Source of the DNA: Pusillimonas sp. DMV24BSW_D
GTDB taxonomy: Bacteria; Pseudomonadota; Gammaproteobacteria; Burkholderiales; Burkholderiaceae_B
Assembly (NCBI RefSeq): GCF_011388195.1
Contig: NZ_CP049990.1
Coordinates: 2,418,001 to 2,482,000, forward strand
DNA length: 64,000 nucleotides
Reading direction: 5' to 3'
The first letter of the stretch is position 1. Every line of letters begins with the position of its first letter. The translations under genes were made by a program, and so were the position numbers. The notes beneath the pieces were generated by a model. That model did not search any database. It saw nothing but the letters and a program-made list of their open reading frames with translations, and was not told the origin of the DNA. This document shows positions 1-64,000 of the stretch, one piece after another.

Positions 1-969
1 ATTATGCGTTTCCACCTTCATTAAGGTGTGCACCGTGGCAGAATGAGAGCCATAAACCATAGCGCCGTTAGACGACGCCACGTGAAAGAGCGTGGCCTTG
101 CCACCTTCCATAATGGCGGCGTTATCGGAATAGGCCACCACGGTGCCGGCCGGTTGCGCCGCATGTGTGGCACGAATCATGCCGAACAAGGTGTTGTTCT
201 GAGGTTCGCCGTTAATAACCCACTGCGCATTGAAAATCTTATGACGACAGTGTTCGCTGTTCGCCTGGGCGAACATCATCAGCTCAACGTCGGTCGGGTT
301 ACGTTTCAGGCCCTTAAAAGACTGTTCCAGGTATTCAATTTCGTCATCGGAAAGCGCCAGACCCAATTCTTTGTTCGCCTGTTCCAGCGCCGCCCTGCCG
401 TGTTCCAGCACGGGGATCAACGCCATGGGTTTGCCGGGTAGCGAGGCAAATAAAGCCTGCCCTTCAAACTGCGCGTCTACAACCGTTTCGGTCATGCGGT
501 CGTGCAAACAAGCTGCAATTTGGGCCAGTTGCTCTTCCGAAACAGACTGTGTGCCCAGTAACCCTTTCGCAGGCTGAATTACATAACGAATCCCGCGTTC
601 AATGCGCCTCACAGCGTGTAACCCACAATTGTGCGCAATGTCGGTTGCTTTGCTGGCCCAGGGGGAAACCGTACCCGGACGGGGAATGACACGTAATATC
701 AGGGTGCGTTTATCTTCACTGAAAGCCGGTTCTTGAACGCCGTAATCGAGCAACTGGGTTAAACGCGCCTCACCGGCGGAATCAAGCGGCTGATCGACCC
801 AAACAAAATGCTCGTAAAAGCCGTCGATATTGGCAACAGGCAACTTCAGACGGGAAAAAGTTTGCAGCAGGCGTTCGCGACGAAAATCAGACAGAACAGA
901 AGAGCCGAGGAAATGCAAAAAGGAATTCACAGTGAGACGCGCTTGTTCAAGAGGAGAAGAAACACGCAT
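1..969 (-). CDS. purL: Phosphoribosylformylglycinamidine synthase, N-terminal part (runs off the left edge)
   Basis: PurL makes FGAM from FGAR, glutamine and ATP in de novo purine synthesis (cytoplasmic). I read this frame by reverse-complementing the sequence. The gene starts at the ATG at 969 ([12 protein letters not shown]) and stays open for 323 codons to the window edge, so about the first quarter of a protein usually near 1,300 residues is present. The diagnostic stretch [14 protein letters not shown] of FGAM synthetases is encoded around 210-250. The N-terminal PurS-like region and the linker are seen; the ATP-binding and glutaminase domains lie outside. It runs in the same direction as greB, with a gap of about 40 bp. 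ORFs on the plus strand here are antisense shadows. Confidence 0.93.
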
Positions 970-1009
970 TTTAACGCGCTTGCCCCTGCCTGCCTGCAAG
1001 CGGCGAAAC

Positions 1010-1570
1010 CTAAGCCGGTTCGGGGTAAATGACTTCCAGAATATCAAGCTCATCAAGCCCGGCCGGGGTGCGCAAAGTAATGGTGTCGCCCTCCCGCGCT
1101 TTAAGCAACGCACGTGCAACCGGAGATATCCAGCTAATCATGCCGTTAAGCGGGTCGGCTTCGTCTACCCCCACAATGGTGACCCGGTGGTCTGTACCCG
1201 CTTTATCGCAATACAGCACAGTAGCACCGAAGAAAACCTGATCGCGATTAGGTTGCAAAGCCGGGTCTACGACCTCGGCCGCTTCAAGCCGCTTGGTTAA
1301 AAAACGAATACGGCGATCGATTTCGCGCAAACGTTTCTTGCCATAGATATAGTCACCATTTTCCGAACGGTCACCGTTCGACGCCGCCCAGGAAACCACC
1401 TGAACGACATTAGGGCGCTCTTCGTTCATTAAATGGGCCAATTCGGCACGCAAGCGCTGATATCCCGACTTGGTCATGTAATTTTTGCTGCCCTGAGGCA
1501 AGGCAATGGCTTCCGGCCCCAAGTCGTCGTCATCATCGTGATCGGATTCTTTAACAAATGCTTTATTCAT
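1010..1570 (-). CDS. greB: Transcription elongation factor GreB
   Basis: GreB stimulates RNA polymerase to cleave backtracked transcripts. The 186-residue product starts [10 protein letters not shown], a typical betaproteobacterial GreB start, followed by an acidic run (five D). Residues about 40-110 form the coiled-coil with the conserved stretches [21 protein letters not shown] and [14 protein letters not shown]; the C-terminal FKBP-like domain ends [14 protein letters not shown]. The frame is open upstream without a stop through a DUF192 domain to 1966, so the longer 318-residue ORF could also be made as one protein. I placed the start at 1570 from family length and N-terminus; no strong Shine-Dalgarno precedes it, which leaves the start less certain than the identity. 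Confidence 0.9.
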
Positions 1571-1945
1571 GGTGGAAGGCACACTAAAAACAACACGCGG
1601 CAAACCTTTCGAAGGTTGACCCAGGAACACAGAACGGCCCGGCACAAACGCCTGAGGACGACGAGCACAATACCCGGCATTCAGTTCGATAACCGAGCGC
1701 GCCCGCCGGCATATGGAAACACGCGCAGGTGCCACATTGTGCACGATTTTCAGCACGCGGTTCCGCGAACAAAGAAATACCAGATCGAGTGGGTAACGCA
1801 TACCAAAAGTATGCACCGCCCACGTGTCGAATAACCACATCGCCTCATGTGATTTGAGTCTACGGCGAAACAGCAGACCCCGCAATCGCTGCATGAGGCC
1901 GGTTGCTTTGTATACACGCAATGTTTCAATAGGGGCGCGCATCAT
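1571..1945 (-). CDS. DUF192 domain protein, in frame with greB (end of Tad operon)
   Basis: About 125 codons from ATG 1945 (MMRAPIETLRVYKATG) to the greB start encode a DUF192-like domain: RLRGLLFRR, then the family core WAVHTFGMRYPLDLVFL, then VIELNAGYC. DUF192 proteins are small beta-rich proteins of unknown activity, often secreted and sometimes next to tad genes. The first possible ATG is at 1966, 4 bp past the tadC stop; 1945 or 1942 is preferred because AAGG lies about 10 nt upstream. There is no stop codon before greB, so the two domains form one 311-318 residue ORF. Whether the product is a fusion, or ribosomes re-initiate at 1570, cannot be told from sequence. No signal peptide is visible. 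Confidence 0.7.
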
Positions 1946-1969
1946 CCTAATGCCTTGGCAGAACATGCG

Positions 1970-2872
1970 TCATACGACACCCGCAAAAAATTTTATTGCG
2001 ATCGGAAAGCCAATAATTAAAAACGTACAAGGAAAAATGCACACCACCATGGGGAACAGCATTTTTACCGGCGCCTGCAAGGCCATTTTTTCTGCCCGCA
2101 GGAACCGCTCGGCACGACGCTGATCGGACTGAGCACGTAAGACTGGTGCCAGATTCATGCCCATCTGTTCGGCTTGCTCCAAAGTTTGCACCCATTGCTT
2201 GATTTCCGGTAAACCCGATCGATGCGCCAATGAGCTCAACGCCTCATGACGTGGTGTACCTGTACGCAATTCAGCCAGCGTAATTCGCAACAATTCAAGC
2301 AATGGGCCCGACGGCCCATGTTGTGACGCCTGTTGCAACGCGCCTTGCAAATTCAACCCTGCTTCTACGCAAAGCGTGACCATGTCCAGCAAAAAAGGAA
2401 AGTCCACCAACATCCGGCGTTGTCGATGGGAGGTTAAACGCTTTAAAAAATAGCCCGGTGCGGCCGCACCGGCTCCGCCGGTTGTTAAAGCCGCCAACCA
2501 CGTTTCAAACGCTCCGGACAAACCCAAGATGCGCCCTACCACGAACCCGATTACCACGCCTACACCCAAACCCAGTAAGCGATAGGCTGTGATTCGCTCC
2601 GGTGTCCATGAACCGGACAACCCGGCGCGCTGCAAACGCAGCATGAGTTTCTTGCGCCCACGCCACCCCAACAACTGCCGCCCCAGTGGTTCCAACGCAA
2701 CCACCCAGGGATCGAGGTAGCGTAACAATCGTGCAACGCCCTGCCCGCTTTCTTTTGATGAAAAAGCAGAATTGGCGTTTTGCTGAACAGTGTCAGCCCA
2801 AGGCCGAAACAACCACCATGTCGACACCGCCAGGCTCAGGCCCGCAAACAAACAGCTTAACCAGAATGTCAT
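1970..2872 (-). CDS. tadC: Tad pilus inner-membrane platform protein TadC
   Basis: This 300-residue protein belongs to the type II secretion F (GspF/PilC-like) family that forms the inner-membrane platform of Flp/Tad pili. It has an N-terminal membrane helix (residues 1-20), a hydrophobic pair around 105-150 (LGLGVGVVIGFVVG; LAALTTGGAGAAAPGYFL), the T2SSF cytoplasmic domain about 155-285 (DMVTLCVEAGLNLQGALQQ; LEQAEQMGMNLAPVLRAQSDQRR) and a C-terminal helix ending FPIAIKFFAGVV. Its ATG overlaps the tadB stop by 4 bp (ATGA), so translation is probably coupled. TadB and TadC are normally paired, as here. Confidence 0.9.
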   Translation of the reverse strand: MTFWLSCLFAGLSLAVSTWWLFRPWADTVQQNANSAFSSKESGQGVARLLRYLDPWVVALEPLGRQLLGWRGRKKLMLRLQRAGLSGSWTPERITAYRLLGLGVGVVIGFVVGRILGLSGAFETWLAALTTGGAGAAAPGYFLKRLTSHRQRRMLVDFPFLLDMVTLCVEAGLNLQGALQQASQHGPSGPLLELLRITLAELRTGTPRHEALSSLAHRSGLPEIKQWVQTLEQAEQMGMNLAPVLRAQSDQRRAERFLRAEKMALQAPVKMLFPMVVCIFPCTFLIIGFPIAIKFFAGVV

Positions 2873-3714
2873 ACCTGAATCCTGACGATCTTACGAATAA
2901 GGAAAATGCCACTTATTTCCAGCACACTGACCAACATCAGCACGCCCCACCCAAGAGGCGTGTGCCACAACACCTGCATGGCGTCTGGCTCGAGCCCGGT
3001 TAAAACCAGACCCAGCAGCAACGGCAAGCCTGCCATCACCCAGGCTTGCATTCGGCCCTGTGCAGTTAAGGCATCAATGCGGCCAAGCAAATGTAAACGT
3101 GCGCGTAAAGTGTGGCCGATACGTTCAAGCGTTTCGGCAAGGTTTCCCCCGGTATGCAAGGCAATAGTCAACGCGGACACAAGTAATTGTGTGCCTTCAC
3201 CGGGCATACGCCGCCGCAAACTGGATAATGCTTGCTCCAGCGGCACCCCCACTCTTTGTTCTTTCAGCACCAGCCCCAATTCCTGGGCTAACGGCGCAGG
3301 CGATTGCGTCACTATCGTTTGCAGTGCCGACTGCAAACCAGCCCCGGCACGCAACGCACCTGCCAGACTTAATAGAAGATCCGGTAATTGACATTCGAAC
3401 CGAGCGTGGCGGCGTTGACGCAGCCAGCGCATTAACCAGGGGGGGCAAAATAATGCAACACCGCTGATAATCAATGTCAGGGCAATACTTTGCATCAGTC
3501 CGTATGCCACCAATCCTAACGCCGCGGCCACAAACACCGTTAAAAACCAAAGCTGCACAGGATCCAGAAATAAAAAAACTTCACTCAATTGAATATGCGC
3601 CTGGTCGGTAAAGCCGGCGCGATAACGTGAATAAGCAAACCTCAGCCCCGCTTGCACGAACCAGGCCACACCAGTAAAGGCAATCCCCGTAAAAATAATG
3701 GTTAGCGTCTCCAT
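2869..3714 (-). CDS. tadB: Tad pilus inner-membrane platform protein TadB
   Basis: TadB is the partner of TadC in the membrane platform on which the TadA ATPase acts. The chosen start is ATG 3714 (METLTIIFTGIAFTGVAWF), one base after the tadA stop, giving 281 residues; the open frame continues upstream inside tadA, but that extension has no membrane character and would overlap 100 bp. There are an N-terminal helix, a hydrophobic pair at about 65-115, the T2SSF domain (PDLLLSLAGALRAGAGLQSAL; LHTGGNLAETLERIGHTLRAR) and two C-terminal membrane segments (WVMAGLPLLLGLVL; GWGVLMLVSVLEISGIFLI). Confidence 0.9.
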   Translation of the reverse strand: METLTIIFTGIAFTGVAWFVQAGLRFAYSRYRAGFTDQAHIQLSEVFLFLDPVQLWFLTVFVAAALGLVAYGLMQSIALTLIISGVALFCPPWLMRWLRQRRHARFECQLPDLLLSLAGALRAGAGLQSALQTIVTQSPAPLAQELGLVLKEQRVGVPLEQALSSLRRRMPGEGTQLLVSALTIALHTGGNLAETLERIGHTLRARLHLLGRIDALTAQGRMQAWVMAGLPLLLGLVLTGLEPDAMQVLWHTPLGWGVLMLVSVLEISGIFLIRKIVRIQV

Positions 3715-3715
3715 G

Positions 3716-5467
3716 TTATGCGCCTTCGTTCGACAGCACACCGGTACTTTCATTGGCGATAGTGCGGGCGCTAAAAACCGCCGGTTCAAGGCCCGCATCA
3801 TGCTGCATCTGTGCACTAAAACATTCCGGAATCAATCCACATCCTTGAAACACAGGCGGATTGCCTGGTTGAAATTCAAATAGAGTTTGCGTTTGAATGC
3901 GCCCGCTTTCAATGCCGGTGACTTCGACAATGGCAGTAATCAAGCGACGACCTGAGGCCAAGCGCGCTTGCTGCACGATTAAATCGATGCTACCTGCAAT
4001 ATGCTCACGCACTGCTGCCAGAGGCAGATCCATACCCGCCATCAGAATCATGGTTTCCAAACGACCCAATGCGTCCCGGGCAGTATTGGCATGCAATGTC
4101 GTTAACGATCCTTCATGCCCTGTGTTCATGGCGGCCAGCATGTCGAACGCTTCCGCCCCGCGACACTCGCCCACCACAATACGGTCGGGCCGCATGCGAA
4201 GTGCGTTGCGCACCAGGTCACGAATATCAATTCGACCGCGCCCCTCCAAGTTCGCCGGACGTGCTTCCAGGGTAACCAAATGCGCATGGGCCAGCTTTAA
4301 CTCGGCGGAATCCTCAATCGTAACGATTCGTTCACCGTCAGGAATGCCGTTCGACAATACATTCAGCAGTGTTGTCTTGCCCGAACCCGTCCCGCCGGAC
4401 ACAAGAATATTGCGCCGGTATGTCACACAGGCCTGCAGAAAACGACTCATGGGTTCGCTCAGCGCCCCAACCCGCAGAAGGTCTTCCATCGCCAAGCGGC
4501 GCTCGGGAAATTTGCGAATGGTTAAACTGGCACCCCGCAAGGCAATGGGCGGTATCACCGCATTCACCCGCGATCCGTCTTTCAACCGGGCGTCCACCAT
4601 CGGCGCGCTTTCGTCTATACGGCGGCCAATGGGCGACACAATGCGATCAATGACAGCCAATACGGCTTGCTCACTGCTGAATACAGTGGCATGACGTTGC
4701 AGTTTCCCGGATCGTTCAACAAAAATTTCATCGTGACGATTCACCATAATCTCCGTGATTCCACGATCGGACAGCAAACTTTCAAGCGGCCCCAAACCCA
4801 CTGCTTCGTTCACGACATCGTTCACAAGCTGCGCCCGTTGCGTTACCGGCAGCACACTCTGTTCTGCGTCGACCAAACGCGTAACGATGGCACGAGCCTC
4901 GTCACGCAATGCCGTATCGCTTAACGCGGAAATGTCACGCCGCCGCAAATCGAGTGCTTCCAGCAACAAGCGATGCAATTTTTGTCGTTGAAGCAGCAAG
5001 CGTGATTGAACGATTGAAGCGTCCGGCAGAACCACTGTGTCAACATCGGATTCTGAGTCGATAGCCGGCTTGGCGTTCGGACCGACGTCTGTATTTGTTA
5101 TGGCTGGCCCAGTTTCCACCTTGTTTCGCGGCTGAGTCGGCGTTACGGGCGCTTCATACCTTAAAGCAGGTTCGAGAGTAATACGCCCTACTTCGATAAG
5201 GCATGGGCCAATAATGATCTCGTCGCCATTCTGCAAAGCCGTTTGCGGACCCGCGCGCTTACCGTTGACCAGCGTGCCGGCCAGTGAGCCTGAATCTTCC
5301 AGATGTGCCGTATCCCCGACGCCAATAATACGGGCATGTTGACGTGCAACACGCCACCCTTTCAAACACAGTCCTGAAGCGGCATCCCGACCAATTATTA
5401 AGGGCAGATCGTAATGTACTTTCTGCGTTCGACCATCTTCATAGTGAATAGTAAGTTCAATTTTCAT
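3716..5467 (-). CDS. tadA: Tad pilus assembly ATPase TadA/CpaF with N-terminal FHA domain
   Basis: This is the hexameric secretion ATPase that powers Flp pilus assembly. The 583-residue protein has two parts. Residues about 1-95 are an FHA (phosphothreonine-binding) domain: IIGRDAASG, RQHARI, DSGSLAGTLVNGKRAG. From about 150 to 540 lies the CpaF/TadA ATPase: NDVVNEAVGLGPLESLL, ITEIMVNRHDEIFVE, Walker A GGTGSGKTTLLN, EDSAELKL, the region RMRPDRIVVGECRG and a HANTARDALGRLE box. Most TadA proteins lack FHA and are nearer 430-480 residues, so the FHA part accounts for the extra length. The 5' end overlaps the secretin gene by 11 bp. Confidence 0.92.
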   Translation of the reverse strand: MKIELTIHYEDGRTQKVHYDLPLIIGRDAASGLCLKGWRVARQHARIIGVGDTAHLEDSGSLAGTLVNGKRAGPQTALQNGDEIIIGPCLIEVGRITLEPALRYEAPVTPTQPRNKVETGPAITNTDVGPNAKPAIDSESDVDTVVLPDASIVQSRLLLQRQKLHRLLLEALDLRRRDISALSDTALRDEARAIVTRLVDAEQSVLPVTQRAQLVNDVVNEAVGLGPLESLLSDRGITEIMVNRHDEIFVERSGKLQRHATVFSSEQAVLAVIDRIVSPIGRRIDESAPMVDARLKDGSRVNAVIPPIALRGASLTIRKFPERRLAMEDLLRVGALSEPMSRFLQACVTYRRNILVSGGTGSGKTTLLNVLSNGIPDGERIVTIEDSAELKLAHAHLVTLEARPANLEGRGRIDIRDLVRNALRMRPDRIVVGECRGAEAFDMLAAMNTGHEGSLTTLHANTARDALGRLETMILMAGMDLPLAAVREHIAGSIDLIVQQARLASGRRLITAIVEVTGIESGRIQTQTLFEFQPGNPPVFQGCGLIPECFSAQMQHDAGLEPAVFSARTIANESTGVLSNEGA

Positions 5468-6797
5468 ATTGGGAATTGGCCCATGTCGGCATAGGAAGTG
5501 GGTCTTCTGACGACACCAACGGCATATTCATTACCGGCGCCTCGGGAAAAGCCATATCAACATGTGCCCGCCCCTTTCTTATCCGTTCCGCCAACTGTAT
5601 CTGGTTAGCACCCACCACACGAGGTGTCACAAAAATTGCCAATTCGGTCTCACGTTTTTGATAGCGCGTTGAGCGAAACAGTTCGCCCAGAATGGGAATA
5701 CTGCCTAAACCGGGCACCGCATCAACGTTTTCAGACATCTCACGTGACAGAAAACCGGCCAACACCAAAGTTTGCCCGGATCGAACATTGAACTCAGTGG
5801 CTGCACGTCGTGTTTTAAGAGACGGCCCAGTGGGAATGGACAGTGCTGGGTCAATTGAGCTGACTTCGACCTCAATATGTGATCTAACTACGTCGTTGCC
5901 TTCGATTTGCGGCGTAATACGCAACGAAACCCCATAAGGCTTGAACGCCGTGTTGGTGTTGCCATTGGCGTCAACCGTTGAATAAGGAACTTCACCGCCC
6001 GCTAAAAACTCGGCCGTCGCCCCGCTGCGAGCCAATAACTGAGGCTGTGCCAGCACCACCGCCTCCCCGGTTTGCGCCATGGCTTTAACGCGTGCCGACA
6101 ATAAGGCATTGGCGCCAAAGTAACCCGCCGCCACGGTAGCCGGAAAAGGCAACGTTAAAGGGTTTTCCGCCGGGCGCATTTCCAACCTTGAGGACGCGCC
6201 CTCCCAGGCCACGCCCGCGCTCAAACCGCCCTGTGTTTCCGTATCCCAGCGTACACCCAACTCCCTTAACTGAGACCGAGGCACCTCGACTACTTCCACA
6301 TCGAGCAATACCATGCGGTCCCACCCAACATGGCTCGTGAAATCAACAAGCTGGGGGTAACGCTCCGCAAGTTCCGCCAGACGTCGGCGATCGCCATCCG
6401 ATAAATCATCTCCTTCTACCACTAACTTGTCGCCCACCGCGGAAACCTGTGCGTTGGGAATGCGCTCAAGCACCAAGCGCAACTCTTGCTGAGTCTGTCG
6501 CGCGCCTTCAGGCGCTACATCGACTTGGTAGCCATGACGCACACCATTGGCCGACCAGATTTGCAAAGCACTAGACCCGGCATTGCGCGCGAAAACAATC
6601 ACTTCTTTTTCCTCGGTTGTAACCGCATTCAACACATGACCATCGCCGACGGCAACACGTGCAACGTCTGGAACGGCCAGTACACGGACCTCCCCGACCT
6701 GCAATTTAAGCAACGTCTCGGTTGCCCCATAGGCAGGCCGGGCCTGTAACGCAATAAACAAGATCACACTGATTAACGGTAAATAACGCAAAAACAT
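5457..6797 (-). CDS. rcpA: Tad pilus outer-membrane secretin RcpA/CpaC
   Basis: Secretin that forms the outer-membrane channel of the Tad pilus. The 446-residue product has a signal peptide (MFLRYLPLISVILFIALQARPAYGA), a CpaC N-terminal domain (LLKLQVGEVRVLAVPDVARVAVG), a BON-like segment about 110-150, and the secretin core about 165-410 (VLLDVEVVEVPRSQLRELGV; VLAQPQLLARSGATAEFLAGGE; GVSLRITPQI; LVLAGFLSREMSENVDAVPGLGSIPILGELFRS; ELAIFVTPRVV). Its ATG directly follows the cpaB stop, with AGGAG ending 7 nt upstream. Confidence 0.93.
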   Translation of the reverse strand: MFLRYLPLISVILFIALQARPAYGATETLLKLQVGEVRVLAVPDVARVAVGDGHVLNAVTTEEKEVIVFARNAGSSALQIWSANGVRHGYQVDVAPEGARQTQQELRLVLERIPNAQVSAVGDKLVVEGDDLSDGDRRRLAELAERYPQLVDFTSHVGWDRMVLLDVEVVEVPRSQLRELGVRWDTETQGGLSAGVAWEGASSRLEMRPAENPLTLPFPATVAAGYFGANALLSARVKAMAQTGEAVVLAQPQLLARSGATAEFLAGGEVPYSTVDANGNTNTAFKPYGVSLRITPQIEGNDVVRSHIEVEVSSIDPALSIPTGPSLKTRRAATEFNVRSGQTLVLAGFLSREMSENVDAVPGLGSIPILGELFRSTRYQKRETELAIFVTPRVVGANQIQLAERIRKGRAHVDMAFPEAPVMNMPLVSSEDPLPMPTWANSQYEN

Positions 6798-7793
6798 TCA
6801 AGGCTCCTGTTCAGGCTCAAGGGACGGTTCTGCATTACTTGCCCGCCAGGCACTCGTTAACCCAGGCACATAGGGCAAATCAAACAATCCACTGGTTTGT
6901 GGGTTCTTCGGAGGTGAGGGTTGCAAACTGGGTAAACCACGCGCTTTGGTGTTTCCGTAGATAACCGGTGCACGTTTACGGGCGAAGGTATAAGGCGCCG
7001 GGCGGGCCACGCCCAGCAAACTGGCCAGATCCCCCCGCACCGCACGTTGCGACGCATGAATGTCATCCTGGCGTCGAAGGACTGCGGTAATCGTTCCCCC
7101 TTGACGCGCCGCCACCAGCTTCACAGCATCTTCCGGCGAGGTATCCAGGGTGACGGTGGAAAAGCCTCCCAACCGCGAAACACCCGAACCCGCGGTGTAC
7201 TCATCTTGCGCGAGCCCATTCCCCACCTGCTGCACCTGAGTACCCGTGGCTAATACCAAAACGCCTTGCAGTAACGGTGCAGTGATCCGTCGCCGCTGAT
7301 AATCAAACGACACATACAAGTCAATTAAGTCTCCCGGGCTGAGTAGACCGGAAACCGAATTAATTACATCAACCGGCAACGTAATTGCCCGACGCCCTTT
7401 CTGAAGACGTGAAGAAAATGGCGCAGTTGACTGCAAACGCGTGTGCGCCTCAAGAACGGGATCTCCTGCCTGCAAATCGACCCGCAACGCCCGTCCCACC
7501 AGCAGCATATGTGTTTCCGGCGAAACGCTATCACTGGAAACAAGATGGGCGGGGTACGCACGAGTAGCCAAATGCTCAGATTCAATAATGACGCCGGCGG
7601 CCAAAGGGCGGGCTGCCACGACCCGTTGCACCATGGGCACAGCCGCCTGTTCCGCCAATTGGCGCTCCCGGCTATTCAGATGCTGCTTCGCCGTTAAAGC
7701 GGCCAGCACGCCGGAACCAATCGCGACGGCTAGAATGACCCAGGTGCGCAAAGAAATCGCACGCCGGCGCATAAATACAGGATGGTTCATCAT
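6798..7793 (-). CDS. cpaB: Flp pilus assembly protein CpaB/RcpC (SAF domain)
   Basis: CpaB/RcpC proteins are periplasmic partners of the Tad secretin. From ATG 7793 the product is 331 residues: one N-terminal membrane anchor (ISLRTWVILAVAIGSGVLAAL), a SAF domain about 50-120 (VVAARPLAAGVIIESEHLATRAYP; VGRALRVDLQAGDPVLEAHT) and the CpaB core (RAITLPVDVINSVSGLLSPGDLIDLYVSF; STVTLDTSPEDAVKLVAARQGGTITAVLR). The start overlaps the previous stop as ATGA and is preceded by AGGAG at a spacing of about 7, which is why I reject the longer upstream frame. The proline-rich C-terminus is low in complexity. Confidence 0.9.
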   Translation of the reverse strand: MMNHPVFMRRRAISLRTWVILAVAIGSGVLAALTAKQHLNSRERQLAEQAAVPMVQRVVAARPLAAGVIIESEHLATRAYPAHLVSSDSVSPETHMLLVGRALRVDLQAGDPVLEAHTRLQSTAPFSSRLQKGRRAITLPVDVINSVSGLLSPGDLIDLYVSFDYQRRRITAPLLQGVLVLATGTQVQQVGNGLAQDEYTAGSGVSRLGGFSTVTLDTSPEDAVKLVAARQGGTITAVLRRQDDIHASQRAVRGDLASLLGVARPAPYTFARKRAPVIYGNTKARGLPSLQPSPPKNPQTSGLFDLPYVPGLTSAWRASNAEPSLEPEQEP

Positions 7794-8308
7794 GGCAGCT
7801 CCTGTGACGGCGCTTGCCTCAAACTTGAATAGGCCCTGGCCCAATCGTTCAAGATCGCAGCATGATCTGGGTTTATCGGCATATTGTGCGCCTCTGGTTT
7901 AAACGGTAAAACAGACAGCGTGCCTTGCACCTCCCTTTCCGCTGCATTCAAATGCAAAAGCCAATGACGCTCTTGCCGCCAGCCGGACAGCAGGACTTGA
8001 TTGGCGCCAAACAAAATTAGCTCAAATGGAGAGTCTTTTCCGGTGAAAGCGTCAAGAACGGATGCAAGCCGGGCGCGCACCGTTACACGACTGAAATGGA
8101 ACAACACCCCCTGGACCGCTATGGACTCAACAGGAGACCAACGCGCATCAGGCAAGCCGACGTACGCAATAAAACGCTCGACCTCAGTGCGTGCAGACGA
8201 TGCGTCTAACCAGTTTGACGGCGTCGCCCAGCCGACCTGCAAGGGCATTAACATGCCCGCCATCCAAATATAGAAATGCCATTTAAGAGACCGATTGACG
8301 TATTTCAT
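7790..8308 (-). CDS. Unrecognised exported protein of the Tad operon
   Basis: I do not recognise this 172-residue protein. From ATG 8308 (MKYVNRSLKWHF; AGGGGAGG lies just upstream, and the ATG overlaps the preceding stop as ATGA) it has a short positively charged start, a hydrophobic segment (FYIWMAGMLMPLQVGWA) and a probable signal peptidase site after GWA. The mature part has no cysteine and no second membrane helix. It holds alternating hydrophobic stretches (ELILFGANQVLLSGW; WLLHLNAAEREVQGTLSVLPF) suggesting a small beta-rich periplasmic domain. Position between the TadE-like and CpaB genes, with overlaps on both sides, implies a role in pilus assembly. Confidence 0.75.
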   Translation of the reverse strand: MKYVNRSLKWHFYIWMAGMLMPLQVGWATPSNWLDASSARTEVERFIAYVGLPDARWSPVESIAVQGVLFHFSRVTVRARLASVLDAFTGKDSPFELILFGANQVLLSGWRQERHWLLHLNAAEREVQGTLSVLPFKPEAHNMPINPDHAAILNDWARAYSSLRQAPSQELP

Positions 8309-9084
8309 GGCCTCCCCTTTCCTGACGGCCACCAGGGTAAACCAGACGGAAATGAAGGGGCATGGTCTTGCAAATGAAGTGACGGCACCTCATGTTGCCA
8401 GGGCTTTAACCAGTCGAACGTGGGCTCCGGACGTGACCACGGGTCATCCAGCGGTTGCAACCGTGCCCCCATCGACTGCCCGACATAACGCGACGCCTGC
8501 TCCGTTTGTGCCCACGCCAAACCGGAAGCCCGAACCCGTCGAACTACATGTCCGTCATCGCTTGCATGCCCTGTGTTCACCGCGATAAAGGATTGTCGTT
8601 GAAGATGTTCAGGCTGATTCGCGATGCCGGTTTTGGGGGAGACAGTGACCGTCACTTCACGCACCCCGGTATCGGCCAATGCCCATTGCCAGCGTAAAGT
8701 TGAAGCCAACGCGTTGGCCCCGCCGGGCTGCGCCAACTCGGGCAGCGGCGTACCAAGCTCGCCGCTCAATCTAACAGCCCGTTCATTTGCCAACCACGAG
8801 CGACCACGTAAATCTCTCCATTGTTGCCCCAAACCGGAAAAGTAAACATGAGGTGAGGCGGCGAATTGAACGTGATCCGTATTTGCTTGACGGGCCAGGT
8901 CGAAAGCCGCATAGCGACTGGCGTTCGACGCTTGCAAAGCCAGATCTTGTAAGCGAATCAGCCACCCCGACATCACCCATAACAGCAGCAAGGCGGCCAT
9001 GACCACCACGCCTTCAGTCAATGCCTGCCCTTCGTTTCGTCGCACGCAAAAGAACAGCGCTGCTGGAGGGAGAAAGCGCGCCAT
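8305..9084 (-). CDS. TadE-like pseudopilin of the Tad operon
   Basis: The 259-residue product from ATG 9084 (MARFLPPAALFFCVRRNEGQALTEGVVVMAALLLLWVMSG) shows the TadE/TadF layout: a short basic leader, the sequence RNEGQALTEG (type IV prepilin-like cleavage after G with E at +5), then one hydrophobic helix and a long extracytoplasmic domain. TadE-like pseudopilins are minor components cleaved by the TadV peptidase and needed for pilus formation. The start overlaps the preceding stop as TAATG. The C-terminal region is rich in W, P and H and is not recognised. Confidence 0.75.
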   Translation of the reverse strand: MARFLPPAALFFCVRRNEGQALTEGVVVMAALLLLWVMSGWLIRLQDLALQASNASRYAAFDLARQANTDHVQFAASPHVYFSGLGQQWRDLRGRSWLANERAVRLSGELGTPLPELAQPGGANALASTLRWQWALADTGVREVTVTVSPKTGIANQPEHLQRQSFIAVNTGHASDDGHVVRRVRASGLAWAQTEQASRYVGQSMGARLQPLDDPWSRPEPTFDWLKPWQHEVPSLHLQDHAPSFPSGLPWWPSGKGRP

Positions 9085-10406
9085 TAGAGCCCTCCCGACA
9101 CGGGACCTTGCCGCGCCAGCCAATAAGGATTAAATAAGTTAGCCTTTTCATGACGGGCATCGTCACGCGGAGTCGGCCGTTCAAAATACGATTCGGCCGC
9201 ACTGCTAACGGTGTATCGCAAGTTGTCATAACCAACGCGCTGAAGCTTCACCGAGAAACGAACACGACCCGATTGAGACGACGTAAATGGCGACCCGACT
9301 CCCTCATTAACCCCAAGTAATAACGGGCGCACATCGAAATAGCTCGCATAACCTCGGGTGGGCCAAACAACGCGTGAGGCGACCGCACGCGAATTCGCCA
9401 TGGGGTTATCTTGTCCGGTGAAAATATCCCAATTGGTGGCGTCGGCCACCCAGCGCCAAAAATCCTGCGATGAGAAGTTGTCGGGCGGATTATTGACGTG
9501 CGGTGCGGAAAGTTTGCTGGTGCTTCTTGAGGCCAACCAACCCCAGCCCATTGCATACTCACGGTAATAACAGCCTATCCAACGGTTCGAGCGCAAAGCA
9601 TGATAAGACTGAGTATCAGCCGCCTCCCAACGACCACTTGAATCAAGCACTGTGTTGCCGCGGCGACGCAATTGATGGCGCCTGGTCGGGCAACGCAGGC
9701 TTACTAGCCAGGCATTACGCGCAGTATGGTTGCGTTCCTGCAAAAAACCGTAGCCACCGGTAATTTGCTGCATAAAAGGATGTAGTGACGGCGCAGCGCG
9801 ACGTTCCAGCCACTGGTTAACCGGTGGTGCCGTAATGGTTAAATCATATTGCGCATTTGCGTAATACCGGTTTAGAACCGCCTTGATCGCCGCCTCGCGC
9901 GTACCCGCCAGCGTTGAGACCACTTGTGACTGAACCACCGCCAATGTGTCGTGCACGCGGGACTCATGCTGCATAAAGCGCTGCCCCAGTTGGCCGCTTT
10001 GCATCGCTTCGCGCTGCAACCCACGGGCAGCCGATGAAGCGGCGTAAGCTGTTCCATGCTTTACACCAAACAACATACCGATAAGAAAAGCCGGCGGATT
10101 TGCGCGCAGACGCTGTTGCGCCTGATGTCCACCTAATTGGGCCCATGAAGCCAGCGTTACCAGATGTCCCATCGCAAGGTGATGCCCCACCATGGCCCGA
10201 TTTGATAACGCCAACAAATTCAACGCGCGTGATTGCACGACCGCTCCGCTATAAGCAGCCGTATCTAATGCGTGAACCTGCCGGGTGCGTTCGGCCAAGA
10301 CCTGCCCCAGCGAAAAATAATGCAGCAATGCCACCACCGCAACGCCACAGAGCAGCAAGCCCAACACTATGGCCTGGCCTTTTTCCGCTTTGAAATGCGT
10401 TTTCAC
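9084..10406 (-). CDS. TadG-like pilus protein (Flp pilus-assembly, N-terminal helix)
   Basis: The 440-residue protein starts at GTG 10406, overlapping the pilin-like stop as GTGA. It begins MKTHFKAEKGQAIVLGLLLCGVAVVALLHYF, matching the TadG N-terminal layout (basic leader, KGQA, one membrane helix) and continues ALDTAAYSGAVVQSRALN, which is typical of Flp/Tad G proteins. The rest is a large extracytoplasmic region of about 400 residues without a visible von Willebrand A motif (no DxSxS), so it is TadG-like rather than a clear TadG. It holds many aromatic residues and four cysteines. TadG proteins are thought to anchor or cap the pilus. Confidence 0.72.
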   Translation of the reverse strand: MKTHFKAEKGQAIVLGLLLCGVAVVALLHYFSLGQVLAERTRQVHALDTAAYSGAVVQSRALNLLALSNRAMVGHHLAMGHLVTLASWAQLGGHQAQQRLRANPPAFLIGMLFGVKHGTAYAASSAARGLQREAMQSGQLGQRFMQHESRVHDTLAVVQSQVVSTLAGTREAAIKAVLNRYYANAQYDLTITAPPVNQWLERRAAPSLHPFMQQITGGYGFLQERNHTARNAWLVSLRCPTRRHQLRRRGNTVLDSSGRWEAADTQSYHALRSNRWIGCYYREYAMGWGWLASRSTSKLSAPHVNNPPDNFSSQDFWRWVADATNWDIFTGQDNPMANSRAVASRVVWPTRGYASYFDVRPLLLGVNEGVGSPFTSSQSGRVRFSVKLQRVGYDNLRYTVSSAAESYFERPTPRDDARHEKANLFNPYWLARQGPVSGGL

Positions 10407-10675
10407 TGACCCGCCCCGGCGTTACCCGTGAACGACTTGAGAGTTTTGGCTTCGCTTTGCAATGCACCCGCCTGGGCTGCACTTTGCGCCATTTGCGACT
10501 GTGCCGTCCCGTCTTCACCAGCCAGTTCTTGCGCCATTGCGGCCGTTTGCGCCCGAATGACCTGACCGAACGTTTGATACACCGCAATGGCGGCCACCGC
10601 CACCAACGCAACAATAATGATGTACTCAGTCATTCCCTGACCGCGCTCTCGGGCATGGCGGCAAATCGTTTTCAT
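10403..10675 (-). CDS. Small pilin-like protein, first gene of the Tad operon
   Basis: The 90-residue product has a basic leader (MKTICRHARERGQG), then MTEYIIIVALVAVAAIAVYQTFG, matching a class III/type IVb prepilin: cleavage after G with E at +3 and a single hydrophobic helix. The C-terminal half is Ala/Gln-rich and ends GNAGAGQ. Flp pilins have the same leader plan, so this is the best candidate here for the structural pilin or a major pseudopilin. A Shine-Dalgarno CCGGAGAG lies just upstream. It heads the chain of overlapping tad genes and is divergent from the TetR gene at 10862. Confidence 0.7.
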   Translation of the reverse strand: MKTICRHARERGQGMTEYIIIVALVAVAAIAVYQTFGQVIRAQTAAMAQELAGEDGTAQSQMAQSAAQAGALQSEAKTLKSFTGNAGAGQ

Positions 10676-10780
10676 CTGGCTCTCCGGTCATCAACGAAGC
10701 TCCAGTCTGGCGATACTTGGTTAGCCCAACAATTCGCAAAAGCCGAGGCAGATAAAACCGTCGCGCTCCTATTGCAGACC

Positions 10781-10800
10781 CATTAATTATCTTATTAATG
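10781..10800. promoter_or_regulatory. Inverted repeat between the tad operon and the TetR gene
   Basis: CATTAAT-6 nt-ATTAATG forms a perfect 7+7 inverted repeat 62 bp before the TetR start and 106 bp before the pilin-like gene on the other strand. Size and position suit a TetR-family operator that controls its own gene and perhaps the divergent tad operon. Function is inferred. Confidence 0.5.
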
Positions 10801-10861
10801 AATTATTTAATCACGTAGAATGAAATAAATTCCCTTTCTCAAGATAATTTCGTACAAAACT

Positions 10862-11551
10862 ATGGCAACACAATCACCCCGTAAACCCCGTAAACCGCGT
10901 GCAAAGGGTCGGCCCGACGCCGTAGATGGTGTGGGCCCCGAAGCCCTGTTGGACGCAACCATTGAAGAACTGCGCCACACCACCCCCCAAGCACTTACCC
11001 TGGCCGCTGTGGCGCAGCGCGCGGGCGTTCACCCAGCCTTAATTCGTTATTACTTTGGCAGTAAAGACGGCCTGCTGACGCGCGCCACGCAGCGGCTGGT
11101 CGAAGGCGAGCATGAAACCGTACGCCCTTCGGTACAAAGCCACGCGCCGCTGCAAGACAAACTGAAATCGCGCCTAACCGGCATGATCGACCTTATTGAG
11201 GCCAACCCACACTTTCATCGTCTTGTGCTCGACCAAATCTACGGGAAATCGGCACAAAACCCGGAAAACGAGTTACTAAGCCGGGTCACCGCCCGGGGTT
11301 TAACGCTTACCGTGAGCATGTTGCACGACACGCCAAACACCCCCGTTCGTGCTGTCGACCCGCGTTTTCTACACGTTGCACTCATTGGGTTAACCGAGTT
11401 CTTTACCTCTGCCGAGCCGCTTCTGCGGGAGCTTTTCGGCCCGAACACCCCGCCCGAAGAAATTAAACAGCGTTATATCGACTTTCTAACAGACTTAATT
11501 CTGAACGGCGTTCAAAGCGAACCGGACAAACCTAGCGCTAACCCGAATTGA
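10862..11551 (+). CDS. TetR/AcrR-family transcriptional regulator
   Basis: The 229-residue repressor has a Lys/Arg/Pro-rich N-terminal tail (QSPRKPRKPRAKGRP), a TetR DNA-binding domain about residues 25-75 (LLDATIEELRHTTPQALTLAAVAQRAGVHPALIRYYFGSKDGLL) and an all-helical ligand-binding domain. The gene precedes and points into the Rieske oxygenase operon 68 bp downstream and is divergent from the tad operon. Palindromes at 10781 and 11573 flank the gene, one in front of each possible target. The most likely role is control of the adjacent aromatic oxygenase operon in response to its substrate; the ligand is unknown. Confidence 0.88.
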   Translation: MATQSPRKPRKPRAKGRPDAVDGVGPEALLDATIEELRHTTPQALTLAAVAQRAGVHPALIRYYFGSKDGLLTRATQRLVEGEHETVRPSVQSHAPLQDKLKSRLTGMIDLIEANPHFHRLVLDQIYGKSAQNPENELLSRVTARGLTLTVSMLHDTPNTPVRAVDPRFLHVALIGLTEFFTSAEPLLRELFGPNTPPEEIKQRYIDFLTDLILNGVQSEPDKPSANPN

Positions 11552-11572
11552 CCCGTTTTTGCGACAGCATCA

Positions 11573-11594
11573 TAATTCACGCTTTAGTGAATTA
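11573..11594. promoter_or_regulatory. Perfect 8+8 inverted repeat upstream of the Rieske oxygenase gene
   Basis: TAATTCAC-6 nt-GTGAATTA lies 26 bp before the oxygenase ATG at 11620. There is no T-tract typical of a terminator. Position in the promoter/leader of an operon just after a TetR gene suggests an operator. Inference only. Confidence 0.5.
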
Positions 11595-11619
11595 ATAACT
11601 TTTAAGTTGAAACGAAGTC

Positions 11620-12624
11620 ATGATGCTGAAAAACGTCTGGTATGTTGCATGCACCAGCCAAGAACTCCAGGCCGGCGCCACTCTTGCACGCGTCATCTGT
11701 AACGAGCCGGTTGTATTGTTCCGAACCGATAACGGCAGCCCATCCATCTTGCGCGATGTCTGCCCGCACCGTTTGGCGCCGTTATCAAAAGGCACGGTTG
11801 AGAACAACACTCTGCGCTGTATTTATCACGGCATGGCCTTTAACGGGCAAGGCCAATGCGTCTCCATTCCTTCGCAAGACGCCATCCCCCCGCGTGCTCA
11901 TGTGCGCAGCTACCCATCACAAGAACGTTATGGATTGATCTGGATATTTCCTGGGAATCCTGAGCTCGCTTCGGATACAGCGCTTCCCCACCGTCCGTGG
12001 CGCGAATCAAGTCATTGGAATATCGACGTTGTTCAATACTTCAATGTACAAGCCAACCACAGTTACATGAGCGACAACCTTTTGGATTTGTCTCATGTGG
12101 CCTTTTTACACTCGGCGTCAATAGGGTTCGACGCCCGACGGTTGGGTAACGACCCCCTGGAAGTTCACACCGAAGGGCAATGTGTGCGTACCCAGCGTAT
12201 TTTTCACAACACCCAACAGGCCCCGGCACATAAGGCATGGCACGAACTGGCGGCGCCTATTACCCGCACCCAGATGGCGGAATGGACGCCTCCCGGCAAC
12301 GTGACAGTCCTTGTTCGCAACGAAAACGAGTCCGAACAGGTCGACCTCAGGGCCGATCATTTCATTACACCTGAAACCGATACCTCTCATCACTATTACG
12401 TGGCGCTTTCACGTAACTTTCGTGTGAACGACACCGCGTTCTCGGAACAGCTCGATCACGACACCCGTATCGTTCACATGGAAGACGTCGACATCACGCA
12501 AGCACAACAGCGCAACCAACAATGGGCGGCGAACGATCCCCCAATGGGCTTGAAAGCCGACAAAGCAGTGCGTGAAGCCCACGCAATTATGGCTTTGCTG
12601 GCGCAGGCGGAGGCCGGCCAATGA
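11620..12624 (+). CDS. Rieske [2Fe-2S] aromatic oxygenase, VanA/phthalate dioxygenase type
   Basis: Terminal oxygenase subunit of 334 residues. The Rieske motif is CPHRLAPLSKGTVENNTLRC-IYH (C-x-H then C-x2-H) about residues 47-71. The mononuclear-iron region follows as NHSYMSDNLLDLSHVAFLH at about 147-165. Size and motif order match the VanA / phthalate 4,5-dioxygenase (type I) group, which demethylates or hydroxylates aromatic acids using an FMN/2Fe-2S reductase. No reductase (VanB-like) gene is adjacent, so electrons must come from elsewhere. The next gene overlaps it by 4 bp (ATGA). Substrate cannot be assigned. Confidence 0.88.
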   Translation: MMLKNVWYVACTSQELQAGATLARVICNEPVVLFRTDNGSPSILRDVCPHRLAPLSKGTVENNTLRCIYHGMAFNGQGQCVSIPSQDAIPPRAHVRSYPSQERYGLIWIFPGNPELASDTALPHRPWRESSHWNIDVVQYFNVQANHSYMSDNLLDLSHVAFLHSASIGFDARRLGNDPLEVHTEGQCVRTQRIFHNTQQAPAHKAWHELAAPITRTQMAEWTPPGNVTVLVRNENESEQVDLRADHFITPETDTSHHYYVALSRNFRVNDTAFSEQLDHDTRIVHMEDVDITQAQQRNQQWAANDPPMGLKADKAVREAHAIMALLAQAEAGQ

Positions 12625-13832
12625 ATCCGCAACCTATAAAAAAAGTACTTATCGTGGGCGCCGGCATTGCCGGCTGCTCCACCGCCATTACCTTGGCCGA
12701 ACTGGGGTTAAGCATTACGCTTATTGAAAAACAAGACCAATGGCGTTTTCAAAGTTCCGGCATTTTCGTTTACAGCAACGGCCTGCGAGCCCTACAGCAG
12801 GTAGGCGTGCTGCCGCAAATACTGGACGCCGGTTTCGCCATTCCCGATGGCAAAAACATTTATCTGGATCACACCGGCGCACCCATTACCAACGTGTTTT
12901 ACCCCAGCGTCTCGCCCGGCATCCCGCCTATTTTGGGCATTAAACGCAGCGAAATTCACCGCATTCTGGCAGGCAAGCTGGCCACTTTGGGCGTGAATAT
13001 CAAACTGGCCACCACTGTTACGCGTTTGAACGCTTTGGACCCGTCCGCTCCGGCAAATGTCGTATTTAATGACGGCAACGAAGAAACGTTCGACTTGGTT
13101 ATTGCCGCCGACGGCATTCGCTCTCAAATTCGCCAACTGATTTTCCCTGAAATATCCCCCCGAAATACACATTTCGGAGTCTGGCGCAGCGTACATGCGC
13201 GCCCTGCCCATTTACGCGACAAATACATGCAAATGGGTATCGGAAAACGACTGGGCATTATGCCTATTAGCGATGACAAGCTCTACATTTTCGGCACCGT
13301 GCCGGAGCCCGGCAACCCTTGGTTCGATCCACAAGACTGGCCGCGCATCATGCGCGAAAAATTCGCCGAATTTCAAGGCCCGGCACGTACCTTCCTTGAC
13401 GAGGTTTCGGAACATACGGAAGTGCTCTACACCGTCGTTGAAGAGGTCGCCGCCGACCCCCCCTGGTATAAAGGCCGGGTCTTATTGCTAGGCGATGCGG
13501 CACACGCCTCCACGCCTTTCATGGGCCAGGGCGGCGCCATGGCAATTGAAGATGCGGTTGTTCTAAAAACACTTCTACAACAACATCAATTTCAAACATC
13601 GGTTCTGGAGGCATTCGGCACCGCCCGGTACCCGATTTGCCGTTTTGTTCAGGATGCCTCACGTAAAGTGGGCGAAGCCGGTGCCATCGAAGACGCCGCC
13701 AGTTGTCTGGCGCGCAACCACAACATGCAGCAAAAAGCACAACTACAAGTTGATCAGTTTTACCAGCAACTCGAAACACTTAACCCATTTAAAGGCGTAA
13801 CGCCAAACCATCACCAGGAGACGACACAATGA
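12621..13832 (+). CDS. FAD-dependent monooxygenase (salicylate hydroxylase-like)
   Basis: Class A flavin monooxygenase of 403 residues. It shows the three family motifs: GxGxxG (VLIVGAGIAGCSTAITLAELG, residues 9-29), the DG motif (VIAADGIRSQIR, about 155) and the GD motif (GRVLLLGDAAHASTPFMGQGGAMAIEDA, about 285-310). Such enzymes hydroxylate aromatic acids with NAD(P)H and O2. It overlaps the Rieske gene upstream and the binding-protein gene downstream by 4 bp each, so the three are probably one operon acting on one imported compound. It is not PobA, which lies at 27273. Confidence 0.85.
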   Translation: MNPQPIKKVLIVGAGIAGCSTAITLAELGLSITLIEKQDQWRFQSSGIFVYSNGLRALQQVGVLPQILDAGFAIPDGKNIYLDHTGAPITNVFYPSVSPGIPPILGIKRSEIHRILAGKLATLGVNIKLATTVTRLNALDPSAPANVVFNDGNEETFDLVIAADGIRSQIRQLIFPEISPRNTHFGVWRSVHARPAHLRDKYMQMGIGKRLGIMPISDDKLYIFGTVPEPGNPWFDPQDWPRIMREKFAEFQGPARTFLDEVSEHTEVLYTVVEEVAADPPWYKGRVLLLGDAAHASTPFMGQGGAMAIEDAVVLKTLLQQHQFQTSVLEAFGTARYPICRFVQDASRKVGEAGAIEDAASCLARNHNMQQKAQLQVDQFYQQLETLNPFKGVTPNHHQETTQ

Positions 13833-14839
13833 TCCAAAACCTGAAACGACTGCAACGCGGGGCCGCCATGGCACTGCTCACCACTTTTGCAACCATGGGG
13901 CTGGGCACCTCCAACGCCGCAGCCGGCACCACAGAAATGACTTACCTGTTACCAGCCCCTGCCGGCGTAATCGCATTTGCACCACTGATGCTGGCCCAAA
14001 ACAAAGGCTATTACGACGATGAAGGCCTGAAGGTAAATTTCGTCACGGTGAAAGGCGGCGCCGATGTTGGCAAACAGCTGGGGGCCGGCAATGCCGAGCT
14101 CGGTGGCGCATTGGGCGATACCCCCATTATTTTGCGCCAGAACGATATCCCGGTTAAAGGCGTTGCCTTGCTGGGTGGCGGCGCCCTTCATCAAATGATG
14201 ATGCGTAAAGACGCCAACATTAACGCCCCGGCCGATCTGAAAGACAAAAGCATTACGGTGATGTCGTATCAAGACACCTCGTTCTATGCCACGCTGGCCG
14301 TGCTGGCCCAAGCAGGCCTGACGCGTGCCGATGCCGATATTCAAGCGGCCGGCCCGGTAGGAATCTGGCAATTGGTTGCGTCGGGCAAAGCACAAGGCAT
14401 GATTGGCGCCCCGGAAAACGGCGCGATGGTCGAAGCCGAAGGCATTCCCATGACCTGGCAATCCACCGGCGAATATTTCCCCGGCATGGCTCAGGCCGTA
14501 TTGGCCTCTGAAGAAATGATCGCCAAGAACCCGGCGCTCGTGCAAAAATTTGTCAACGCCACCCTTAAAGCCTTTAAAGAAGTGCGCGATAACCCAGCCC
14601 AGGCCGCCAAAGAGTATGTGTCGTTCATGCCTTCGTACAAAGGCAGAGAAGCGTTTGTTGAAAAGGTGCTTACCTATTACGCCAACAACGTATATGCAGA
14701 CCAGGAAACCGTTGGCCGCTTCGACCCCCAACGTGTATCCAGCCTGCAAGACTTTTACCTTGACCAGGAAATTATCCGCAACCGCATCGACCTGAACAAC
14801 CTGTTTACCAACGAGTTCGTTCAAAACGCCGGCCAGTAA
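13829..14839 (+). CDS. Periplasmic substrate-binding protein, NitT/TauT (SsuA/THI5-like) type
   Basis: The 336-residue protein has a signal peptide (MIQNLKRLQRGAAMALLTTFATMGLGTSNAAAG) and an NMT1/SsuA-like fold: FAPLMLAQNKGYYDDEGLKVNFV, LGAGNAELGGALGDTPIILRQND, and ADLKDKSITVMSYQDTSFYATLAVLAQAGL. Proteins of this kind deliver sulfonates, nitrate, thiamine precursors or aromatic acids to an ABC transporter. No permease or ATPase gene of that family is adjacent, so it may use a transporter encoded elsewhere. The ATGA overlap with the monooxygenase and a strong terminator downstream make it the last gene of the operon. Confidence 0.87.
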   Translation: MIQNLKRLQRGAAMALLTTFATMGLGTSNAAAGTTEMTYLLPAPAGVIAFAPLMLAQNKGYYDDEGLKVNFVTVKGGADVGKQLGAGNAELGGALGDTPIILRQNDIPVKGVALLGGGALHQMMMRKDANINAPADLKDKSITVMSYQDTSFYATLAVLAQAGLTRADADIQAAGPVGIWQLVASGKAQGMIGAPENGAMVEAEGIPMTWQSTGEYFPGMAQAVLASEEMIAKNPALVQKFVNATLKAFKEVRDNPAQAAKEYVSFMPSYKGREAFVEKVLTYYANNVYADQETVGRFDPQRVSSLQDFYLDQEIIRNRIDLNNLFTNEFVQNAGQ

Positions 14840-14875
14840 CACCGAAACTAAACAATTCGGTTCAGCAGTCGTTAA

Positions 14876-14913
14876 CGCCCTTGCCAGTGTGTATCTGGCA
14901 AGGGCGTTTTCTT
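14876..14913 (+). terminator. Rho-independent terminator after the Rieske/monooxygenase operon
   Basis: A perfect 12-bp stem CGCCCTTGCCAG / CTGGCAAGGGCG with a 7-nt loop, followed by TTTTCTTT, 36 bp after the binding-protein stop. Confidence 0.93.
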
Positions 14914-14979
14914 TGCGCCCGTCAACCCGTCGTGTCATAAAAGGCGCGCATTGCGCCTGCAACATCAGAGTAATTATTT

Positions 14980-16617
14980 ATGCGCAAAAATCTGCCGGTG
15001 ACCAATGTAGAAACTGTTGTACGCGAAGATCAGTACCTGATCTCAAAAACCGACATGAAAGGACGCATTATTTATGCAAACCCGGCTTTCATCGAAGTCA
15101 GCGGCTTCACGCGCGACGAACTGATCGGCAAAGCGCACAATATTATTCGTCACCCCGATATGCCGCCCGAAGCTTTCGCCGATCTGTGGGAAACCCTGAA
15201 AGCCGGCAAGCCCTGGCTGGGGCTGGTAAAAAACCGGCGCAAAGACGGCGGTTTCTACTGGGTTCTAGCCAATGCCTACCCGGTAGTGGAAAACGGTGAG
15301 GTCACCTGCTATGCCTCGGTGCGCATCAAACCCAGTCAGGAACAGGTTGAGGCCGCTGAAGCGTTTTACGAAGCGATTAACCAGGGCAAAGCACGTTGGC
15401 ACACCGTCCGCCAGGGCCAAAAAGTACCCAAGGGTGTACTTCGCCTGGTCGATTGGGTCGGCCGGCCTTTCAGCCGCAGTTTGCGATCCGGCATATTACG
15501 CACCAGTGCCATGGGCGTCGCTGCTATTGCCATCAGCGCGTATTACGCGGCAACGGGAGGAATTCCGGCATCTCATCAATACTATGCCTGGCCCGTTATT
15601 GGCCTACTAACCGCCGGCATGCTGGGGTATGGCTGGATCATCGCACAACGCATGCTTACCTCGTTAAACGACGCGGCCCGCCAGGCGCGTCAAATTTCCG
15701 CCGGTAACCTCACCCTTGAGCTCGAAGAAGGCCGGAGTCAGGAAGTCAACAACTTGAATTTCTATCTCGACATCATGCGCAAAAGTCTGATCAGCATTGC
15801 CAATGATGTTCAAAGTGGCATTACCGCCACCGGCCATACGGCGCAAGTTTTATATGCCAATAACGCCCATTTGTCGGCCCGCACGGAAGATCAGGCCGCC
15901 TCATTGCAGGAAACCGCCGCCGCCATGGAAGAAATTACGGTTACAGTTAAACAAAACACCGACAACGCCCACTTGGCCAATCGTCTGGCCGACGAAAGCA
16001 TGGCAATTGCCCAGCGCGGGGGTGAAGTGGTGTCGGAAGTCGTTCAAACCATGAACGGCATCAGCGAAAGTTCAGGGAAAATCTCAGATATCGTCACCCT
16101 TATTGAAGGAATCGCTTTTCAAACCAATATCCTTGCCCTTAATGCCGCAGTTGAATCAGCACGTGCGGGGGAAGCCGGCAAAAGCTTTGCCGTTGTAGCC
16201 GGGGAAGTTCGCAACCTGGCACTGAAAAGTTCGCAGGCAGCCAAAGAAGTAAAAGGTTTAATCGACAACTCCAATGCACGCATCACCGCCGGCTCGCAAC
16301 AAGCTGCCCGCGCCGGCGACACCATGCAGGAAATTGTTGAGTCGGTAAGGCGTGTTACCGACATCATGAACGAGATCACCACCGCGTCCGTAGAACAATC
16401 CACCGGGCTAAGTGAAATCAATCAGGCCATTGGCCAAATGGATGGGGTCACACAACAAAATGCCAATCTGGTTAATGATTTAAGCCAAACCGTACGCACA
16501 CTTTCAGCGGAAGCCGACAACCTGGCCGAAGCCATTGCCGTTCTGAATACCGGCTTAAGAAGCCAGGGTCGACCCGCCATGGTGGGTTCCGACGAGCTGC
16601 GTTTGAGGGCTTCATAA
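14980..16617 (+). CDS. PAS-domain methyl-accepting chemotaxis receptor (Aer-like)
   Basis: A 545-residue chemoreceptor. Residues about 12-120 form a PAS domain (YLISKTDMKGRIIYANPAFIEVSGFTRDELIGKAHNIIRHPDMP) like that of the FAD-binding redox sensor Aer. A membrane region follows at about 170-220 (GILRTSAMGVAAIAISAYYAA; YAWPVIGLLTAGMLGYGWII), then a HAMP-like stretch and the signalling hairpin (FQTNILALNAAVESARAGEAGKSFAVVAGEVRNLA, about 380-415). There is no periplasmic ligand domain, so it senses something inside the cell, such as redox state. Its place just upstream of pcaB suggests energy taxis linked to aromatic use, which is inference. Confidence 0.9.
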   Translation: MRKNLPVTNVETVVREDQYLISKTDMKGRIIYANPAFIEVSGFTRDELIGKAHNIIRHPDMPPEAFADLWETLKAGKPWLGLVKNRRKDGGFYWVLANAYPVVENGEVTCYASVRIKPSQEQVEAAEAFYEAINQGKARWHTVRQGQKVPKGVLRLVDWVGRPFSRSLRSGILRTSAMGVAAIAISAYYAATGGIPASHQYYAWPVIGLLTAGMLGYGWIIAQRMLTSLNDAARQARQISAGNLTLELEEGRSQEVNNLNFYLDIMRKSLISIANDVQSGITATGHTAQVLYANNAHLSARTEDQAASLQETAAAMEEITVTVKQNTDNAHLANRLADESMAIAQRGGEVVSEVVQTMNGISESSGKISDIVTLIEGIAFQTNILALNAAVESARAGEAGKSFAVVAGEVRNLALKSSQAAKEVKGLIDNSNARITAGSQQAARAGDTMQEIVESVRRVTDIMNEITTASVEQSTGLSEINQAIGQMDGVTQQNANLVNDLSQTVRTLSAEADNLAEAIAVLNTGLRSQGRPAMVGSDELRLRAS

Positions 16618-16654
16618 CCCCAACGCAGCAGTCTCACTCGCAACGCCGTACAAT

Positions 16655-16690
16655 ATCGGGGCCATAAAAGATGGCCCCGATTGTCTTTCT
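16655..16690 (+). terminator. Probable terminator between the chemoreceptor gene and pcaB
   Basis: ATCGGGGCCAT / ATGGCCCCGAT, an 11-bp perfect stem with loop AAAAG, followed by the imperfect T-rich run TTGTCTTTCT. It ends at the pcaB Shine-Dalgarno, so it may also be a leader structure of pcaB. Confidence 0.65.
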
Positions 16691-16699
16691 GGAGTGTCC

Positions 16700-18067
16700 G
16701 TGAGCCTGCCGTTATTTGAAAGCTTTCTTACCACCACTGAAATGAGTCAGGTTTTTGACGACGCCAATGTCGTTCAGGCCATGCTCGACTTCGAAGCCGC
16801 CCTGGCTCAGGCACAAGCCCAGGAAGGGTTAATCTCAAATGAAACGGCCGCACTTATTTCGAACCACTGCAAAGCAGAAAAATTCGATATTCCGGCACTT
16901 GTCATCGCGGCGCGGCGTGCCGGCAGCATGGCGATTCCACTGGTTAAAGAGCTAACCCTGTCCGTCGCCGGTGAAAACAAAGAAGCCGCCACTAAAGTGC
17001 ATTGGGGCAGCACCAGCCAAGACGTCATCGACACCGGTTCGGTTTTGGTGACCCGTCAAGCGCTGAAGATTATCGATAACGACCTTGCGCCGCTATGCGC
17101 GCGCCTGCTTGATCTGGCCGAAGAACACCTGCGCACCCCGGTATTGGCCCGCACACTCATGCAGCCGGCCCAAACCACCACTCTGGGCTTCAAAATGGTG
17201 AACTGGGCGGCACCGCTGATCCGCAGCCGCCAGGCATTAATAGACCTGGCCGAGATGTCGTTACAGGTACAACTTGGCGGCGCAACCGGCACACTTGCGG
17301 TCATGGGTGAGAAAGGCCCCGCCGTTGCCCGGCGCGTCGCACATATTCTGAAATTAAGTCCCGCACAAGGCAACTGGCACACGCAACGCGACAACTGGAT
17401 ACGCCTCGGGCTGGAAGTGGCCATTCTAACGGGTAGCCTGGGCAAAATCGGCAAAGATCTGAGCCTGATGTCGCAGGGCGAAGTGGCCGAGCTGGCCGAA
17501 CCCACAGGAAAAGGGCGCGGCGGCTCTTCGGCCATGCCGCACAAACGTAACCCGGTATCGGCCATGGTTGCCCTTGCCGCCGCAGCACGCACCCCCCAAA
17601 AAGCCGCAACACTGTTAGCGACTCTGCCGCAAGAACATGAACGTAGCCTGGGCAACTGGCAAGCAGAACTGGCAGAATGGCCCGGCCTGTTCCTAAGCGC
17701 CCACGGTTCAGTCAGCGCCTTGCGTGAGGCGTTTTCTGGTTTGGTTATCGATGCCGACCGCATGCGACGCAATATCGACAATTTACAAGGTCTTATTTTT
17801 GCCGAAGCCGTTTCGATCTATCTGGCCCAAGCCATTGGGCGGCCGGCGGCTCACCAACTTATGGAAGAACTTACCGGCCAAACATTGGCACAGCAATGCC
17901 ATTTAGCCGATGTTGTCACTGAAACTGTACAAAAAGATCCCAACCTGTCCGGAAAGCTGGATGTCGACATCGTGAAAAGTCTGTTTGACCCTGTTAAAGC
18001 CAGCGTTTCAGCGCAGCAACTCACCTCGGCGCGGCTAGACGAATTGCGACAACAACTGCGCACTTAA
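16700..18067 (+). CDS. pcaB: 3-carboxy-cis,cis-muconate cycloisomerase
   Basis: PcaB lactonises 3-carboxy-cis,cis-muconate to 4-carboxymuconolactone in the protocatechuate branch. The 455-residue protein is of the fumarase/aspartase/argininosuccinate lyase superfamily: HWGSTSQDVIDTGSVL (about 92-107), QPAQTTTLGFK, and the signature GKGRGGSSAMPHKRNPV at about 273-289. I place the start at GTG 16700, because GGAG at 16691-16694 is 5 nt away; the GTG at 16694 would overlap this Shine-Dalgarno. Downstream the pcaC-pcaD fusion begins after 33 bp, so the two likely form one operon. Confidence 0.93.
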   Translation: MSLPLFESFLTTTEMSQVFDDANVVQAMLDFEAALAQAQAQEGLISNETAALISNHCKAEKFDIPALVIAARRAGSMAIPLVKELTLSVAGENKEAATKVHWGSTSQDVIDTGSVLVTRQALKIIDNDLAPLCARLLDLAEEHLRTPVLARTLMQPAQTTTLGFKMVNWAAPLIRSRQALIDLAEMSLQVQLGGATGTLAVMGEKGPAVARRVAHILKLSPAQGNWHTQRDNWIRLGLEVAILTGSLGKIGKDLSLMSQGEVAELAEPTGKGRGGSSAMPHKRNPVSAMVALAAAARTPQKAATLLATLPQEHERSLGNWQAELAEWPGLFLSAHGSVSALREAFSGLVIDADRMRRNIDNLQGLIFAEAVSIYLAQAIGRPAAHQLMEELTGQTLAQQCHLADVVTETVQKDPNLSGKLDVDIVKSLFDPVKASVSAQQLTSARLDELRQQLRT

Positions 18068-18100
18068 ACCAAAACTCACTCGCTATCTGGAAAGAACATC

Positions 18101-19366
18101 ATGACTTTTGATCCTATCCGTCACGACTTCGAACGCGGCCTTAAAAATCGCCGCGAAATCCTGGGCGACGCCTGGGTCGATCGCTCTTTCGAGCGTGCCA
18201 ACAACTTCAACGCGGAATTTCAGGAACTCATCACCCGATTTGCCTGGAAAGAAATCTGGGGCCGTCCAGGACTCGACAAGAAAACACGTCGCGCCATGGT
18301 ATTGGCCATTACCATGGCGCTGGGCCGTTGGGAGGAGTTTGAGTTGCATGTGCGTGCAGGCCTTCAAGGCGGTGCGCCCGATACGCGCCTGACGCCGGAC
18401 GAACTCAAAGAAATTCTTATTCAAACCGCCATCTATGCCGGTGTACCCGCGGCTAATACCGGCTTCAGCCATGCGCAGGCTATTTTGAAAGAAATCGGTG
18501 ATGAAATTGGCTATGCCCTCACGCCCACTAACCCAGGCGACACCTGTCACCCCGGCTATGGCCACGAACGCGTCACCAAAAGCAAGCCAGCCTTGCATTA
18601 CAGCGTTCGCCCCGCACGCAATAACCACACGCAACAAAAACAAACCATAGTATTGAGCCACGCACTCGGGTGCGACCTTACTATGTGGGATCGCCTGGCC
18701 ACGACCCTCTCGGCCGACTTCAACGTCGTCACCTACGATCATCGTGGGCATGGTGCCTCCGATGCGCCGGCCGGCCTTTACTCAATGGCTGAACTGGCCG
18801 ACGACGCTGCGCGCCTGGTGGAGGAACTGGATTGCGGTCCGGTAATCTGGATTGGCCTTTCCATGGGTGGGATGGTCGGCCAGGAATTAGCGATCCGCCG
18901 TCCGGAGCTCATCAGCGCGCTGGTAATTGCCAACTCCACCTCAGCCTACCCCGATAATGTCCGCGAAGTTTGGCAACAGCGCATTGCAACCGTTCAGGCT
19001 CAGGGAATCGAAGTGATCGCCGACGCGGTAATGGAACGCTATTTTCACGAACAATTTCGCCGTGAGCGGCCGGCTACCGTCGCCACGTTCCGCCGTCGGT
19101 TGATTACCACCGATGCAGAAGGTTATGTGGGCTGCTGCAACGCAGTGGGGACCGTCGACACCACGAATCGTTTAAACCAAATTAACGTTCCTACGCTGGT
19201 TATTGCCGGTGAACTGGATCAAGGCGCACCGGTTTCCATGTCGGAAACCATCACCAACGCCGTTCCCGGCGCAAAGCTTGTGGTCTTGAAAGACGCCTCG
19301 CACTTGGCGGTTGCCGAACAGCCTCAGGCTTTTACCGACGCCGTGCAGGCTTTTCTGGCGCGTTAA
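18101..19366 (+). CDS. pcaCD: Fused 4-carboxymuconolactone decarboxylase / 3-oxoadipate enol-lactonase
   Basis: Two consecutive pathway steps are in one 421-residue chain. Residues about 1-130 are the decarboxylase (CMD fold): FNAEFQELITRFAWKEIWGRPGLDKKTRRAMVLAITMALGRWEEFELHVRAGL and KEILIQTAIYAGVPAANTGF. After a linker (about 130-160), residues 165-420 are an alpha/beta hydrolase with nucleophile elbow GLSMGGMVG, an acid in GELDQGAP and the histidine of KDASHLAVAEQP. The order is decarboxylase first, lactonase second, opposite to actinobacterial PcaL. The 3' end overlaps the convergent pcaQ by 35 bp. Confidence 0.93.
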   Translation: MTFDPIRHDFERGLKNRREILGDAWVDRSFERANNFNAEFQELITRFAWKEIWGRPGLDKKTRRAMVLAITMALGRWEEFELHVRAGLQGGAPDTRLTPDELKEILIQTAIYAGVPAANTGFSHAQAILKEIGDEIGYALTPTNPGDTCHPGYGHERVTKSKPALHYSVRPARNNHTQQKQTIVLSHALGCDLTMWDRLATTLSADFNVVTYDHRGHGASDAPAGLYSMAELADDAARLVEELDCGPVIWIGLSMGGMVGQELAIRRPELISALVIANSTSAYPDNVREVWQQRIATVQAQGIEVIADAVMERYFHEQFRRERPATVATFRRRLITTDAEGYVGCCNAVGTVDTTNRLNQINVPTLVIAGELDQGAPVSMSETITNAVPGAKLVVLKDASHLAVAEQPQAFTDAVQAFLAR

Positions 19367-20315
19367 ACGTTAACGCACCCTCTTTACGCCGGTTGGTATT
19401 GCGCAAAATACGAATCAACCCCTGTCCGGGCGCGTTCAGGGGTGCTTCGCTGCGGTATAACAACCCTACCGGTTCTTCCGTGCCCTCGAACGACAACGGC
19501 AGCACAGCCAGTAAACCACGCTGCAGATCATCGCGCGCCGCACCGGCCGGCGTGAACCAAACCGCATCTGACTGCAACACCACTAAACGGGCAACCGATA
19601 CCGCCAGCGTTTCCAGACGATGCTCGGGCAAATGCATGCCGCGTTCCTTAAGATACGTCTCGGTATTATGACGTGGAACCGTTCCTGCAGCTGACACAAC
19701 CAACGGATGCGCCACCACCTCCGACAATAAGGTTGCTCCTGCCGCATTTAACAAAGGATGGTCGACACGCACAACGGCTATCAACGGTTCTGCGTACAAA
19801 AATTCAAACGACACCCCCACCATCATTTGAGGATCCGCCATTCGCCCCACGGCAAGGTCCACTTCGCCCGCTTTCAGCTTTTCCAACAACAAATTATTTG
19901 TTGCCACCTGCACCTGCAAACGCGCCTGCGGATACTGCATACGAAAATCGGCCAGCGCCGCCGGCAACAGATCCGGCGCAACTGTCGGCAAAGCGCCCAC
20001 GGATACCGACTCCTGGCTACCCGAAAAACCCCGGGAGAGCGATCGCTGTGCGCCCTCCAGCGCCTCCAGCATGGAAACGCAGTAAGACAAAAGCAGTTCC
20101 CCGTCGGGAGTTAAACGAGCACCAAAACGCCCTCGCTTTACCAGTACGGTATCCGCCATCTGCTCAAGCTCAACCAACGTTTTTGAAACAGCCGGTTGAC
20201 TTAAATTGAGTCGTTCCGCCGCTTTGCCCAGATTACGCTCTTGTGCCACCGCCACAAAGCATTGAATATGGCGCAACCGGACACGGTTAAGAAAATAGTC
20301 TTTATTCATAACCAT
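19332..20315 (-). CDS. pcaQ: LysR-type regulator of the pca genes, PcaQ-like
   Basis: A 327-residue LysR regulator. The N-terminal winged helix-turn-helix is at about 12-72 (RLRHIQCFVAVAQERNLGKAAERLNLSQPAVSKTLVELEQM), followed by an effector domain that holds VSVGALPTVAPDLLPAALADFRMQYP. It is divergent from pcaHG and convergent with pcaCD. That arrangement and the sequence fit PcaQ, which in alphaproteobacteria activates pca genes in response to 3-carboxymuconate/carboxymuconolactone. ATG 20315 or the in-frame ATG 20309 may be the start; a palindrome covers both. The arginine-rich C-terminus (PEKPARRR) lies in the overlap with pcaCD. Confidence 0.85.
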   Translation of the reverse strand: MVMNKDYFLNRVRLRHIQCFVAVAQERNLGKAAERLNLSQPAVSKTLVELEQMADTVLVKRGRFGARLTPDGELLLSYCVSMLEALEGAQRSLSRGFSGSQESVSVGALPTVAPDLLPAALADFRMQYPQARLQVQVATNNLLLEKLKAGEVDLAVGRMADPQMMVGVSFEFLYAEPLIAVVRVDHPLLNAAGATLLSEVVAHPLVVSAAGTVPRHNTETYLKERGMHLPEHRLETLAVSVARLVVLQSDAVWFTPAGAARDDLQRGLLAVLPLSFEGTEEPVGLLYRSEAPLNAPGQGLIRILRNTNRRKEGALTFNAPEKPARRR

Positions 20316-20322
20316 AGGTTAT
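20308..20322. promoter_or_regulatory. Probable PcaQ-binding palindrome
   Basis: ATAACC-ATA-GGTTAT, a perfect 6+6 palindrome of the T-N11-A type used by LysR proteins. The known rhizobial PcaQ site is ATAACC-N4-GGTTAA, so the half-sites agree and the spacer is one base shorter. It covers the start codon of pcaQ and lies about 100 bp before pcaH, suiting self-repression plus activation of pcaHG. Confidence 0.7.
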
Positions 20323-20354
20323 CCAATAATGTGCAGGATTTCAATTTACCGTGC

Positions 20355-21163
<809 letters not shown>

Positions 21164-21164
<1 letters not shown>

Positions 21165-21796
21165 TGCATCCGAGTACGCCCGTCTATCTGAAAGAAACCG
21201 CCTCGCAAACGGCCGGCCCCTACGTTCACATTGGTCTGGCACCCAAACAGGCCGGTTTCGACATTTTTGAGAATAACTTCGGCAATGTGCTGGTGACGCC
21301 CGAAACCAAAGGTGAGCGCATTCGTGTTGAAGGCCGCGTATTCGACGGCAGCGGCGCCATTGTGAAAGACGTGTTGCTGGAATGCTGGCAAGCGAACGCA
21401 GCAGGTCGCTACAACCATCCGGCCGACAAGCAGGAAAGCAAACCCATCGATCCGACATTCCGTGGTTGGGGCCGCGCCTGTTCCGATTTCGAAAGCGGCG
21501 TTTATCACTTCGATACCATCAAACCGGGCTCCGTTACCGGCCGTCACGGCAAACCCATGGCCCCCCACATTAACCTGTGGATCGTTGCTCGTGGCATTAA
21601 TATTGGCCTGCAAACCCGTATGTATTTTTCCGACGAGGCCGACGCAAATGCAGCCGACCCCATTCTGAACGGAATTGAATGGGTGGAGCGTCGTAAAACC
21701 CTGGTTGCCCAACGCAACGAGAAAAACGGCCAGGTTGTTTATACCTTCGACATTTACCTGCAAGGGCCCAACGAAACCGTATTTCTTGACGCCTAA
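21164..21796 (+). CDS. pcaG: Protocatechuate 3,4-dioxygenase alpha subunit
   Basis: The 210-residue alpha subunit builds the heteromer with PcaH and lacks the iron ligands. It begins with the typical LKETASQTAGPYVHIGLAP and shows GERIRVEGRVFDGSGAIVKDVLLECWQANAAGRYNHPAD, then HINLWIVARGINIGLQTRMYFSDE. Coupled to pcaH by TAATG and followed by a strong terminator, so pcaHG forms its own short operon under the divergent pcaQ control region. Confidence 0.95.
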
Positions 21797-21850
21797 AAGT
21801 TTGAAGCACCGCTAATATCTCATTTTTGGTGCCTTAAACGTCTTTGCCTT

Positions 21851-21887
21851 ATCGGCCTTGCTTTTGTTTGCAAGGCCGATTTTTTAT
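21851..21887 (+). terminator. Rho-independent terminator after pcaHG
   Basis: An 11-bp perfect stem ATCGGCCTTGC / GCAAGGCCGAT with loop TTTTGTTT, followed by TTTTTATTT. Confidence 0.93.
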
Positions 21888-21969
21888 TTGCATGCCGAAC
21901 CGCTACGTTGTCCGAAGCGACCCATTACCATAGGTGCAAATCAAACCTATTTTGCATTATTAAATAATT

Positions 21970-21988
21970 GAGAATTATAATCATTATC
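21970..21988. promoter_or_regulatory. Fur box upstream of the FTR1-type permease
   Basis: The 19 bases GAGAATTATAATCATTATC match the Fur consensus GATAATGATAATCATTATC at 17 of 19 positions, 21 bp before the ATG at 22010. Iron-dependent repression of the downstream gene is the likely meaning. Confidence 0.85.
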
Positions 21989-22009
21989 TTTATAAGCTAT
22001 TAGGTTGGT

Positions 22010-23761
22010 ATGACGCGCCCGCTGGATTTTCGTTGGTTTTTTCGTGCACTGCTTCTTTCTTGTATTTTCTTTTCTGCTATTGCCTTAGCCCAAGATGTTC
22101 AAACACAAAGCCGCCAGCTGTGGCAATTGCTTGACTACATCGCGGTCGACTATCCCGGCGCGGTAAAAAACGGGCAAATCATCTCCGAAACCGAATATGC
22201 GGAGATGAAAGAATTCGGCGAGGTCGCTCAGTTTGAATTGCATAATTTGCCCGCTCATCCCGATAAGGCGGGCCTGCTTGATCAGGTCAAAACACTCCAA
22301 CAAAAAATTCAGAATAAAAGTGCACCCACACAGGTTGCTCAAGCGGCCCGGCAATTGGCACAAGGCGTGCATAATGCCTACCCTTTTCCAACGGAACCTG
22401 AAATACCGCCCGATTTAACGGTGGGTCTAAAGTTGTATCAGGCAAACTGTGTTCAGTGCCACGGGGCCTCGGGTAAAGGCAATGGGCCTTTGGCGGCACA
22501 ATTAGACCCAACACCCACGGATTTCACCGATGCAGCACGTGCCGCCCAGCGTAGCAAGCTGGCGCTATACCAGGTTATTAGTAATGGGGTCGACGGCACC
22601 GCCATGCCCAGTTTCGATGCGTTAAGCGACCAAGAACGATGGGCACTGGCTTATTTTGTTGCCGATTTTGCATCATCCTCCAATCAGGAAAACGCCTCGG
22701 GTCGGCTTTCACTGGCTCGCAGCCAGTTGAAAAAAAGCCTGAAAGCGCTTGAGCAAGGTCAGCAAGACACGGCCATTAAGTTGGCATTATCGGCTTACCT
22801 GGACGGCTTTGAAACAAATGAAGCGGCACTGGCAATACGCAACAATGCCTTAATGCGCCAAATCGAATCGGGAATGATCACTTTTCGTACCCAAGTCAGA
22901 CGAAATGACATCACAGAAGCCAGAAGTACGGAAGCGCAGTTGCAAAATTGGCTGATCGACGCGGAAGCGGCGCTGAGCCCTTCAAAAGCAGATTCCGGTG
23001 CAACGTTCATCGCCGCTTTTACCATTCTGGTACGCGAAGGCCTGGAAGCGCTGCTGATTGTGGTTGCCATGCTGGCATTTTTGGTGAAAGCCAACCGGCG
23101 CGACGTAACGCCTTATGTGCATGCGGGCTGGGTCAGCGCTTTATTTGCCGGCGGAGCAACATGGCTGGCGGCAACGACCCTTATTAGCATCAGTGGTGCA
23201 GGCCGAGAACTTACGGAAGGCTTATCATCGCTCTTTGCCGCAATCGTCTTATTGTCGGTGGGGGCCTGGATGCATCACAAAAGTGTTGCCAACCGTTGGC
23301 AAACCTACCTTCAAAACAAGCTAAGCCACGCGTTAACACGCCGCACAGCGTGGTTCCTGTTCATTTTGGCTTTTATCGCCGTGTACCGCGAAGTATTTGA
23401 AACGGTTCTGTTTTACGCTGCGCTATGGCAACCAGAGCAAGCCTGGGCGTTCAGTGGCGGCATTTTGGCCGGTGTCATTGTTTTGGCTGTTATAGCAGGA
23501 ACCTTGTTCAAAGGCAGTCAACGGTTGCCCATAGGTCGTTTTTTTTCCGCCAGTTCAATCATTGTGGCGCTATTGGCAATTGTGCTCACGGGCAAAGGCA
23601 TTGTGGGGCTTCAAGAGGCGGGCGTCATCAACATTACGCCCATTCAATTCATTCGGGTTGACCTGTTGGGTATTTATCCCAGTGCTCAAAGCATTGGGGC
23701 CCAAGCCGTAATGTTAATAGTGATACTGTTTACCTACTGGATCAACACCCGTACAAAGTAA
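22010..23761 (+). CDS. FTR1-family iron permease with N-terminal cytochrome c domain
   Basis: A 583-residue inner-membrane iron importer. Residues 1-27 are a signal peptide (LLLSCIFFSAIALA). Residues about 30-120 form a helical periplasmic part. A c-type haem site C-V-Q-C-H is at 147-151 inside LYQANCVQCHGASGKGNGPLA, with a possible Met ligand in GTAMPSFDALS. The C-terminal half (about 330-580) is the FTR1 permease with seven hydrophobic segments and two REGLE-type iron motifs (LVREGLEALLIVV; VYREVFETVLFYA). FTR1 proteins take up iron after redox change; the fused cytochrome domain plausibly handles the electron. A Fur box precedes it; no EfeO or EfeB gene follows. It stands alone between pcaHG and the pcaR-pcaIJ unit. 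Confidence 0.9.
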   Translation: MTRPLDFRWFFRALLLSCIFFSAIALAQDVQTQSRQLWQLLDYIAVDYPGAVKNGQIISETEYAEMKEFGEVAQFELHNLPAHPDKAGLLDQVKTLQQKIQNKSAPTQVAQAARQLAQGVHNAYPFPTEPEIPPDLTVGLKLYQANCVQCHGASGKGNGPLAAQLDPTPTDFTDAARAAQRSKLALYQVISNGVDGTAMPSFDALSDQERWALAYFVADFASSSNQENASGRLSLARSQLKKSLKALEQGQQDTAIKLALSAYLDGFETNEAALAIRNNALMRQIESGMITFRTQVRRNDITEARSTEAQLQNWLIDAEAALSPSKADSGATFIAAFTILVREGLEALLIVVAMLAFLVKANRRDVTPYVHAGWVSALFAGGATWLAATTLISISGAGRELTEGLSSLFAAIVLLSVGAWMHHKSVANRWQTYLQNKLSHALTRRTAWFLFILAFIAVYREVFETVLFYAALWQPEQAWAFSGGILAGVIVLAVIAGTLFKGSQRLPIGRFFSASSIIVALLAIVLTGKGIVGLQEAGVINITPIQFIRVDLLGIYPSAQSIGAQAVMLIVILFTYWINTRTK

Positions 23762-23764
23762 CCT

Positions 23765-24562
23765 TTAGGCACCCTGCGCAGGCGCGCCGAGCAGCATATT
23801 AATGCGCGCCGCAGCCGCCAATAATTGCGGCAAACATTGGTCCAGCAAATAAGCGGCATCGGCTTTATCGGCCTGGCCGCTTATATTAATAGCGGCCACC
23901 ACACGGCCGGAGATATCGCGAATGGGTGCCGCCATTGACACCAAACCCGGCTCAAGCTCCTCACGCACCAAACACCAACCCTGCGCGCGCACTTGCATTA
24001 ACGTTTCAAATAATTGATTGGAGTCGGTAATGGTGCTGCGCGTAAAAGCCGTTAGGGTCATAGCGGCCAATCGCTCTTGTAAAAGGTCGTCAGGCAGGCC
24101 GGCCAACAGCACACGCCCCATTGAAGAACAATGCGCCGGCAGACGACTACCTACGCCCAGATTGATCGACATGATCTTGTGGGCCGGCACCCTCAGTACA
24201 TACACTACTTCGTCGCCGTCCAAAACCGCAGCCGAACTGGATTGTCGCAAACGCTCAACCAAACCTTCCATCACCGGTTGCGCCTGGCTCCATACCGGTA
24301 GTGAAGTTAAATAAGCAAAACCTAATTCCAACACTTTAGGTGTGAGCCTGAACAACCGCCCTTCCGACGACACATAACCCAACGCCAACAACGTATGCAA
24401 AATACGCCGGGCGCCGGCGCGGGTAAGCCCCGTTCGGGCCGCCACGTTCGACAAGGTTTGTGCCGGCGCCTCGGCCCCGAAACTTTTCAATACCGCCAAG
24501 CCTCGTGCAAACGATTGCACGTAGTTGTCGCCCGGTTTATTGTGATCTGGCAAAGTTGACAA
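23765..24562 (-). CDS. pcaR: IclR-family regulator, PcaR/PcaU/PobR-like
   Basis: A 265-residue regulator with an IclR winged helix at about 15-75 (YVQSFARGLAVLKSFGAEAPAQTLSNVAARTGLTRAGARRILHTLLALGYV) and an IclR effector domain (RLPAHCSSMGRVLLAGLPDDLL; GWCLVREELEPGLVSMAAPIRD). That opening is typical of the PcaR/PcaU/PobR branch that responds to 3-oxoadipate or hydroxyaromatic acids. It is divergent from pcaIJ, with operator-like repeats between, so control of pcaIJ is likely. The start is TTG 24562 with AGGA about 8 nt upstream; no in-frame ATG precedes the DNA-binding domain. The symbol is by family and context. Confidence 0.85.
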   Translation of the reverse strand: MSTLPDHNKPGDNYVQSFARGLAVLKSFGAEAPAQTLSNVAARTGLTRAGARRILHTLLALGYVSSEGRLFRLTPKVLELGFAYLTSLPVWSQAQPVMEGLVERLRQSSSAAVLDGDEVVYVLRVPAHKIMSINLGVGSRLPAHCSSMGRVLLAGLPDDLLQERLAAMTLTAFTRSTITDSNQLFETLMQVRAQGWCLVREELEPGLVSMAAPIRDISGRVVAAINISGQADKADAAYLLDQCLPQLLAAAARINMLLGAPAQGA

Positions 24563-24595
24563 GAGACGTCCTGCTGATTAAGCTTTCGGTAGATA

Positions 24596-24629
24596 GTTCT
24601 ATATACGAATAAAAGTTCATTATACGAAC
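24596..24629. promoter_or_regulatory. Tandem PcaR-type operators between pcaR and pcaI
   Basis: Two 15-mers 19 bp apart: GTTCTATATACGAAT (24596-24610) and GTTCATTATACGAAC (24615-24629). Both have GTTC-N7-GAA(C/T). A third, inverted half-site TGTTCGTA is at 24653-24660. Known PcaU and PcaR operators of the IclR family have GTTC/GAAC half-sites of this kind with an extra repeat. Confidence 0.75.
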
Positions 24630-24668
24630 ATTTACTCTTCTTATCTATATTCTGTTCGTAGGGAAAAC

Positions 24669-25367
24669 ATGATTAACAAAATCTCACCCTCGGTCGAAGA
24701 AGCGCTGGCCGGTATTTACGACGGCGCCACGATCATGATTGGTGGTTTTGGCGGAGCAGGCCAACCCGCCGAACTCATCGACGGCCTTATCGCCCAAGGC
24801 GCCAAAGACTTGGTTATTGTGAACAACAACGCAGGGAACGGCGAAGTTGGGTTGGCCGCACTGTTGAAGGCGGGCCGCGTACGCAAAATTATTTGCTCTT
24901 TTCCGCGCCAGGCGGATTCCTACGTATTCGACGAGCTCTATCACACCAAGAAAATCGAATTGGAACTGGTCCCCCAGGGGAACCTGGCCGAACGTATTCG
25001 CGCCGCAGGTGCCGGTATTGGCGCTTTTTTCACCCCCACCGGCTTCGGCACGGAATTAGCCGACGGCAAGGAAACCCGTGAAATCAATGGTCGTCAATAT
25101 GTGCTTGAATATCCCATTCATGCCGACTTTGCGTTAATCAAGGCAGAAACCGGCGATCGCTGGGGCAACCTGACATATCGGAAAACCGCTCGTAATTTCG
25201 GCCCCATTATGGCCACTGCGGCCAAATGCACCATTGCGTCGGTTCACAACATTGTCGAACTGGGCGAAATCGATCCGGAAGTCGTTGTCACGCCCGGTCT
25301 CTTCGTCAAGCGCATCGTGAAAGTCCCACGCACGGCCACCGGCCCTGCCGGCTTCAAACAGGACTAA
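24669..25367 (+). CDS. pcaI: 3-oxoadipate CoA-transferase subunit A
   Basis: With PcaJ it moves CoA from succinyl-CoA to 3-oxoadipate, the step before thiolysis. The 232-residue product shows the subunit-A pattern: EEALAGIYDGATIMIGGFGGAGQPAELIDGLIAQGAKDLVIVNNNAGNG, the glycine-rich CoA-binding stretch GGFGGAGQP, and FFTPTGFGTELADGKETREINGRQYVLEYP. The downstream gene starts 10 bp after its stop. It uses ATG 24669 with AGGGA just upstream. Confidence 0.95.
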   Translation: MINKISPSVEEALAGIYDGATIMIGGFGGAGQPAELIDGLIAQGAKDLVIVNNNAGNGEVGLAALLKAGRVRKIICSFPRQADSYVFDELYHTKKIELELVPQGNLAERIRAAGAGIGAFFTPTGFGTELADGKETREINGRQYVLEYPIHADFALIKAETGDRWGNLTYRKTARNFGPIMATAAKCTIASVHNIVELGEIDPEVVVTPGLFVKRIVKVPRTATGPAGFKQD

Positions 25368-25377
25368 GGAAACTACC

Positions 25378-26040
25378 ATGAGTGAACAAAATACGCTTCC
25401 AAGCTGGTCTCGCGATGAAATTGCCGCGCGCGTGGCGCAAGACATCCCCGACGGTGCCGTCGTTAACCTGGGTATTGGCCTGCCCACCAAGGTAGCCAAC
25501 CACCTGCCCAGCGACCGCGAAGTCATTCTGCACAGTGAAAATGGTGTGATTGGCATGGGTCCCGCTCCGGCCGAAGGACAAGAGGACTACGATCTTATCA
25601 ACGCCGGCAAACAACCCGTTACCCTGCTTCCAGGTGGTTGTTTTTTTCATCATGCCGACAGTTTCGGCATGATGCGTGGCGGCCATCTCGATGTATGCGT
25701 GCTGGGTGCGTTCCAGGTCTCGGCAACAGGTGATCTTGCAAACTGGAGTACCGGCGCACCCGATGCCATTCCAGCGGTTGGCGGTGCCATGGACTTGGCA
25801 ATCGGCGCCAAGAAAACTTATGTCATGACGGAAATGCGCACCAAAAAAGGGGAGCCCAAGCTAGTGGAAAAATGCAGCTACCCCTTAACCGGCATTGGTT
25901 GCGTCAGCCGCATTTATACCGACGTGGCCGTGATCGACCTGGGCGCAGACGGCGCCAAGGTCATTGACATCATCGACGGCATGACCTTCGAGCAATTGCA
26001 AACGCTTACCGACGTGAAATTGCAAGACGCGCGGAAATAA
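25378..26040 (+). CDS. pcaJ: 3-oxoadipate CoA-transferase subunit B
   Basis: Catalytic subunit B of 220 residues. The active-site glutamate lies in the conserved SENGVIGMGPAP at about residues 50-61 (HSENG). Other subunit-B marks are VNLGIGLPTKVANHLP, GGHLDVCVLGAFQVSATGDLANW and TYVMTEMRTKKGEPKLVEKCSYPLTG. RBS AAGGAAACTACC lies before ATG 25378. It ends at a bidirectional terminator shared with the convergent AraC gene. Confidence 0.95.
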   Translation: MSEQNTLPSWSRDEIAARVAQDIPDGAVVNLGIGLPTKVANHLPSDREVILHSENGVIGMGPAPAEGQEDYDLINAGKQPVTLLPGGCFFHHADSFGMMRGGHLDVCVLGAFQVSATGDLANWSTGAPDAIPAVGGAMDLAIGAKKTYVMTEMRTKKGEPKLVEKCSYPLTGIGCVSRIYTDVAVIDLGADGAKVIDIIDGMTFEQLQTLTDVKLQDARK

Positions 26041-26054
26041 AAAAAGCACCCGTC

Positions 26055-26090
26055 ACAGGCCGCTACTCAACCAGAGTTGCGGCCTGTTTT
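26055..26090. terminator. Bidirectional terminator between pcaJ and the AraC gene
   Basis: ACAGGCCGC / GCGGCCTGT with an inner ACTC/GAGT extension and TTTT downstream on the plus strand; A-rich upstream gives a T-run on the minus strand. The stop of the AraC gene lies within the hairpin. Confidence 0.8.
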
Positions 26091-26965
26091 CTGAATAATT
26101 TGGGTGATACGCCCACATGTCGTTTGAAAAACCGGGTGAAATAAGCGGGATCACTAAACCCCAATGTATATGACACAACGCTAATCGTCATCGACGTATA
26201 CACAAGGCTGCGCTTGGCCGCTAACACGACACGCTGGTGAATCAACGCCAGAGCCGACTCTCCGGCCCACTGCCGGCACAACACATTCAAATAAACCGGC
26301 GTAATCCCGATTTTCCGCGCATACCGTTCAACCGACCACTGCTCGGGGTAGTGTTCTTCTATAAGCTGATTAAACTGGCGAAAATACTCTCGGCCGCGAT
26401 CAACCTCCTGTACCTGCCCCAGCCGCCCGCGTACTGTACGCCGGCTCAACCACACAAAAATCGTCAGCAACAAAGACTCTAGCAATACATTCCGATGCAA
26501 GCCGCTTCTGCGGTACTCCTGGTCGAGCGTGTTAAACGCAAGATCGATCACTGCATCCTCTTGCGCATCAAGAGAGTAAATGCCCGCACCCAATGCACCC
26601 ACGTCGACATCCCCCAAAAATCGACCCAGGCGCTCAAGCAACGGGAAAGCCAGCGTTACGACGTGCCCCTTGGCGTTGGGCGAAAAGCGAAAGCCGTGCA
26701 CACACATTTGCGGCACCAACACAACTTGCCCCTGCATCATTTCATGATATTGGTCATCAAGACAAACGCGCGCCTCCCCTTCTTTCAGGTAAAGCAATTG
26801 CGTTAACCCATGATGTTGATGCAACTTGATTTCCCAGTCGTGCTGGCGACTGCGATCGGCGATTAATTCGCAATGCACCATATCGGGTGTAGGCCATTGC
26901 TCTCTTTCACCATAAAGCTGATAAACGGGAACACGAGGCGCGGCGGGAGAGGATAGGTAAGACAT
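26063..26965 (-). CDS. AraC-family regulator, probably of pobA (PobR/PobC-like)
   Basis: From ATG 26965 ([20 protein letters not shown]) the product has 300 residues: an N-terminal cupin-like sensor ([63 protein letters not shown]) and two C-terminal AraC helix-turn-helix motifs ([57 protein letters not shown]). It matches PobC/PobR-type AraC regulators of 4-hydroxybenzoate hydroxylase. It is divergent from pobA with a 307-bp gap. A longer frame would need TTG 27031; the ATG fits the family N-terminus better, although its Shine-Dalgarno is weak. Confidence 0.85.
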   Translation of the reverse strand: [300 protein letters not shown]

Positions 26966-27052
26966 AAAGCGACTGATAACAGAAATAGGGACAAAATGTC
27001 GCCACAAAATATATAAGGCCCTTAAATTCAATAATACAAGGAAGCCTTTATA

Positions 27053-27086
27053 AAAACATTGAATAAACTTAATTTTTCAATGTTTT
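27053..27086. promoter_or_regulatory. 11-bp perfect inverted repeat between the AraC gene and pobA
   Basis: AAAACATTGAA-12 nt-TTCAATGTTTT in an AT-rich stretch, 88 bp before the AraC start and 187 bp before pobA. The intergenic region 26966-27272 holds no gene; this repeat is its only clear structure. It could be the regulator's operator or a hairpin ending leftward transcription. Confidence 0.5.
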
Positions 27087-27260
27087 AGCGCTCATGAAAG
27101 AAAAATTATTTTCCAAAAGTGCAATTATTATACGAAATTATCCATTCTCAAGCGCCGACTTTCAGCGCAACATAACACCAACGGCCTATTCCTGCGGCCA
27201 ATTCGAACATTTGAATCAACGTGGTCCGTTACACGCGTTCTTACCTGCGGATTCATGTAA

Positions 27261-28454
<1,194 letters not shown>

Positions 28455-28467
28455 AAAGCGTCATACA

Positions 28468-28512
28468 AAAACCCCCGAAGGTTGGATACATGTCCAACCT
28501 TCGGGGGTTTGT
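28468..28512. terminator. Strong bidirectional terminator between pobA and ppa
   Basis: AAACCCCCGAAGGTTGGA / TCCAACCTTCGGGGGTTT, an 18-bp perfect stem with a 6-nt loop; A-run before and T-run after serve both strands. Confidence 0.93.
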
Positions 28513-28550
28513 TAATGCGCCAGGTTCTTTATGAGCCTGATTTCTATATT

Positions 28551-29087
28551 TTACTTTGAGCCGGCCGTATAGCGCGCCGCACTTTCAGTAATTTCCTTGC
28601 GTGCGGCCTCGACACCTTCCCAGCCACGCACTTTCACCCACTTGCCTTTCTCAAGATCTTTGTAGTGTTCAAAGAAATGCTGAATACGGCGCAGATCTTC
28701 TTCCGGCAAGTCTTCCGGTTTTTGAATGTGTCGATACGGTGGGTAGAGTTTATCAACCGGGACAGCCAATAACTTGGCGTCACCACCCGCTTCGTCGTCC
28801 ATGTTCAGCACACCAATGGCACGACAACGAATAACCGCACCAATTTGAATGGGAAACGGGGCAATAACCAGCACGTCAACCGGGTCGCCGTCGTCGGAAA
28901 TGGTTTGCGGAATATAACCATAATTCGCAGGATAATGCATGGCGGTCAGCATGAAGCGATCAACAAACACCGCGCCGCTATCCTTATCGACCTCGTATTT
29001 AACCGGGTCGGCATTCATGGGAATTTCAATAATAACGTTGAACTCGTCGGGCAGGTTAGAACCTGCTGGAACACGATCTAAACTCAT
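28551..29087 (-). CDS. ppa: Inorganic pyrophosphatase
   Basis: Soluble family I pyrophosphatase of 178 residues, hydrolysing PPi to drive biosynthesis. The signature [10 protein letters not shown] (catalytic Asp cluster, about residues 65-75) is present, with [35 protein letters not shown] and [16 protein letters not shown]. It lies after hemY in the same direction (61-bp gap). Confidence 0.96.
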
Positions 29088-29148
29088 GTTTTAAACACCT
29101 GTGAATCAATGAACAGAAATAAAAATCGAAAGCAAAAAGAATGAAAGC

Positions 29149-30648
29149 TCAAGAGCCACGCCGGGTAGGACGATCAGACGTTTGCGAAAGGTCGACACCC
29201 GGGATGGGCGCGCTATCGAAATACTCGTGATAATCAGGGTCTTGCGGGTTTGGCTCAGACGTTTTGGCCGAACCAGCGGCAGAATCCGTTGAACCGACAG
29301 GCTCTTCAGACTCAAGATAGTCCGCAGCACTGGCAGCCACCGGAACCTCACCGAAAGCAGCTGCCTCGGTCGAAGAAGACTCCAGGTCCTGCACATCGAT
29401 CAGGGTTGGATCACCCCGTGTATCTGCAGCGGGCAATACAGTACTACCGGGCAATACCGGCAACACCCCAGCTACACCTGACGCTAAACGCCAATGCTTC
29501 ATTGCGTCGGCCTGCCGCCCCAGACGATCGTACAGATTACCAAGCAAAGCGTGAATGCGAACATCACTGCGAATCGCCATGCTACGCAGCAAATAACGTT
29601 CGCCCGAACCCCAGAGCTGGCCGGTAAGACACAAGTTACCCAAGGCAGCCAACAAGGCCGAGTTGTCGGGGTGGTTTTTCAACCAGCCTTCCGCTTTATT
29701 GATTCGACGAGAGACCTGATCAGCGGGGGCTTGGGAATAAGCATTCAACAAACGCGGCTCAAGTTGCTCATTCAGCGCTGCTTCCAATATTTTGCCCGCC
29801 TCATCGGCATGACCCGCTTGCTGTTGAACATGCGCGGCTGCCAACGCTATTTCAGGCAAGGTTTTCTCGTCGCCACGTAATTCGGCCCATACCGAGCGGA
29901 ACCCTTCCGGCCCAGCCGCCCGCAGTCGTTCGGCAACAGACTGCGCAATAAGAGGCTGCGCCTTTTGTTTATCAATGGCGCCGCGCCGCAAAAGTTGTCG
30001 CGTTAGCTCAAAAACCTGATCCGCATTGTTCAATTGCTGATGCGCCTGCAGCAACAATCGAGTGGCATTCAAATGTTTTGCGCCGGTATCCTGATATGGC
30101 TGCAACAACGTTAACGCTTCCTGAGCACGATGTTGGTCGAGATACATTTCTGCCACGGCGGTAGCCCAAGATTCTTTCAGGCGCGAATCCGTCCCCACTG
30201 CCGAACGGGCTAATGTAAGGGCTTCATCACGGCGCTGCATTTGCCCCTGTTGATGACATGCCCGGGCCAGTGCAAGCCCAGCCAACACCCGCGTGTTGGC
30301 TGACCGCGTGCGAGCCAACAAGCGCGACAACTCTTGTTCGGCCTGTGGATAACGCCCCTCCAGCACATGCAACCATCCGCTCTCAAGCAGTTCGTGATCA
30401 CGCTTGCGTGCACGCAAACCACGCCACTCACGGAAGCGTTCCGGGCCGGATAACAACCATGACAAACCTCGAAACAGCAGATACAGCACCACAAATGCAG
30501 CCAACAAGAGCAAGGCAAAGAGCGTCAGCGACATTTCAATTCGCCATGGTTGCGCAATAATGAGAACGTTCCCGCTATGCTCGCGCAGCACTACCCCCAG
30601 CCCAACGGCCAAAGCCAACAGTAATAGCATCCAGAACCAGGCTCTCAT
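29149..30648 (-). CDS. hemY: HemY: TPR-containing membrane protein of the haem operon
   Basis: A 499-residue inner-membrane protein. Two N-terminal helices (MRAWFWMLLLLALAVGLGVVL; LTLFALLLLAAFVVLYLLF) are followed by the HemY_N motif and TPR-like repeats (LHVLEGRYPQAEQELSRLLAR; NSALLAALGNLCLTGQLWGSGERYLLRSMAI; RIHALLGNLYDRLGRQADAMKHWRLASG). The C-terminal 100 residues are low in complexity, rich in S, A, D and E. Proteins of this name accompany hemCDX; the exact role is not settled. Its ATG overlaps the hemX stop by 4 bp. Confidence 0.9.
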   Translation of the reverse strand: MRAWFWMLLLLALAVGLGVVLREHSGNVLIIAQPWRIEMSLTLFALLLLAAFVVLYLLFRGLSWLLSGPERFREWRGLRARKRDHELLESGWLHVLEGRYPQAEQELSRLLARTRSANTRVLAGLALARACHQQGQMQRRDEALTLARSAVGTDSRLKESWATAVAEMYLDQHRAQEALTLLQPYQDTGAKHLNATRLLLQAHQQLNNADQVFELTRQLLRRGAIDKQKAQPLIAQSVAERLRAAGPEGFRSVWAELRGDEKTLPEIALAAAHVQQQAGHADEAGKILEAALNEQLEPRLLNAYSQAPADQVSRRINKAEGWLKNHPDNSALLAALGNLCLTGQLWGSGERYLLRSMAIRSDVRIHALLGNLYDRLGRQADAMKHWRLASGVAGVLPVLPGSTVLPAADTRGDPTLIDVQDLESSSTEAAAFGEVPVAASAADYLESEEPVGSTDSAAGSAKTSEPNPQDPDYHEYFDSAPIPGVDLSQTSDRPTRRGS

Positions 30649-31913
30649 TGGGTCTCCTCGTTCTGATCAGAAGTTTCCGTTAAAGTCTGGGCACGCTCAT
30701 GACGCAGAACCTCGATGGCTTCCAGGGTATTGCTTAAGGTGGGAAGCTTTGTATCGACAGGCGTTTCAATAAGTCGCGTAACCTGACGCACGGCACGTTG
30801 AGTTACGGATGACTGATTATCGTAATAGGTTTCCAGCGCCGTTAGCACGGCCTGCAACTCAGAGCGCCAGATTTCAGGTTGACGCATCATGAGGGCCAAT
30901 TGCGCCGTCATGACTCGTAAACGCAAAGCCTGACGCAATTGCGTTGCCTGATCAGGTGAAATCAACAACGCCGCTTCGTTATCAACCCGACGAATATCAA
31001 AAAATCCAGCCAGATCATGACGAATCACCGCCCACGCCTCACGAGACCAAGTCGCGGTACTGTCCCAACTGCGTTCCAGCCAAGAGGCATTGGGATCTGC
31101 ACCTGCTTCAGTACCCGAAGCTGAATCTGACGCCGCATCGCGCGGCGCGTTGCCAATTGCATTTGACGAAGCGGAAATACCATTCAACCCATTTGCCTGC
31201 ACCGCCGATTCGGGAACGGCCTCATCGGGCACAAGCAATGGCGCCTGCCCAAGCAAACCATTAAGCTGATCAAGCTGGCGCGACAACACACTGACGTCGA
31301 TTGTGGCTACCGCCCGCAGACGGTCAATATCGCCGTTCAGTGTTTGCTGCAATGAAGCAAGCGCCGGACGATTGGCACGCGCCAGGCGCGCCTGTGCCGC
31401 TTCCAGGGCCACCAACGAATTAGCCACATTTCCACCGAGCAACAACTGCTGATTGGCGATGGAAACAAGGTGATCAATGTCGTTCAAAAGCAATAAATCG
31501 GAACCGCTGTCCGTCATGATCTGGAAGGCCTGATCGAGGTCTGACACCTGACCTTGCATAGCCGCCAGCGACGACTGCATTTCGCGAACCCGCTCAGCTT
31601 GAGCTTGCGCGCTACTTTGCGCCTGCCGCGCCAATTCGCCCGCCTGCTGCGAGGCTGTTGTACTGCGCTGAATTTGGGCCATCAGGTCGCCCAGGAGCTT
31701 TTGATGCGTTTGATGTTGCCACCAAACAAAACCACCTAATGCAACGGCGACCAACAAAACCAAGACGAACAAACCCGGCCACACCGACTTGCCACTGCGC
31801 TTTACTGCTGCAGCGCGCGGCGGTTTGCCTGATTGCGCGTCGGGCTTGACGCCCGCCGACTGCTTGTCATCGTGTTGCTTTTCATTCTGCGAAGCGTTCT
31901 TTGATTCTGTCAT
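30645..31913 (-). CDS. hemX: HemX-like membrane protein (uroporphyrinogen C-methyltransferase-related annotation)
   Basis: From ATG 31913 (MTESKNASQNEKQ) the product has 422 residues. It has a charged cytoplasmic N-terminus, one helix (VWPGLFVLVLLVAVALGGFVWW, about 45-66), a coiled-coil (residues about 75-130, Q/A-rich heptads such as LARQAQSSAQAQAERVREMQSSLAAMQGQV) and the HemX domain (NDIDHLVSIANQQLLLGGNV; SWDSTATWSREAWAVIRHDL; LISPDQATQLRQALRLRVMTAQLALMMRQ). No SAM-binding methyltransferase fold is visible despite the common name. The upstream open frame overlaps hemD and is not used. Confidence 0.88.
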   Translation of the reverse strand: MTESKNASQNEKQHDDKQSAGVKPDAQSGKPPRAAAVKRSGKSVWPGLFVLVLLVAVALGGFVWWQHQTHQKLLGDLMAQIQRSTTASQQAGELARQAQSSAQAQAERVREMQSSLAAMQGQVSDLDQAFQIMTDSGSDLLLLNDIDHLVSIANQQLLLGGNVANSLVALEAAQARLARANRPALASLQQTLNGDIDRLRAVATIDVSVLSRQLDQLNGLLGQAPLLVPDEAVPESAVQANGLNGISASSNAIGNAPRDAASDSASGTEAGADPNASWLERSWDSTATWSREAWAVIRHDLAGFFDIRRVDNEAALLISPDQATQLRQALRLRVMTAQLALMMRQPEIWRSELQAVLTALETYYDNQSSVTQRAVRQVTRLIETPVDTKLPTLSNTLEAIEVLRHERAQTLTETSDQNEETQ

Positions 31914-31938
31914 GGCTAATATTCTTATTCCGGCCTTA

Positions 31939-32763
31939 TTAAAGAGTGGCTGAAAGCATGATGGCCCGAAGCATGGATTCGTCGTCGGGAGCACATAGTT
32001 TAACCCCGGGCATGACTTGCGCGTCGGGAATACTGCGTAACTGTGATTGTAAACGTGCAGCAACGCGTTCGTGTATCACCACGAAGCGCATGGCTCCCAG
32101 TAAGTATGCCAGATCACCGGCTTTCAGATTAGCGCAAAACGCATCAACCGCCTCGGTACTGGTCAGCAACACGGTTAATCGTCCCCCCTCATGCACGCAA
32201 TTCTTCAGTGCCTGCAGGCCGGTGTCAGACCAATTAACCGGATGTCTTTGGTACACGGCATAGCGATCAACCCGAATACCACGGGAGCTTAACTGTTCAG
32301 CAAGCCAGTTGCGCCCAGCCTGCCCCCTTACGATGACGGCCTTCGACACCGAGGACAAATCGGGTTCAAGCGTGGCCAGCAAACCTTCGGAATCGAAAGT
32401 GTAACCCTCGACCGGCGCCACAACCCTGGCCGAACGAAACAAAGGCTCATTGCGCAGGCGTGCAGCCGTTGAAGGGCCCACCGCCGCCAACGTGACTGAA
32501 CCCAAATCAACCTGGCCGCGGGCGCCCGCCAACATCGCTTTTAAACGGGCGACATAAAAATCGACCGCATTGACACTAACAAAAACCATCAATTGATAGT
32601 CATCAGGCCACACAAACGATTCCACATCGTAAGGTAACGCCGACACGGCCAACACCGGCATATCAAGAACGTTGAATCCAGCCCCTCGCAAACTGGCCGA
32701 CAGTATCTGGTTACGCCCCGCCGGCCGGGTTAAAACAATGCAGGAACGGGGGCGACCAGACAT
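31939..32763 (-). CDS. hemD: Uroporphyrinogen-III synthase
   Basis: HemD cyclises and inverts ring D of hydroxymethylbilane to uroporphyrinogen III. The 274-residue protein has the two-lobed pattern: IVLTRPAGRNQILSASLRGAGFNVLDMPVLAV, FVSVNAVDFYVARL, VTLAAVGPSTAARL, DSEGLLATL, VIVRGQAGRNWLAEQLSSRGIRVDRYAVYQRHP and VLLTSTEAVDAF. Sequence identity across this family is low, so the hemC-hemD-hemX-hemY order adds weight. Confidence 0.92.
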   Translation of the reverse strand: MSGRPRSCIVLTRPAGRNQILSASLRGAGFNVLDMPVLAVSALPYDVESFVWPDDYQLMVFVSVNAVDFYVARLKAMLAGARGQVDLGSVTLAAVGPSTAARLRNEPLFRSARVVAPVEGYTFDSEGLLATLEPDLSSVSKAVIVRGQAGRNWLAEQLSSRGIRVDRYAVYQRHPVNWSDTGLQALKNCVHEGGRLTVLLTSTEAVDAFCANLKAGDLAYLLGAMRFVVIHERVAARLQSQLRSIPDAQVMPGVKLCAPDDESMLRAIMLSATL

Positions 32764-32775
32764 AAAACGACTCCG

Positions 32776-33729
32776 TCAGGTTTGCGGTGCGGCGTTTCCA
32801 CCATCAGCCAGTCGGGCAAGAATGGGTTGAGCCCCTTTTGCCATGAGTTCCCGGGCAACGCTTTCACCCATTTGAAGCGCTTCATGTACCGGCGCGGTAC
32901 CTGATGCACGAATAACGACCGTACCATCCGGCTCAGCAACCAAAGCATCCAGATGCACGGTGTCACCACTTAGTTCGGCGTAGGCGGCCAGTGGAACCTG
33001 ACACGACCCACCTAAAACACGCGATACGGCGCGCTCGGCAACAGAACATGCCGTTGCTTTTGAGCATGCCAGCGGCGCCAACCATTGGGCCAGATCATGC
33101 CGTTCGGCCAAAATTTCGATACCCAGAGTACCTTGCCCTGCCGCAGGCAGGCTTTCCGACGGTTCCAGGCAACAACGAATACGCTCATCCAGCTTCAAAC
33201 GCCGCAAACCGACGGCTGCCAGGATAATCGCCCCGTACTCGCCGCGATCGAGCTTGCCCAACCGCGTATCAAGGTTGCCTCGCAAAGGCTTAACGGTTAA
33301 ATGCGGATACGCAGCCCGCACCTGAGACTCGCGTCGTAGGCTGGATGTGCCCACTACCGCGCCGACAGGCATATCTGCCAGGCTGCTGTACTCATTCGAC
33401 ACAAACGCATCGCGAGGATCATCGCGCTCCAAAATAACCGGAAGCGCAAAAGGATGAGTCAGCTCAACCGGCACGTCTTTCAACGAGTGCACCGCCAAAT
33501 CGGCACGGCCGTCAAGCAGCGCCGTTTCGAGCTCTTTGACAAACAGGCCCTTGCCCCCCACTTTCGACAAAGTACGATCAAGAATTTGGTCGCCACGCGT
33601 GGTCATTTCCAGCAACGAAATCTCGCACAACGGGTAACGCTGCTGAAGCAAAGCACGCACATGTTCCGCCTGCCACAACGCCAGACGACTGGCACGGGTT
33701 GCAATAACAAGTTTTTCAGGGGTGTGCAT
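32776..33729 (-). CDS. hemC: Porphobilinogen deaminase (hydroxymethylbilane synthase)
   Basis: HemC joins four porphobilinogens into hydroxymethylbilane on a dipyrromethane cofactor. The 317-residue protein shows [70 protein letters not shown], and the cofactor cysteine in [16 protein letters not shown] (about residue 240). ATG 33729 is preferred; GTG 33738 would overlap the stop of the small gene upstream as GTGA. Confidence 0.95.
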
Positions 33730-33734
33730 ACGAC

Positions 33735-33863
33735 TCACGAAATAAAGTACGAGGAAACCAGCCAGCCCAAAATGCCCAGCACGGCCAAAATTAACAGCCC
33801 CTGCAACAAGGTGATACCCGGCCCCTTGCCGTCTTTGTCGTTGGGTGATTTAAACAGGCCCAT
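33735..33863 (-). CDS. 42-residue single-helix membrane protein upstream of hemC
   Basis: I found this small gene by reading the minus strand. It starts at ATG 33863 ([16 protein letters not shown]), with GGAAGGAAG just upstream, and ends 5 bp before hemC ATG 33729. The N-terminus is charged, then one hydrophobic helix ([20 protein letters not shown]) and a short tail (SSYFIS). The coding support is a good Shine-Dalgarno, a clean charge/helix layout and tight coupling to hemC. I do not recognise a family. It might anchor or regulate the first haem enzymes, but that is only location. Confidence 0.65.
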
Positions 33864-33890
33864 AGACTTCCTTCCCCTTTCCAATTAACC

Positions 33891-33919
33891 AAAAAGGCCC
33901 GCCCTGAGGCGAGCCTTTT
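33891..33919 (-). terminator. Terminator after sucD
   Basis: On the minus strand AAAGGCTCGCC / GGCGGGCCTTT (one G-T pair), loop TCAG, followed by a run of T. It separates the suc operon from the small gene-hemC unit. Confidence 0.88.
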
Positions 33920-33937
33920 ACCAAACTGCCAAACCGA

Positions 33938-34819
33938 TTAAAGAACCGATTTAAGCAATTTACCCATTTCAGATGGGTCGCGGGTGGTACGAATGCCGCA
34001 CTCTTCCATGACTTCAAGTTTTGCATCGGCCGTATCGGCACCGCCGGAAATGAGCGCACCCGCGTGCCCCATACGTTTTCCGGGAGGCGCGGTAACACCG
34101 GCAATAAAGCCAACAACCGGCTTCTTCATGTTGTCTTTTGCCCAAAGCGCTGCATCGACTTCATCGGGGCCGCCAATTTCACCGATCATGACAACCGCGT
34201 CGGTGTCAGGATCTTCGTTGAACATTTTCAGAACATCAACGTGCTTCAGGCCGTTGATGGGATCACCACCAATACCTACAGCCGTAGATTGACCCAGCCC
34301 CAGTTCGGTAAGCTGCGCCACGGCTTCATAAGTGAGTGTCCCGGAACGAGACACGACACCAATGCGCCCTTTACGCGAAATATGACCCGGCATGATGCCA
34401 ATCTTCAGCTCGTCGGGTGTAATAAGGCCCGGGCAGTTTGGACCCAACAAGAGGGTTTTCTTGTTTTCGGCGCGCATGCGGTTACGCACTTCCAGCATGT
34501 CACGAACCGGGATGCCTTCTGTAATGCACACCACCAGATCGAGATCGGCGTCAACGGCTTCCCAAATGGCGGCAGCGGCCCCTGCAGGCGGCACATAAAT
34601 AACGGAAACCGTTGCACCTGTGGCTTCCTTGGCGTCTTTAACGGTACCGAAAATAGGTACGCCTTCGAACTCTTCTCCGGCTTTCTTGGGGTGCACCCCG
34701 GCAACAAACGCATTCTTGCCATTGGCGTACTCACGGCACATACGGGTATGAAACTGACCCGTTTTACCTGTCATACCCTGGGTGATGACTTTTGTGTCCT
34801 TGTTGATCAAAATCGACAT
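33938..34819 (-). CDS. sucD: Succinyl-CoA synthetase alpha subunit
   Basis: The alpha subunit binds CoA and carries the phospho-histidine of the TCA-cycle enzyme making succinate and ATP/GTP. The 293-residue protein begins MSILINKDTKVITQGMTGKTGQFHTRMC, includes LLGPNCPGLITP and SRSGTLTYEA, and has the phosphorylated His in GHAGALISGG (about residue 245). It follows sucC by 21 bp. Confidence 0.96.
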   Translation of the reverse strand: MSILINKDTKVITQGMTGKTGQFHTRMCREYANGKNAFVAGVHPKKAGEEFEGVPIFGTVKDAKEATGATVSVIYVPPAGAAAAIWEAVDADLDLVVCITEGIPVRDMLEVRNRMRAENKKTLLLGPNCPGLITPDELKIGIMPGHISRKGRIGVVSRSGTLTYEAVAQLTELGLGQSTAVGIGGDPINGLKHVDVLKMFNEDPDTDAVVMIGEIGGPDEVDAALWAKDNMKKPVVGFIAGVTAPPGKRMGHAGALISGGADTADAKLEVMEECGIRTTRDPSEMGKLLKSVL

Positions 34820-34840
34820 TTAAAAATCCTCGGCAAATTC

Positions 34841-36001
34841 TTATTTCGCGGCAGCGACAACTTTGGTTGCGGCTTCAGCCATGGTGTCAGCACTGATAAT
34901 GGGCAAGCCCGACTCAGCCAGCAATTTCTTGCCCAACTCTTCGTTGGTACCCTTCATGCGCACCACCAGCGGTACGCTTAGGTTCACCGCTTTGCAAGCT
35001 GCAATCACACCTTCAGCGATCACGTCGCAGCGCATAATGCCACCGAAAATGTTAACCAGAATGGCTTTCACTTCCTTGTTCTTAAGCATGATCTTGAAAG
35101 CTTCCGTCACTTTCTCGGCCGTTGCACCACCACCAACATCGAGGAAGTTGGCAGGCTCACCACCGAACAGCTTAATGGTGTCCATTGTGGCCATCGCCAA
35201 ACCGGCGCCATTCACCAGGCACCCGATATTACCTTCAAGTTGAATGTAAGCCAGATCAAATTTGCTGGCTTCAACTTCTGCAGGATCTTCTTCGTCGAGA
35301 TCGCGGTAAGCCACAATTTCAGGGTGGCGGAACAACGCGTTGGAGTCGAAGTTGAACTTGGCGTCAAGCGCGATAATGTCGCCCGAACCAGTAAGAATAA
35401 GGGGATTGATTTCAGCCAAAGAAGCGTCGGTTTCCCAATAAGCCTTGTACAACTTCTGGAACTCGGCTGCCGCCCGGGCAACTGAGGCGTCGGGTACACC
35501 AATACCACGTGCCAGTTCAGATGCTTCCGCTTCCGTTAATCCGGTTTTGGGATCGACAAACACTTTCAGGATGGCGTCGGGGTTCTTTTCCGCAACTTCT
35601 TCAATTTCCATGCCACCTTCGCTGGACGCCATCACGCAAACGCGCTGAGAGCCGCGATCGGTAACAATACCGACGTAGTATTCTTTCTTGATGTCGGCGC
35701 CTTCCTCGACCAGCAAACGACGTACTTTCTGGCCTTCAGCACCGGTTTGGTGGGTAATCAGTTGCATGCCCAGAATTTCGGAAGCCAACTGACGCACTTC
35801 GTCGATAGAGCGTGCCAGCTTTACGCCACCACCCTTGCCGCGACCGCCTGCGTGAATTTGGGCCTTTACGACCCAAACCGGACCGCCTAATTTTTCAGCG
35901 GCTACAACCGCTTCATCGACGGAAAATGCAGGAAACCCGCGCGGCACTGTCACGCCAAATTGCTTTAGCAGTTCCTTGCCTTGATACTCGTGAATTTTCA
36001 T
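34841..36001 (-). CDS. sucC: Succinyl-CoA synthetase beta subunit
   Basis: The 386-residue ATP-grasp subunit: [22 protein letters not shown] at the start, [16 protein letters not shown] (nucleotide binding), AEINPLI (Mg/ATP site, about 195), then [34 protein letters not shown] and [18 protein letters not shown]. Operon with sucD. The DUF2889 gene upstream is in the same direction. Confidence 0.96.
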
Positions 36002-36038
36002 TTGTTACCTGTCAGAACGTGGAAAATAAAAACTTGAT

Positions 36039-36611
36039 TCAGGAATCGGAACCCTCTTCAGGCTCGATATACCATTCGGGATAAAACTTCTTTGTCATGG
36101 GGCTGTCGAGCCGTAAAGCGTGACACCCCCCAAGCTGGAAAGGCTTTTTCTTCTGCGCTTCGGGAGATTTTTCCTTTCGGCGACGCCCTGCCATAGACTG
36201 CACTGCGACCGTAGGCAACACATAGGACATTTCTGTCATGTGCGTGCAGCCCGCGGTACGCCCGAAACGCGCCTTAACGGCATGACGAAACCCCCGCAAC
36301 AAATTCAGGCCGACAAGATCACCGTAATTAGGTGCAATCGAAGCACAATATTCGTTATAAGGGGCCGCATCGTAAGCAGCCTGTGCCGCCGTAATAGTGA
36401 ACTCTTGGTTAAAAGTTACCCTTAGATGCATATGGTGCACAGGTTGCCCCGCCTTATGAATCACCCCACCATGTTTGGGGAAGTCGTAGCCTTTGATATC
36501 GATCAGCTCGGCTTCAAGATCCCACAGGCCATCTTCCCGGGCGAACGCATCGACACGGATGGTACGTGTGTGCAGGCGCTCACGATTTTGTTCGGAGTCT
36601 GGCAAAGGCAT
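36039..36611 (-). CDS. DUF2889 family protein
   Basis: A 190-residue protein matching DUF2889 by the pattern RTIRVDAFAREDGLWDLEAELIDIKGYDF, PVHHMHLRVTFNQEFTITAAQAAYDAAPY and GCTHMTEMSYVLPTVAVQSMAG. No biochemical role is established for the family. It contains two Cys-His pairs (YCASIAPNYGDLVG; TAGCTHMTEM) that could bind a metal. It commonly sits between recX and sucC in Burkholderiales, as here. Confidence 0.85.
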   Translation of the reverse strand: MPLPDSEQNRERLHTRTIRVDAFAREDGLWDLEAELIDIKGYDFPKHGGVIHKAGQPVHHMHLRVTFNQEFTITAAQAAYDAAPYNEYCASIAPNYGDLVGLNLLRGFRHAVKARFGRTAGCTHMTEMSYVLPTVAVQSMAGRRRKEKSPEAQKKKPFQLGGCHALRLDSPMTKKFYPEWYIEPEEGSDS

Positions 36612-36773
36612 GAGAGGTGAAAATCAATAATGAAATTAAGGCGGTAAACTTTTCAAGTATAACGTACCCGACCCGAACAGGTACAACCAAAGGTTTGTAC
36701 ATTTGCGCTGCAAGACTTGGATATTTTCGCTTTGAGGCCTGGCCCGCTGTTAATTAAAGCTGATGCGCTGCAA

Positions 36774-37334
36774 CTAGTCGCCAGTAGGATCAAGATTATT
36801 TAAATCGCCCAAAATTTTACCTAATGCTGCCGCGGAAAAGCCTCGCGACGCCATAAAACGAATTTGCCGTGCCTTTTCCCTTGGAGAAGCAGGCGGCACA
36901 CCAAACTTTTTTTCCCAGACCGCTTGAGCGCGCTGCAGTTCAGTATCAACAAGTTGTTGGCGAATGGATTCAAGCTGACCCGAATCAAGCCCATGCTGTC
37001 GCAACTCGTGCATGACCGCAACCGTACCCTTCCCCGGAGCCCGGCGATTTACCAGACTTTGGGCAAAACGCTCGTTCGACAACCAATTGCCTTGTTCAAG
37101 CTCGTTCAGCACCAGGTCGAGCTCGGCAGGATCGTCTGGGCTGACATGAGGAGCCAACTTGCGAGCCAACTCGTGACGGGAATGCTCGCGCCGAGATAAA
37201 TATCCAATGGCGCGCACCTTCAAAGAAGGCCCAGTTTTTGAGGATTTACCACTTTCCGGTGAAAAGCGCTCGTCAGAAGGGAGGCCGGCCTGCGCAGACG
37301 CGCCGGATTGCCCGGAAAAATCGCGTTTTCGCAT
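36774..37334 (-). CDS. recX: Regulatory protein RecX
   Basis: RecX limits RecA filament activity. The 186-residue product has an N-terminal basic/serine-rich extension (about 1-38) and then the three-helix RecX repeats: LKVRAIGYLSRREHSRHELARKL, VLNELEQGNWLSNERFAQSLVNRRAPGKGT and REKARQIRFMASRGFSAAALGKIL. It lies 35 bp after recA, the usual arrangement. A gap of about 160 bp to DUF2889 holds no gene that I can see. Confidence 0.93.
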   Translation of the reverse strand: MRKRDFSGQSGASAQAGLPSDERFSPESGKSSKTGPSLKVRAIGYLSRREHSRHELARKLAPHVSPDDPAELDLVLNELEQGNWLSNERFAQSLVNRRAPGKGTVAVMHELRQHGLDSGQLESIRQQLVDTELQRAQAVWEKKFGVPPASPREKARQIRFMASRGFSAAALGKILGDLNNLDPTGD

Positions 37335-37368
37335 AGCCTCCCCTTAACCCTTAACTTACACCCAATGT

Positions 37369-38466
37369 TTAAGCCAGATCGGCCTCGGAACCTTCGGTAT
37401 CACCGGTAGGAGAATCACCCGATTCCGTATACGCCTTGGCCTGGGCACGCGACACAATACCCATTTGTTCCCGCACACGGTTTTCGATTTCAATTGCCAT
37501 TTCGGGATGCTCTTTCAGGTACTCGCGAACATTATCTTTACCCTGGCCAATACGGGTACCGTTATAGCTGAACCAGGCCCCGGCCTTATCGACGATACCC
37601 GCCTGCACGCCCAGATCGATAATTTCACCTTCGCGAGAGATGCCGGCCCCATACATGATATCGAACTCGGCCTGTTTGAACGGCGGCGCGATTTTATTCT
37701 TGACCACTTTCACACGGGTTTCGTTGCCCACGACCTCGTCGCCCTTCTTGATTGAACCGGTGCGGCGGATATCAAGACGAACTGTGGAATAGAACTTAAG
37801 CGCATTCCCCCCGGTGGTGGTTTCGGGATTGCCAAACATGACGCCGATTTTCATGCGAATCTGGTTAATGAAAATAACCATGCAATTGGCGCGTTTGATA
37901 TTAGCCGTAAGCTTACGTAAAGCCTGGCTCATGAGACGAGCCTGCAAGCCAGGCAGGGAATCGCCCATGTCGCCCTCGATTTCCGCCTTGGGAACCAGCG
38001 CGGCCACCGAATCGATTACCACCAAATCGACCGAGCCTGAGCGCACAAGGGCATCTGTAATTTCAAGTGCCTGTTCACCCGTGTCGGGCTGCGAAATGAG
38101 AAGATCGGACAAATTCACGCCCAAACGGCTGGCATACTGAACATCGAGAGCGTGTTCAGCGTCGACGAATGCACAAGTGCCGCCTACTTTTTGCATTTCG
38201 GCAATCACCTGCAGAGTAAGCGTGGTTTTGCCGGAGGATTCCGGGCCGTATATTTCAATAACGCGACCACGAGGCAACCCGCCCACGCCCAGCGCGATAT
38301 CGAGCCCCAGCGAACCAGTGGAAACGACCTGGATGTCGTGTTCGACCTGGTTATCGCCATAGCGCATGACCGACCCTTTACCGAACTGCTTTTCAATTTG
38401 CGATAAGGCTGCGGCCAGTGCTTTGGCCCGTTCGGCGGAAGCGGCTTTGCTTTGTTTGGCGTCCAT
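37369..38466 (-). CDS. recA: Recombinase RecA
   Basis: The 365-residue RecA has Walker [10 protein letters not shown] (about 70), Walker B in [22 protein letters not shown], loop L1, and [54 protein letters not shown]. The C-terminus is acidic ([11 protein letters not shown]). It drives strand exchange and LexA autocleavage. An SOS box lies 44 bp upstream of the ATG. Confidence 0.98.
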
Positions 38467-38507
38467 GTAGTTTCCTTGGCAAAAAAGTGAATTATTGCAT
38501 TAAATTA

Positions 38508-38527
38508 TACTGTATAAAAAAACAGAT
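38508..38527. promoter_or_regulatory. LexA (SOS) box in the recA promoter
   Basis: TACTGTATAAAAAAACAGAT keeps the CTGT-N8-ACAG core of the gamma/betaproteobacterial LexA site, at 42-61 bp before recA. It could also affect rightward transcription toward rdgC. Confidence 0.88.
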
Positions 38528-38825
38528 AAACAAGTTAATAATCTGCAACCGTTACTATGCCGTTTTCGCTTTGCGCTTACAATCGCCAACCGGATGAAAA
38601 TGTCTGCCTCGCAACTTCAAGTAAAGTCTTAAGTTACGGTAAAGTTCACTGAATGACTGCTTGCCTTGCGGCAAAACGGGACGACATTGAAACAAACACA
38701 TAAAAATAAAATATTATGATGTAATTTATTAAGTAATATTCATAAATAATTGAATTATTGATAAATTTTCAATTTTTTTTAATTGTTTTGGTTCTAATTT
38801 AAGTTATTTGTTAAAAAGATACTGT
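38528..38825. other. AT-rich intergenic region between recA and rdgC without a gene
   Basis: About 300 bp. From about 38690 it is very AT-rich, with runs of A and T up to 38825; the left part is mixed and holds the small hairpin-like TTGCC-TTGC-GGCAA near 38663. I see no ORF with coding character and no clear promoter motif that I can defend. It separates the divergent recA and rdgC genes. Confidence 0.6.
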
Positions 38826-39725
38826 ATGTGGTTTAAAAATATAAAGATTTTCCGGCTTTCAACCCATTTTAGTCTGTCGGCTGAAGCCATCGAAAGCGTC
38901 CTGGAAAAGGCACGCTTTACCCCGGGCAGCAGCCTGGACATGGTCAGTATGGGTTGGGTGTCGCCCACCGATGAAGGCGGCTTGGTTCACTCTCTGGCCG
39001 GCCAGTATCTTATTAGTCTGCGGGTCGATAAAAAACTACTGCCGTCATCAGTTGTCAACCAGGTCGCACGAGCGCGCGCCGCCGATATTGAAGAGCAGCA
39101 AGGGTACAAGCCCGGCCGCAAGCAAATGAAGGAAATCAAAGAACGGGTAACGGAAGAGCTATTGCCCAAAGCCTTCAGCGTGCACCGCGATACCCGTGTG
39201 TGGATCGATACCCGCAACCATTGGCTGGCTATCGATGCCGCCGCCGGCGCCAAGGCCGATGAAGTCATCGGCATGCTGGCGAAAGCGCTTGACCCCTTCC
39301 CAGCCACGCCCCTGTACACCGAAATTTCACCCGCCTCGGCCATGACGCAATGGTTACTGGAAAACGACGGTCCAGGCGCTTTCACGATCGACCAAGACAC
39401 GGAATTGCGTTCAACCAGCGAAAACCGGGCCACTGTGCGCTATGTGCGCCATAGTATTGAGACCGACGAAGTGCGCAAACACGTCCAAAACGGCAAGCAA
39501 TGTACCCGTTTGGCCATGACCTGGGCGGATCGCGTCTCGTTCGTGCTAACCGATGCACTAGACATCAAGCGGATATCTCCACTTGATGTCCTTAAAGAGA
39601 ACCAGGAGGCGTTAAGTACTGCAGATGCCGATGCGTTCGACACCGATTTCGCCCTAATGACCGGGGAACTGGGCAAAATGCTGAACGACTTGGTCGACGC
39701 ACTGGGCGGCGAGAAAAAAGTTTAA
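38826..39725 (+). CDS. rdgC: Recombination-associated protein RdgC
   Basis: RdgC is a DNA-binding ring protein that restrains RecA. From ATG 38826 the product has 299 residues and starts MWFKNIKIFRLSTHFSLSAEAIESVLEKARFTPGSSLDMVSMGWVSP, which is typical. Other marks are GRKQMKEIKERVTEELLPKAFSVHRDTRVWIDTRNHWLAIDAA and RLAMTWADRVSFVLTDALDIKRI. A TTG six codons upstream is not needed. It converges on pyrB with a 4-bp overlap. Confidence 0.95.
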   Translation: MWFKNIKIFRLSTHFSLSAEAIESVLEKARFTPGSSLDMVSMGWVSPTDEGGLVHSLAGQYLISLRVDKKLLPSSVVNQVARARAADIEEQQGYKPGRKQMKEIKERVTEELLPKAFSVHRDTRVWIDTRNHWLAIDAAAGAKADEVIGMLAKALDPFPATPLYTEISPASAMTQWLLENDGPGAFTIDQDTELRSTSENRATVRYVRHSIETDEVRKHVQNGKQCTRLAMTWADRVSFVLTDALDIKRISPLDVLKENQEALSTADADAFDTDFALMTGELGKMLNDLVDALGGEKKV

Positions 39726-41017
39726 TCAATACCGTGGAACACGCTGTCGTCGGGCCCAATATGCGTAGGCGGGCTCCAGGTCACGTCGCGTAGCGAGTGC
39801 TGTACCAGCGTTTCCACCCCCAGCAACACCGCAAAAATTGCCATCCGTACTGGAATTCCGTTATCTGTCTGACGGAAAATCGCCAAGCGCGAATCGTCGT
39901 TCAAGTCCACACTTAAATCATTGGCTCCTTCACGACTGTCACGCGGCAACGGGTGCATCACAATGACATCAGGCCCGCAGCACTGGTCCACCAGCGCTTT
40001 GTTCACCTGAAAATCGGCTGTGTAGCCTTCCAGGTCTTCACCCGAGAACCGCTCTTTCTGCACACGGGTCGCATAAATGACGTCAACCCCTACCAAACCC
40101 TCGCGCAATGAGTGTGTTTGCTCAATCACATGATCGGTGCCTTGCGTTACCTTATCGATAATATCCTGGGGCATTTCCAGCCCCCGCGGCGCAATTAATG
40201 TGAATTTCAGCCCTTTGTACAAAGCCAGCAACTTAATAAGCGAATGCACTGTGCGGCCGTACTTTAAATCTCCCACTACTGCAATATGCGCACCGTCGAG
40301 CAGTTTCCCCAAGCGCGAAAATTCCGTAAGAATGGTGTACAGATCCAATAACGCCTGGCTGGGGTGCTCACCCGGGCCATCCCCCCCATTGACCACTGGA
40401 ATATTGGTGGCCTGCGCAAATTCCGCCACCGAACCTTGATCGGGATGGCGAATAACCATGGCATCAACGTAACCACTCATCACCCGACTGGTATCGTAAA
40501 TAGACTCGCCCTTTGCCATAGAGGAGAACGTAAAGCCTGTGGTATCGCACACCGACCCGCCCAAGCGACAGAACGCCGCACCGAAACTCACCCGGGTTCG
40601 CGTACTTGCCTCGAAGAACAAATTACCCAAAACCGCCCCTTCCAGTACGCGCGAAACTTTCTGGCGACGTGCAATGGGTTGCATTAAATCAGCGATGCGA
40701 AACAACTCCTCAACCGACTCGCGTGTGAACTGATCCACCGACAGCAACTGATGCTTGCCCTCTACGGCAATACGATCACGCAGGGGACCGAACTGTGCGC
40801 TTTGCGCATATTTGCGCATTAAGGATTCATTTTCAACAATTTCGGTTACGAAACGCCCCACCACCTCGGGCATTGAACGCGCTTCTTGAGACCCTTCCGG
40901 CAACAACCATGTATCTAGCGCTCGGCGCTTTACCCCAATACGCGCCGCAAAAACGTCGCGCGTTAAATTCAAACGACGCATGGCATCGCGCAGAAAAACC
41001 TGTTGAGAAACAGACAT
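39722..41017 (-). CDS. pyrB: Aspartate carbamoyltransferase with N-terminal helix-turn-helix extension
   Basis: ATCase joins carbamoyl phosphate and aspartate in pyrimidine synthesis. From ATG 41017 (GGAAGGGG upstream) there are 431 residues, against about 310 in standard PyrB. The catalytic part has the carbamoyl phosphate motif FFEASTRTRVSFGAAFCRLGG, the 80s/240s-like regions SSMAKGESIYDT and HPSQALLDLYTI, and VIMHPLPRDSREGANDL. The first 75 residues resemble an Xre-type DNA-binding domain: LRDAMRRLNLTRDVFAARIGVKRRALDTWLLP, SMPEVVGRFVTEIV. A long N-terminus occurs in some Burkholderiales ATCases. A palindrome upstream (41036) could be its target. Confidence 0.9.
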   Translation of the reverse strand: MSVSQQVFLRDAMRRLNLTRDVFAARIGVKRRALDTWLLPEGSQEARSMPEVVGRFVTEIVENESLMRKYAQSAQFGPLRDRIAVEGKHQLLSVDQFTRESVEELFRIADLMQPIARRQKVSRVLEGAVLGNLFFEASTRTRVSFGAAFCRLGGSVCDTTGFTFSSMAKGESIYDTSRVMSGYVDAMVIRHPDQGSVAEFAQATNIPVVNGGDGPGEHPSQALLDLYTILTEFSRLGKLLDGAHIAVVGDLKYGRTVHSLIKLLALYKGLKFTLIAPRGLEMPQDIIDKVTQGTDHVIEQTHSLREGLVGVDVIYATRVQKERFSGEDLEGYTADFQVNKALVDQCCGPDVIVMHPLPRDSREGANDLSVDLNDDSRLAIFRQTDNGIPVRMAIFAVLLGVETLVQHSLRDVTWSPPTHIGPDDSVFHGID

Positions 41018-41035
41018 GGGAGCCCCTTCCAATAT

Positions 41036-41058
41036 AAATATACGCAAAGCGTATATTT
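41036..41058. promoter_or_regulatory. 10-bp perfect palindrome in the pyrB promoter region
   Basis: AAATATACGC-AAA-GCGTATATTT, 19 bp upstream of the pyrB ATG, containing TATATT sequences that could be the -10 element. It has no T-run and is compact, so it looks like an operator. A candidate binder is the HTH of PyrB itself. Confidence 0.6.
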
Positions 41059-41102
41059 TATTTTCTTGGGCGACAGATATCGATAATTTTTTGCATCTTT
41101 GG

Positions 41103-41141
41103 AAAAAAACAACGCCGGCCCGCTTTCGCGTGACCGGCGTT
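41103..41141 (-). terminator. Terminator after the lipoprotein gene
   Basis: On the minus strand AACGCCGG / CCGGCGTT with a 15-nt loop, followed by GTTTTTTT. It lies 52 bp after the lipoprotein stop. Confidence 0.88.
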
Positions 41142-41192
41142 CATCTTATTTCCTGCAATGTAACAGCCTAACGGCTGCGATTTCAGTAACGA

Positions 41193-41804
41193 CTAATTCG
41201 TCGTGGCCGCAGGTGTTAACTGTGCAGGAGGGTTACTTTCTTCACCCTCTTGCGCGCCGGCAATCGCCCGTGCAGCAGCGGTTGCATTGGCTTCACTACC
41301 CACGCCGAACACCAACTGATCGGTAGAAACTTGTGTGCTGTAACCCGGTGCGGCCAACATAGTGCGCCCCACGACCAATGCCAAACGCTTGTTTGGATTC
41401 GCGGCCGTAATGTTTTCAACCTTTTTACGACCAAGCTCAGATAGCCCTAACGCCAATAAACCATCACCTTGACGGCTCGTTCCCGCGCGCACATCAACCA
41501 AATCTTCACGCGTAATTACAGGCTGTGGATTAATGTAGAGCGTGCCCGACTGAATTTGAACAGCCCGCCAGCCGGCTTGCTCTTGTGTATCGGCCAGGAA
41601 TACAGCCACTGGCGCACCTTGACGCGCAGCCTGCAGTGCTTCACTTTGTTGTTGTGATGCAGCCGAACCCGGTTCAGGCGCAGTGGTGGAGGGTGTTGTT
41701 GATGGCTGGGTTGACGTGGAGTCGCCCGGCATGGTTTGGCATGCAGCCAACGCCAGCAAACTCAAAGGCAATACAAGCCGACCCAATTTTTGTACGGTTT
41801 TCAT
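41193..41804 (-). CDS. Lipoprotein with SecDF P1-head-like domain
   Basis: The 203-residue product has a lipoprotein signal (LVLPLSLLALAAC; lipobox LAAC, cysteine 22), a Ser/Thr/Pro-rich linker (about 24-50) and a C-terminal domain of about 130 residues. This domain resembles the SecD/SecF P1 head: VAVFLADTQEQAGWRAVQIQSGTLYINPQPVITREDLVDV and KRLALVVGRTMLAAPGYSTQVSTDQLVFGV. Since no SecD membrane part is present, it is a free-standing periplasmic lipoprotein; function unknown. Confidence 0.75.
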   Translation of the reverse strand: MKTVQKLGRLVLPLSLLALAACQTMPGDSTSTQPSTTPSTTAPEPGSAASQQQSEALQAARQGAPVAVFLADTQEQAGWRAVQIQSGTLYINPQPVITREDLVDVRAGTSRQGDGLLALGLSELGRKKVENITAANPNKRLALVVGRTMLAAPGYSTQVSTDQLVFGVGSEANATAAARAIAGAQEGEESNPPAQLTPAATTN

Positions 41805-41928
41805 GTTACCCCTTCCTTTATTGATGCTCGGCCCCCGATTTTAGCAGTTTGACCGGTATATAATTGGCGCTGCACTTAAAGTTAACCATTAAACAATTTA
41901 TTACAGATTCACTCCGGAGGCCTTCAGT

Positions 41929-42066
41929 ATGGCGAACGACACCCCGAAATTCTCTCCCGGCCTGGTCACTGCCGTTGTCACTCTTATATGGGTTGCGGTA
42001 TTTATCGGGTTCATTGTTGTTGGCATGGAAGGTGTTGCCCAGCAAGCAGCGATGCTTGGCAATTAA
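41929..42066 (+). CDS. 45-residue membrane protein
   Basis: ATG 41929 with CGGAGG 8 nt upstream. The product MANDTPKFSPGLVTAVVTLIW continues as VAVFIGFIVVGMEGVAQQAAMLGN: one membrane helix with short polar ends. The strong Shine-Dalgarno and helix support a real gene. Family not recognised. It lies about 50 bp before the tRNA. Confidence 0.65.
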   Translation: MANDTPKFSPGLVTAVVTLIWVAVFIGFIVVGMEGVAQQAAMLGN

Positions 42067-42118
42067 ATAAAGCGTCTTTTTTAGCAGCCCGTGTTTATGC
42101 CATAATAACGGGCTTCGT

Positions 42119-42197
<79 letters not shown>

Positions 42198-42246
42198 AGA
42201 TTTCCTGGCTCGGCTCTACCCCACAAAAGGGGGGATGCAGCATTCA

Positions 42247-42441
42247 TTAAACACGGTTAATCACACCGTTCCAACCGCACTGGGCCAAGACCCTCATGCG
42301 GTAATTTTCAAAATTCCTGAATCCATACGCTCTGCGCGAGATCATCTCCATCTTTGTATGGAATCCTTCGGTGATGCCATACGATTTGGAAAAATAGCCC
42401 TGTACAGATTGCTCTGACTGGGCTATTTTTTTGAACTGTAA
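42247..42441 (-). pseudogene. Remnant of an ISL3-family transposase (C-terminal end)
   Basis: The minus strand encodes about 62 residues ending in a stop at 42247-42249. The segment GITEGFHTKMEMISRRAYG, continuing FRNFENYRMRVLAQCGW, is the C-terminal signature of IS204/IS1001/IS1165-type (ISL3) transposases. Upstream the frame meets a TAG at about 42442, and no DDE-core residues or terminal repeats are seen, so only the tail remains. It lies 50 bp after the tRNA. Several short ORFs predicted here are shadows of this remnant. Confidence 0.8.
42390..42433 (+). terminator. Possible terminator hairpin inside the IS remnant
   Basis: AAAAATAGCCC / GGGCTATTTTT, an 11-bp stem with a 19-nt loop, ending in seven T. 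It could end transcription from the tRNA side before the ankyrin gene. It overlaps the transposase fragment, so it may be part of the old element. Confidence 0.5.
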
Positions 42442-42479
42442 CTAACAAACGCTTAGCTTGATGTTTTTGTGGGAAAAAT

Positions 42480-43187
42480 ATGCGCCTAACTATTGAAATG
42501 GCAAGCAACCTGGGCAGGTTTTGCAACAAACTAGCAACGGCAGCCATCCTGGCTCTAGTATTTTTCTCACCTATTACCCTTGCCAATCCTATGGATCAAT
42601 ACCCTCTACATACAGCAGCGAAGCAGAACAATGTTAGTGAAGTAGAGCGGCTACTCTCTGCAAGCAGCCCAATCGAGGCGCGCGATCAAACTGGGGCGAC
42701 TCCTTTGGTGGCCGCAACCAAAGCAAACGCGATTGACGCAGCTAGAGTACTCATTAATGCTGGTGCCGATGTAAATGTAAAAGACAACATTCAAGATAGC
42801 GCATACCTCTACGCAGGAGCCAGAGGACACCTTGAGATTTTGAAAATGACATTGGTAAACGGAGCCGACCTTAAAAGCACCAACCGCTTTGGCGGGACAG
42901 CGTTAATCCCAGCCGCGGAACGAGGGCACGTCGAAACAGTACAAACACTTATCGATGCCGGCGTGGCTGTCGACCATGTTAATCGACTTGGCTGGACAGC
43001 CTTGATTGAGGCCGTGATTTTGGGTGACGGAGGAAAACGACATCAAGAAATCGTAGCCATCTTGCTCAAGGCCGGCGCAAACCCAAACTTGGCTGACCGA
43101 GATGGCGTCACTCCGCTACAACACGCCCAAAAGCTCGGCTTCAAAGAAATTGAAGACATACTGCTGACATACCAAACCACCAAATAA
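42480..43187 (+). CDS. Exported ankyrin-repeat protein
   Basis: A 235-residue protein with a signal peptide (LATAAILALVFFSPITLA, cleavage near residue 36) and about six ankyrin repeats: YPLHTAAKQNNVSEVERLLSA, GATPLVAATKANAIDAARVLINAGADVN, SAYLYAGARGHLEILKMTLVNGADL, GTALIPAAERGHVETVQTLIDAGV, WTALIEAVILGDGGKRHQEIVAILLKAGANPN, GVTPLQHAQKLGFKEIEDILL. The fold mediates protein contacts, here in the periplasm. The start could be the inner Met 8 instead. It follows the tRNA and IS remnant; no partner gene such as a catalase or phospholipase is adjacent. Confidence 0.85.
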   Translation: MRLTIEMASNLGRFCNKLATAAILALVFFSPITLANPMDQYPLHTAAKQNNVSEVERLLSASSPIEARDQTGATPLVAATKANAIDAARVLINAGADVNVKDNIQDSAYLYAGARGHLEILKMTLVNGADLKSTNRFGGTALIPAAERGHVETVQTLIDAGVAVDHVNRLGWTALIEAVILGDGGKRHQEIVAILLKAGANPNLADRDGVTPLQHAQKLGFKEIEDILLTYQTTK

Positions 43188-43383
43188 CAATCTCAGTGTT
43201 CAATTACCGACGAGGAAACAAAGCCATGAAAACCGTTCGTTTAGTCGTCGGAACCAGGCACTGCCAATAGAACCTATTCACCATTGAGATCAAATTAAGG
43301 CAAAAACAATTGCTAAATGACGCTCATGGTTTCCAACAATTGGGATCCCACCTTAAGTTACTTTGACTTTGCAAAGGAGACGC
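43188..43383. other. Short gene-poor stretch with a truncated reading frame
   Basis: At 43226 there is an ATG after GAGGAAAC that encodes only MKTVRLVVGTRHCQ before a stop. It looks like a gene start cut off by a past rearrangement, or chance. Nothing else is recognised. Confidence 0.35.
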
Positions 43384-43551
43384 ATGATGCAAGAGGGATT
43401 GGCCGGACTAGGCACAATAGTATGGCTCTTCGGAGTACTGATCGTAATTCTTTGGATCGCCCTGCCCTTTGCGGTGTTCGGCATCAAAAAAAGGTTGGAT
43501 GAAATCATTAAGCAGTTGAGAATACTTAACCGGCAAGGCGGCCGGGAGTGA
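43384..43551 (+). CDS. 55-residue single-helix membrane protein
   Basis: From ATG 43384 (AAAGGAGACGC upstream) the product has a membrane helix (LGTIVWLFGVLIVILWIALPFAVFGI) then an amphipathic basic tail (KKRLDEIIKQLRILNRQGGRE). The plan, a helix followed by a short coiled-coil, recalls small membrane proteins with no assigned role. The strong Shine-Dalgarno supports it; upstream starts (TTG 43363 and further) are not needed. Confidence 0.65.
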   Translation: MMQEGLAGLGTIVWLFGVLIVILWIALPFAVFGIKKRLDEIIKQLRILNRQGGRE

Positions 43552-43712
43552 TAAACCCAGGCCGATTCACTCCAATAGTTCGTCAATCTTAAAAAAGCAC
43601 CCAACCTTAAATACCCCCTAAAGTATCGATCTTCGTGCTATCTTCTCGACAGACTGATCCTACCGACTTAGCGCTATAAGTCGCCCTCTCAACAACCACA
43701 AAGAGTCTGTAT

Positions 43713-43838
43713 ATGGATACGATCAAGATACTTGCTTTTGGATGTTTTTTCGGCGTCGTCGGTTTTGGCCTGGGTCGCCTGCGCCTTCATGCCGCCAACA
43801 AACGTATGGGCGCCAAGCAGAAACGCGCTAACAAATAA
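43713..43838 (+). CDS. 41-residue small membrane protein (tentative)
   Basis: MDTIKILAFGCFFGVVGFGLG continues as RLRLHAAN and a lysine-rich tail (KRMGAKQKRANK). One short hydrophobic helix with a strongly basic C-terminus. The Shine-Dalgarno (AAAGAG) is weak and the frame is short, so this is uncertain. Confidence 0.4.
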   Translation: MDTIKILAFGCFFGVVGFGLGRLRLHAANKRMGAKQKRANK

Positions 43839-43857
43839 GTATCCATCCATACCCCGG

Positions 43858-43880
43858 TTATCCACACAAACTGTGCATAA
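43858..43880. promoter_or_regulatory. Two facing DnaA boxes
   Basis: TTATCCACA (43858-43866, exact consensus) and TGTGCATAA (43872-43880; reverse complement TTATGCACA, one mismatch) face each other with 5 bp between; the symmetry extends to GGTTAT...ATAACC. Function here is unknown. Confidence 0.6.
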
Positions 43881-43957
43881 CCCACTGGAAAACTTGGTAG
43901 CAACCGAAAAAGGCTGTGATATGACGCCAGGTTACGTGTCATGGATCAATAATCACG

Positions 43958-44194
43958 CTACTCCTGCGGATGATCTCGCCTATAGAGTTTCCACTCTTCG
44001 ATTCGAGTCCCGTCGGAAAGCACACAATACGTCACATCTCCGTTAGCATGCTCTTGAATATCCAAGGTGCCCCCACGCTCAATGCAATAAACAGAGGCAG
44101 GGTTTGGCATGCCAATCGCAAGCGTTGGATCAGGCCCCGACACCGTACACCCGGCAAGTAAAACTGTTAACGTTACAGCGCCAATTCTGTACAT
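43958..44194 (-). CDS. DUF333 family lipoprotein
   Basis: From ATG 44194 (AAAGGAG upstream) the product has 78 residues: a lipoprotein signal (MYRIGAVTLTVLLAGC, lipobox LAGC) and a DUF333 domain (GMPNPASVYCIERGGTLDIQEHANGDVTYCVLSDGTRIEEWKLYRRDH) with its conserved Cys pair. These are often called putative hemolysins without evidence for that activity; a small periplasmic lipoprotein of unknown function is all that is supported. Confidence 0.85.
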   Translation of the reverse strand: MYRIGAVTLTVLLAGCTVSGPDPTLAIGMPNPASVYCIERGGTLDIQEHANGDVTYCVLSDGTRIEEWKLYRRDHPQE

Positions 44195-44298
44195 GAGCAC
44201 TCCTTTTTTTAATTAAGTGCGATTGTACTTCGTGCCCTGCTCTTTACCGCATGTATGCAACGGGTGCCGCGCTCATCGTGCAAACACACAAAAGAAAC

Positions 44299-44325
44299 GG
44301 GTGTGCAAAAAACAATTGCACACCC
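44299..44325 (-). terminator. Hairpin after the small basic-protein gene
   Basis: GGGTGTGCAA / TTGCACACCC, a 10-bp perfect stem with a 7-nt loop; on the minus strand it is followed by GTTTCTTTT, a modest T-run. Probably the terminator of the 44357-44515 gene. Confidence 0.5.
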
Positions 44326-44356
44326 TGCTTCAAAATCTCACGACACGGTACCGGCT

Positions 44357-44515
44357 TTACCTTCCCCTGGGAGCACTGCGCCCGACCGGCTTGCGATCTT
44401 GCACCGCACTCCCCTTTTTAGGCATAGAGCCTTTGTCCTGGTTAGGCCAACCGGCCTCATTCAACGCCGGCGCAGGGCGTTGCGGTTTCTTCGGAGATTT
44501 ACCTTTCTTGTCCAT
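44357..44515 (-). CDS. 52-residue basic, proline/lysine-rich protein
   Basis: Read from the minus strand: ATG 44515 with a strong GGAGG 6 nt upstream. The product (MDKKGKSPKKPQRPAPALNE ... SAPRGR) is rich in K, P, R and G, without hydrophobic segments, and probably disordered. I do not recognise it. It lies downstream of the autotransporter in the same direction, about 130 bp after its stop, so it could be cotranscribed. The plus-strand ORFs across this stretch have no Shine-Dalgarno and look like shadows. Confidence 0.6.
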   Translation of the reverse strand: MDKKGKSPKKPQRPAPALNEAGWPNQDKGSMPKKGSAVQDRKPVGRSAPRGR

Positions 44516-44645
44516 TTCGACCTCCATTGGTCAATGGATGGCCAGACGAAATTGCCGCGGCCATACGCAGAGCATATGCCAGTTATGGCAATAAAGCTTG
44601 TCCTACTTTTTTCCTGGGCCAAACGACCAGTTATTTAACACCGAA

Positions 44646-47600
44646 TTAAAAACGATAGGTTAGCCGTGCATTCAGGTTCTGAGAACGATAGCCACCGCCC
44701 GCCTGCAGACCATATTCGGCGCTAAAGCTAAGATTATCTTCACGTGCAAACTCCACGCCCAGGCTTAAGCGGCCCAAAACAGAGGGTGTGTCTTGTTCAG
44801 ACGTAAACGTTCCGCTTGATATTAAGGCTTGATTAAAGCGATTTTGACTGCTGTGCTTGGCATCGGAATACATTCTCACGCCGACGCCGGCATATGCCCG
44901 CATCAACGTTTCCGGGCCCACATCGAAAGACGCTCCCGTTTCAAGGGTGGGGCTGAACACGATTTGTGTCTGCTTGGCCGAACCCACCTCTAACTGCAGC
45001 GGCCCTGAATCCGACTCGGTAAATGAAGGGCTGCGGCTGTGTAATACATCCACATCCACCAACGGTCGCAGATAATAATTGTTGAAACTCATGTTGTATG
45101 CCGCACGTAAACGGACGCCCAACAAGGTTGTGCGAGAGCGGCTGCTATAGGTGGCGTTCAAGCCCCGAGACGCGCCGCCCGACCCAAAATCAACTGTACG
45201 GTCATTGTGGAATCGGCCATGCGCTGCCATCACCGCACCGGAAAACGTCCAGTTCCCCACATCGCGAGACAAGGAAACCGTTGCATCGAACGTATTGCCC
45301 TTGCTGCTGAACCCCGTGGAGGTGAGCCGGTTGCGGTTCACGCCAAAGGCCGACCCTAGGGTCACCACGTTGTTAAGCGCGCGTTGTGCGCCCATACGCA
45401 CCCCGCCACCCTCGGAGCTGAATCCCAGGTTTTCAGATTGTTCAGTCTGACGCGTGTGATTACCCGTAGCTTCAGCCCACACACAACCCTGCGCACGGTG
45501 ACGTACCCCCATGCCGTCACGCGGGCATCGCAAGGCGTCATTGAAACCATCAAAAGAGGAAGCGACCATCTGCTGGGTTTGCGCCTGAAACTGCTGACCA
45601 CCCAACTGCTCCAGCGTTTCCTGATATTCCTCGCTTGATTCAACATGATGCAAATGGGCAAACAATGCCGCTTTGGCGATATCGGCTCTTTGCCAACCAC
45701 GGGCAAGATAATCAGCTAGGCTGGCGGCCGTGCCCGTTAAATTCAAATGCACGCCATTGAAATTGGCGGTCGGGCCTGCCGAGAGGCCCGTTTTGCTCGC
45801 CACGGGGACCCAGTCGTAAATCAGGGAGTCGGCAAAGCGACCGGTAAAGTTCAAATTCGTGGCATCAATAAATGAATACGACCCGGGCAACAGCGTGTTT
45901 GCATAAACCTGGACCTCTCCACCAAGATTGGCCGTGCCGTCGACGATGAGTTTGTCATGCTTGGCACCACTGGCCGCTGCATCAACCGTAAACACCAGCC
46001 GCCCACCTTCATATTGATGCATAGTGCCATAAAGAGTGGTGGTGGAAACAGACTGCTCGGTCCCCACCTGCAGGGTGCCGTAATTATGCAGACTGTTGTT
46101 CCCCACCCGGTAAATATTGCCCATTTCCAACGTGCCGGTATGCTTATTGGTGAACGTGCCTGGCGTGGAACCCATGTCGACACTACCCGTTATAACGCCG
46201 GAATTATTGATATTGGTTAAGCCATGATCCGTTTTAATCGCGTATCCGCTTGAGGTGTTGCCGGACAATACCCTGCCATTGACGTTAATCGTGTTTGCAA
46301 AGCCCGAATCTTTTACCGCACCGCCCATCACCATAACGCCCACGCCGTCCAGATGATTCCCGGTAATCGGGCTGTTCCCCGTATGTCCGCCGATGACATC
46401 GCCATCTACCTGCACAGTGATGCCTTTTTTATCATGATTGGCATATTGGCCGGAGCTCTGGGCCAATATGCCAATGCCACCGGTTGCATCAGTGAAAACA
46501 GACGCATTATTTTCAACTGTGATGGTAATGGCGCCACCATAACCATCACTGACTGAATTGTTTTTACCGTCGAACACCAATTTATCACCGTCGCTGCGCA
46601 ACCCACCCGCTGAACCCAGACTTTGAGCCACGATACCGTGCGCGTTGGCAACCGACGTCATGCCTGTACCCACATTAATATTGGACCCCGACCCGACCGT
46701 TATATTGATATCTCCACCGTGTTGCCCACTTTTGCGAGAGGAAGATATCCCGGTATTTTCAAATGTCACCTCACCCGCCAGGTCGGCCAACACACCACCG
46801 CCAGACCCAACCGACTGCGCCAATACACCCCAGGCGCCATGACCGCTCGTGTTAACGGTAACGTCGCGCAAATCAACCAGAATGTCACCGCCGGTACCGC
46901 CGTTGATCCCGCTAATGGTGGCACTCTCAATATGCTCGTTATGGGTGGTAATGTAACCGCCGCCACCTCCAATTGACTGGGCCATAAAGGCGGGGCTGCG
47001 GTTACCGCTAGTTGTATATGTACCTGCACCTGGAAGCAACGAGACGGAACCGCCATCACTCCAGGCGCCACCCTGAGGCGAAATATTCAACTTGTAGCGC
47101 TGTTGCCGATTCACAAACCGCTTCGGCACATCCGTAAATGGCGTGTCGGACGTCGCAGTCTCAGCATTCGTATGGCAAGCGCTGGTGGCTTGTGATGTAC
47201 TTAATCCGCTATTCGTACAACCCATGGTAGCCGTGCCCCCAGCGCCACCCACGGATTGGGCAAAAATGGCGGCGGCATCGTCACCAGCAGTGGTTATCCA
47301 AGCCCGTTGGGAAGCGGGCTTGGAAGGAGCGCCATAATAAATTTCGCCCCCCTTACCGGATGCTCCTGAACTACTCGGCGCTTTACCCAACGTAATCGCT
47401 GGCACATCGGCGCCTGCCAATTTTTCACCAAGGCCGAAAATCGAGCCTTCATGCCCTACGCCACCGCCACCGCCTACCGACTGCATAAAAACAGCATGCG
47501 ACGCATAGCCGGCCGTCGTAATAAAATTATCACGCTGATTGCTGCCAAAATTGCCGGTATGCACGGAAACCGCACCACCATCACCGGCAGCACCGCCACC

Positions 47601-50600
47601 ACCCCCTACATTGATACCCAGGGAAAAATCAGCACCGGTCAACGGGCTTAACTCCGCATCGGCGTCCAGAATGGCGTCGCCTGTAGCTTCACCTGCTTCA
47701 CCACCACCACCCCCTACTGATTGGGCAAAAATACCGTAGGAACGATGGCCTTGCGTAACGATTTGCGCACCTTTTTCCAGCGTCACCTCGACATCGCCGC
47801 CATTACCGCCGGCGCCCCCTGTGCCGCCTACAGCCAACGAAACGGAATACGATTTCGGGAACTCATGCTCCTTTTTCTCCCAATTCACAACACGGCTGGC
47901 AATCCACAAAATGGTGCCTTTCGCATCCATGATTTTATTGACATCGTCAATAATGGTTTCAGCCAAATCGGGCAGAATACTTTTTGCCGGGTCGGCATTA
48001 CCAGCCATACCGCCACCCCCGCCAATGCTTTGCGCCACAATCCCATGAGAACTGCCGCCTAAGGCAATAGGAGTGGTCAATGCCGTTTTGCCTGAATCAG
48101 TTTGATATTGCACCTGGTAACGTCCGCCCGTTGTGATTTTGCCGGAATGCGAAACCGATACATTGCCACCATGATGCCCGGATCCGCCATCACCGCCCAC
48201 AGAAACTTTCGTCGTAAGTTTGCCGCCAATGCCCTGGCTACCTGCATTTCCTGCCACACCACCACCGCCGCCCACGCTTTGCGCAACCAAAGCAGGCGCG
48301 CCCGAACCCAGGGTACTTAGAACGGCATCACTATGAGTGGTCGCCGTGATACTGCCGCCCGTAGCACCGCTGCCCCCATTGCCGCCGGCACTTAAATCCA
48401 GTTGGTAATTTTTTTCTTCCAACGGAATGGCCACCACGCTAGCCGCATTACCCACACCACCGGCACCGCCGCCGCCACCAATCGACTGCGCAAGAATCGC
48501 CAAAGCCCCATGACCGCGTGTGGCTTGGGTACCGGATAAACCCAGGACAATGGCGCCGCCTTTTCCACCCGCGCCACCGTCACCGCCTAAGCCCAACGTA
48601 GTATTCATGGTGAATTCATTGTTGGCCAGAATAGCCGCTGCACCTGCTGTGGCATCACCCCCGACGCCACCGCCACCCCCTACGCTTTGCAATACAAAGC
48701 CGTGGGAAAACGCACCGCGAGTGGTCATGTTGTTGGCAAGGTCAAAATTAATTTTGCCGCCATTGCCGCCCATGCCGCCGGTACCGCCAACCGCAATGCC
48801 CACGTTAATATTGGGCACTTCCGGAATCGACAACGTAGAAAAGGCATCGGCCGTAGAGGCGCCCCCAACACCACCGCCGCCGCCAATACTTTGCAGCAGC
48901 ATGCCAATGGCATCGTGCCCCGTTGTAATAACGTCGCCGAAAGACGAAGCCGCCGACGTGTCACTAACGCCTTTAATATCGCCGCCGTTACCGGCATGGC
49001 CGCCATCGCCCCCCACACCCAGGGCCACGTTTAAACCGACACCGCCATCGTAACTGTGCGCCGCGCCACCCTTGCCACCACCGGAGCCAATGGTGTGCGC
49101 CACCACCCCGTGGGCGTGCCGCCCGGACGTGATAATGGTGCTGGTTTGATCTGACCCAGATGCCTTCAGACCTCCAAACTCAAGCGCTCCCCCGTTACCT
49201 CCAATACCGCCTCGGCCACCAATCGATGTCGACACAGGGGTCCCCATTGAATAAGAACTGGAATGCCCTCCGTTTCCGCCCCCGCCACCAATCGATTGCA
49301 GCACGACGCCTTGGGCGTAAGAACCTTCAGTTTTAATAATGGCGCCGTTCTGCTGTGAAAAACTAACTGTACCAGCGTCACCCCCATGACCGCCGTGCCC
49401 CCCTACGGCCACAAACAGGCCTCTGGCATTTCCGCCGTTACCACCACCGCCCGCAATAGATTGCATTAACAAACCCGTTGCGCCGGCACCTTTTGCGGTA
49501 ATTTGGCCGCCATCGCCCTTATACGTTACCGCGCCGGCCGTACCACCCGCACCGCCGGAGTCACCAATAAACGACAACACGCCACCACTGGCACTGGCCC
49601 CATTGCCGGCGATCGACTGCGCCAGCACACCAATAGCGCCGCTGCCCAGTGCCGTAATACTGCCTTTGTTTTCTATAGTGACATTACCCACCTTGCCTGG
49701 ACTCGACATCGAGCTGGGGGCCGTACCTAAAAATGGCTGGCTGCTCCAACCCACCGCACTGTTAGCCAGAATGCCGATCGTCGTATCCGTTGCGGTTACG
49801 GTGTCTGTCGTGTTCCCAACTGACACGGAACTGCCGGCGTCGAGCGATACCAGCACATCTCGATAGCTGTTACCCGATATGCGAAAGCCTTTACCACTGC
49901 TGGGATTCTGGGCCGTACTGGTAGCAACAAGCCCAATTGTGTTGGTGCTGCCAAGGTTAACGTGTGCCGCTTCCAGCTTAAGGGTCACGTTGCTGCCGCC
50001 GCCCGACGGGGAAGCGTGCAGATCGCTAATGTCAGACTGCGTGGCCGCACCCACGCTGGCGGCAACCAGGCCAATTGAGTAAGGCTTACTTCCTTTAATC
50101 GTTCCTTGGAAGGTGACATCCACAATGCCGCCCTTGCCATTACTGCCGGCACCACTGATGTAATTATTAATCGTGCCTTTACCGCCTTGCGACAAGGCCA
50201 GCAGCCCCACCATGGGAGAATTTGCAGAGGCATTGACATTCAATGTTAAGTTGTCGGCAGAGTGAACAGACACATTGCCGCCAAAAGCGCCATGCAACGC
50301 CACGGTGCCCTCATTAGTAGCCTGCCCGCCTTTGGACATGACCGTCACCAAAGCGCCGCCTGCTTCCCAAGGAAGGCTGCTGCTTCCCTGCGCCAAATTG
50401 CCTGAACCAGTAATAGACGAAGTGCCATACGACTCATAGGAGACGGCTCCACCATCATACCCACTGCCCACGCCATCTGAATGGCTGCCATCGGCCCCTT
50501 GCGATCGGAAGTGATAAACGCTGGTTGGACCGTTATTACCCGTCGCATCGAACTTGCCGTCGTCAAGCGACGCTTCAACCCGGATACTTTGCACCTCGAT

Positions 50601-51008
50601 ATCAAGATTAGGCCCCACACCACCGGTCGTATGATGTGAGTTCTGAACGCCACTACCAATGATGGACACGTAGTGATGCTGAGGTTTGCCTGTTAAGCGC
50701 GCAATCGAAACGTCGTTATATAAATTTGACAGCGTTGCACTCATCGACAAAGGCGCTTTTGCCGGGTCGTTTTGAAAAGTCAACCACTGCTTTTGAAAAT
50801 CAGAGTTTTCATTCAGCGCCAACGTCGCAGAAAACCCTGAATTGACATCAATATTAGTATTCGGCGCAACAATTAAATTGTTAATCATCCACTGAAGCGA
50901 AGCGACAGACTCATCCGTTTCCACCTTGGCCGTCCCCGCCTGCACGCCGGCCGCATACGCAAACAAAGACATCAACACAACATTGGGCAACAACAACGGC
51001 TTTTTCAT
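44646..51008 (-). CDS. Giant glycine-rich autotransporter (type Va secretion), 2,120 residues
   Basis: A signal peptide (MKKPLLLPNVVLMSLFAYAAGVQA) is followed by a passenger of about 1,800 residues and a C-terminal autotransporter beta-barrel (about 1,840-2,120; it includes CVWAEATG, GGVRMGAQRAL and ends LNARLTYRF with terminal Phe). The passenger has about 16 copies of a motif of the form (A/G)-hydrophobic-x-x-QS(I/V)GGGGG, such as GVVLQSIGGGGG, GMLLQSIGGGGG, AILAQSIGGGGG and GIFAQSVGGGGG, at 60-110 residue spacing, each followed by a glycine-rich GGxGG turn. This predicts a long beta-helix on the cell surface. Adhesion or aggregation is likely but not shown. It lies downstream of a response regulator and kinase gene pair. 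Its translation start is in a hairpin (51011-51038). Confidence 0.92.
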   Translation of the reverse strand: MKKPLLLPNVVLMSLFAYAAGVQAGTAKVETDESVASLQWMINNLIVAPNTNIDVNSGFSATLALNENSDFQKQWLTFQNDPAKAPLSMSATLSNLYNDVSIARLTGKPQHHYVSIIGSGVQNSHHTTGGVGPNLDIEVQSIRVEASLDDGKFDATGNNGPTSVYHFRSQGADGSHSDGVGSGYDGGAVSYESYGTSSITGSGNLAQGSSSLPWEAGGALVTVMSKGGQATNEGTVALHGAFGGNVSVHSADNLTLNVNASANSPMVGLLALSQGGKGTINNYISGAGSNGKGGIVDVTFQGTIKGSKPYSIGLVAASVGAATQSDISDLHASPSGGGSNVTLKLEAAHVNLGSTNTIGLVATSTAQNPSSGKGFRISGNSYRDVLVSLDAGSSVSVGNTTDTVTATDTTIGILANSAVGWSSQPFLGTAPSSMSSPGKVGNVTIENKGSITALGSGAIGVLAQSIAGNGASASGGVLSFIGDSGGAGGTAGAVTYKGDGGQITAKGAGATGLLMQSIAGGGGNGGNARGLFVAVGGHGGHGGDAGTVSFSQQNGAIIKTEGSYAQGVVLQSIGGGGGNGGHSSSYSMGTPVSTSIGGRGGIGGNGGALEFGGLKASGSDQTSTIITSGRHAHGVVAHTIGSGGGKGGAAHSYDGGVGLNVALGVGGDGGHAGNGGDIKGVSDTSAASSFGDVITTGHDAIGMLLQSIGGGGGVGGASTADAFSTLSIPEVPNINVGIAVGGTGGMGGNGGKINFDLANNMTTRGAFSHGFVLQSVGGGGGVGGDATAGAAAILANNEFTMNTTLGLGGDGGAGGKGGAIVLGLSGTQATRGHGALAILAQSIGGGGGAGGVGNAASVVAIPLEEKNYQLDLSAGGNGGSGATGGSITATTHSDAVLSTLGSGAPALVAQSVGGGGGVAGNAGSQGIGGKLTTKVSVGGDGGSGHHGGNVSVSHSGKITTGGRYQVQYQTDSGKTALTTPIALGGSSHGIVAQSIGGGGGMAGNADPAKSILPDLAETIIDDVNKIMDAKGTILWIASRVVNWEKKEHEFPKSYSVSLAVGGTGGAGGNGGDVEVTLEKGAQIVTQGHRSYGIFAQSVGGGGGEAGEATGDAILDADAELSPLTGADFSLGINVGGGGGAAGDGGAVSVHTGNFGSNQRDNFITTAGYASHAVFMQSVGGGGGVGHEGSIFGLGEKLAGADVPAITLGKAPSSSGASGKGGEIYYGAPSKPASQRAWITTAGDDAAAIFAQSVGGAGGTATMGCTNSGLSTSQATSACHTNAETATSDTPFTDVPKRFVNRQQRYKLNISPQGGAWSDGGSVSLLPGAGTYTTSGNRSPAFMAQSIGGGGGYITTHNEHIESATISGINGGTGGDILVDLRDVTVNTSGHGAWGVLAQSVGSGGGVLADLAGEVTFENTGISSSRKSGQHGGDINITVGSGSNINVGTGMTSVANAHGIVAQSLGSAGGLRSDGDKLVFDGKNNSVSDGYGGAITITVENNASVFTDATGGIGILAQSSGQYANHDKKGITVQVDGDVIGGHTGNSPITGNHLDGVGVMVMGGAVKDSGFANTINVNGRVLSGNTSSGYAIKTDHGLTNINNSGVITGSVDMGSTPGTFTNKHTGTLEMGNIYRVGNNSLHNYGTLQVGTEQSVSTTTLYGTMHQYEGGRLVFTVDAAASGAKHDKLIVDGTANLGGEVQVYANTLLPGSYSFIDATNLNFTGRFADSLIYDWVPVASKTGLSAGPTANFNGVHLNLTGTAASLADYLARGWQRADIAKAALFAHLHHVESSEEYQETLEQLGGQQFQAQTQQMVASSFDGFNDALRCPRDGMGVRHRAQGCVWAEATGNHTRQTEQSENLGFSSEGGGVRMGAQRALNNVVTLGSAFGVNRNRLTSTGFSSKGNTFDATVSLSRDVGNWTFSGAVMAAHGRFHNDRTVDFGSGGASRGLNATYSSRSRTTLLGVRLRAAYNMSFNNYYLRPLVDVDVLHSRSPSFTESDSGPLQLEVGSAKQTQIVFSPTLETGASFDVGPETLMRAYAGVGVRMYSDAKHSSQNRFNQALISSGTFTSEQDTPSVLGRLSLGVEFAREDNLSFSAEYGLQAGGGYRSQNLNARLTYRF

Positions 51009-51010
51009 TC

Positions 51011-51038
51011 ACATTCCAGCAACGATTTGCTGGAATGT
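51011..51038 (-). promoter_or_regulatory. 12-bp perfect hairpin covering the autotransporter Shine-Dalgarno
   Basis: On the mRNA strand ACATTCCAGCAA-ATCG-TTGCTGGAATGT ends 2 nt before ATG 51008. The only SD-like bases, GGAA (5 nt from the ATG), are inside the 3' arm. No T-run follows, so it is not a standard terminator. Translation should be weak unless the hairpin is opened. Confidence 0.75.
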
Positions 51039-51063
51039 GCCACAGCATGCACTCTAACGTCAG

Positions 51064-51089
51064 TCTCAATTATCTCAATTGTCTCAACG
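51064..51089. repeat. Three 9-bp-period direct repeats before the autotransporter
   Basis: TCTCAA occurs at 51064, 51073 and 51082 (TCTCAATTA, TCTCAATTG, TCTCAACG). On the coding strand this is TTGAGA repeated every 9 nt, 56-81 bp before the ATG. A candidate response-regulator site or promoter element. Confidence 0.5.
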
Positions 51090-51113
51090 TGTGGTAACGA
51101 CGACAGCGCGCAA

Positions 51114-51809
51114 TTAATCCACCAGGAACACAATACCCTTGCCGAACACCACCCGAATCGGCAAAGGAAACTGCGCCTTGCGCGCCTTATTTCGCAAACG
51201 GCTTAACACTACGTCAATGCGGTGCGTGTCGGGCTCTTCATGAAAGCCGAAAAGATGTTCGTGCAAATACGTTTTATCGCACACTTCATTGGGATAGCGC
51301 ATCAACGTTTCCAACAAGCGCGTTTCTTGCTCTGTTAACCGTAAATTTTGTCCTTGAGGCGCCACCAAGAACGAATCACGCAACGCCCACGCTAATGTTT
51401 CACTATTGCCGGCGCCGCCAAGATCGCTCTCGTGCGTTAATCGTTGCCACAACCGCGCCAGCACAATCGCCAAATCGGCAAAGTTCACTGGTTTCACCAA
51501 ATAGGCATCGGCACCGAGCGCCAGTCCGCGTGCTCGATCGGCTTGAGCACCACGCGCACTCATCACCACCAAACCGTACGCCCCCAGTCCACGTAAATAC
51601 TCCAGCACACTAAAGCCGTCTTCTCCCGGTAAACCAATATCGACCAACACAATATCCACCGGGGCGGCATGCAGGTGCCTCCAAAATGCCTCTGCACTAG
51701 GCACGGCCCAAACCGAAAACCCCTTCGACTCCAGGAAAAAAACCAGTTCCTCCTGAAGCCCCACGTTATCCTCAATAATTGCAATCCGTGCCTGACGCCC
51801 TGCCTTCAC
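51114..51809 (-). CDS. OmpR/PhoB-type response regulator
   Basis: A 231-residue two-component regulator. The receiver domain (about 8-122) has the acidic pair EDN, the phospho-acceptor Asp in VDIVLVDIGLPGEDG, the Thr/Ser in VVMSARG and Lys in LVKPVN. The C-terminal winged helix (about 150-231) is of the Trans_reg_C type: RLTEQETRLLETLMRYPNEVCDKTYLHEHLFG and HRIDVVLSRLRNKARK. GTG start with GGGGAG upstream. The kinase gene lies 35 bp upstream and the autotransporter 105 bp downstream, in the same direction. Confidence 0.92.
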   Translation of the reverse strand: MKAGRQARIAIIEDNVGLQEELVFFLESKGFSVWAVPSAEAFWRHLHAAPVDIVLVDIGLPGEDGFSVLEYLRGLGAYGLVVMSARGAQADRARGLALGADAYLVKPVNFADLAIVLARLWQRLTHESDLGGAGNSETLAWALRDSFLVAPQGQNLRLTEQETRLLETLMRYPNEVCDKTYLHEHLFGFHEEPDTHRIDVVLSRLRNKARKAQFPLPIRVVFGKGIVFLVD

Positions 51810-51844
51810 CCACTCACTCCCCTTTAGGTTCTTGTCCGGCCTGC

Positions 51845-53812
51845 CTATTCACCGGGTATAAACAACTTAAAACAACTGCCTTCAACGGAACTGTGTGCCA
51901 GCACCAAATCACCGCCGTGTGCTCGCGCGATCTGGCGCGCAACATATAAGCCCAGGCCGGTGCCACCAGGGTCTTCCCCACCGCCCGCTTCGTCTTTCGA
52001 TGCATGACGCCGATAACGTTCGAAAATAATATCGGCATCAGCGGCGGCCACACCTTTACCCCGGTCGCGAACCGAAATGCAGACAACACCACCTTCAATA
52101 TCGGACGTACACATCGTCACATCGATATCCACCGGCCCTTGTTCACTGTATTTGACCGCATTGTCGAGCAAATTCGACAATGCGATACGCAACATCGCCT
52201 GGTCGGCAAAAACCGAAATATCAAAACGCAAATTATGTTGGCGTTCCTCACCATTCACCGACAAACGCCACCGATGCCGCTCAGACCGATCCACTACCTC
52301 GGTGGCGGATCGCACCATATCCAGCACATTCACTTTATCGCGCTGCAACGTTAGCCGGTCCGCGTTCAAACGCGAATCAGCCAAACAATTGTCGGTAAGC
52401 TGAACCAACCTATTCGTGGCCAGCCGCATATTGCGGTATCGACGCCGGCGCTGTACGTCGGAAATAGACTTCAATTGCAAATTCTCTAGCGCGCTTGAAA
52501 TAACCGCCAACGGATTGCGAAACTCGTGCGCGACCATGCCAATAAACTGGCGTTGGTGAAAGCTGGCTTCGCGCTCGATATCAAGCTCACGCGCCAACTG
52601 AACGCGACTTTGCGCTTCCCGTGACTCTCGTCGTACAAGCAAGGCCACCCAGGCAAGTATCGTGAACATATTAACCATAATCACGTACTGCCATATGCCA
52701 TACACCGTTTCATCGTACGGAATCCAACCGAATAACGACGCCAATGCCAGCAAACCGGAAATGACATACAGCATAGGCATTAAGCCCACCACCAACGTCA
52801 TCACACCGCTTTGTGCATCGCGCCAAATCGTCCAGGCACTGATAGCTAACACGACGGCAGTCACAATAAATACAACACCCTGAATATTGATGGCCAAAGC
52901 ATAAAAATCAAACGGAATACTAACTTGCAAAAAAAGATTCAAACCAATAATGAACCACATCAGCCGATTCAAGCGTGGATGATGCTTGCGCAAATCCAGC
53001 GCCTCGGTGGCCAGCCAAAGCAGGCTTGTATACGTTAGCAGGGTAAGAATACCGGTTAAATAGTGCTGAATCAGTGCAAAGTGCGGGCGCAGCATCCAAT
53101 CGACAAAACCCTGTATGCAGGCCACAAGCCAATAAGATAACGAGAACGCCAGCAGCGCCCACACCAATCGTCGACGCAAATAAATGGCTGCAATCAGCGC
53201 CAAAATACTTGAGAACGCCGCCAAACCGAAATAAAAGCCCCAGAATGCGGTACTTCGGGTTGAGGCTTGAACAAAAGCGCTGGGCGACCACAACGACGCC
53301 TGCAACAATACAGCGCTGGTACTTTGCACTCGCACCAGCACTTCATACCCAGCTTGATCGTCCAGCGCCGGTAAAACATAGACAGGAAAACGATAGTCAA
53401 TTTCCCCGCGGGCTTGGGGCCACCGATCCCCCGTTTGGCGAACCACCCAAGGGTGCGGATTTTCGACTACTTGTGGCCCAGCGCTGGGCCGATAAAACAA
53501 GGTGACGTCATCCAAAAAATTGGGCCGTAACTGTAACCAACGCGCCTCGCTACCTACCGGAGCGAAAAAACGGACCCACAATGCCGAACGTGTGTATCCC
53601 AAGGATAAAACGTGATTACTGGTTTTGATTTTCTCGTATGGCAATGCCAGGAACTCATCCACCGCAAGCGATCCGTCGACATCTTCATACCACTGAAATG
53701 CAATGCCTTGCCCCAAGGTGGTCTGCGCAACGGCGACCTGCCCCCATGCCGAGGCAAAGGCGAAACATGCCAAGATCAATAGGGTGTTGAGGACTTTGCC
53801 AATAAAACGCAT
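51845..53812 (-). CDS. Sensor histidine kinase with 7TMR-DISM sensor
   Basis: A 655-residue kinase. A signal peptide (LNTLLILACFAFASAWG) precedes a periplasmic 7TMR-DISMED2-like beta domain (about 40-180; NHVLSLGYTRSALWVRFFAPVGSEARWLQLRPNFLDDVTLFY), which often binds small molecules such as carbohydrates. Seven membrane helices follow (about 185-390). The cytoplasmic part has HisKA with the H-box GMVAHEFRNPLAVISSALENL, then the N box LSNLLDNAVKYSE, G1 VRDRGKGV and G2 GTGLGLYVARQIARAHGG. Its partner is the adjacent regulator. The likely target is the autotransporter, from location. Confidence 0.93.
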   Translation of the reverse strand: MRFIGKVLNTLLILACFAFASAWGQVAVAQTTLGQGIAFQWYEDVDGSLAVDEFLALPYEKIKTSNHVLSLGYTRSALWVRFFAPVGSEARWLQLRPNFLDDVTLFYRPSAGPQVVENPHPWVVRQTGDRWPQARGEIDYRFPVYVLPALDDQAGYEVLVRVQSTSAVLLQASLWSPSAFVQASTRSTAFWGFYFGLAAFSSILALIAAIYLRRRLVWALLAFSLSYWLVACIQGFVDWMLRPHFALIQHYLTGILTLLTYTSLLWLATEALDLRKHHPRLNRLMWFIIGLNLFLQVSIPFDFYALAINIQGVVFIVTAVVLAISAWTIWRDAQSGVMTLVVGLMPMLYVISGLLALASLFGWIPYDETVYGIWQYVIMVNMFTILAWVALLVRRESREAQSRVQLARELDIEREASFHQRQFIGMVAHEFRNPLAVISSALENLQLKSISDVQRRRRYRNMRLATNRLVQLTDNCLADSRLNADRLTLQRDKVNVLDMVRSATEVVDRSERHRWRLSVNGEERQHNLRFDISVFADQAMLRIALSNLLDNAVKYSEQGPVDIDVTMCTSDIEGGVVCISVRDRGKGVAAADADIIFERYRRHASKDEAGGGEDPGGTGLGLYVARQIARAHGGDLVLAHSSVEGSCFKLFIPGE

Positions 53813-53966
53813 GGCGCACTATACCGCGTACCCGTCACGCATACACGAAATACAGGGGAAACCCTTGTGCCCAACCTGGGGCGGTAGTGCTATCCTGCAC
53901 AGCAACAAATCAACCTGAAGACCGTGCACCAAAGCGCGGCATCTCCGCGCATAACTCAACGTTCCG

Positions 53967-55136
53967 ATGCAACATCCACAAGCGGCAACCGACCCTTTTC
54001 TAACTTTTCGCAACGTCAAGAAAACCTACGATCAAAAATCACTGGTCGTAAAAGATTTCAATCTGGAAGTAAAAGAAGGCGAGTTCGTCACCCTTCTTGG
54101 CCCATCCGGCTCCGGTAAAACCACGGTGTTAATGATGCTGGCGGGCTTCGAGAATGTCACCAGCGGCAGTATCAGTATTAACGGCATACCAATTACCGCC
54201 ACCCCACCTTACAAGCGGAATATTGGCATGGTGTTTCAGAACTACGCCCTGTTTCCCCACATGACGGTAGCCGAGAATCTGGCTTATCCGCTAAAAGTGC
54301 GCAAACTGCCCCGCGCCCACATCAAGCAGAAAGTGACTGAGTATCTCAAGCTCATTGAAATGGAAGATTTCGGTAACCGCCATCCTGGTCAGTTATCCGG
54401 CGGGCAACGCCAGCGGGTTGCGCTTGCCCGCGCATTGATATTCGAACCCGCCCTGGTCCTGATGGACGAACCCCTCGGCGCGCTTGATAAGAAGCTGCGT
54501 GAACAAATGCAGTTCGAAATTACCCGCCTTCATCAAAAGTTGGGGTTCACCGTAATTTATGTCACCCACGATCAGGTTGAAGCGCTTACCATGTCGAACC
54601 GGATTGCGGTCTTCAACCGCGGTAAGGTGCAACAATTTGCCGAACCCAGTGCGCTCTATGAACGCCCCGCCAATGCTTTTGTGGCCAGTTTTATCGGTGA
54701 AAACAATCTCATCCCGGCCACCATTCAAAGCATTCAACCTAACGGTATCGTGCAAGCAAAACTGGCAAACGATACCGTTATTTCCGCAGTGAACGGCAAC
54801 TGCTCTGACAAAGGTTCGACCTGCATTATTTCTGTTCGCCCGGAAAAGCTGCGAACAGCGCAACTCGAAGACCAAGAAACGCCCAACCTCACAACGGAAA
54901 ATCGGCTCGCCGTCACCTTCGTCACGCGTCACTACGTCGGCGACTTCATGCGTGACTTTTTCTCTTTACCCGAAGGTGCCGTCGGCTCCCTTGGTACCGA
55001 CACCACTATCACCACAAAAACGCTGAACGGCCTTAATGCTCCGTCTTTTCGCGAGGGGCAAACCACAGAACTGTGCTGGCAACAAGCTGATTGTTTTGCA
55101 TTCCAACCTGACTCATCCTCTCTTCAAGGAGATTAA
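53967..55136 (+). CDS. ABC transporter ATP-binding protein, polyamine (PotA) type
   Basis: A 389-residue ATPase. Walker A GPSGSGKTT (about 53-61), Q-loop FQNYALFPHMTVAENLAYPL, signature LSGGQRQRVALARAL, Walker B ALVLMDEPLGALDKKLR and the His-loop YVTHDQVEAL are followed by a TOBE domain to the end. The group includes PotA, PotG and related iron or putrescine importers. It heads a four-gene operon with binding protein and two permeases (2-4 bp gaps). The actual substrate is uncertain. Confidence 0.92.
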   Translation: MQHPQAATDPFLTFRNVKKTYDQKSLVVKDFNLEVKEGEFVTLLGPSGSGKTTVLMMLAGFENVTSGSISINGIPITATPPYKRNIGMVFQNYALFPHMTVAENLAYPLKVRKLPRAHIKQKVTEYLKLIEMEDFGNRHPGQLSGGQRQRVALARALIFEPALVLMDEPLGALDKKLREQMQFEITRLHQKLGFTVIYVTHDQVEALTMSNRIAVFNRGKVQQFAEPSALYERPANAFVASFIGENNLIPATIQSIQPNGIVQAKLANDTVISAVNGNCSDKGSTCIISVRPEKLRTAQLEDQETPNLTTENRLAVTFVTRHYVGDFMRDFFSLPEGAVGSLGTDTTITTKTLNGLNAPSFREGQTTELCWQQADCFAFQPDSSSLQGD

Positions 55137-55138
55137 AC

Positions 55139-56209
55139 ATGAACAGAACGCTGAAAACACTGTTGGGAACAACGGTATTGGCCGGCCTCGTTATCGCCGG
55201 CCAGGCGCACGCACAAGAGCGACCCCTTACCGTCGTCTCGTTCGGCGGCGCCTATGGGGCAGCGCAAAAGAAACATCAGGTTGACCCTTACGCCGCTGAA
55301 ACCGGCAAGAAAGTCGTCATGGAAAGCTACGCCGGCGGCGTGGCGGAAATGACAGCGCAAGTGCAATCAGGCAACATTCAATGGGATGTAGTCGACATTG
55401 AGTCGATCGATCTGGAGCGTGCCTGCGCAGAAGGCCTGCTGGAGGTCATCCCGCGCGACATCCTCTTACCAGGTGACGACGGCACACCGGCCAAAGAAGA
55501 TTTCTTCCCTGTTACGCTGGAAAATGAGTGCGGCATCGGCGTCATGTTGTGGGGCAACATCTTCGCCTATAACAACGAAACCGTCGGCAACGTGAAGCCC
55601 ACCACCCTGGAAGATTTTTTCAACGTAGAAAAAATTCCCGGCAAACGCGCTCTACGTAAGCGCCCGCAAGTGAACATGGAATGGGCGTTGTTGGCCGACG
55701 GTGTCGCTCCGGAAAAGGTCTACGACTTACTGGCCACCCCTGAAGGCCAGGCCCGCGCCTTTGCCAAATTGGATACGATTAAAGACCATGTGGTTTGGTA
55801 CGACAGTTGGTCGCAGGCTCCGCAGTTGCTGAACGACGGCGGCGCCGTGATGGTGCAATCGGCTAACGGCCGTATCTACAACGCTATTGCCGATGAGAAT
55901 CGGCCTTTCACCATTGTGTGGGACAACACCTTGTTTGATATGGATGTCTGGTCGATTTTAAAGGGGTCGCCCAACAAAGAGCAGGCACTTGAGTTCATTG
56001 CGTTCACCACACGCACCAAACCACTGGTAGGTTTCCAAGACGTGGCTTACGGCCCTGCGCGTAAATCCTCTCAGGCACTGGTCGACCCGGATGTGTTACC
56101 GCATTTGCCCAGCAGTCATCTGGATAAAGGCATGAAGGCGAATAACGTATTCTGGGCCGACTACGGCGAATCTCTAACCGAAAAATTCAACGAGTGGTTG
56201 CTGAAATAA
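55139..56209 (+). CDS. Periplasmic binding protein, spermidine/putrescine (PotD) type
   Basis: A 356-residue type II binding protein with a signal peptide (LLGTTVLAGLVIAGQAHA). The PotD/Ydc-like frame is seen: LTVVSFGGAYGAAQKKHQVDPYAAETGKKVVMESYAGG, IQWDVVDIESIDLERACAEGLLEVI, and WVSILKGSP-like end (DVWSILKGSPNKEQALEFIAF). These receptors bind polyamines or other small cations or carboxylates. It lies between ATPase and permeases. Confidence 0.9.
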   Translation: MNRTLKTLLGTTVLAGLVIAGQAHAQERPLTVVSFGGAYGAAQKKHQVDPYAAETGKKVVMESYAGGVAEMTAQVQSGNIQWDVVDIESIDLERACAEGLLEVIPRDILLPGDDGTPAKEDFFPVTLENECGIGVMLWGNIFAYNNETVGNVKPTTLEDFFNVEKIPGKRALRKRPQVNMEWALLADGVAPEKVYDLLATPEGQARAFAKLDTIKDHVVWYDSWSQAPQLLNDGGAVMVQSANGRIYNAIADENRPFTIVWDNTLFDMDVWSILKGSPNKEQALEFIAFTTRTKPLVGFQDVAYGPARKSSQALVDPDVLPHLPSSHLDKGMKANNVFWADYGESLTEKFNEWLLK

Positions 56210-56212
56210 GTC

Positions 56213-57457
56213 ATGCATCAAAACCCAGGCGGCCTTTCGGCCGCCGAAATACATACCGAGAGAAAGGAACAGCAACGACGACGGCGCAATAGCTTGCTGC
56301 TGGTGGTACCTATTTTGCTGTTTCTTTTTTTCGCCTTTGTCGCGCCGATTTCCAGCATGCTTCACCGAAGCATCTACAACCCCACATTGGTTGAGCTGAT
56401 ACCCGACACGGTTAATGCACTATCCAATTGGGACCGTACGGGGACGCCAAAACCCGAAACGCTACTCACGTTCAGTATTGAATTACAGCAATTGGCAAAA
56501 AAGCGTGAGTCAGGCCGCCTGGCTTCCGCCGTTAACCGGTCTTACCCCGGCGCCACCAGCCTAATTAACGCCACGGCACGCAAATTACGCAACGTCGACC
56601 CCAATCAACTGGCGCAAACCGGGCACCTGGCCTTACTTGATACCGACCCACGCTGGAGTGAGACCAAGCTATGGCAAGCCATTGACCGGCTTGGAGCCAA
56701 ATACCGGATAGACAACTACCTAACCGCGCTTGACCTTGAGCGCGACGCGCAAGGCAACATTCAAAAGCGTCAATCATCCAACATTTACATTGACCTCTAC
56801 AGTAAAACGCTCAGTATGTCGCTGATTATTACGCTGCTGTGCATTGCGCTGGGCTACCCGGTGGCCTACTGTTTGGCCCACGCCCCTGCCCGGGTTGCAG
56901 GTGTTTTACTGGTAATGGTGTTATTGCCGTTCTGGACCTCCTTTCTGGTGCGCACAACCGCATGGATCGCCCTGCTGCAAACCAATGGTGTAATCAACTC
57001 TTTACTGCAAAGCGTGGGCATTATTGACCAACCACTTGAGCTGCTCTACACCTCCTTGGCCACTATTTTGGCCATGACACATATTTTGCTGCCGTTCATG
57101 ATTCTGCCGCTGTACAGCGTTATGAAAGGCATCGACCCCAGCCATGTAAAGGCCGCGCTGTCTTTAGGCAGCCCCCCGTTTTCCGCTTTCGTGCGCGTAT
57201 ATCTGCCCCAAACCGTGCCGGGGCTCAGTGCCGGCTCATTACTGGTTTTCATCACCGCAGTGGGCTACTACATCATTCCGGCATTGGTAGGCGGCACCGA
57301 CGGCCAAATGATTTCCAACATCATTGCATACCACATGCAGCAATCAAATAATTGGGGGCTGGCTTCGGCACTGGGTTCGCTGTTACTGGCGGTTATTGTG
57401 ATTCTGTATTGGCTTTACGACCGCCTGGTTGGCGCCAGTAATCTGAAACTGAGCTAG
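56213..57457 (+). CDS. ABC permease (PotB-like) with a large N-terminal periplasmic insert
   Basis: A 414-residue inner-membrane permease. The first helix is at about 26-46 (NSLLLVVPILLFLFFAFVAPIS). Then an unusually long periplasmic loop of about 140 residues (PDTVNALSNWDRTGTPKPETLL to NIYIDLYSKTLS) precedes the second helix. The binding-protein-dependent permease core follows, with the EAA-like loop KGIDPSHVKAALSLGSPPFSAFVRVYLPQTVPGL. Typical PotB proteins are about 280-310 residues, so the insert explains the excess. Confidence 0.9.
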   Translation: MHQNPGGLSAAEIHTERKEQQRRRRNSLLLVVPILLFLFFAFVAPISSMLHRSIYNPTLVELIPDTVNALSNWDRTGTPKPETLLTFSIELQQLAKKRESGRLASAVNRSYPGATSLINATARKLRNVDPNQLAQTGHLALLDTDPRWSETKLWQAIDRLGAKYRIDNYLTALDLERDAQGNIQKRQSSNIYIDLYSKTLSMSLIITLLCIALGYPVAYCLAHAPARVAGVLLVMVLLPFWTSFLVRTTAWIALLQTNGVINSLLQSVGIIDQPLELLYTSLATILAMTHILLPFMILPLYSVMKGIDPSHVKAALSLGSPPFSAFVRVYLPQTVPGLSAGSLLVFITAVGYYIIPALVGGTDGQMISNIIAYHMQQSNNWGLASALGSLLLAVIVILYWLYDRLVGASNLKLS

Positions 57458-57461
57458 TCAA

Positions 57462-58292
57462 ATGACAGAAGCCACCTATTATTCCTGGCAGCACCGTTTA
57501 AGCGTCTGGCTTTTGCGCCTGGGTGCCGGGTTGGTTTTGTTTTTCCTGTTGCTGCCCATTGCGATTGTCATTCCGCTGTCATTCAACGCGGAACCCTTTT
57601 TTACTTTCACCGAGGGTATGCTGCGGCTTGACCCTGCCGCCTATTCACTGGAGTGGTATCGCACCATTGCCGACAGCGCGAAATGGAAACTGGCCATACG
57701 CAACAGCTTCTTAATTGGCCTATGCGCCACCTTTATCGCTACTACCTTGGGTACCCTGGCTGCGGTAGGTTTGGCCAGTTCCACCATGCCGTTGCGCCGC
57801 GCTATTACGGCACTGCTGCTTTCGCCCATGATTGTGCCGCTCATTATTGTGGCTGCGGGCATGTTTTTCTTCTACACCCGCTTTAACCTGGTGGCCAGCT
57901 TCTGGGGGATTGTTATTGCCCACGCCGCCCTGGGTGTGCCTTTCGTTATTATTACCGTTACCGCCACCCTTAGCCAATTCGATCAATCGCTTTACCGGGC
58001 CGGCCTAAGCATGGGTGCTTCGCCATTCAAGGTATTTTGCACCGTTATCGTTCCCCTGATTCGCCCAGGTGTTATTTCCGGCGCCCTGTTCGCCTTTGGC
58101 ATTTCGTTCGACGAAGTCATTGTGGTGCTATTCCTGGCCGGGCCCGACCAAATCACCATTCCACGCCAAATGTTTTCCGGCCTGCGCGAACAAATTAACC
58201 CCACTATTCTGGCTGTCGCCACCCTGTTGATTGTATTTTCCGTTACGCTACTGGCCACCCTTGAAGTGTTGCGGCGACGCATGCCGAAATGA
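57462..58292 (+). CDS. ABC permease (PotC-like)
   Basis: A 276-residue permease with six hydrophobic segments (LGAGLVLFFLLLPIAIVIPLSF; SFLIGLCATFIATTLGTLAAVGL; LLLSPMIVPLIIVAAGMFFF; and others) and the EAA-type loop LYRAGLSMGASPFKVFCTVIVPLIRPGV. It pairs with the preceding permease and begins 5 bp after its stop. Last gene of the importer operon. Confidence 0.92.
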   Translation: MTEATYYSWQHRLSVWLLRLGAGLVLFFLLLPIAIVIPLSFNAEPFFTFTEGMLRLDPAAYSLEWYRTIADSAKWKLAIRNSFLIGLCATFIATTLGTLAAVGLASSTMPLRRAITALLLSPMIVPLIIVAAGMFFFYTRFNLVASFWGIVIAHAALGVPFVIITVTATLSQFDQSLYRAGLSMGASPFKVFCTVIVPLIRPGVISGALFAFGISFDEVIVVLFLAGPDQITIPRQMFSGLREQINPTILAVATLLIVFSVTLLATLEVLRRRMPK

Positions 58293-58310
58293 TGGTTTGA
58301 ACGCGAATGC

Positions 58311-59009
58311 CTAAATCGAAAACCACACCGTATCCGGATCGCGGTACACATTCACGCGCCCATTCACCCGATGGTAAGTTAAATAACAATAATCGCGCGG
58401 CTTACTTAACACTTTGGGCGTAAAAACCGCCGCATTCGTTCCAATATATCGCGCCGACGATGTCCACACCCCTGGGTACCCCTGGCGATGCAGCTTATTA
58501 CCCAAAAACTGGCAATCGCCATAGTCGTTTGCTGTTAATTGAGGCCACGTCTTCGCCATAGGCAGTAAATTCACCAGTGCCGCTTCACAATGCACCCAAT
58601 AAACCCGGCGCTCTATCTTGACGTCGTTAATGTTTTGAAAACCCGCATCAGCCAACAACCCATTCTGCCAGTGATAAACCGTTTCATACACGGTCGTTTC
58701 CAGCAACTCACTGCCATACCAAACACCAAATTTGCCTGCGCTAAAACGACTTTGGCCGATATGATCAAAGGGAAACTGAATGGCGGAAAAATGGGCGGCG
58801 TCTTCGAACGGACGATCAATAACAGGCTGCTCTGACTCATAAAACGGTGGCTTGAACGCAAGCTCCAGGTTAATCGCCGAACGCCAATCCTCCGGATGAT
58901 CACTTAAGTCGTCAAACAGATCCTGCCCTTGGCGCAACGAGACAATATTTCTAAATAAATCCTGCTCAACATTTTTGAGTGTCAGACCGTCTAAGTCGGC
59001 AAACGCCAT
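58311..59009 (-). CDS. RES-domain toxin of a toxin-antitoxin pair
   Basis: A 232-residue protein with the RES domain: FPFDHIGQSRFSAGKFGVWYGSELLETTVYETVYHW, with the Arg, Glu and Ser-type residues that name the family, and later RQGYPGVWTSSAR. RES toxins are NAD+-phosphorolysing enzymes related to ADP-ribosyltransferases. Its ATG overlaps the antitoxin stop (TAATG). The N-terminal 70 residues before the domain are longer than in minimal RES toxins. It ends 18 bp from the convergent permease gene. Confidence 0.88.
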   Translation of the reverse strand: MAFADLDGLTLKNVEQDLFRNIVSLRQGQDLFDDLSDHPEDWRSAINLELAFKPPFYESEQPVIDRPFEDAAHFSAIQFPFDHIGQSRFSAGKFGVWYGSELLETTVYETVYHWQNGLLADAGFQNINDVKIERRVYWVHCEAALVNLLPMAKTWPQLTANDYGDCQFLGNKLHRQGYPGVWTSSARYIGTNAAVFTPKVLSKPRDYCYLTYHRVNGRVNVYRDPDTVWFSI

Positions 59010-59395
59010 TAACGGCCCCGCTGAACGTCGAGATAAGAACGTACCTGATGTAAGCCCATAATGCCGTACTTCTCAGCAACGGTAACAGGTGATAAACCAC
59101 CAAAAGCCCGGTTGGCCTGCGTCATCCAGGTATACGCCAACTGACGGTTATGCGGGAATAATAAACGCAACGACTTATGAATACCCAGCAAAATACCTGC
59201 CCGTTCGAGCTTGTCGCGATCGTTGGCCAATGGTTTGCCCGAGCGGTAATCAGACAGCAAACCGCGATTGGTGGGCGAATAACCCAACAAACCCAGCATT
59301 TGCGTACTGTTTAAACCCCAGTGGTCAAATAGCTTCATGAGCATGACGCTAATTTTGCTGCGGTCGACCCCGTGCGTACTGTGATCTGTTTGCAT
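59009..59395 (-). CDS. Xre/MbcA/ParS-type antitoxin
   Basis: A 128-residue protein with an Xre-like N-terminal DNA-binding region (LMKLFDHWGLNSTQMLGLLGYSPTNRGLLSDYRSGKPL) and the C-terminal DUF2384 (MbcA/ParS) domain (ERAGILLGIHKSLRLLFPHNRQLAYTWMTQANRAFGGLSPVTVAEKYGIMGLHQVRSYLD). This pairing with a RES toxin is the standard RES-Xre system. An operator palindrome lies just upstream, consistent with autoregulation. Confidence 0.9.
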   Translation of the reverse strand: MQTDHSTHGVDRSKISVMLMKLFDHWGLNSTQMLGLLGYSPTNRGLLSDYRSGKPLANDRDKLERAGILLGIHKSLRLLFPHNRQLAYTWMTQANRAFGGLSPVTVAEKYGIMGLHQVRSYLDVQRGR

Positions 59396-59424
59396 ACAAA
59401 ACCTTTATTATTTAACCCGTACAA

Positions 59425-59452
59425 TTGTTATTATAACAACACAATATGTTAT
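59425..59452. promoter_or_regulatory. Operator palindrome of the RES-Xre pair
   Basis: TTGTTAT-T-ATAACAA (59425-59439, perfect) plus a further half-site TGTTAT at 59447-59452, 30-57 bp before the antitoxin ATG. Such repeats are bound by the antitoxin in this family. Confidence 0.7.
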
Positions 59453-59534
59453 TTAAGCAACAACTCAGACGTCTCTACTTGAAACACACATAAGGTAAAC
59501 AACAAGGTCACACAAATAGCCCTATTCCCAAAAC

Positions 59535-59566
59535 AAAACGCCTCCTGTTTCAGGAGGCGTTTTTTA
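59535..59566. terminator. Bidirectional terminator after cspA
   Basis: AAAACGCCTCCTG / CAGGAGGCGTTTT, a 13-bp stem with loop TTT, with T-runs on either strand. A second hairpin, ACCCGTTT / AAACGGGT (59575-59594), lies directly after the cspA stop. Confidence 0.9.
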
Positions 59567-59602
59567 TCGCGAGCGACCCGTTTTTACAAACGGGTGGGGC
59601 GA

Positions 59603-59812
59603 TTAAAGAATTTGAATATTTGAAGCCTGAGGACCTTTCTGGCCTTCAACTGCTACAAACGACACACGCTGGTTCTCTTCGAGAGATTTGTGGCCTGTGC
59701 CCTGAATTTCGCTGTAATGTGCGAAAAGGTCTTTACCACCGGATTCCGGCATGATGAAGCCGAAACCTTTTTCGTTGTTAAACCATTTCACAATACCAAT
59801 TTCTGTTTTCAA
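59603..59812 (-). CDS. Cold-shock domain protein (CspA family)
   Basis: A 69-residue protein consisting of one [34 protein letters not shown] (RNP1 KGFGFI, RNP2 DLFAHYS) and [20 protein letters not shown]. It binds single-stranded nucleic acid as an RNA chaperone. The long leader to the next gene and the strong terminators make it a single-gene unit. Whether it is cold-induced is not visible. Confidence 0.95.
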
Positions 59813-59909
59813 TTTAATAGTCCTAAGATAAAAGGGAAAAAATTATCCCCATACGCACTTTGGACCTATTTCGCACATAATGCCAGCACTGTTACAAAAT
59901 AACACGCTG

Positions 59910-60617
59910 TTATTTGTCTTTCCTGCGTTCAGTATCGTTTGCGAATTGCTGAATCTTACGGGTTGGCCCCGACACAATGAGCAAGTCATCAGGCAAAATT
60001 CGCGTTTCAGGAACCGCGTGCTGGAAATCCGTTTGGGCCCGTTTAACACCGACCACCGTTACACCGAATTTCTCGCGCACCCGCGAGTCGAACAACACTT
60101 GATTATGGGTTGATTCCGGCGCCCGGATTTTGGCAATGGCAAAGCCATCATCAAACTCAATAAAATCCATCATCCGGGCCGTAATCAAATGCGCAACCCT
60201 TTCACCCATGTCAGCCTCGGGCGACACAACGTGATGCGCCCCGATTCTACGGGCAATCTTGCCATGCTCCGGCGTTAAAGCTTTGATCCAGATATCCTTG
60301 ATACCCAACTCGGTCAGCGCCATCAAGGTCATCAAACTGGCGGACAAATCTGAACCGATCCCAATAATGGCGTGCGAAAAGTCGGCAACGCCAAGCTGGC
60401 GCATAGTGTTCACATTCGTTGAGTCGGCCTGCACCGCGTGTGTCAGCATATCGGCCCACACCTGAACCAACTCGGGGTCACGGTCGATTCCCATGACATC
60501 ATGCCCCAAACGGGTCAAGGCATCGGCAACCGAACTGCCGAATCGGCCCAAGCCTATAACAACAGCACTGTCACCTTTGGAAAACGAAAACTGTTCGGTA
60601 AATAAACTAGCCAACAA
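59910..60617 (-). CDS. ktrA: Potassium uptake regulatory subunit KtrA/TrkA (RCK domains)
   Basis: A 235-residue cytoplasmic protein with an N-terminal RCK_N Rossmann domain (SAVVIGLGRFGSSVADALTRLGHDVMGIDRDPELVQ; GxGxxGxxxA plus acidic end) and an RCK_C domain. It gates the KtrB channel in response to nucleotides. The start is TTG 60617, overlapping the ktrB stop by 11 bp, with GAGGAG about 9 nt upstream. The symbol is by family and pairing. Confidence 0.88.
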   Translation of the reverse strand: MLASLFTEQFSFSKGDSAVVIGLGRFGSSVADALTRLGHDVMGIDRDPELVQVWADMLTHAVQADSTNVNTMRQLGVADFSHAIIGIGSDLSASLMTLMALTELGIKDIWIKALTPEHGKIARRIGAHHVVSPEADMGERVAHLITARMMDFIEFDDGFAIAKIRAPESTHNQVLFDSRVREKFGVTVVGVKRAQTDFQHAVPETRILPDDLLIVSGPTRKIQQFANDTERRKDK

Positions 60618-61935
60618 TGGGATGCTCCTCAGCGTAACGATATGGCATGCGGCGTTTGCTTAAGACGATCGAGGTTGCCAGTGTAATCGTACCGACACGC
60701 CCAAAATACATTAATGCGGCCAAAATAACTTGGGCTTCAGATGGCAAATCGGCCGTAATACCGGTAGACAACCCCACCGTACCAAAAGCGGATACGACCT
60801 CGAAAATAACCTGGTCGGTAGGCAGATCCGTCATGCGCAGAATCATCACTGTTGCAGTCACAACCAGGGCACTGCCTAAAACCAGAACGGTCACCGCTTG
60901 CCTTTGTGCCTGCGGCCCCACCCGGCGACCAAACGCTTCACTATCGTTCAACCCGCGAATTTCGGCAATCACAATCAGTACCAAAATAACGACCGTGCCG
61001 ACTTTAACGCCACCAGCCGTACCGGCACTGCCTCCGCCAATAAACATTAATAAATAATGCAGCGCCCAGCTTTCATGATTAAGTAAGCCAATATCCAGCG
61101 CATTAAACCCTGCTGTGCGAGCCGAAACCGACATAAACGCCGCTGACCACAGTTTATCCATAAAGGACAACGCCCCCAGAGTTTGTTCGTTATGCCACTC
61201 GAAAGCCAATAACCCCAGAAAACCAACCAACAATAGAACACCTGTGCCCAACAAAGTCAGCTTTGTGTGCAAAGACCAGTGCCTGGGATCGCGGATTTTC
61301 ATCCGTAAATCATGTAAGACCGGAAAACCAATGCCGCCCACCATGATTGCAACCATAATGGGCAACAATATCAATGGATCAACGGCGAATCTCATCAAAC
61401 TATCGGGGTAAATTGAAAAGCCCGCGTTATTGAATGCGGAAATTGCATGAAACACACCATTCCAGGCCGCTTCTGCGAAAGACATGGGGTATGCAGCGTA
61501 AAAACGCGTGGTGAGGAAAACTGCCGTAATCACTTCGACCACCACGGTCACGACAAAAACAAGTTTAGCCACACTGCCGATGTCACCCAGGCCCAGCGAA
61601 TGCGTTTCCACTTGTGTCACCAGCTTGGTACGCAGGCGCAACGAACGATTCACCATTAAACCCAGCAAGGTGGCTGCCGTCATCATGCCGAAGCCGCCAA
61701 TCTGGCATAAAAACAGAATGATCACCTGGCCAAACATCGACCAATACGTACCCGTATCCACAATGACCAAACCGGTCACACACACCGCCGAAACGGCGGT
61801 AAAAAAAGAAACCAGCAACGACCCCGACTCCGCAGTTGCGTGCGACACAGGCAACATCAGCAACAGCGTTCCGGCAAGAATCGCGACCAGGAAACCAAAC
61901 GCAACGGCCCTGGCCGGATGAAGTAGAAATCTCAT
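60607..61935 (-). CDS. ktrB: Potassium uptake channel subunit KtrB (TrkH family)
   Basis: A 442-residue membrane protein with four MPM repeats. The selectivity segments are seen as SAVCVTGL (first), SAFNNAGFSIY (second), SARTAGFNALD (third) and SAFGTVGLSTGI (fourth), the pattern of Trk/Ktr/HKT channels. It moves K+ (or Na+) across the inner membrane, with KtrA as regulatory ring. Size (442 against about 480 for TrkH) and coupling to a single RCK protein fit Ktr better than Trk. Confidence 0.92.
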   Translation of the reverse strand: MRFLLHPARAVAFGFLVAILAGTLLLMLPVSHATAESGSLLVSFFTAVSAVCVTGLVIVDTGTYWSMFGQVIILFLCQIGGFGMMTAATLLGLMVNRSLRLRTKLVTQVETHSLGLGDIGSVAKLVFVVTVVVEVITAVFLTTRFYAAYPMSFAEAAWNGVFHAISAFNNAGFSIYPDSLMRFAVDPLILLPIMVAIMVGGIGFPVLHDLRMKIRDPRHWSLHTKLTLLGTGVLLLVGFLGLLAFEWHNEQTLGALSFMDKLWSAAFMSVSARTAGFNALDIGLLNHESWALHYLLMFIGGGSAGTAGGVKVGTVVILVLIVIAEIRGLNDSEAFGRRVGPQAQRQAVTVLVLGSALVVTATVMILRMTDLPTDQVIFEVVSAFGTVGLSTGITADLPSEAQVILAALMYFGRVGTITLATSIVLSKRRMPYRYAEEHPIVG

Positions 61936-61995
61936 GGAAATTGAGTAACGATGAATGTGCGGGCATTTTACGCCCGAATCATTCGCTGAAAGTAC

Positions 61996-62895
61996 TTACG
62001 CCGTTAATGTGTATTTTCCCGCCAACGTCATAAATGCTTTCAAATAGCCAATACTCAAATCGGAGTCGCGAACCCCCAGATGAATCTGTTTATGAATTCC
62101 TTGCTGCCCCAAGCGTATCGGCACTACATCGAACTGCGCGGCATTTTCGTCTACCAGCCAACGGGGCAAGGCGGCAACGCCACGCCCACACGCCACCATT
62201 TGCAACATGATGTCTGTAGTTTCAATTTCCTTATGCCGTCGGGGTGCCAACCCCGCTGGAAGTAGAAATTGCGAATAAATATCAAGGCGCTCGATGGAAA
62301 CGGGGTACGTAACCAACGTTTCGCTTGCCAGGTGACTCGGTTCCACATAATCCAAACCACTTAGCGGATGATCGCTTCCCACCACAAGGACCTGTTCATA
62401 ATCAAAGACAGGCGCAAAATGGAGCCCGCTCTTATAAAACGGATCCGGTGTCACCAACATATCAATTTCATGGCTGAATAACGCGCCAATGCCACCAAAC
62501 TGAAACTTCTGCCTTACATCAATATCCACATCGGGCCATTGCTGCATATAAGGCGAGACCACCTTTAATAGCCACTGATAACAAGGGTGACACTCCATTC
62601 CAATGCGCAACTGGCCTCGTTCGCCCAGGGAAAACTCCCGCAGCCGGTCTTCTGCGTCGAGAAACTGTGGTACCAGTCGATTCGCCATCCCCAACAAATA
62701 CTCGCCCGACTGCGTCAGCCGCAGACTGCGCCCTTCGCGATGCCATACCGCGACGCCCAATTGGTTTTCCAATTTACGTATGGCATGACTTAAGGCCGAC
62801 TGTGTGAGATGCAGATGATCGGCCGCCGCTGTTAAAGAGCCATGCTCATTCACCGCCCGAATAATTGCCAGATGGATACGTTCAATAATCGCCAT
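61996..62895 (-). CDS. metR: LysR-family regulator MetR
   Basis: A 299-residue LysR regulator, divergent from metE, as in many proteobacteria. The wHTH is at about 5-65 (IERIHLAIIRAVNEHGSLTAAADHLHLTQSALSHAIRKLENQLGVAVWHREGRSLRLTQSG), then the MetR effector domain (RIGMECHPCYQWLLKVVSPYMQQWPDVDIDV). MetR uses homocysteine as co-inducer. A TGAA-N5-TTCA site lies just outside its start. Confidence 0.93.
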   Translation of the reverse strand: MAIIERIHLAIIRAVNEHGSLTAAADHLHLTQSALSHAIRKLENQLGVAVWHREGRSLRLTQSGEYLLGMANRLVPQFLDAEDRLREFSLGERGQLRIGMECHPCYQWLLKVVSPYMQQWPDVDIDVRQKFQFGGIGALFSHEIDMLVTPDPFYKSGLHFAPVFDYEQVLVVGSDHPLSGLDYVEPSHLASETLVTYPVSIERLDIYSQFLLPAGLAPRRHKEIETTDIMLQMVACGRGVAALPRWLVDENAAQFDVVPIRLGQQGIHKQIHLGVRDSDLSIGYLKAFMTLAGKYTLTA

Positions 62896-62898
62896 GCA

Positions 62899-62911
62899 TG
62901 AACAAAATTCA
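62899..62911. promoter_or_regulatory. MetR box between metR and metE
   Basis: TGAA-CAAAA-TTCA matches the MetR consensus TGAANNNNNTTCA exactly, 4 bp outside the metR ATG and about 117 bp before metE. This suits autorepression and activation of metE. Confidence 0.75.
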
Positions 62912-63027
62912 TTGATTTATGTAGAAATACCATTTTACTTCATTGATCAAAAAACCAACAATAAACCCCTCATCACCGGGCAAGACTGAAGCCGACACAT
63001 CATTCGAACAATTGACCATTCACACGC

Positions 63028-64000
63028 ATGACTACATTGCACAACTCAAACATGACTCAGCACAAAGTAACAACGCACAACCTTGGCTTTCCCCGAATTG
63101 GCCCAAATCGCGAACTGAAGTTCGCCTTGGAGGCATACTGGAAAGGTGAGTCAAGTGACAATGAACTAGATCGTACCGCCGCTCAATTACGCACCCAAAA
63201 CTGGCAATGGCAAAACAAACTGGATTGGGCACCTGTAGGCGAATTTTCCTTCTACGACCACGTTCTGGACACCAGCTTTATGCTGGGTAACATTCCCGAA
63301 CGGTTTCGTACATTGCCGGAAAAGGAACTTGACCGCTATTTTCAAGTGGCCCGGGGTCGGGCCGCCGGTGAAATGACCAAATGGTTCGACACCAATTACC
63401 ACTATATCGTGCCCGAATTCAATCGCAGCACGCTTTTTGCATTGAACGCGACTTCGTTGTTAAAGCAGATTGAGCAAGCGCAAACGGAAAATGTGCGTGC
63501 CAAGCCCGTTATTCTCGGCCCGGTTACGTACCTTGCACTGGGCAAATCCACCGACGGGGTGAATCCACTGGATTTGCTTGAGTCTTTATTACCCGTGTAC
63601 GGCGAGCTGTTAAATATGCTGGCAGCGAAGGGAATTGAATGGGTACAAATTGACGAACCCATATTAGTGACCGAATTAGCACCTGAGTGGGCGAACGCAT
63701 TAAGTATTGCCTATCACACCTTGAAAAGTGCGCCCATCAAAATACTACTGGCAACCTATTTTGGCAGCTTGCAGGAAAATGCCTACTTGGCCGCCAACCT
63801 GCCGGTGGCGGGGTTACATATTGATGCCGTGCGCGGCCGGCACGATATTACGCCGCTACTGAACCTGCTCCCCCAGCACCGTGTTTTGTCGCTTGGTGTT
63901 ATCGATGGGCGCAACATCTGGAAAACCGACTTAAACGCAACCCTTGATTGGCTTGAACCTATTGCTCAGCAGTTGGACGACCGGCTATGGCTGGCGCCGT
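63028..64000 (+). CDS. metE: Cobalamin-independent methionine synthase, N-terminal part (runs off the right edge)
   Basis: MetE transfers methyl from methyltetrahydropteroyl-triglutamate to homocysteine. About 320 of some 760 residues are present. The family opening is clear: [59 protein letters not shown], and later [16 protein letters not shown] and WVQIDEPIL. The catalytic zinc site lies beyond the edge. Two in-frame ATGs, 63028 and 63052, are possible; neither has a clear Shine-Dalgarno, and I give the longer. Confidence 0.93.

Follow-up and report, generated by a model that had tools for sequence, protein, structure and literature searches.

The autotransporter gene that lies behind a kinase-regulator pair in the analysed DNA (the window, a stretch of 64,000 nucleotides) appears to be transcribed from a promoter embedded in the 5' arm of a hairpin that seals its ribosome-binding site. 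It is proposed, tentatively, that only transcripts started at this promoter by the two-component system, and not those reading through from upstream, would yield the autotransporter. A translation lock that depends in this way on the start site is regarded as the best explanation of the locus, with a confidence that is no more than moderate. The features involved are the following:

44646-51008, minus strand: autotransporter of 2120 amino acids, with a signal peptide, a Gly-rich passenger and a Pfam autotransporter beta-domain (PF03797)
51010-51039, minus strand: perfect 13-bp hairpin with a 4-nt loop, from sequence, local fold and shuffles
51025-51027, minus strand: predicted transcription start, placed 7 nt past the -10 hexamer
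51034-51041, minus strand: GGCACATT, conserved, consisting of the proposed -10 hexamer CACATT (51039-51034) and an upstream GG, from comparison and -10 score
51058-51063, minus strand: -35-like CTGACG, overlapping the last box, with an 18-nt spacer to CACATT, from sequence
51062-51085, minus strand: three tandem 9-bp GAGANNNNN boxes, proposed from comparison as the site of the adjacent OmpR-type regulator
51114-51809, minus strand: OmpR-type response regulator, with receiver and Trans_reg_C domains
51845-53812, minus strand: 7TMR-DISM histidine kinase

In the proposed mechanism, the DNA of the hairpin's 5' arm also serves as the -10 region of a promoter. The neighbouring OmpR-type regulator would switch this promoter on by binding the three 9-bp GAGA boxes, which overlap the -35. 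RNA made from it would begin near 51027, without the 5' arm, and its translation would use a leader of about 19 nt. RNA that enters from the kinase-regulator operon would contain both arms, fold into the 13-bp hairpin and have its ribosome-binding site sealed. The large surface protein would then be made in dependence on the activated regulator, and expression of the regulator operon alone would not suffice. The position of the promoter is well supported by the comparison of related sites; the regulator presumably binds the boxes, and we infer the start site, the read-through, and the repressive or guard function.

The kinase, regulator and autotransporter genes all lie on the same strand, with 105 nt between the end of the regulator gene and the ATG of the autotransporter, and a terminator scan detected no terminator in this gap. 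Among named records, Neopusillimonas maritima comes closest, with 94% identity in the regulator. No paralogous autotransporter with the same leader was found elsewhere in the genome.

On the minus strand the hairpin reads CACATTCCAGCAA (51039-51027), loop ATCG, TTGCTGGAATGTG (51022-51010), followed by a single A (51009) and the ATG (51008-51006). The first-pass annotation had described a perfect stem of 12 bp ending 2 nt before the ATG; the perfect hairpin is real, with 13 bp and only 1 nt left before the start codon. It had also stated that the Shine-Dalgarno-like bases are buried in the stem, and GGAA (51017-51014) indeed lies within the 3' arm. The local fold has an energy of -20.7 kcal/mol (z = -4.2), and none of 200 shuffles was equally stable. 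Perfect hairpins of at least 12 bp with a loop of 3-8 nt, counted within the 64-kb window only, occur at four loci, this one among them; 40 dinucleotide-shuffled versions of it contained none. The absence of a T-run reported by the same annotation was confirmed on the mRNA strand, where a terminator scan of 51300-50900 was also empty; with no U-tract behind the stem, an intrinsic terminator is ruled out. A dispersed palindromic repeat is likewise ruled out, as the inner 22-base motif of the hairpin has no other copy at up to 1 mismatch genome-wide (the next best match has 2), and a known RNA family by the lack of an Rfam match at the hairpin. Elsewhere in the window, positions 28469-28510 hold a perfect 18-bp hairpin, AAACCCCCGAAGGTTGGA/TCCAACCTTCGGGGGTTT, which is probably a bidirectional terminator.

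The evidence for a promoter in the 5' arm comes from orthologues of the regulator, identified both within the genus and across the family. A common layout was found at nine sites in seven genomes: three GAGANNNNN repeats (GAGA, with a 9-bp period), then 20-21 nt, then GGCACANT; the last of the three units continues as GAGACTG. Seven of these nine sites, including that of the window, are directly downstream of regulator orthologues, and the remaining two precede the Pollutimonas autotransporter and an amidohydrolase gene in genome G004. GGCACA is present in eight of the nine (the ninth has GAAAAACT), while nAnAnT at the hexamer is common to all; past the hexamer the sequence is not conserved across the sites and the column information falls. 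When a -10 matrix of approximate frequencies was summed over seven sites (one per near-identical pair), the best position was that of the CACATT hexamer, with 1.74, and the next non-overlapping offset reached -1.11. Against the proposal, CACATT agrees with TATAAT at only 3 of 6 positions. The combination of the box and GGCACA was found in only 7 places, in 6 genomes, among 268 genomes of the family, and a reversed control gave 0. Because relatives keep the outer 5' arm without the hairpin, it must be conserved for a reason besides pairing; GGCACATT, the outer part of the arm, has the appearance of a -10 element in a promoter that the regulator activates. Sites of the OmpR family usually have a period of 10-11 bp. 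The triple GAGANNNNN box, seen in several Alcaligenaceae at promoters that follow an OmpR-type regulator gene, has a shorter period of 9 bp.

A start 7 nt past the -10 hexamer would coincide with the final base of the 5' arm, 51027, and folding of nested transcripts indicates what this position would mean for translation. For RNAs starting at or above 51039, the stretch from the Shine-Dalgarno bases through the AUG has a predicted open probability of about 1e-10 to 1e-12 (around 1e-11 at 37 C); for starts at 51027-51023 the value rises to 4e-3 to 7e-2, with 4e-3 at 51027 itself. The same trend of accessibility with start site is predicted for the sister species, where the stem is weaker. As only upstream starts are sealed in these folds, the hairpin would act only in RNA derived from upstream. 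The first-pass annotation had taken the start of the autotransporter mRNA itself to be locked, and had set against its own reading a transcription start downstream of the 5' arm; the comparison of nine promoters predicts just such a start, around 51027, with the -10 in the 5' arm. What stands of the proposed RNA lock on translation is the predicted sealing of the Shine-Dalgarno bases and AUG in transcripts begun upstream, so that the earlier interpretation is, as a whole, partly supported. A stem beside an ATG need not be part of the mRNA.

The hairpin itself is confined to this autotransporter. Only two box sites, those before this gene in the two sister species, form a hairpin from the conserved element, and none was found at the folded box sites of relatives with a different gene behind the regulator. 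Since these relatives have a different gene in the same place and do without the guard, the guard would belong to this autotransporter specifically. The lack of a guard in these relatives, the restriction of the hairpin to two species and the weaker stem of the sister count against the proposed lock. Pollutimonas encodes an autotransporter of this kind elsewhere, inverted and on the far side of an adjacent gene, with the boxes still in front. This gene is divergent from its upstream neighbour and has no hairpin, which agrees, in one case, with what the guard model predicts.

In addition, several observations were made on the wider family of loci. In Pusillimonas noertemannii (G227), the regulator has a receiver 68% identical and an output domain of AraC type, not of OmpR type, and no box was found in that genome, which counts in favour of the proposed mechanism; the orthologue (L045:5986-6894) adjoins an autotransporter, a swap of output domain at the same locus. 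The amidohydrolase was considered as a universal second target and rejected, as its boxes are present only in G004 and Pollutimonas (G225) and were not found in G000, G001 and G003. In Pollutimonas (L042:6983-12670), the box-controlled amidohydrolase gene adjoins an autotransporter gene, and the homologue in the window's genome (G000:C1:3122535) follows the apparent end of another outer-membrane beta-barrel gene. This suggests a recurring pairing of the amidohydrolase with an outer-membrane beta-barrel or autotransporter gene.

Four explanations other than the start-site-dependent lock were considered. The hairpin could be a by-product with no regulatory role: the promoter would fix the 5' arm, the ribosome-binding site would fix the 3' arm, and replication would have matched the two through templated correction of a quasi-palindrome. 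Relatives do without the hairpin, the outer arm and the stretch from the Shine-Dalgarno bases to the ATG can each be explained alone, and the sister has an imperfect version (-13.2 kcal/mol, z -1.5), in which all differences in the stem are between imperfect and perfect pairing. With respect to the window, the sister stem has two substitutions that leave G-U pairs and one inserted base, and its stretch from the Shine-Dalgarno bases to the ATG is unchanged. These differences are compatible with RNA pairing, but their number is too small for proof, and they are compatible with templated correction too. Against a by-product stand the pairing over the ribosome-binding site, kept in both species, and 13 perfect pairs, far above chance; this explanation is considered unlikely, though deserving of some weight. 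The same changes bear on a DNA operator, in which the 30-bp palindrome would bind a dimeric repressor across the -10 and +1. A perfect palindrome does cover the presumed -10 and start, but the genome has no second copy of it at up to 1 mismatch, and the inserted base and two changes of the sister copy break the DNA symmetry while the G-U pairs of the RNA are kept, which leaves an operator very unlikely.

A conventional RNA switch, where the mRNA would normally contain the whole hairpin and be opened by an sRNA, a protein, a helicase or temperature, is also improbable. It agrees with the predicted sealing of the Shine-Dalgarno bases and AUG in any transcript started upstream, and a second promoter-like pair, TTACCA/GATAAT, with a start around 51062, would place the whole hairpin in the mRNA. 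However, GATAAT (51074-51069) is present in the window only, the sister having GACAAT; GGCACATT is conserved where the hairpin is absent and scores as a -10; and there is no Rfam match. ROSE and FourU RNA thermometers are imperfect, marginally stable helices. The present hairpin resembles them in having the Shine-Dalgarno bases in a stem near the AUG, but is perfect and very stable: the predicted cost of opening is about 15 kcal/mol for 37 C and hardly less, 14 kcal/mol, for 42 C. The thermosensor, one of the kinds of switch put forward by the first-pass annotation, was rejected as unlikely on this ground, as a helix without mismatches and of this stability is not expected to open in the physiological range. 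Least probable of all, to the point of being nearly negligible, is that GGCACA forms the -24 element of a sigma-54 promoter (TGGCAC-N5-TTGC). The window and the sister do have TGGCAC with a correctly spaced GC, but the -12 GC is absent at the other GGCACA sites, so that GG at -24 with GC at -12 is not a conserved pair, and the AAA+ domain that sigma-54 activators possess is missing from the regulator. As a separate observation, it is a single base change in the second box that makes GATAAT (51069-51074), possibly a new constitutive promoter within the regulator site.

The proposed start-site-dependent lock has counterparts in phage T4. In the long upstream transcripts of gene e (lysozyme) and soc, a hairpin seals the ribosome-binding site, and gene e has its own late promoter in the 5' strand of the structure, giving transcripts without the hairpin (PMC3014915). 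The genes of I-TevI, I-TevII, I-TevIII, segB and Aeh1 mobE similarly have a promoter nested in a hairpin that sequesters the ribosome-binding site, and their read-through transcripts are silenced (PMC2988022). In T4 gene e and the T4 endonuclease genes alike, the nested promoter is a late one, and it is the early read-through RNA that stays silent. Two hallmarks of the gene e type recur at the present locus: the hairpin is predicted to pair the Shine-Dalgarno region beside the AUG in long transcripts, and comparative evidence points to an own promoter in the DNA of the 5' strand. Transcription might also run through the gene from the same-strand kinase and regulator genes, which end 105 nt upstream with no terminator found, and the native transcript would start past the 5' arm. 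The nesting proposed here is that of gene e and soc and of the endonuclease group. It differs from the former, which have a T4 late promoter and mapped starts, in involving a proposed chromosomal promoter activated by a two-component system, with a predicted start; the latter are phage homing endonucleases, several of them demonstrated experimentally, whereas here a chromosomal gene and a prediction are concerned. Transposase genes of IS10 and Tn5 are protected from outside transcription by fold-back, where read-through RNA hides the start site and the native transcript does not. Those are mobile elements, and the fold comes from the ends of the element, unlike the chromosomal surface-protein gene considered here.

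If the proposed lock is true, it would be a T4-style case in a bacterial chromosome and would solve the problem of a costly target gene that immediately follows its own regulator with no terminator between them, separating the making of the regulator from that of its large surface target. The comparison further provides a concrete layout of DNA boxes and promoter for a 7TMR-DISM/OmpR system in Alcaligenaceae, of which no earlier description was found. In the part of the literature covered, nothing useful appeared on chromosomal cases of the same layout or on 9-bp boxes of the OmpR type, which is weak evidence.

The gene behind the proposed lock has also changed between the sister species in an uneven manner. 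When window 50500-51005 is set against 6804-7300 of the sister locus, the region coding for the signal peptide is about 96% identical, and the first part of the passenger, right after it, diverges sharply, as if this segment had been exchanged or were under diversifying selection.
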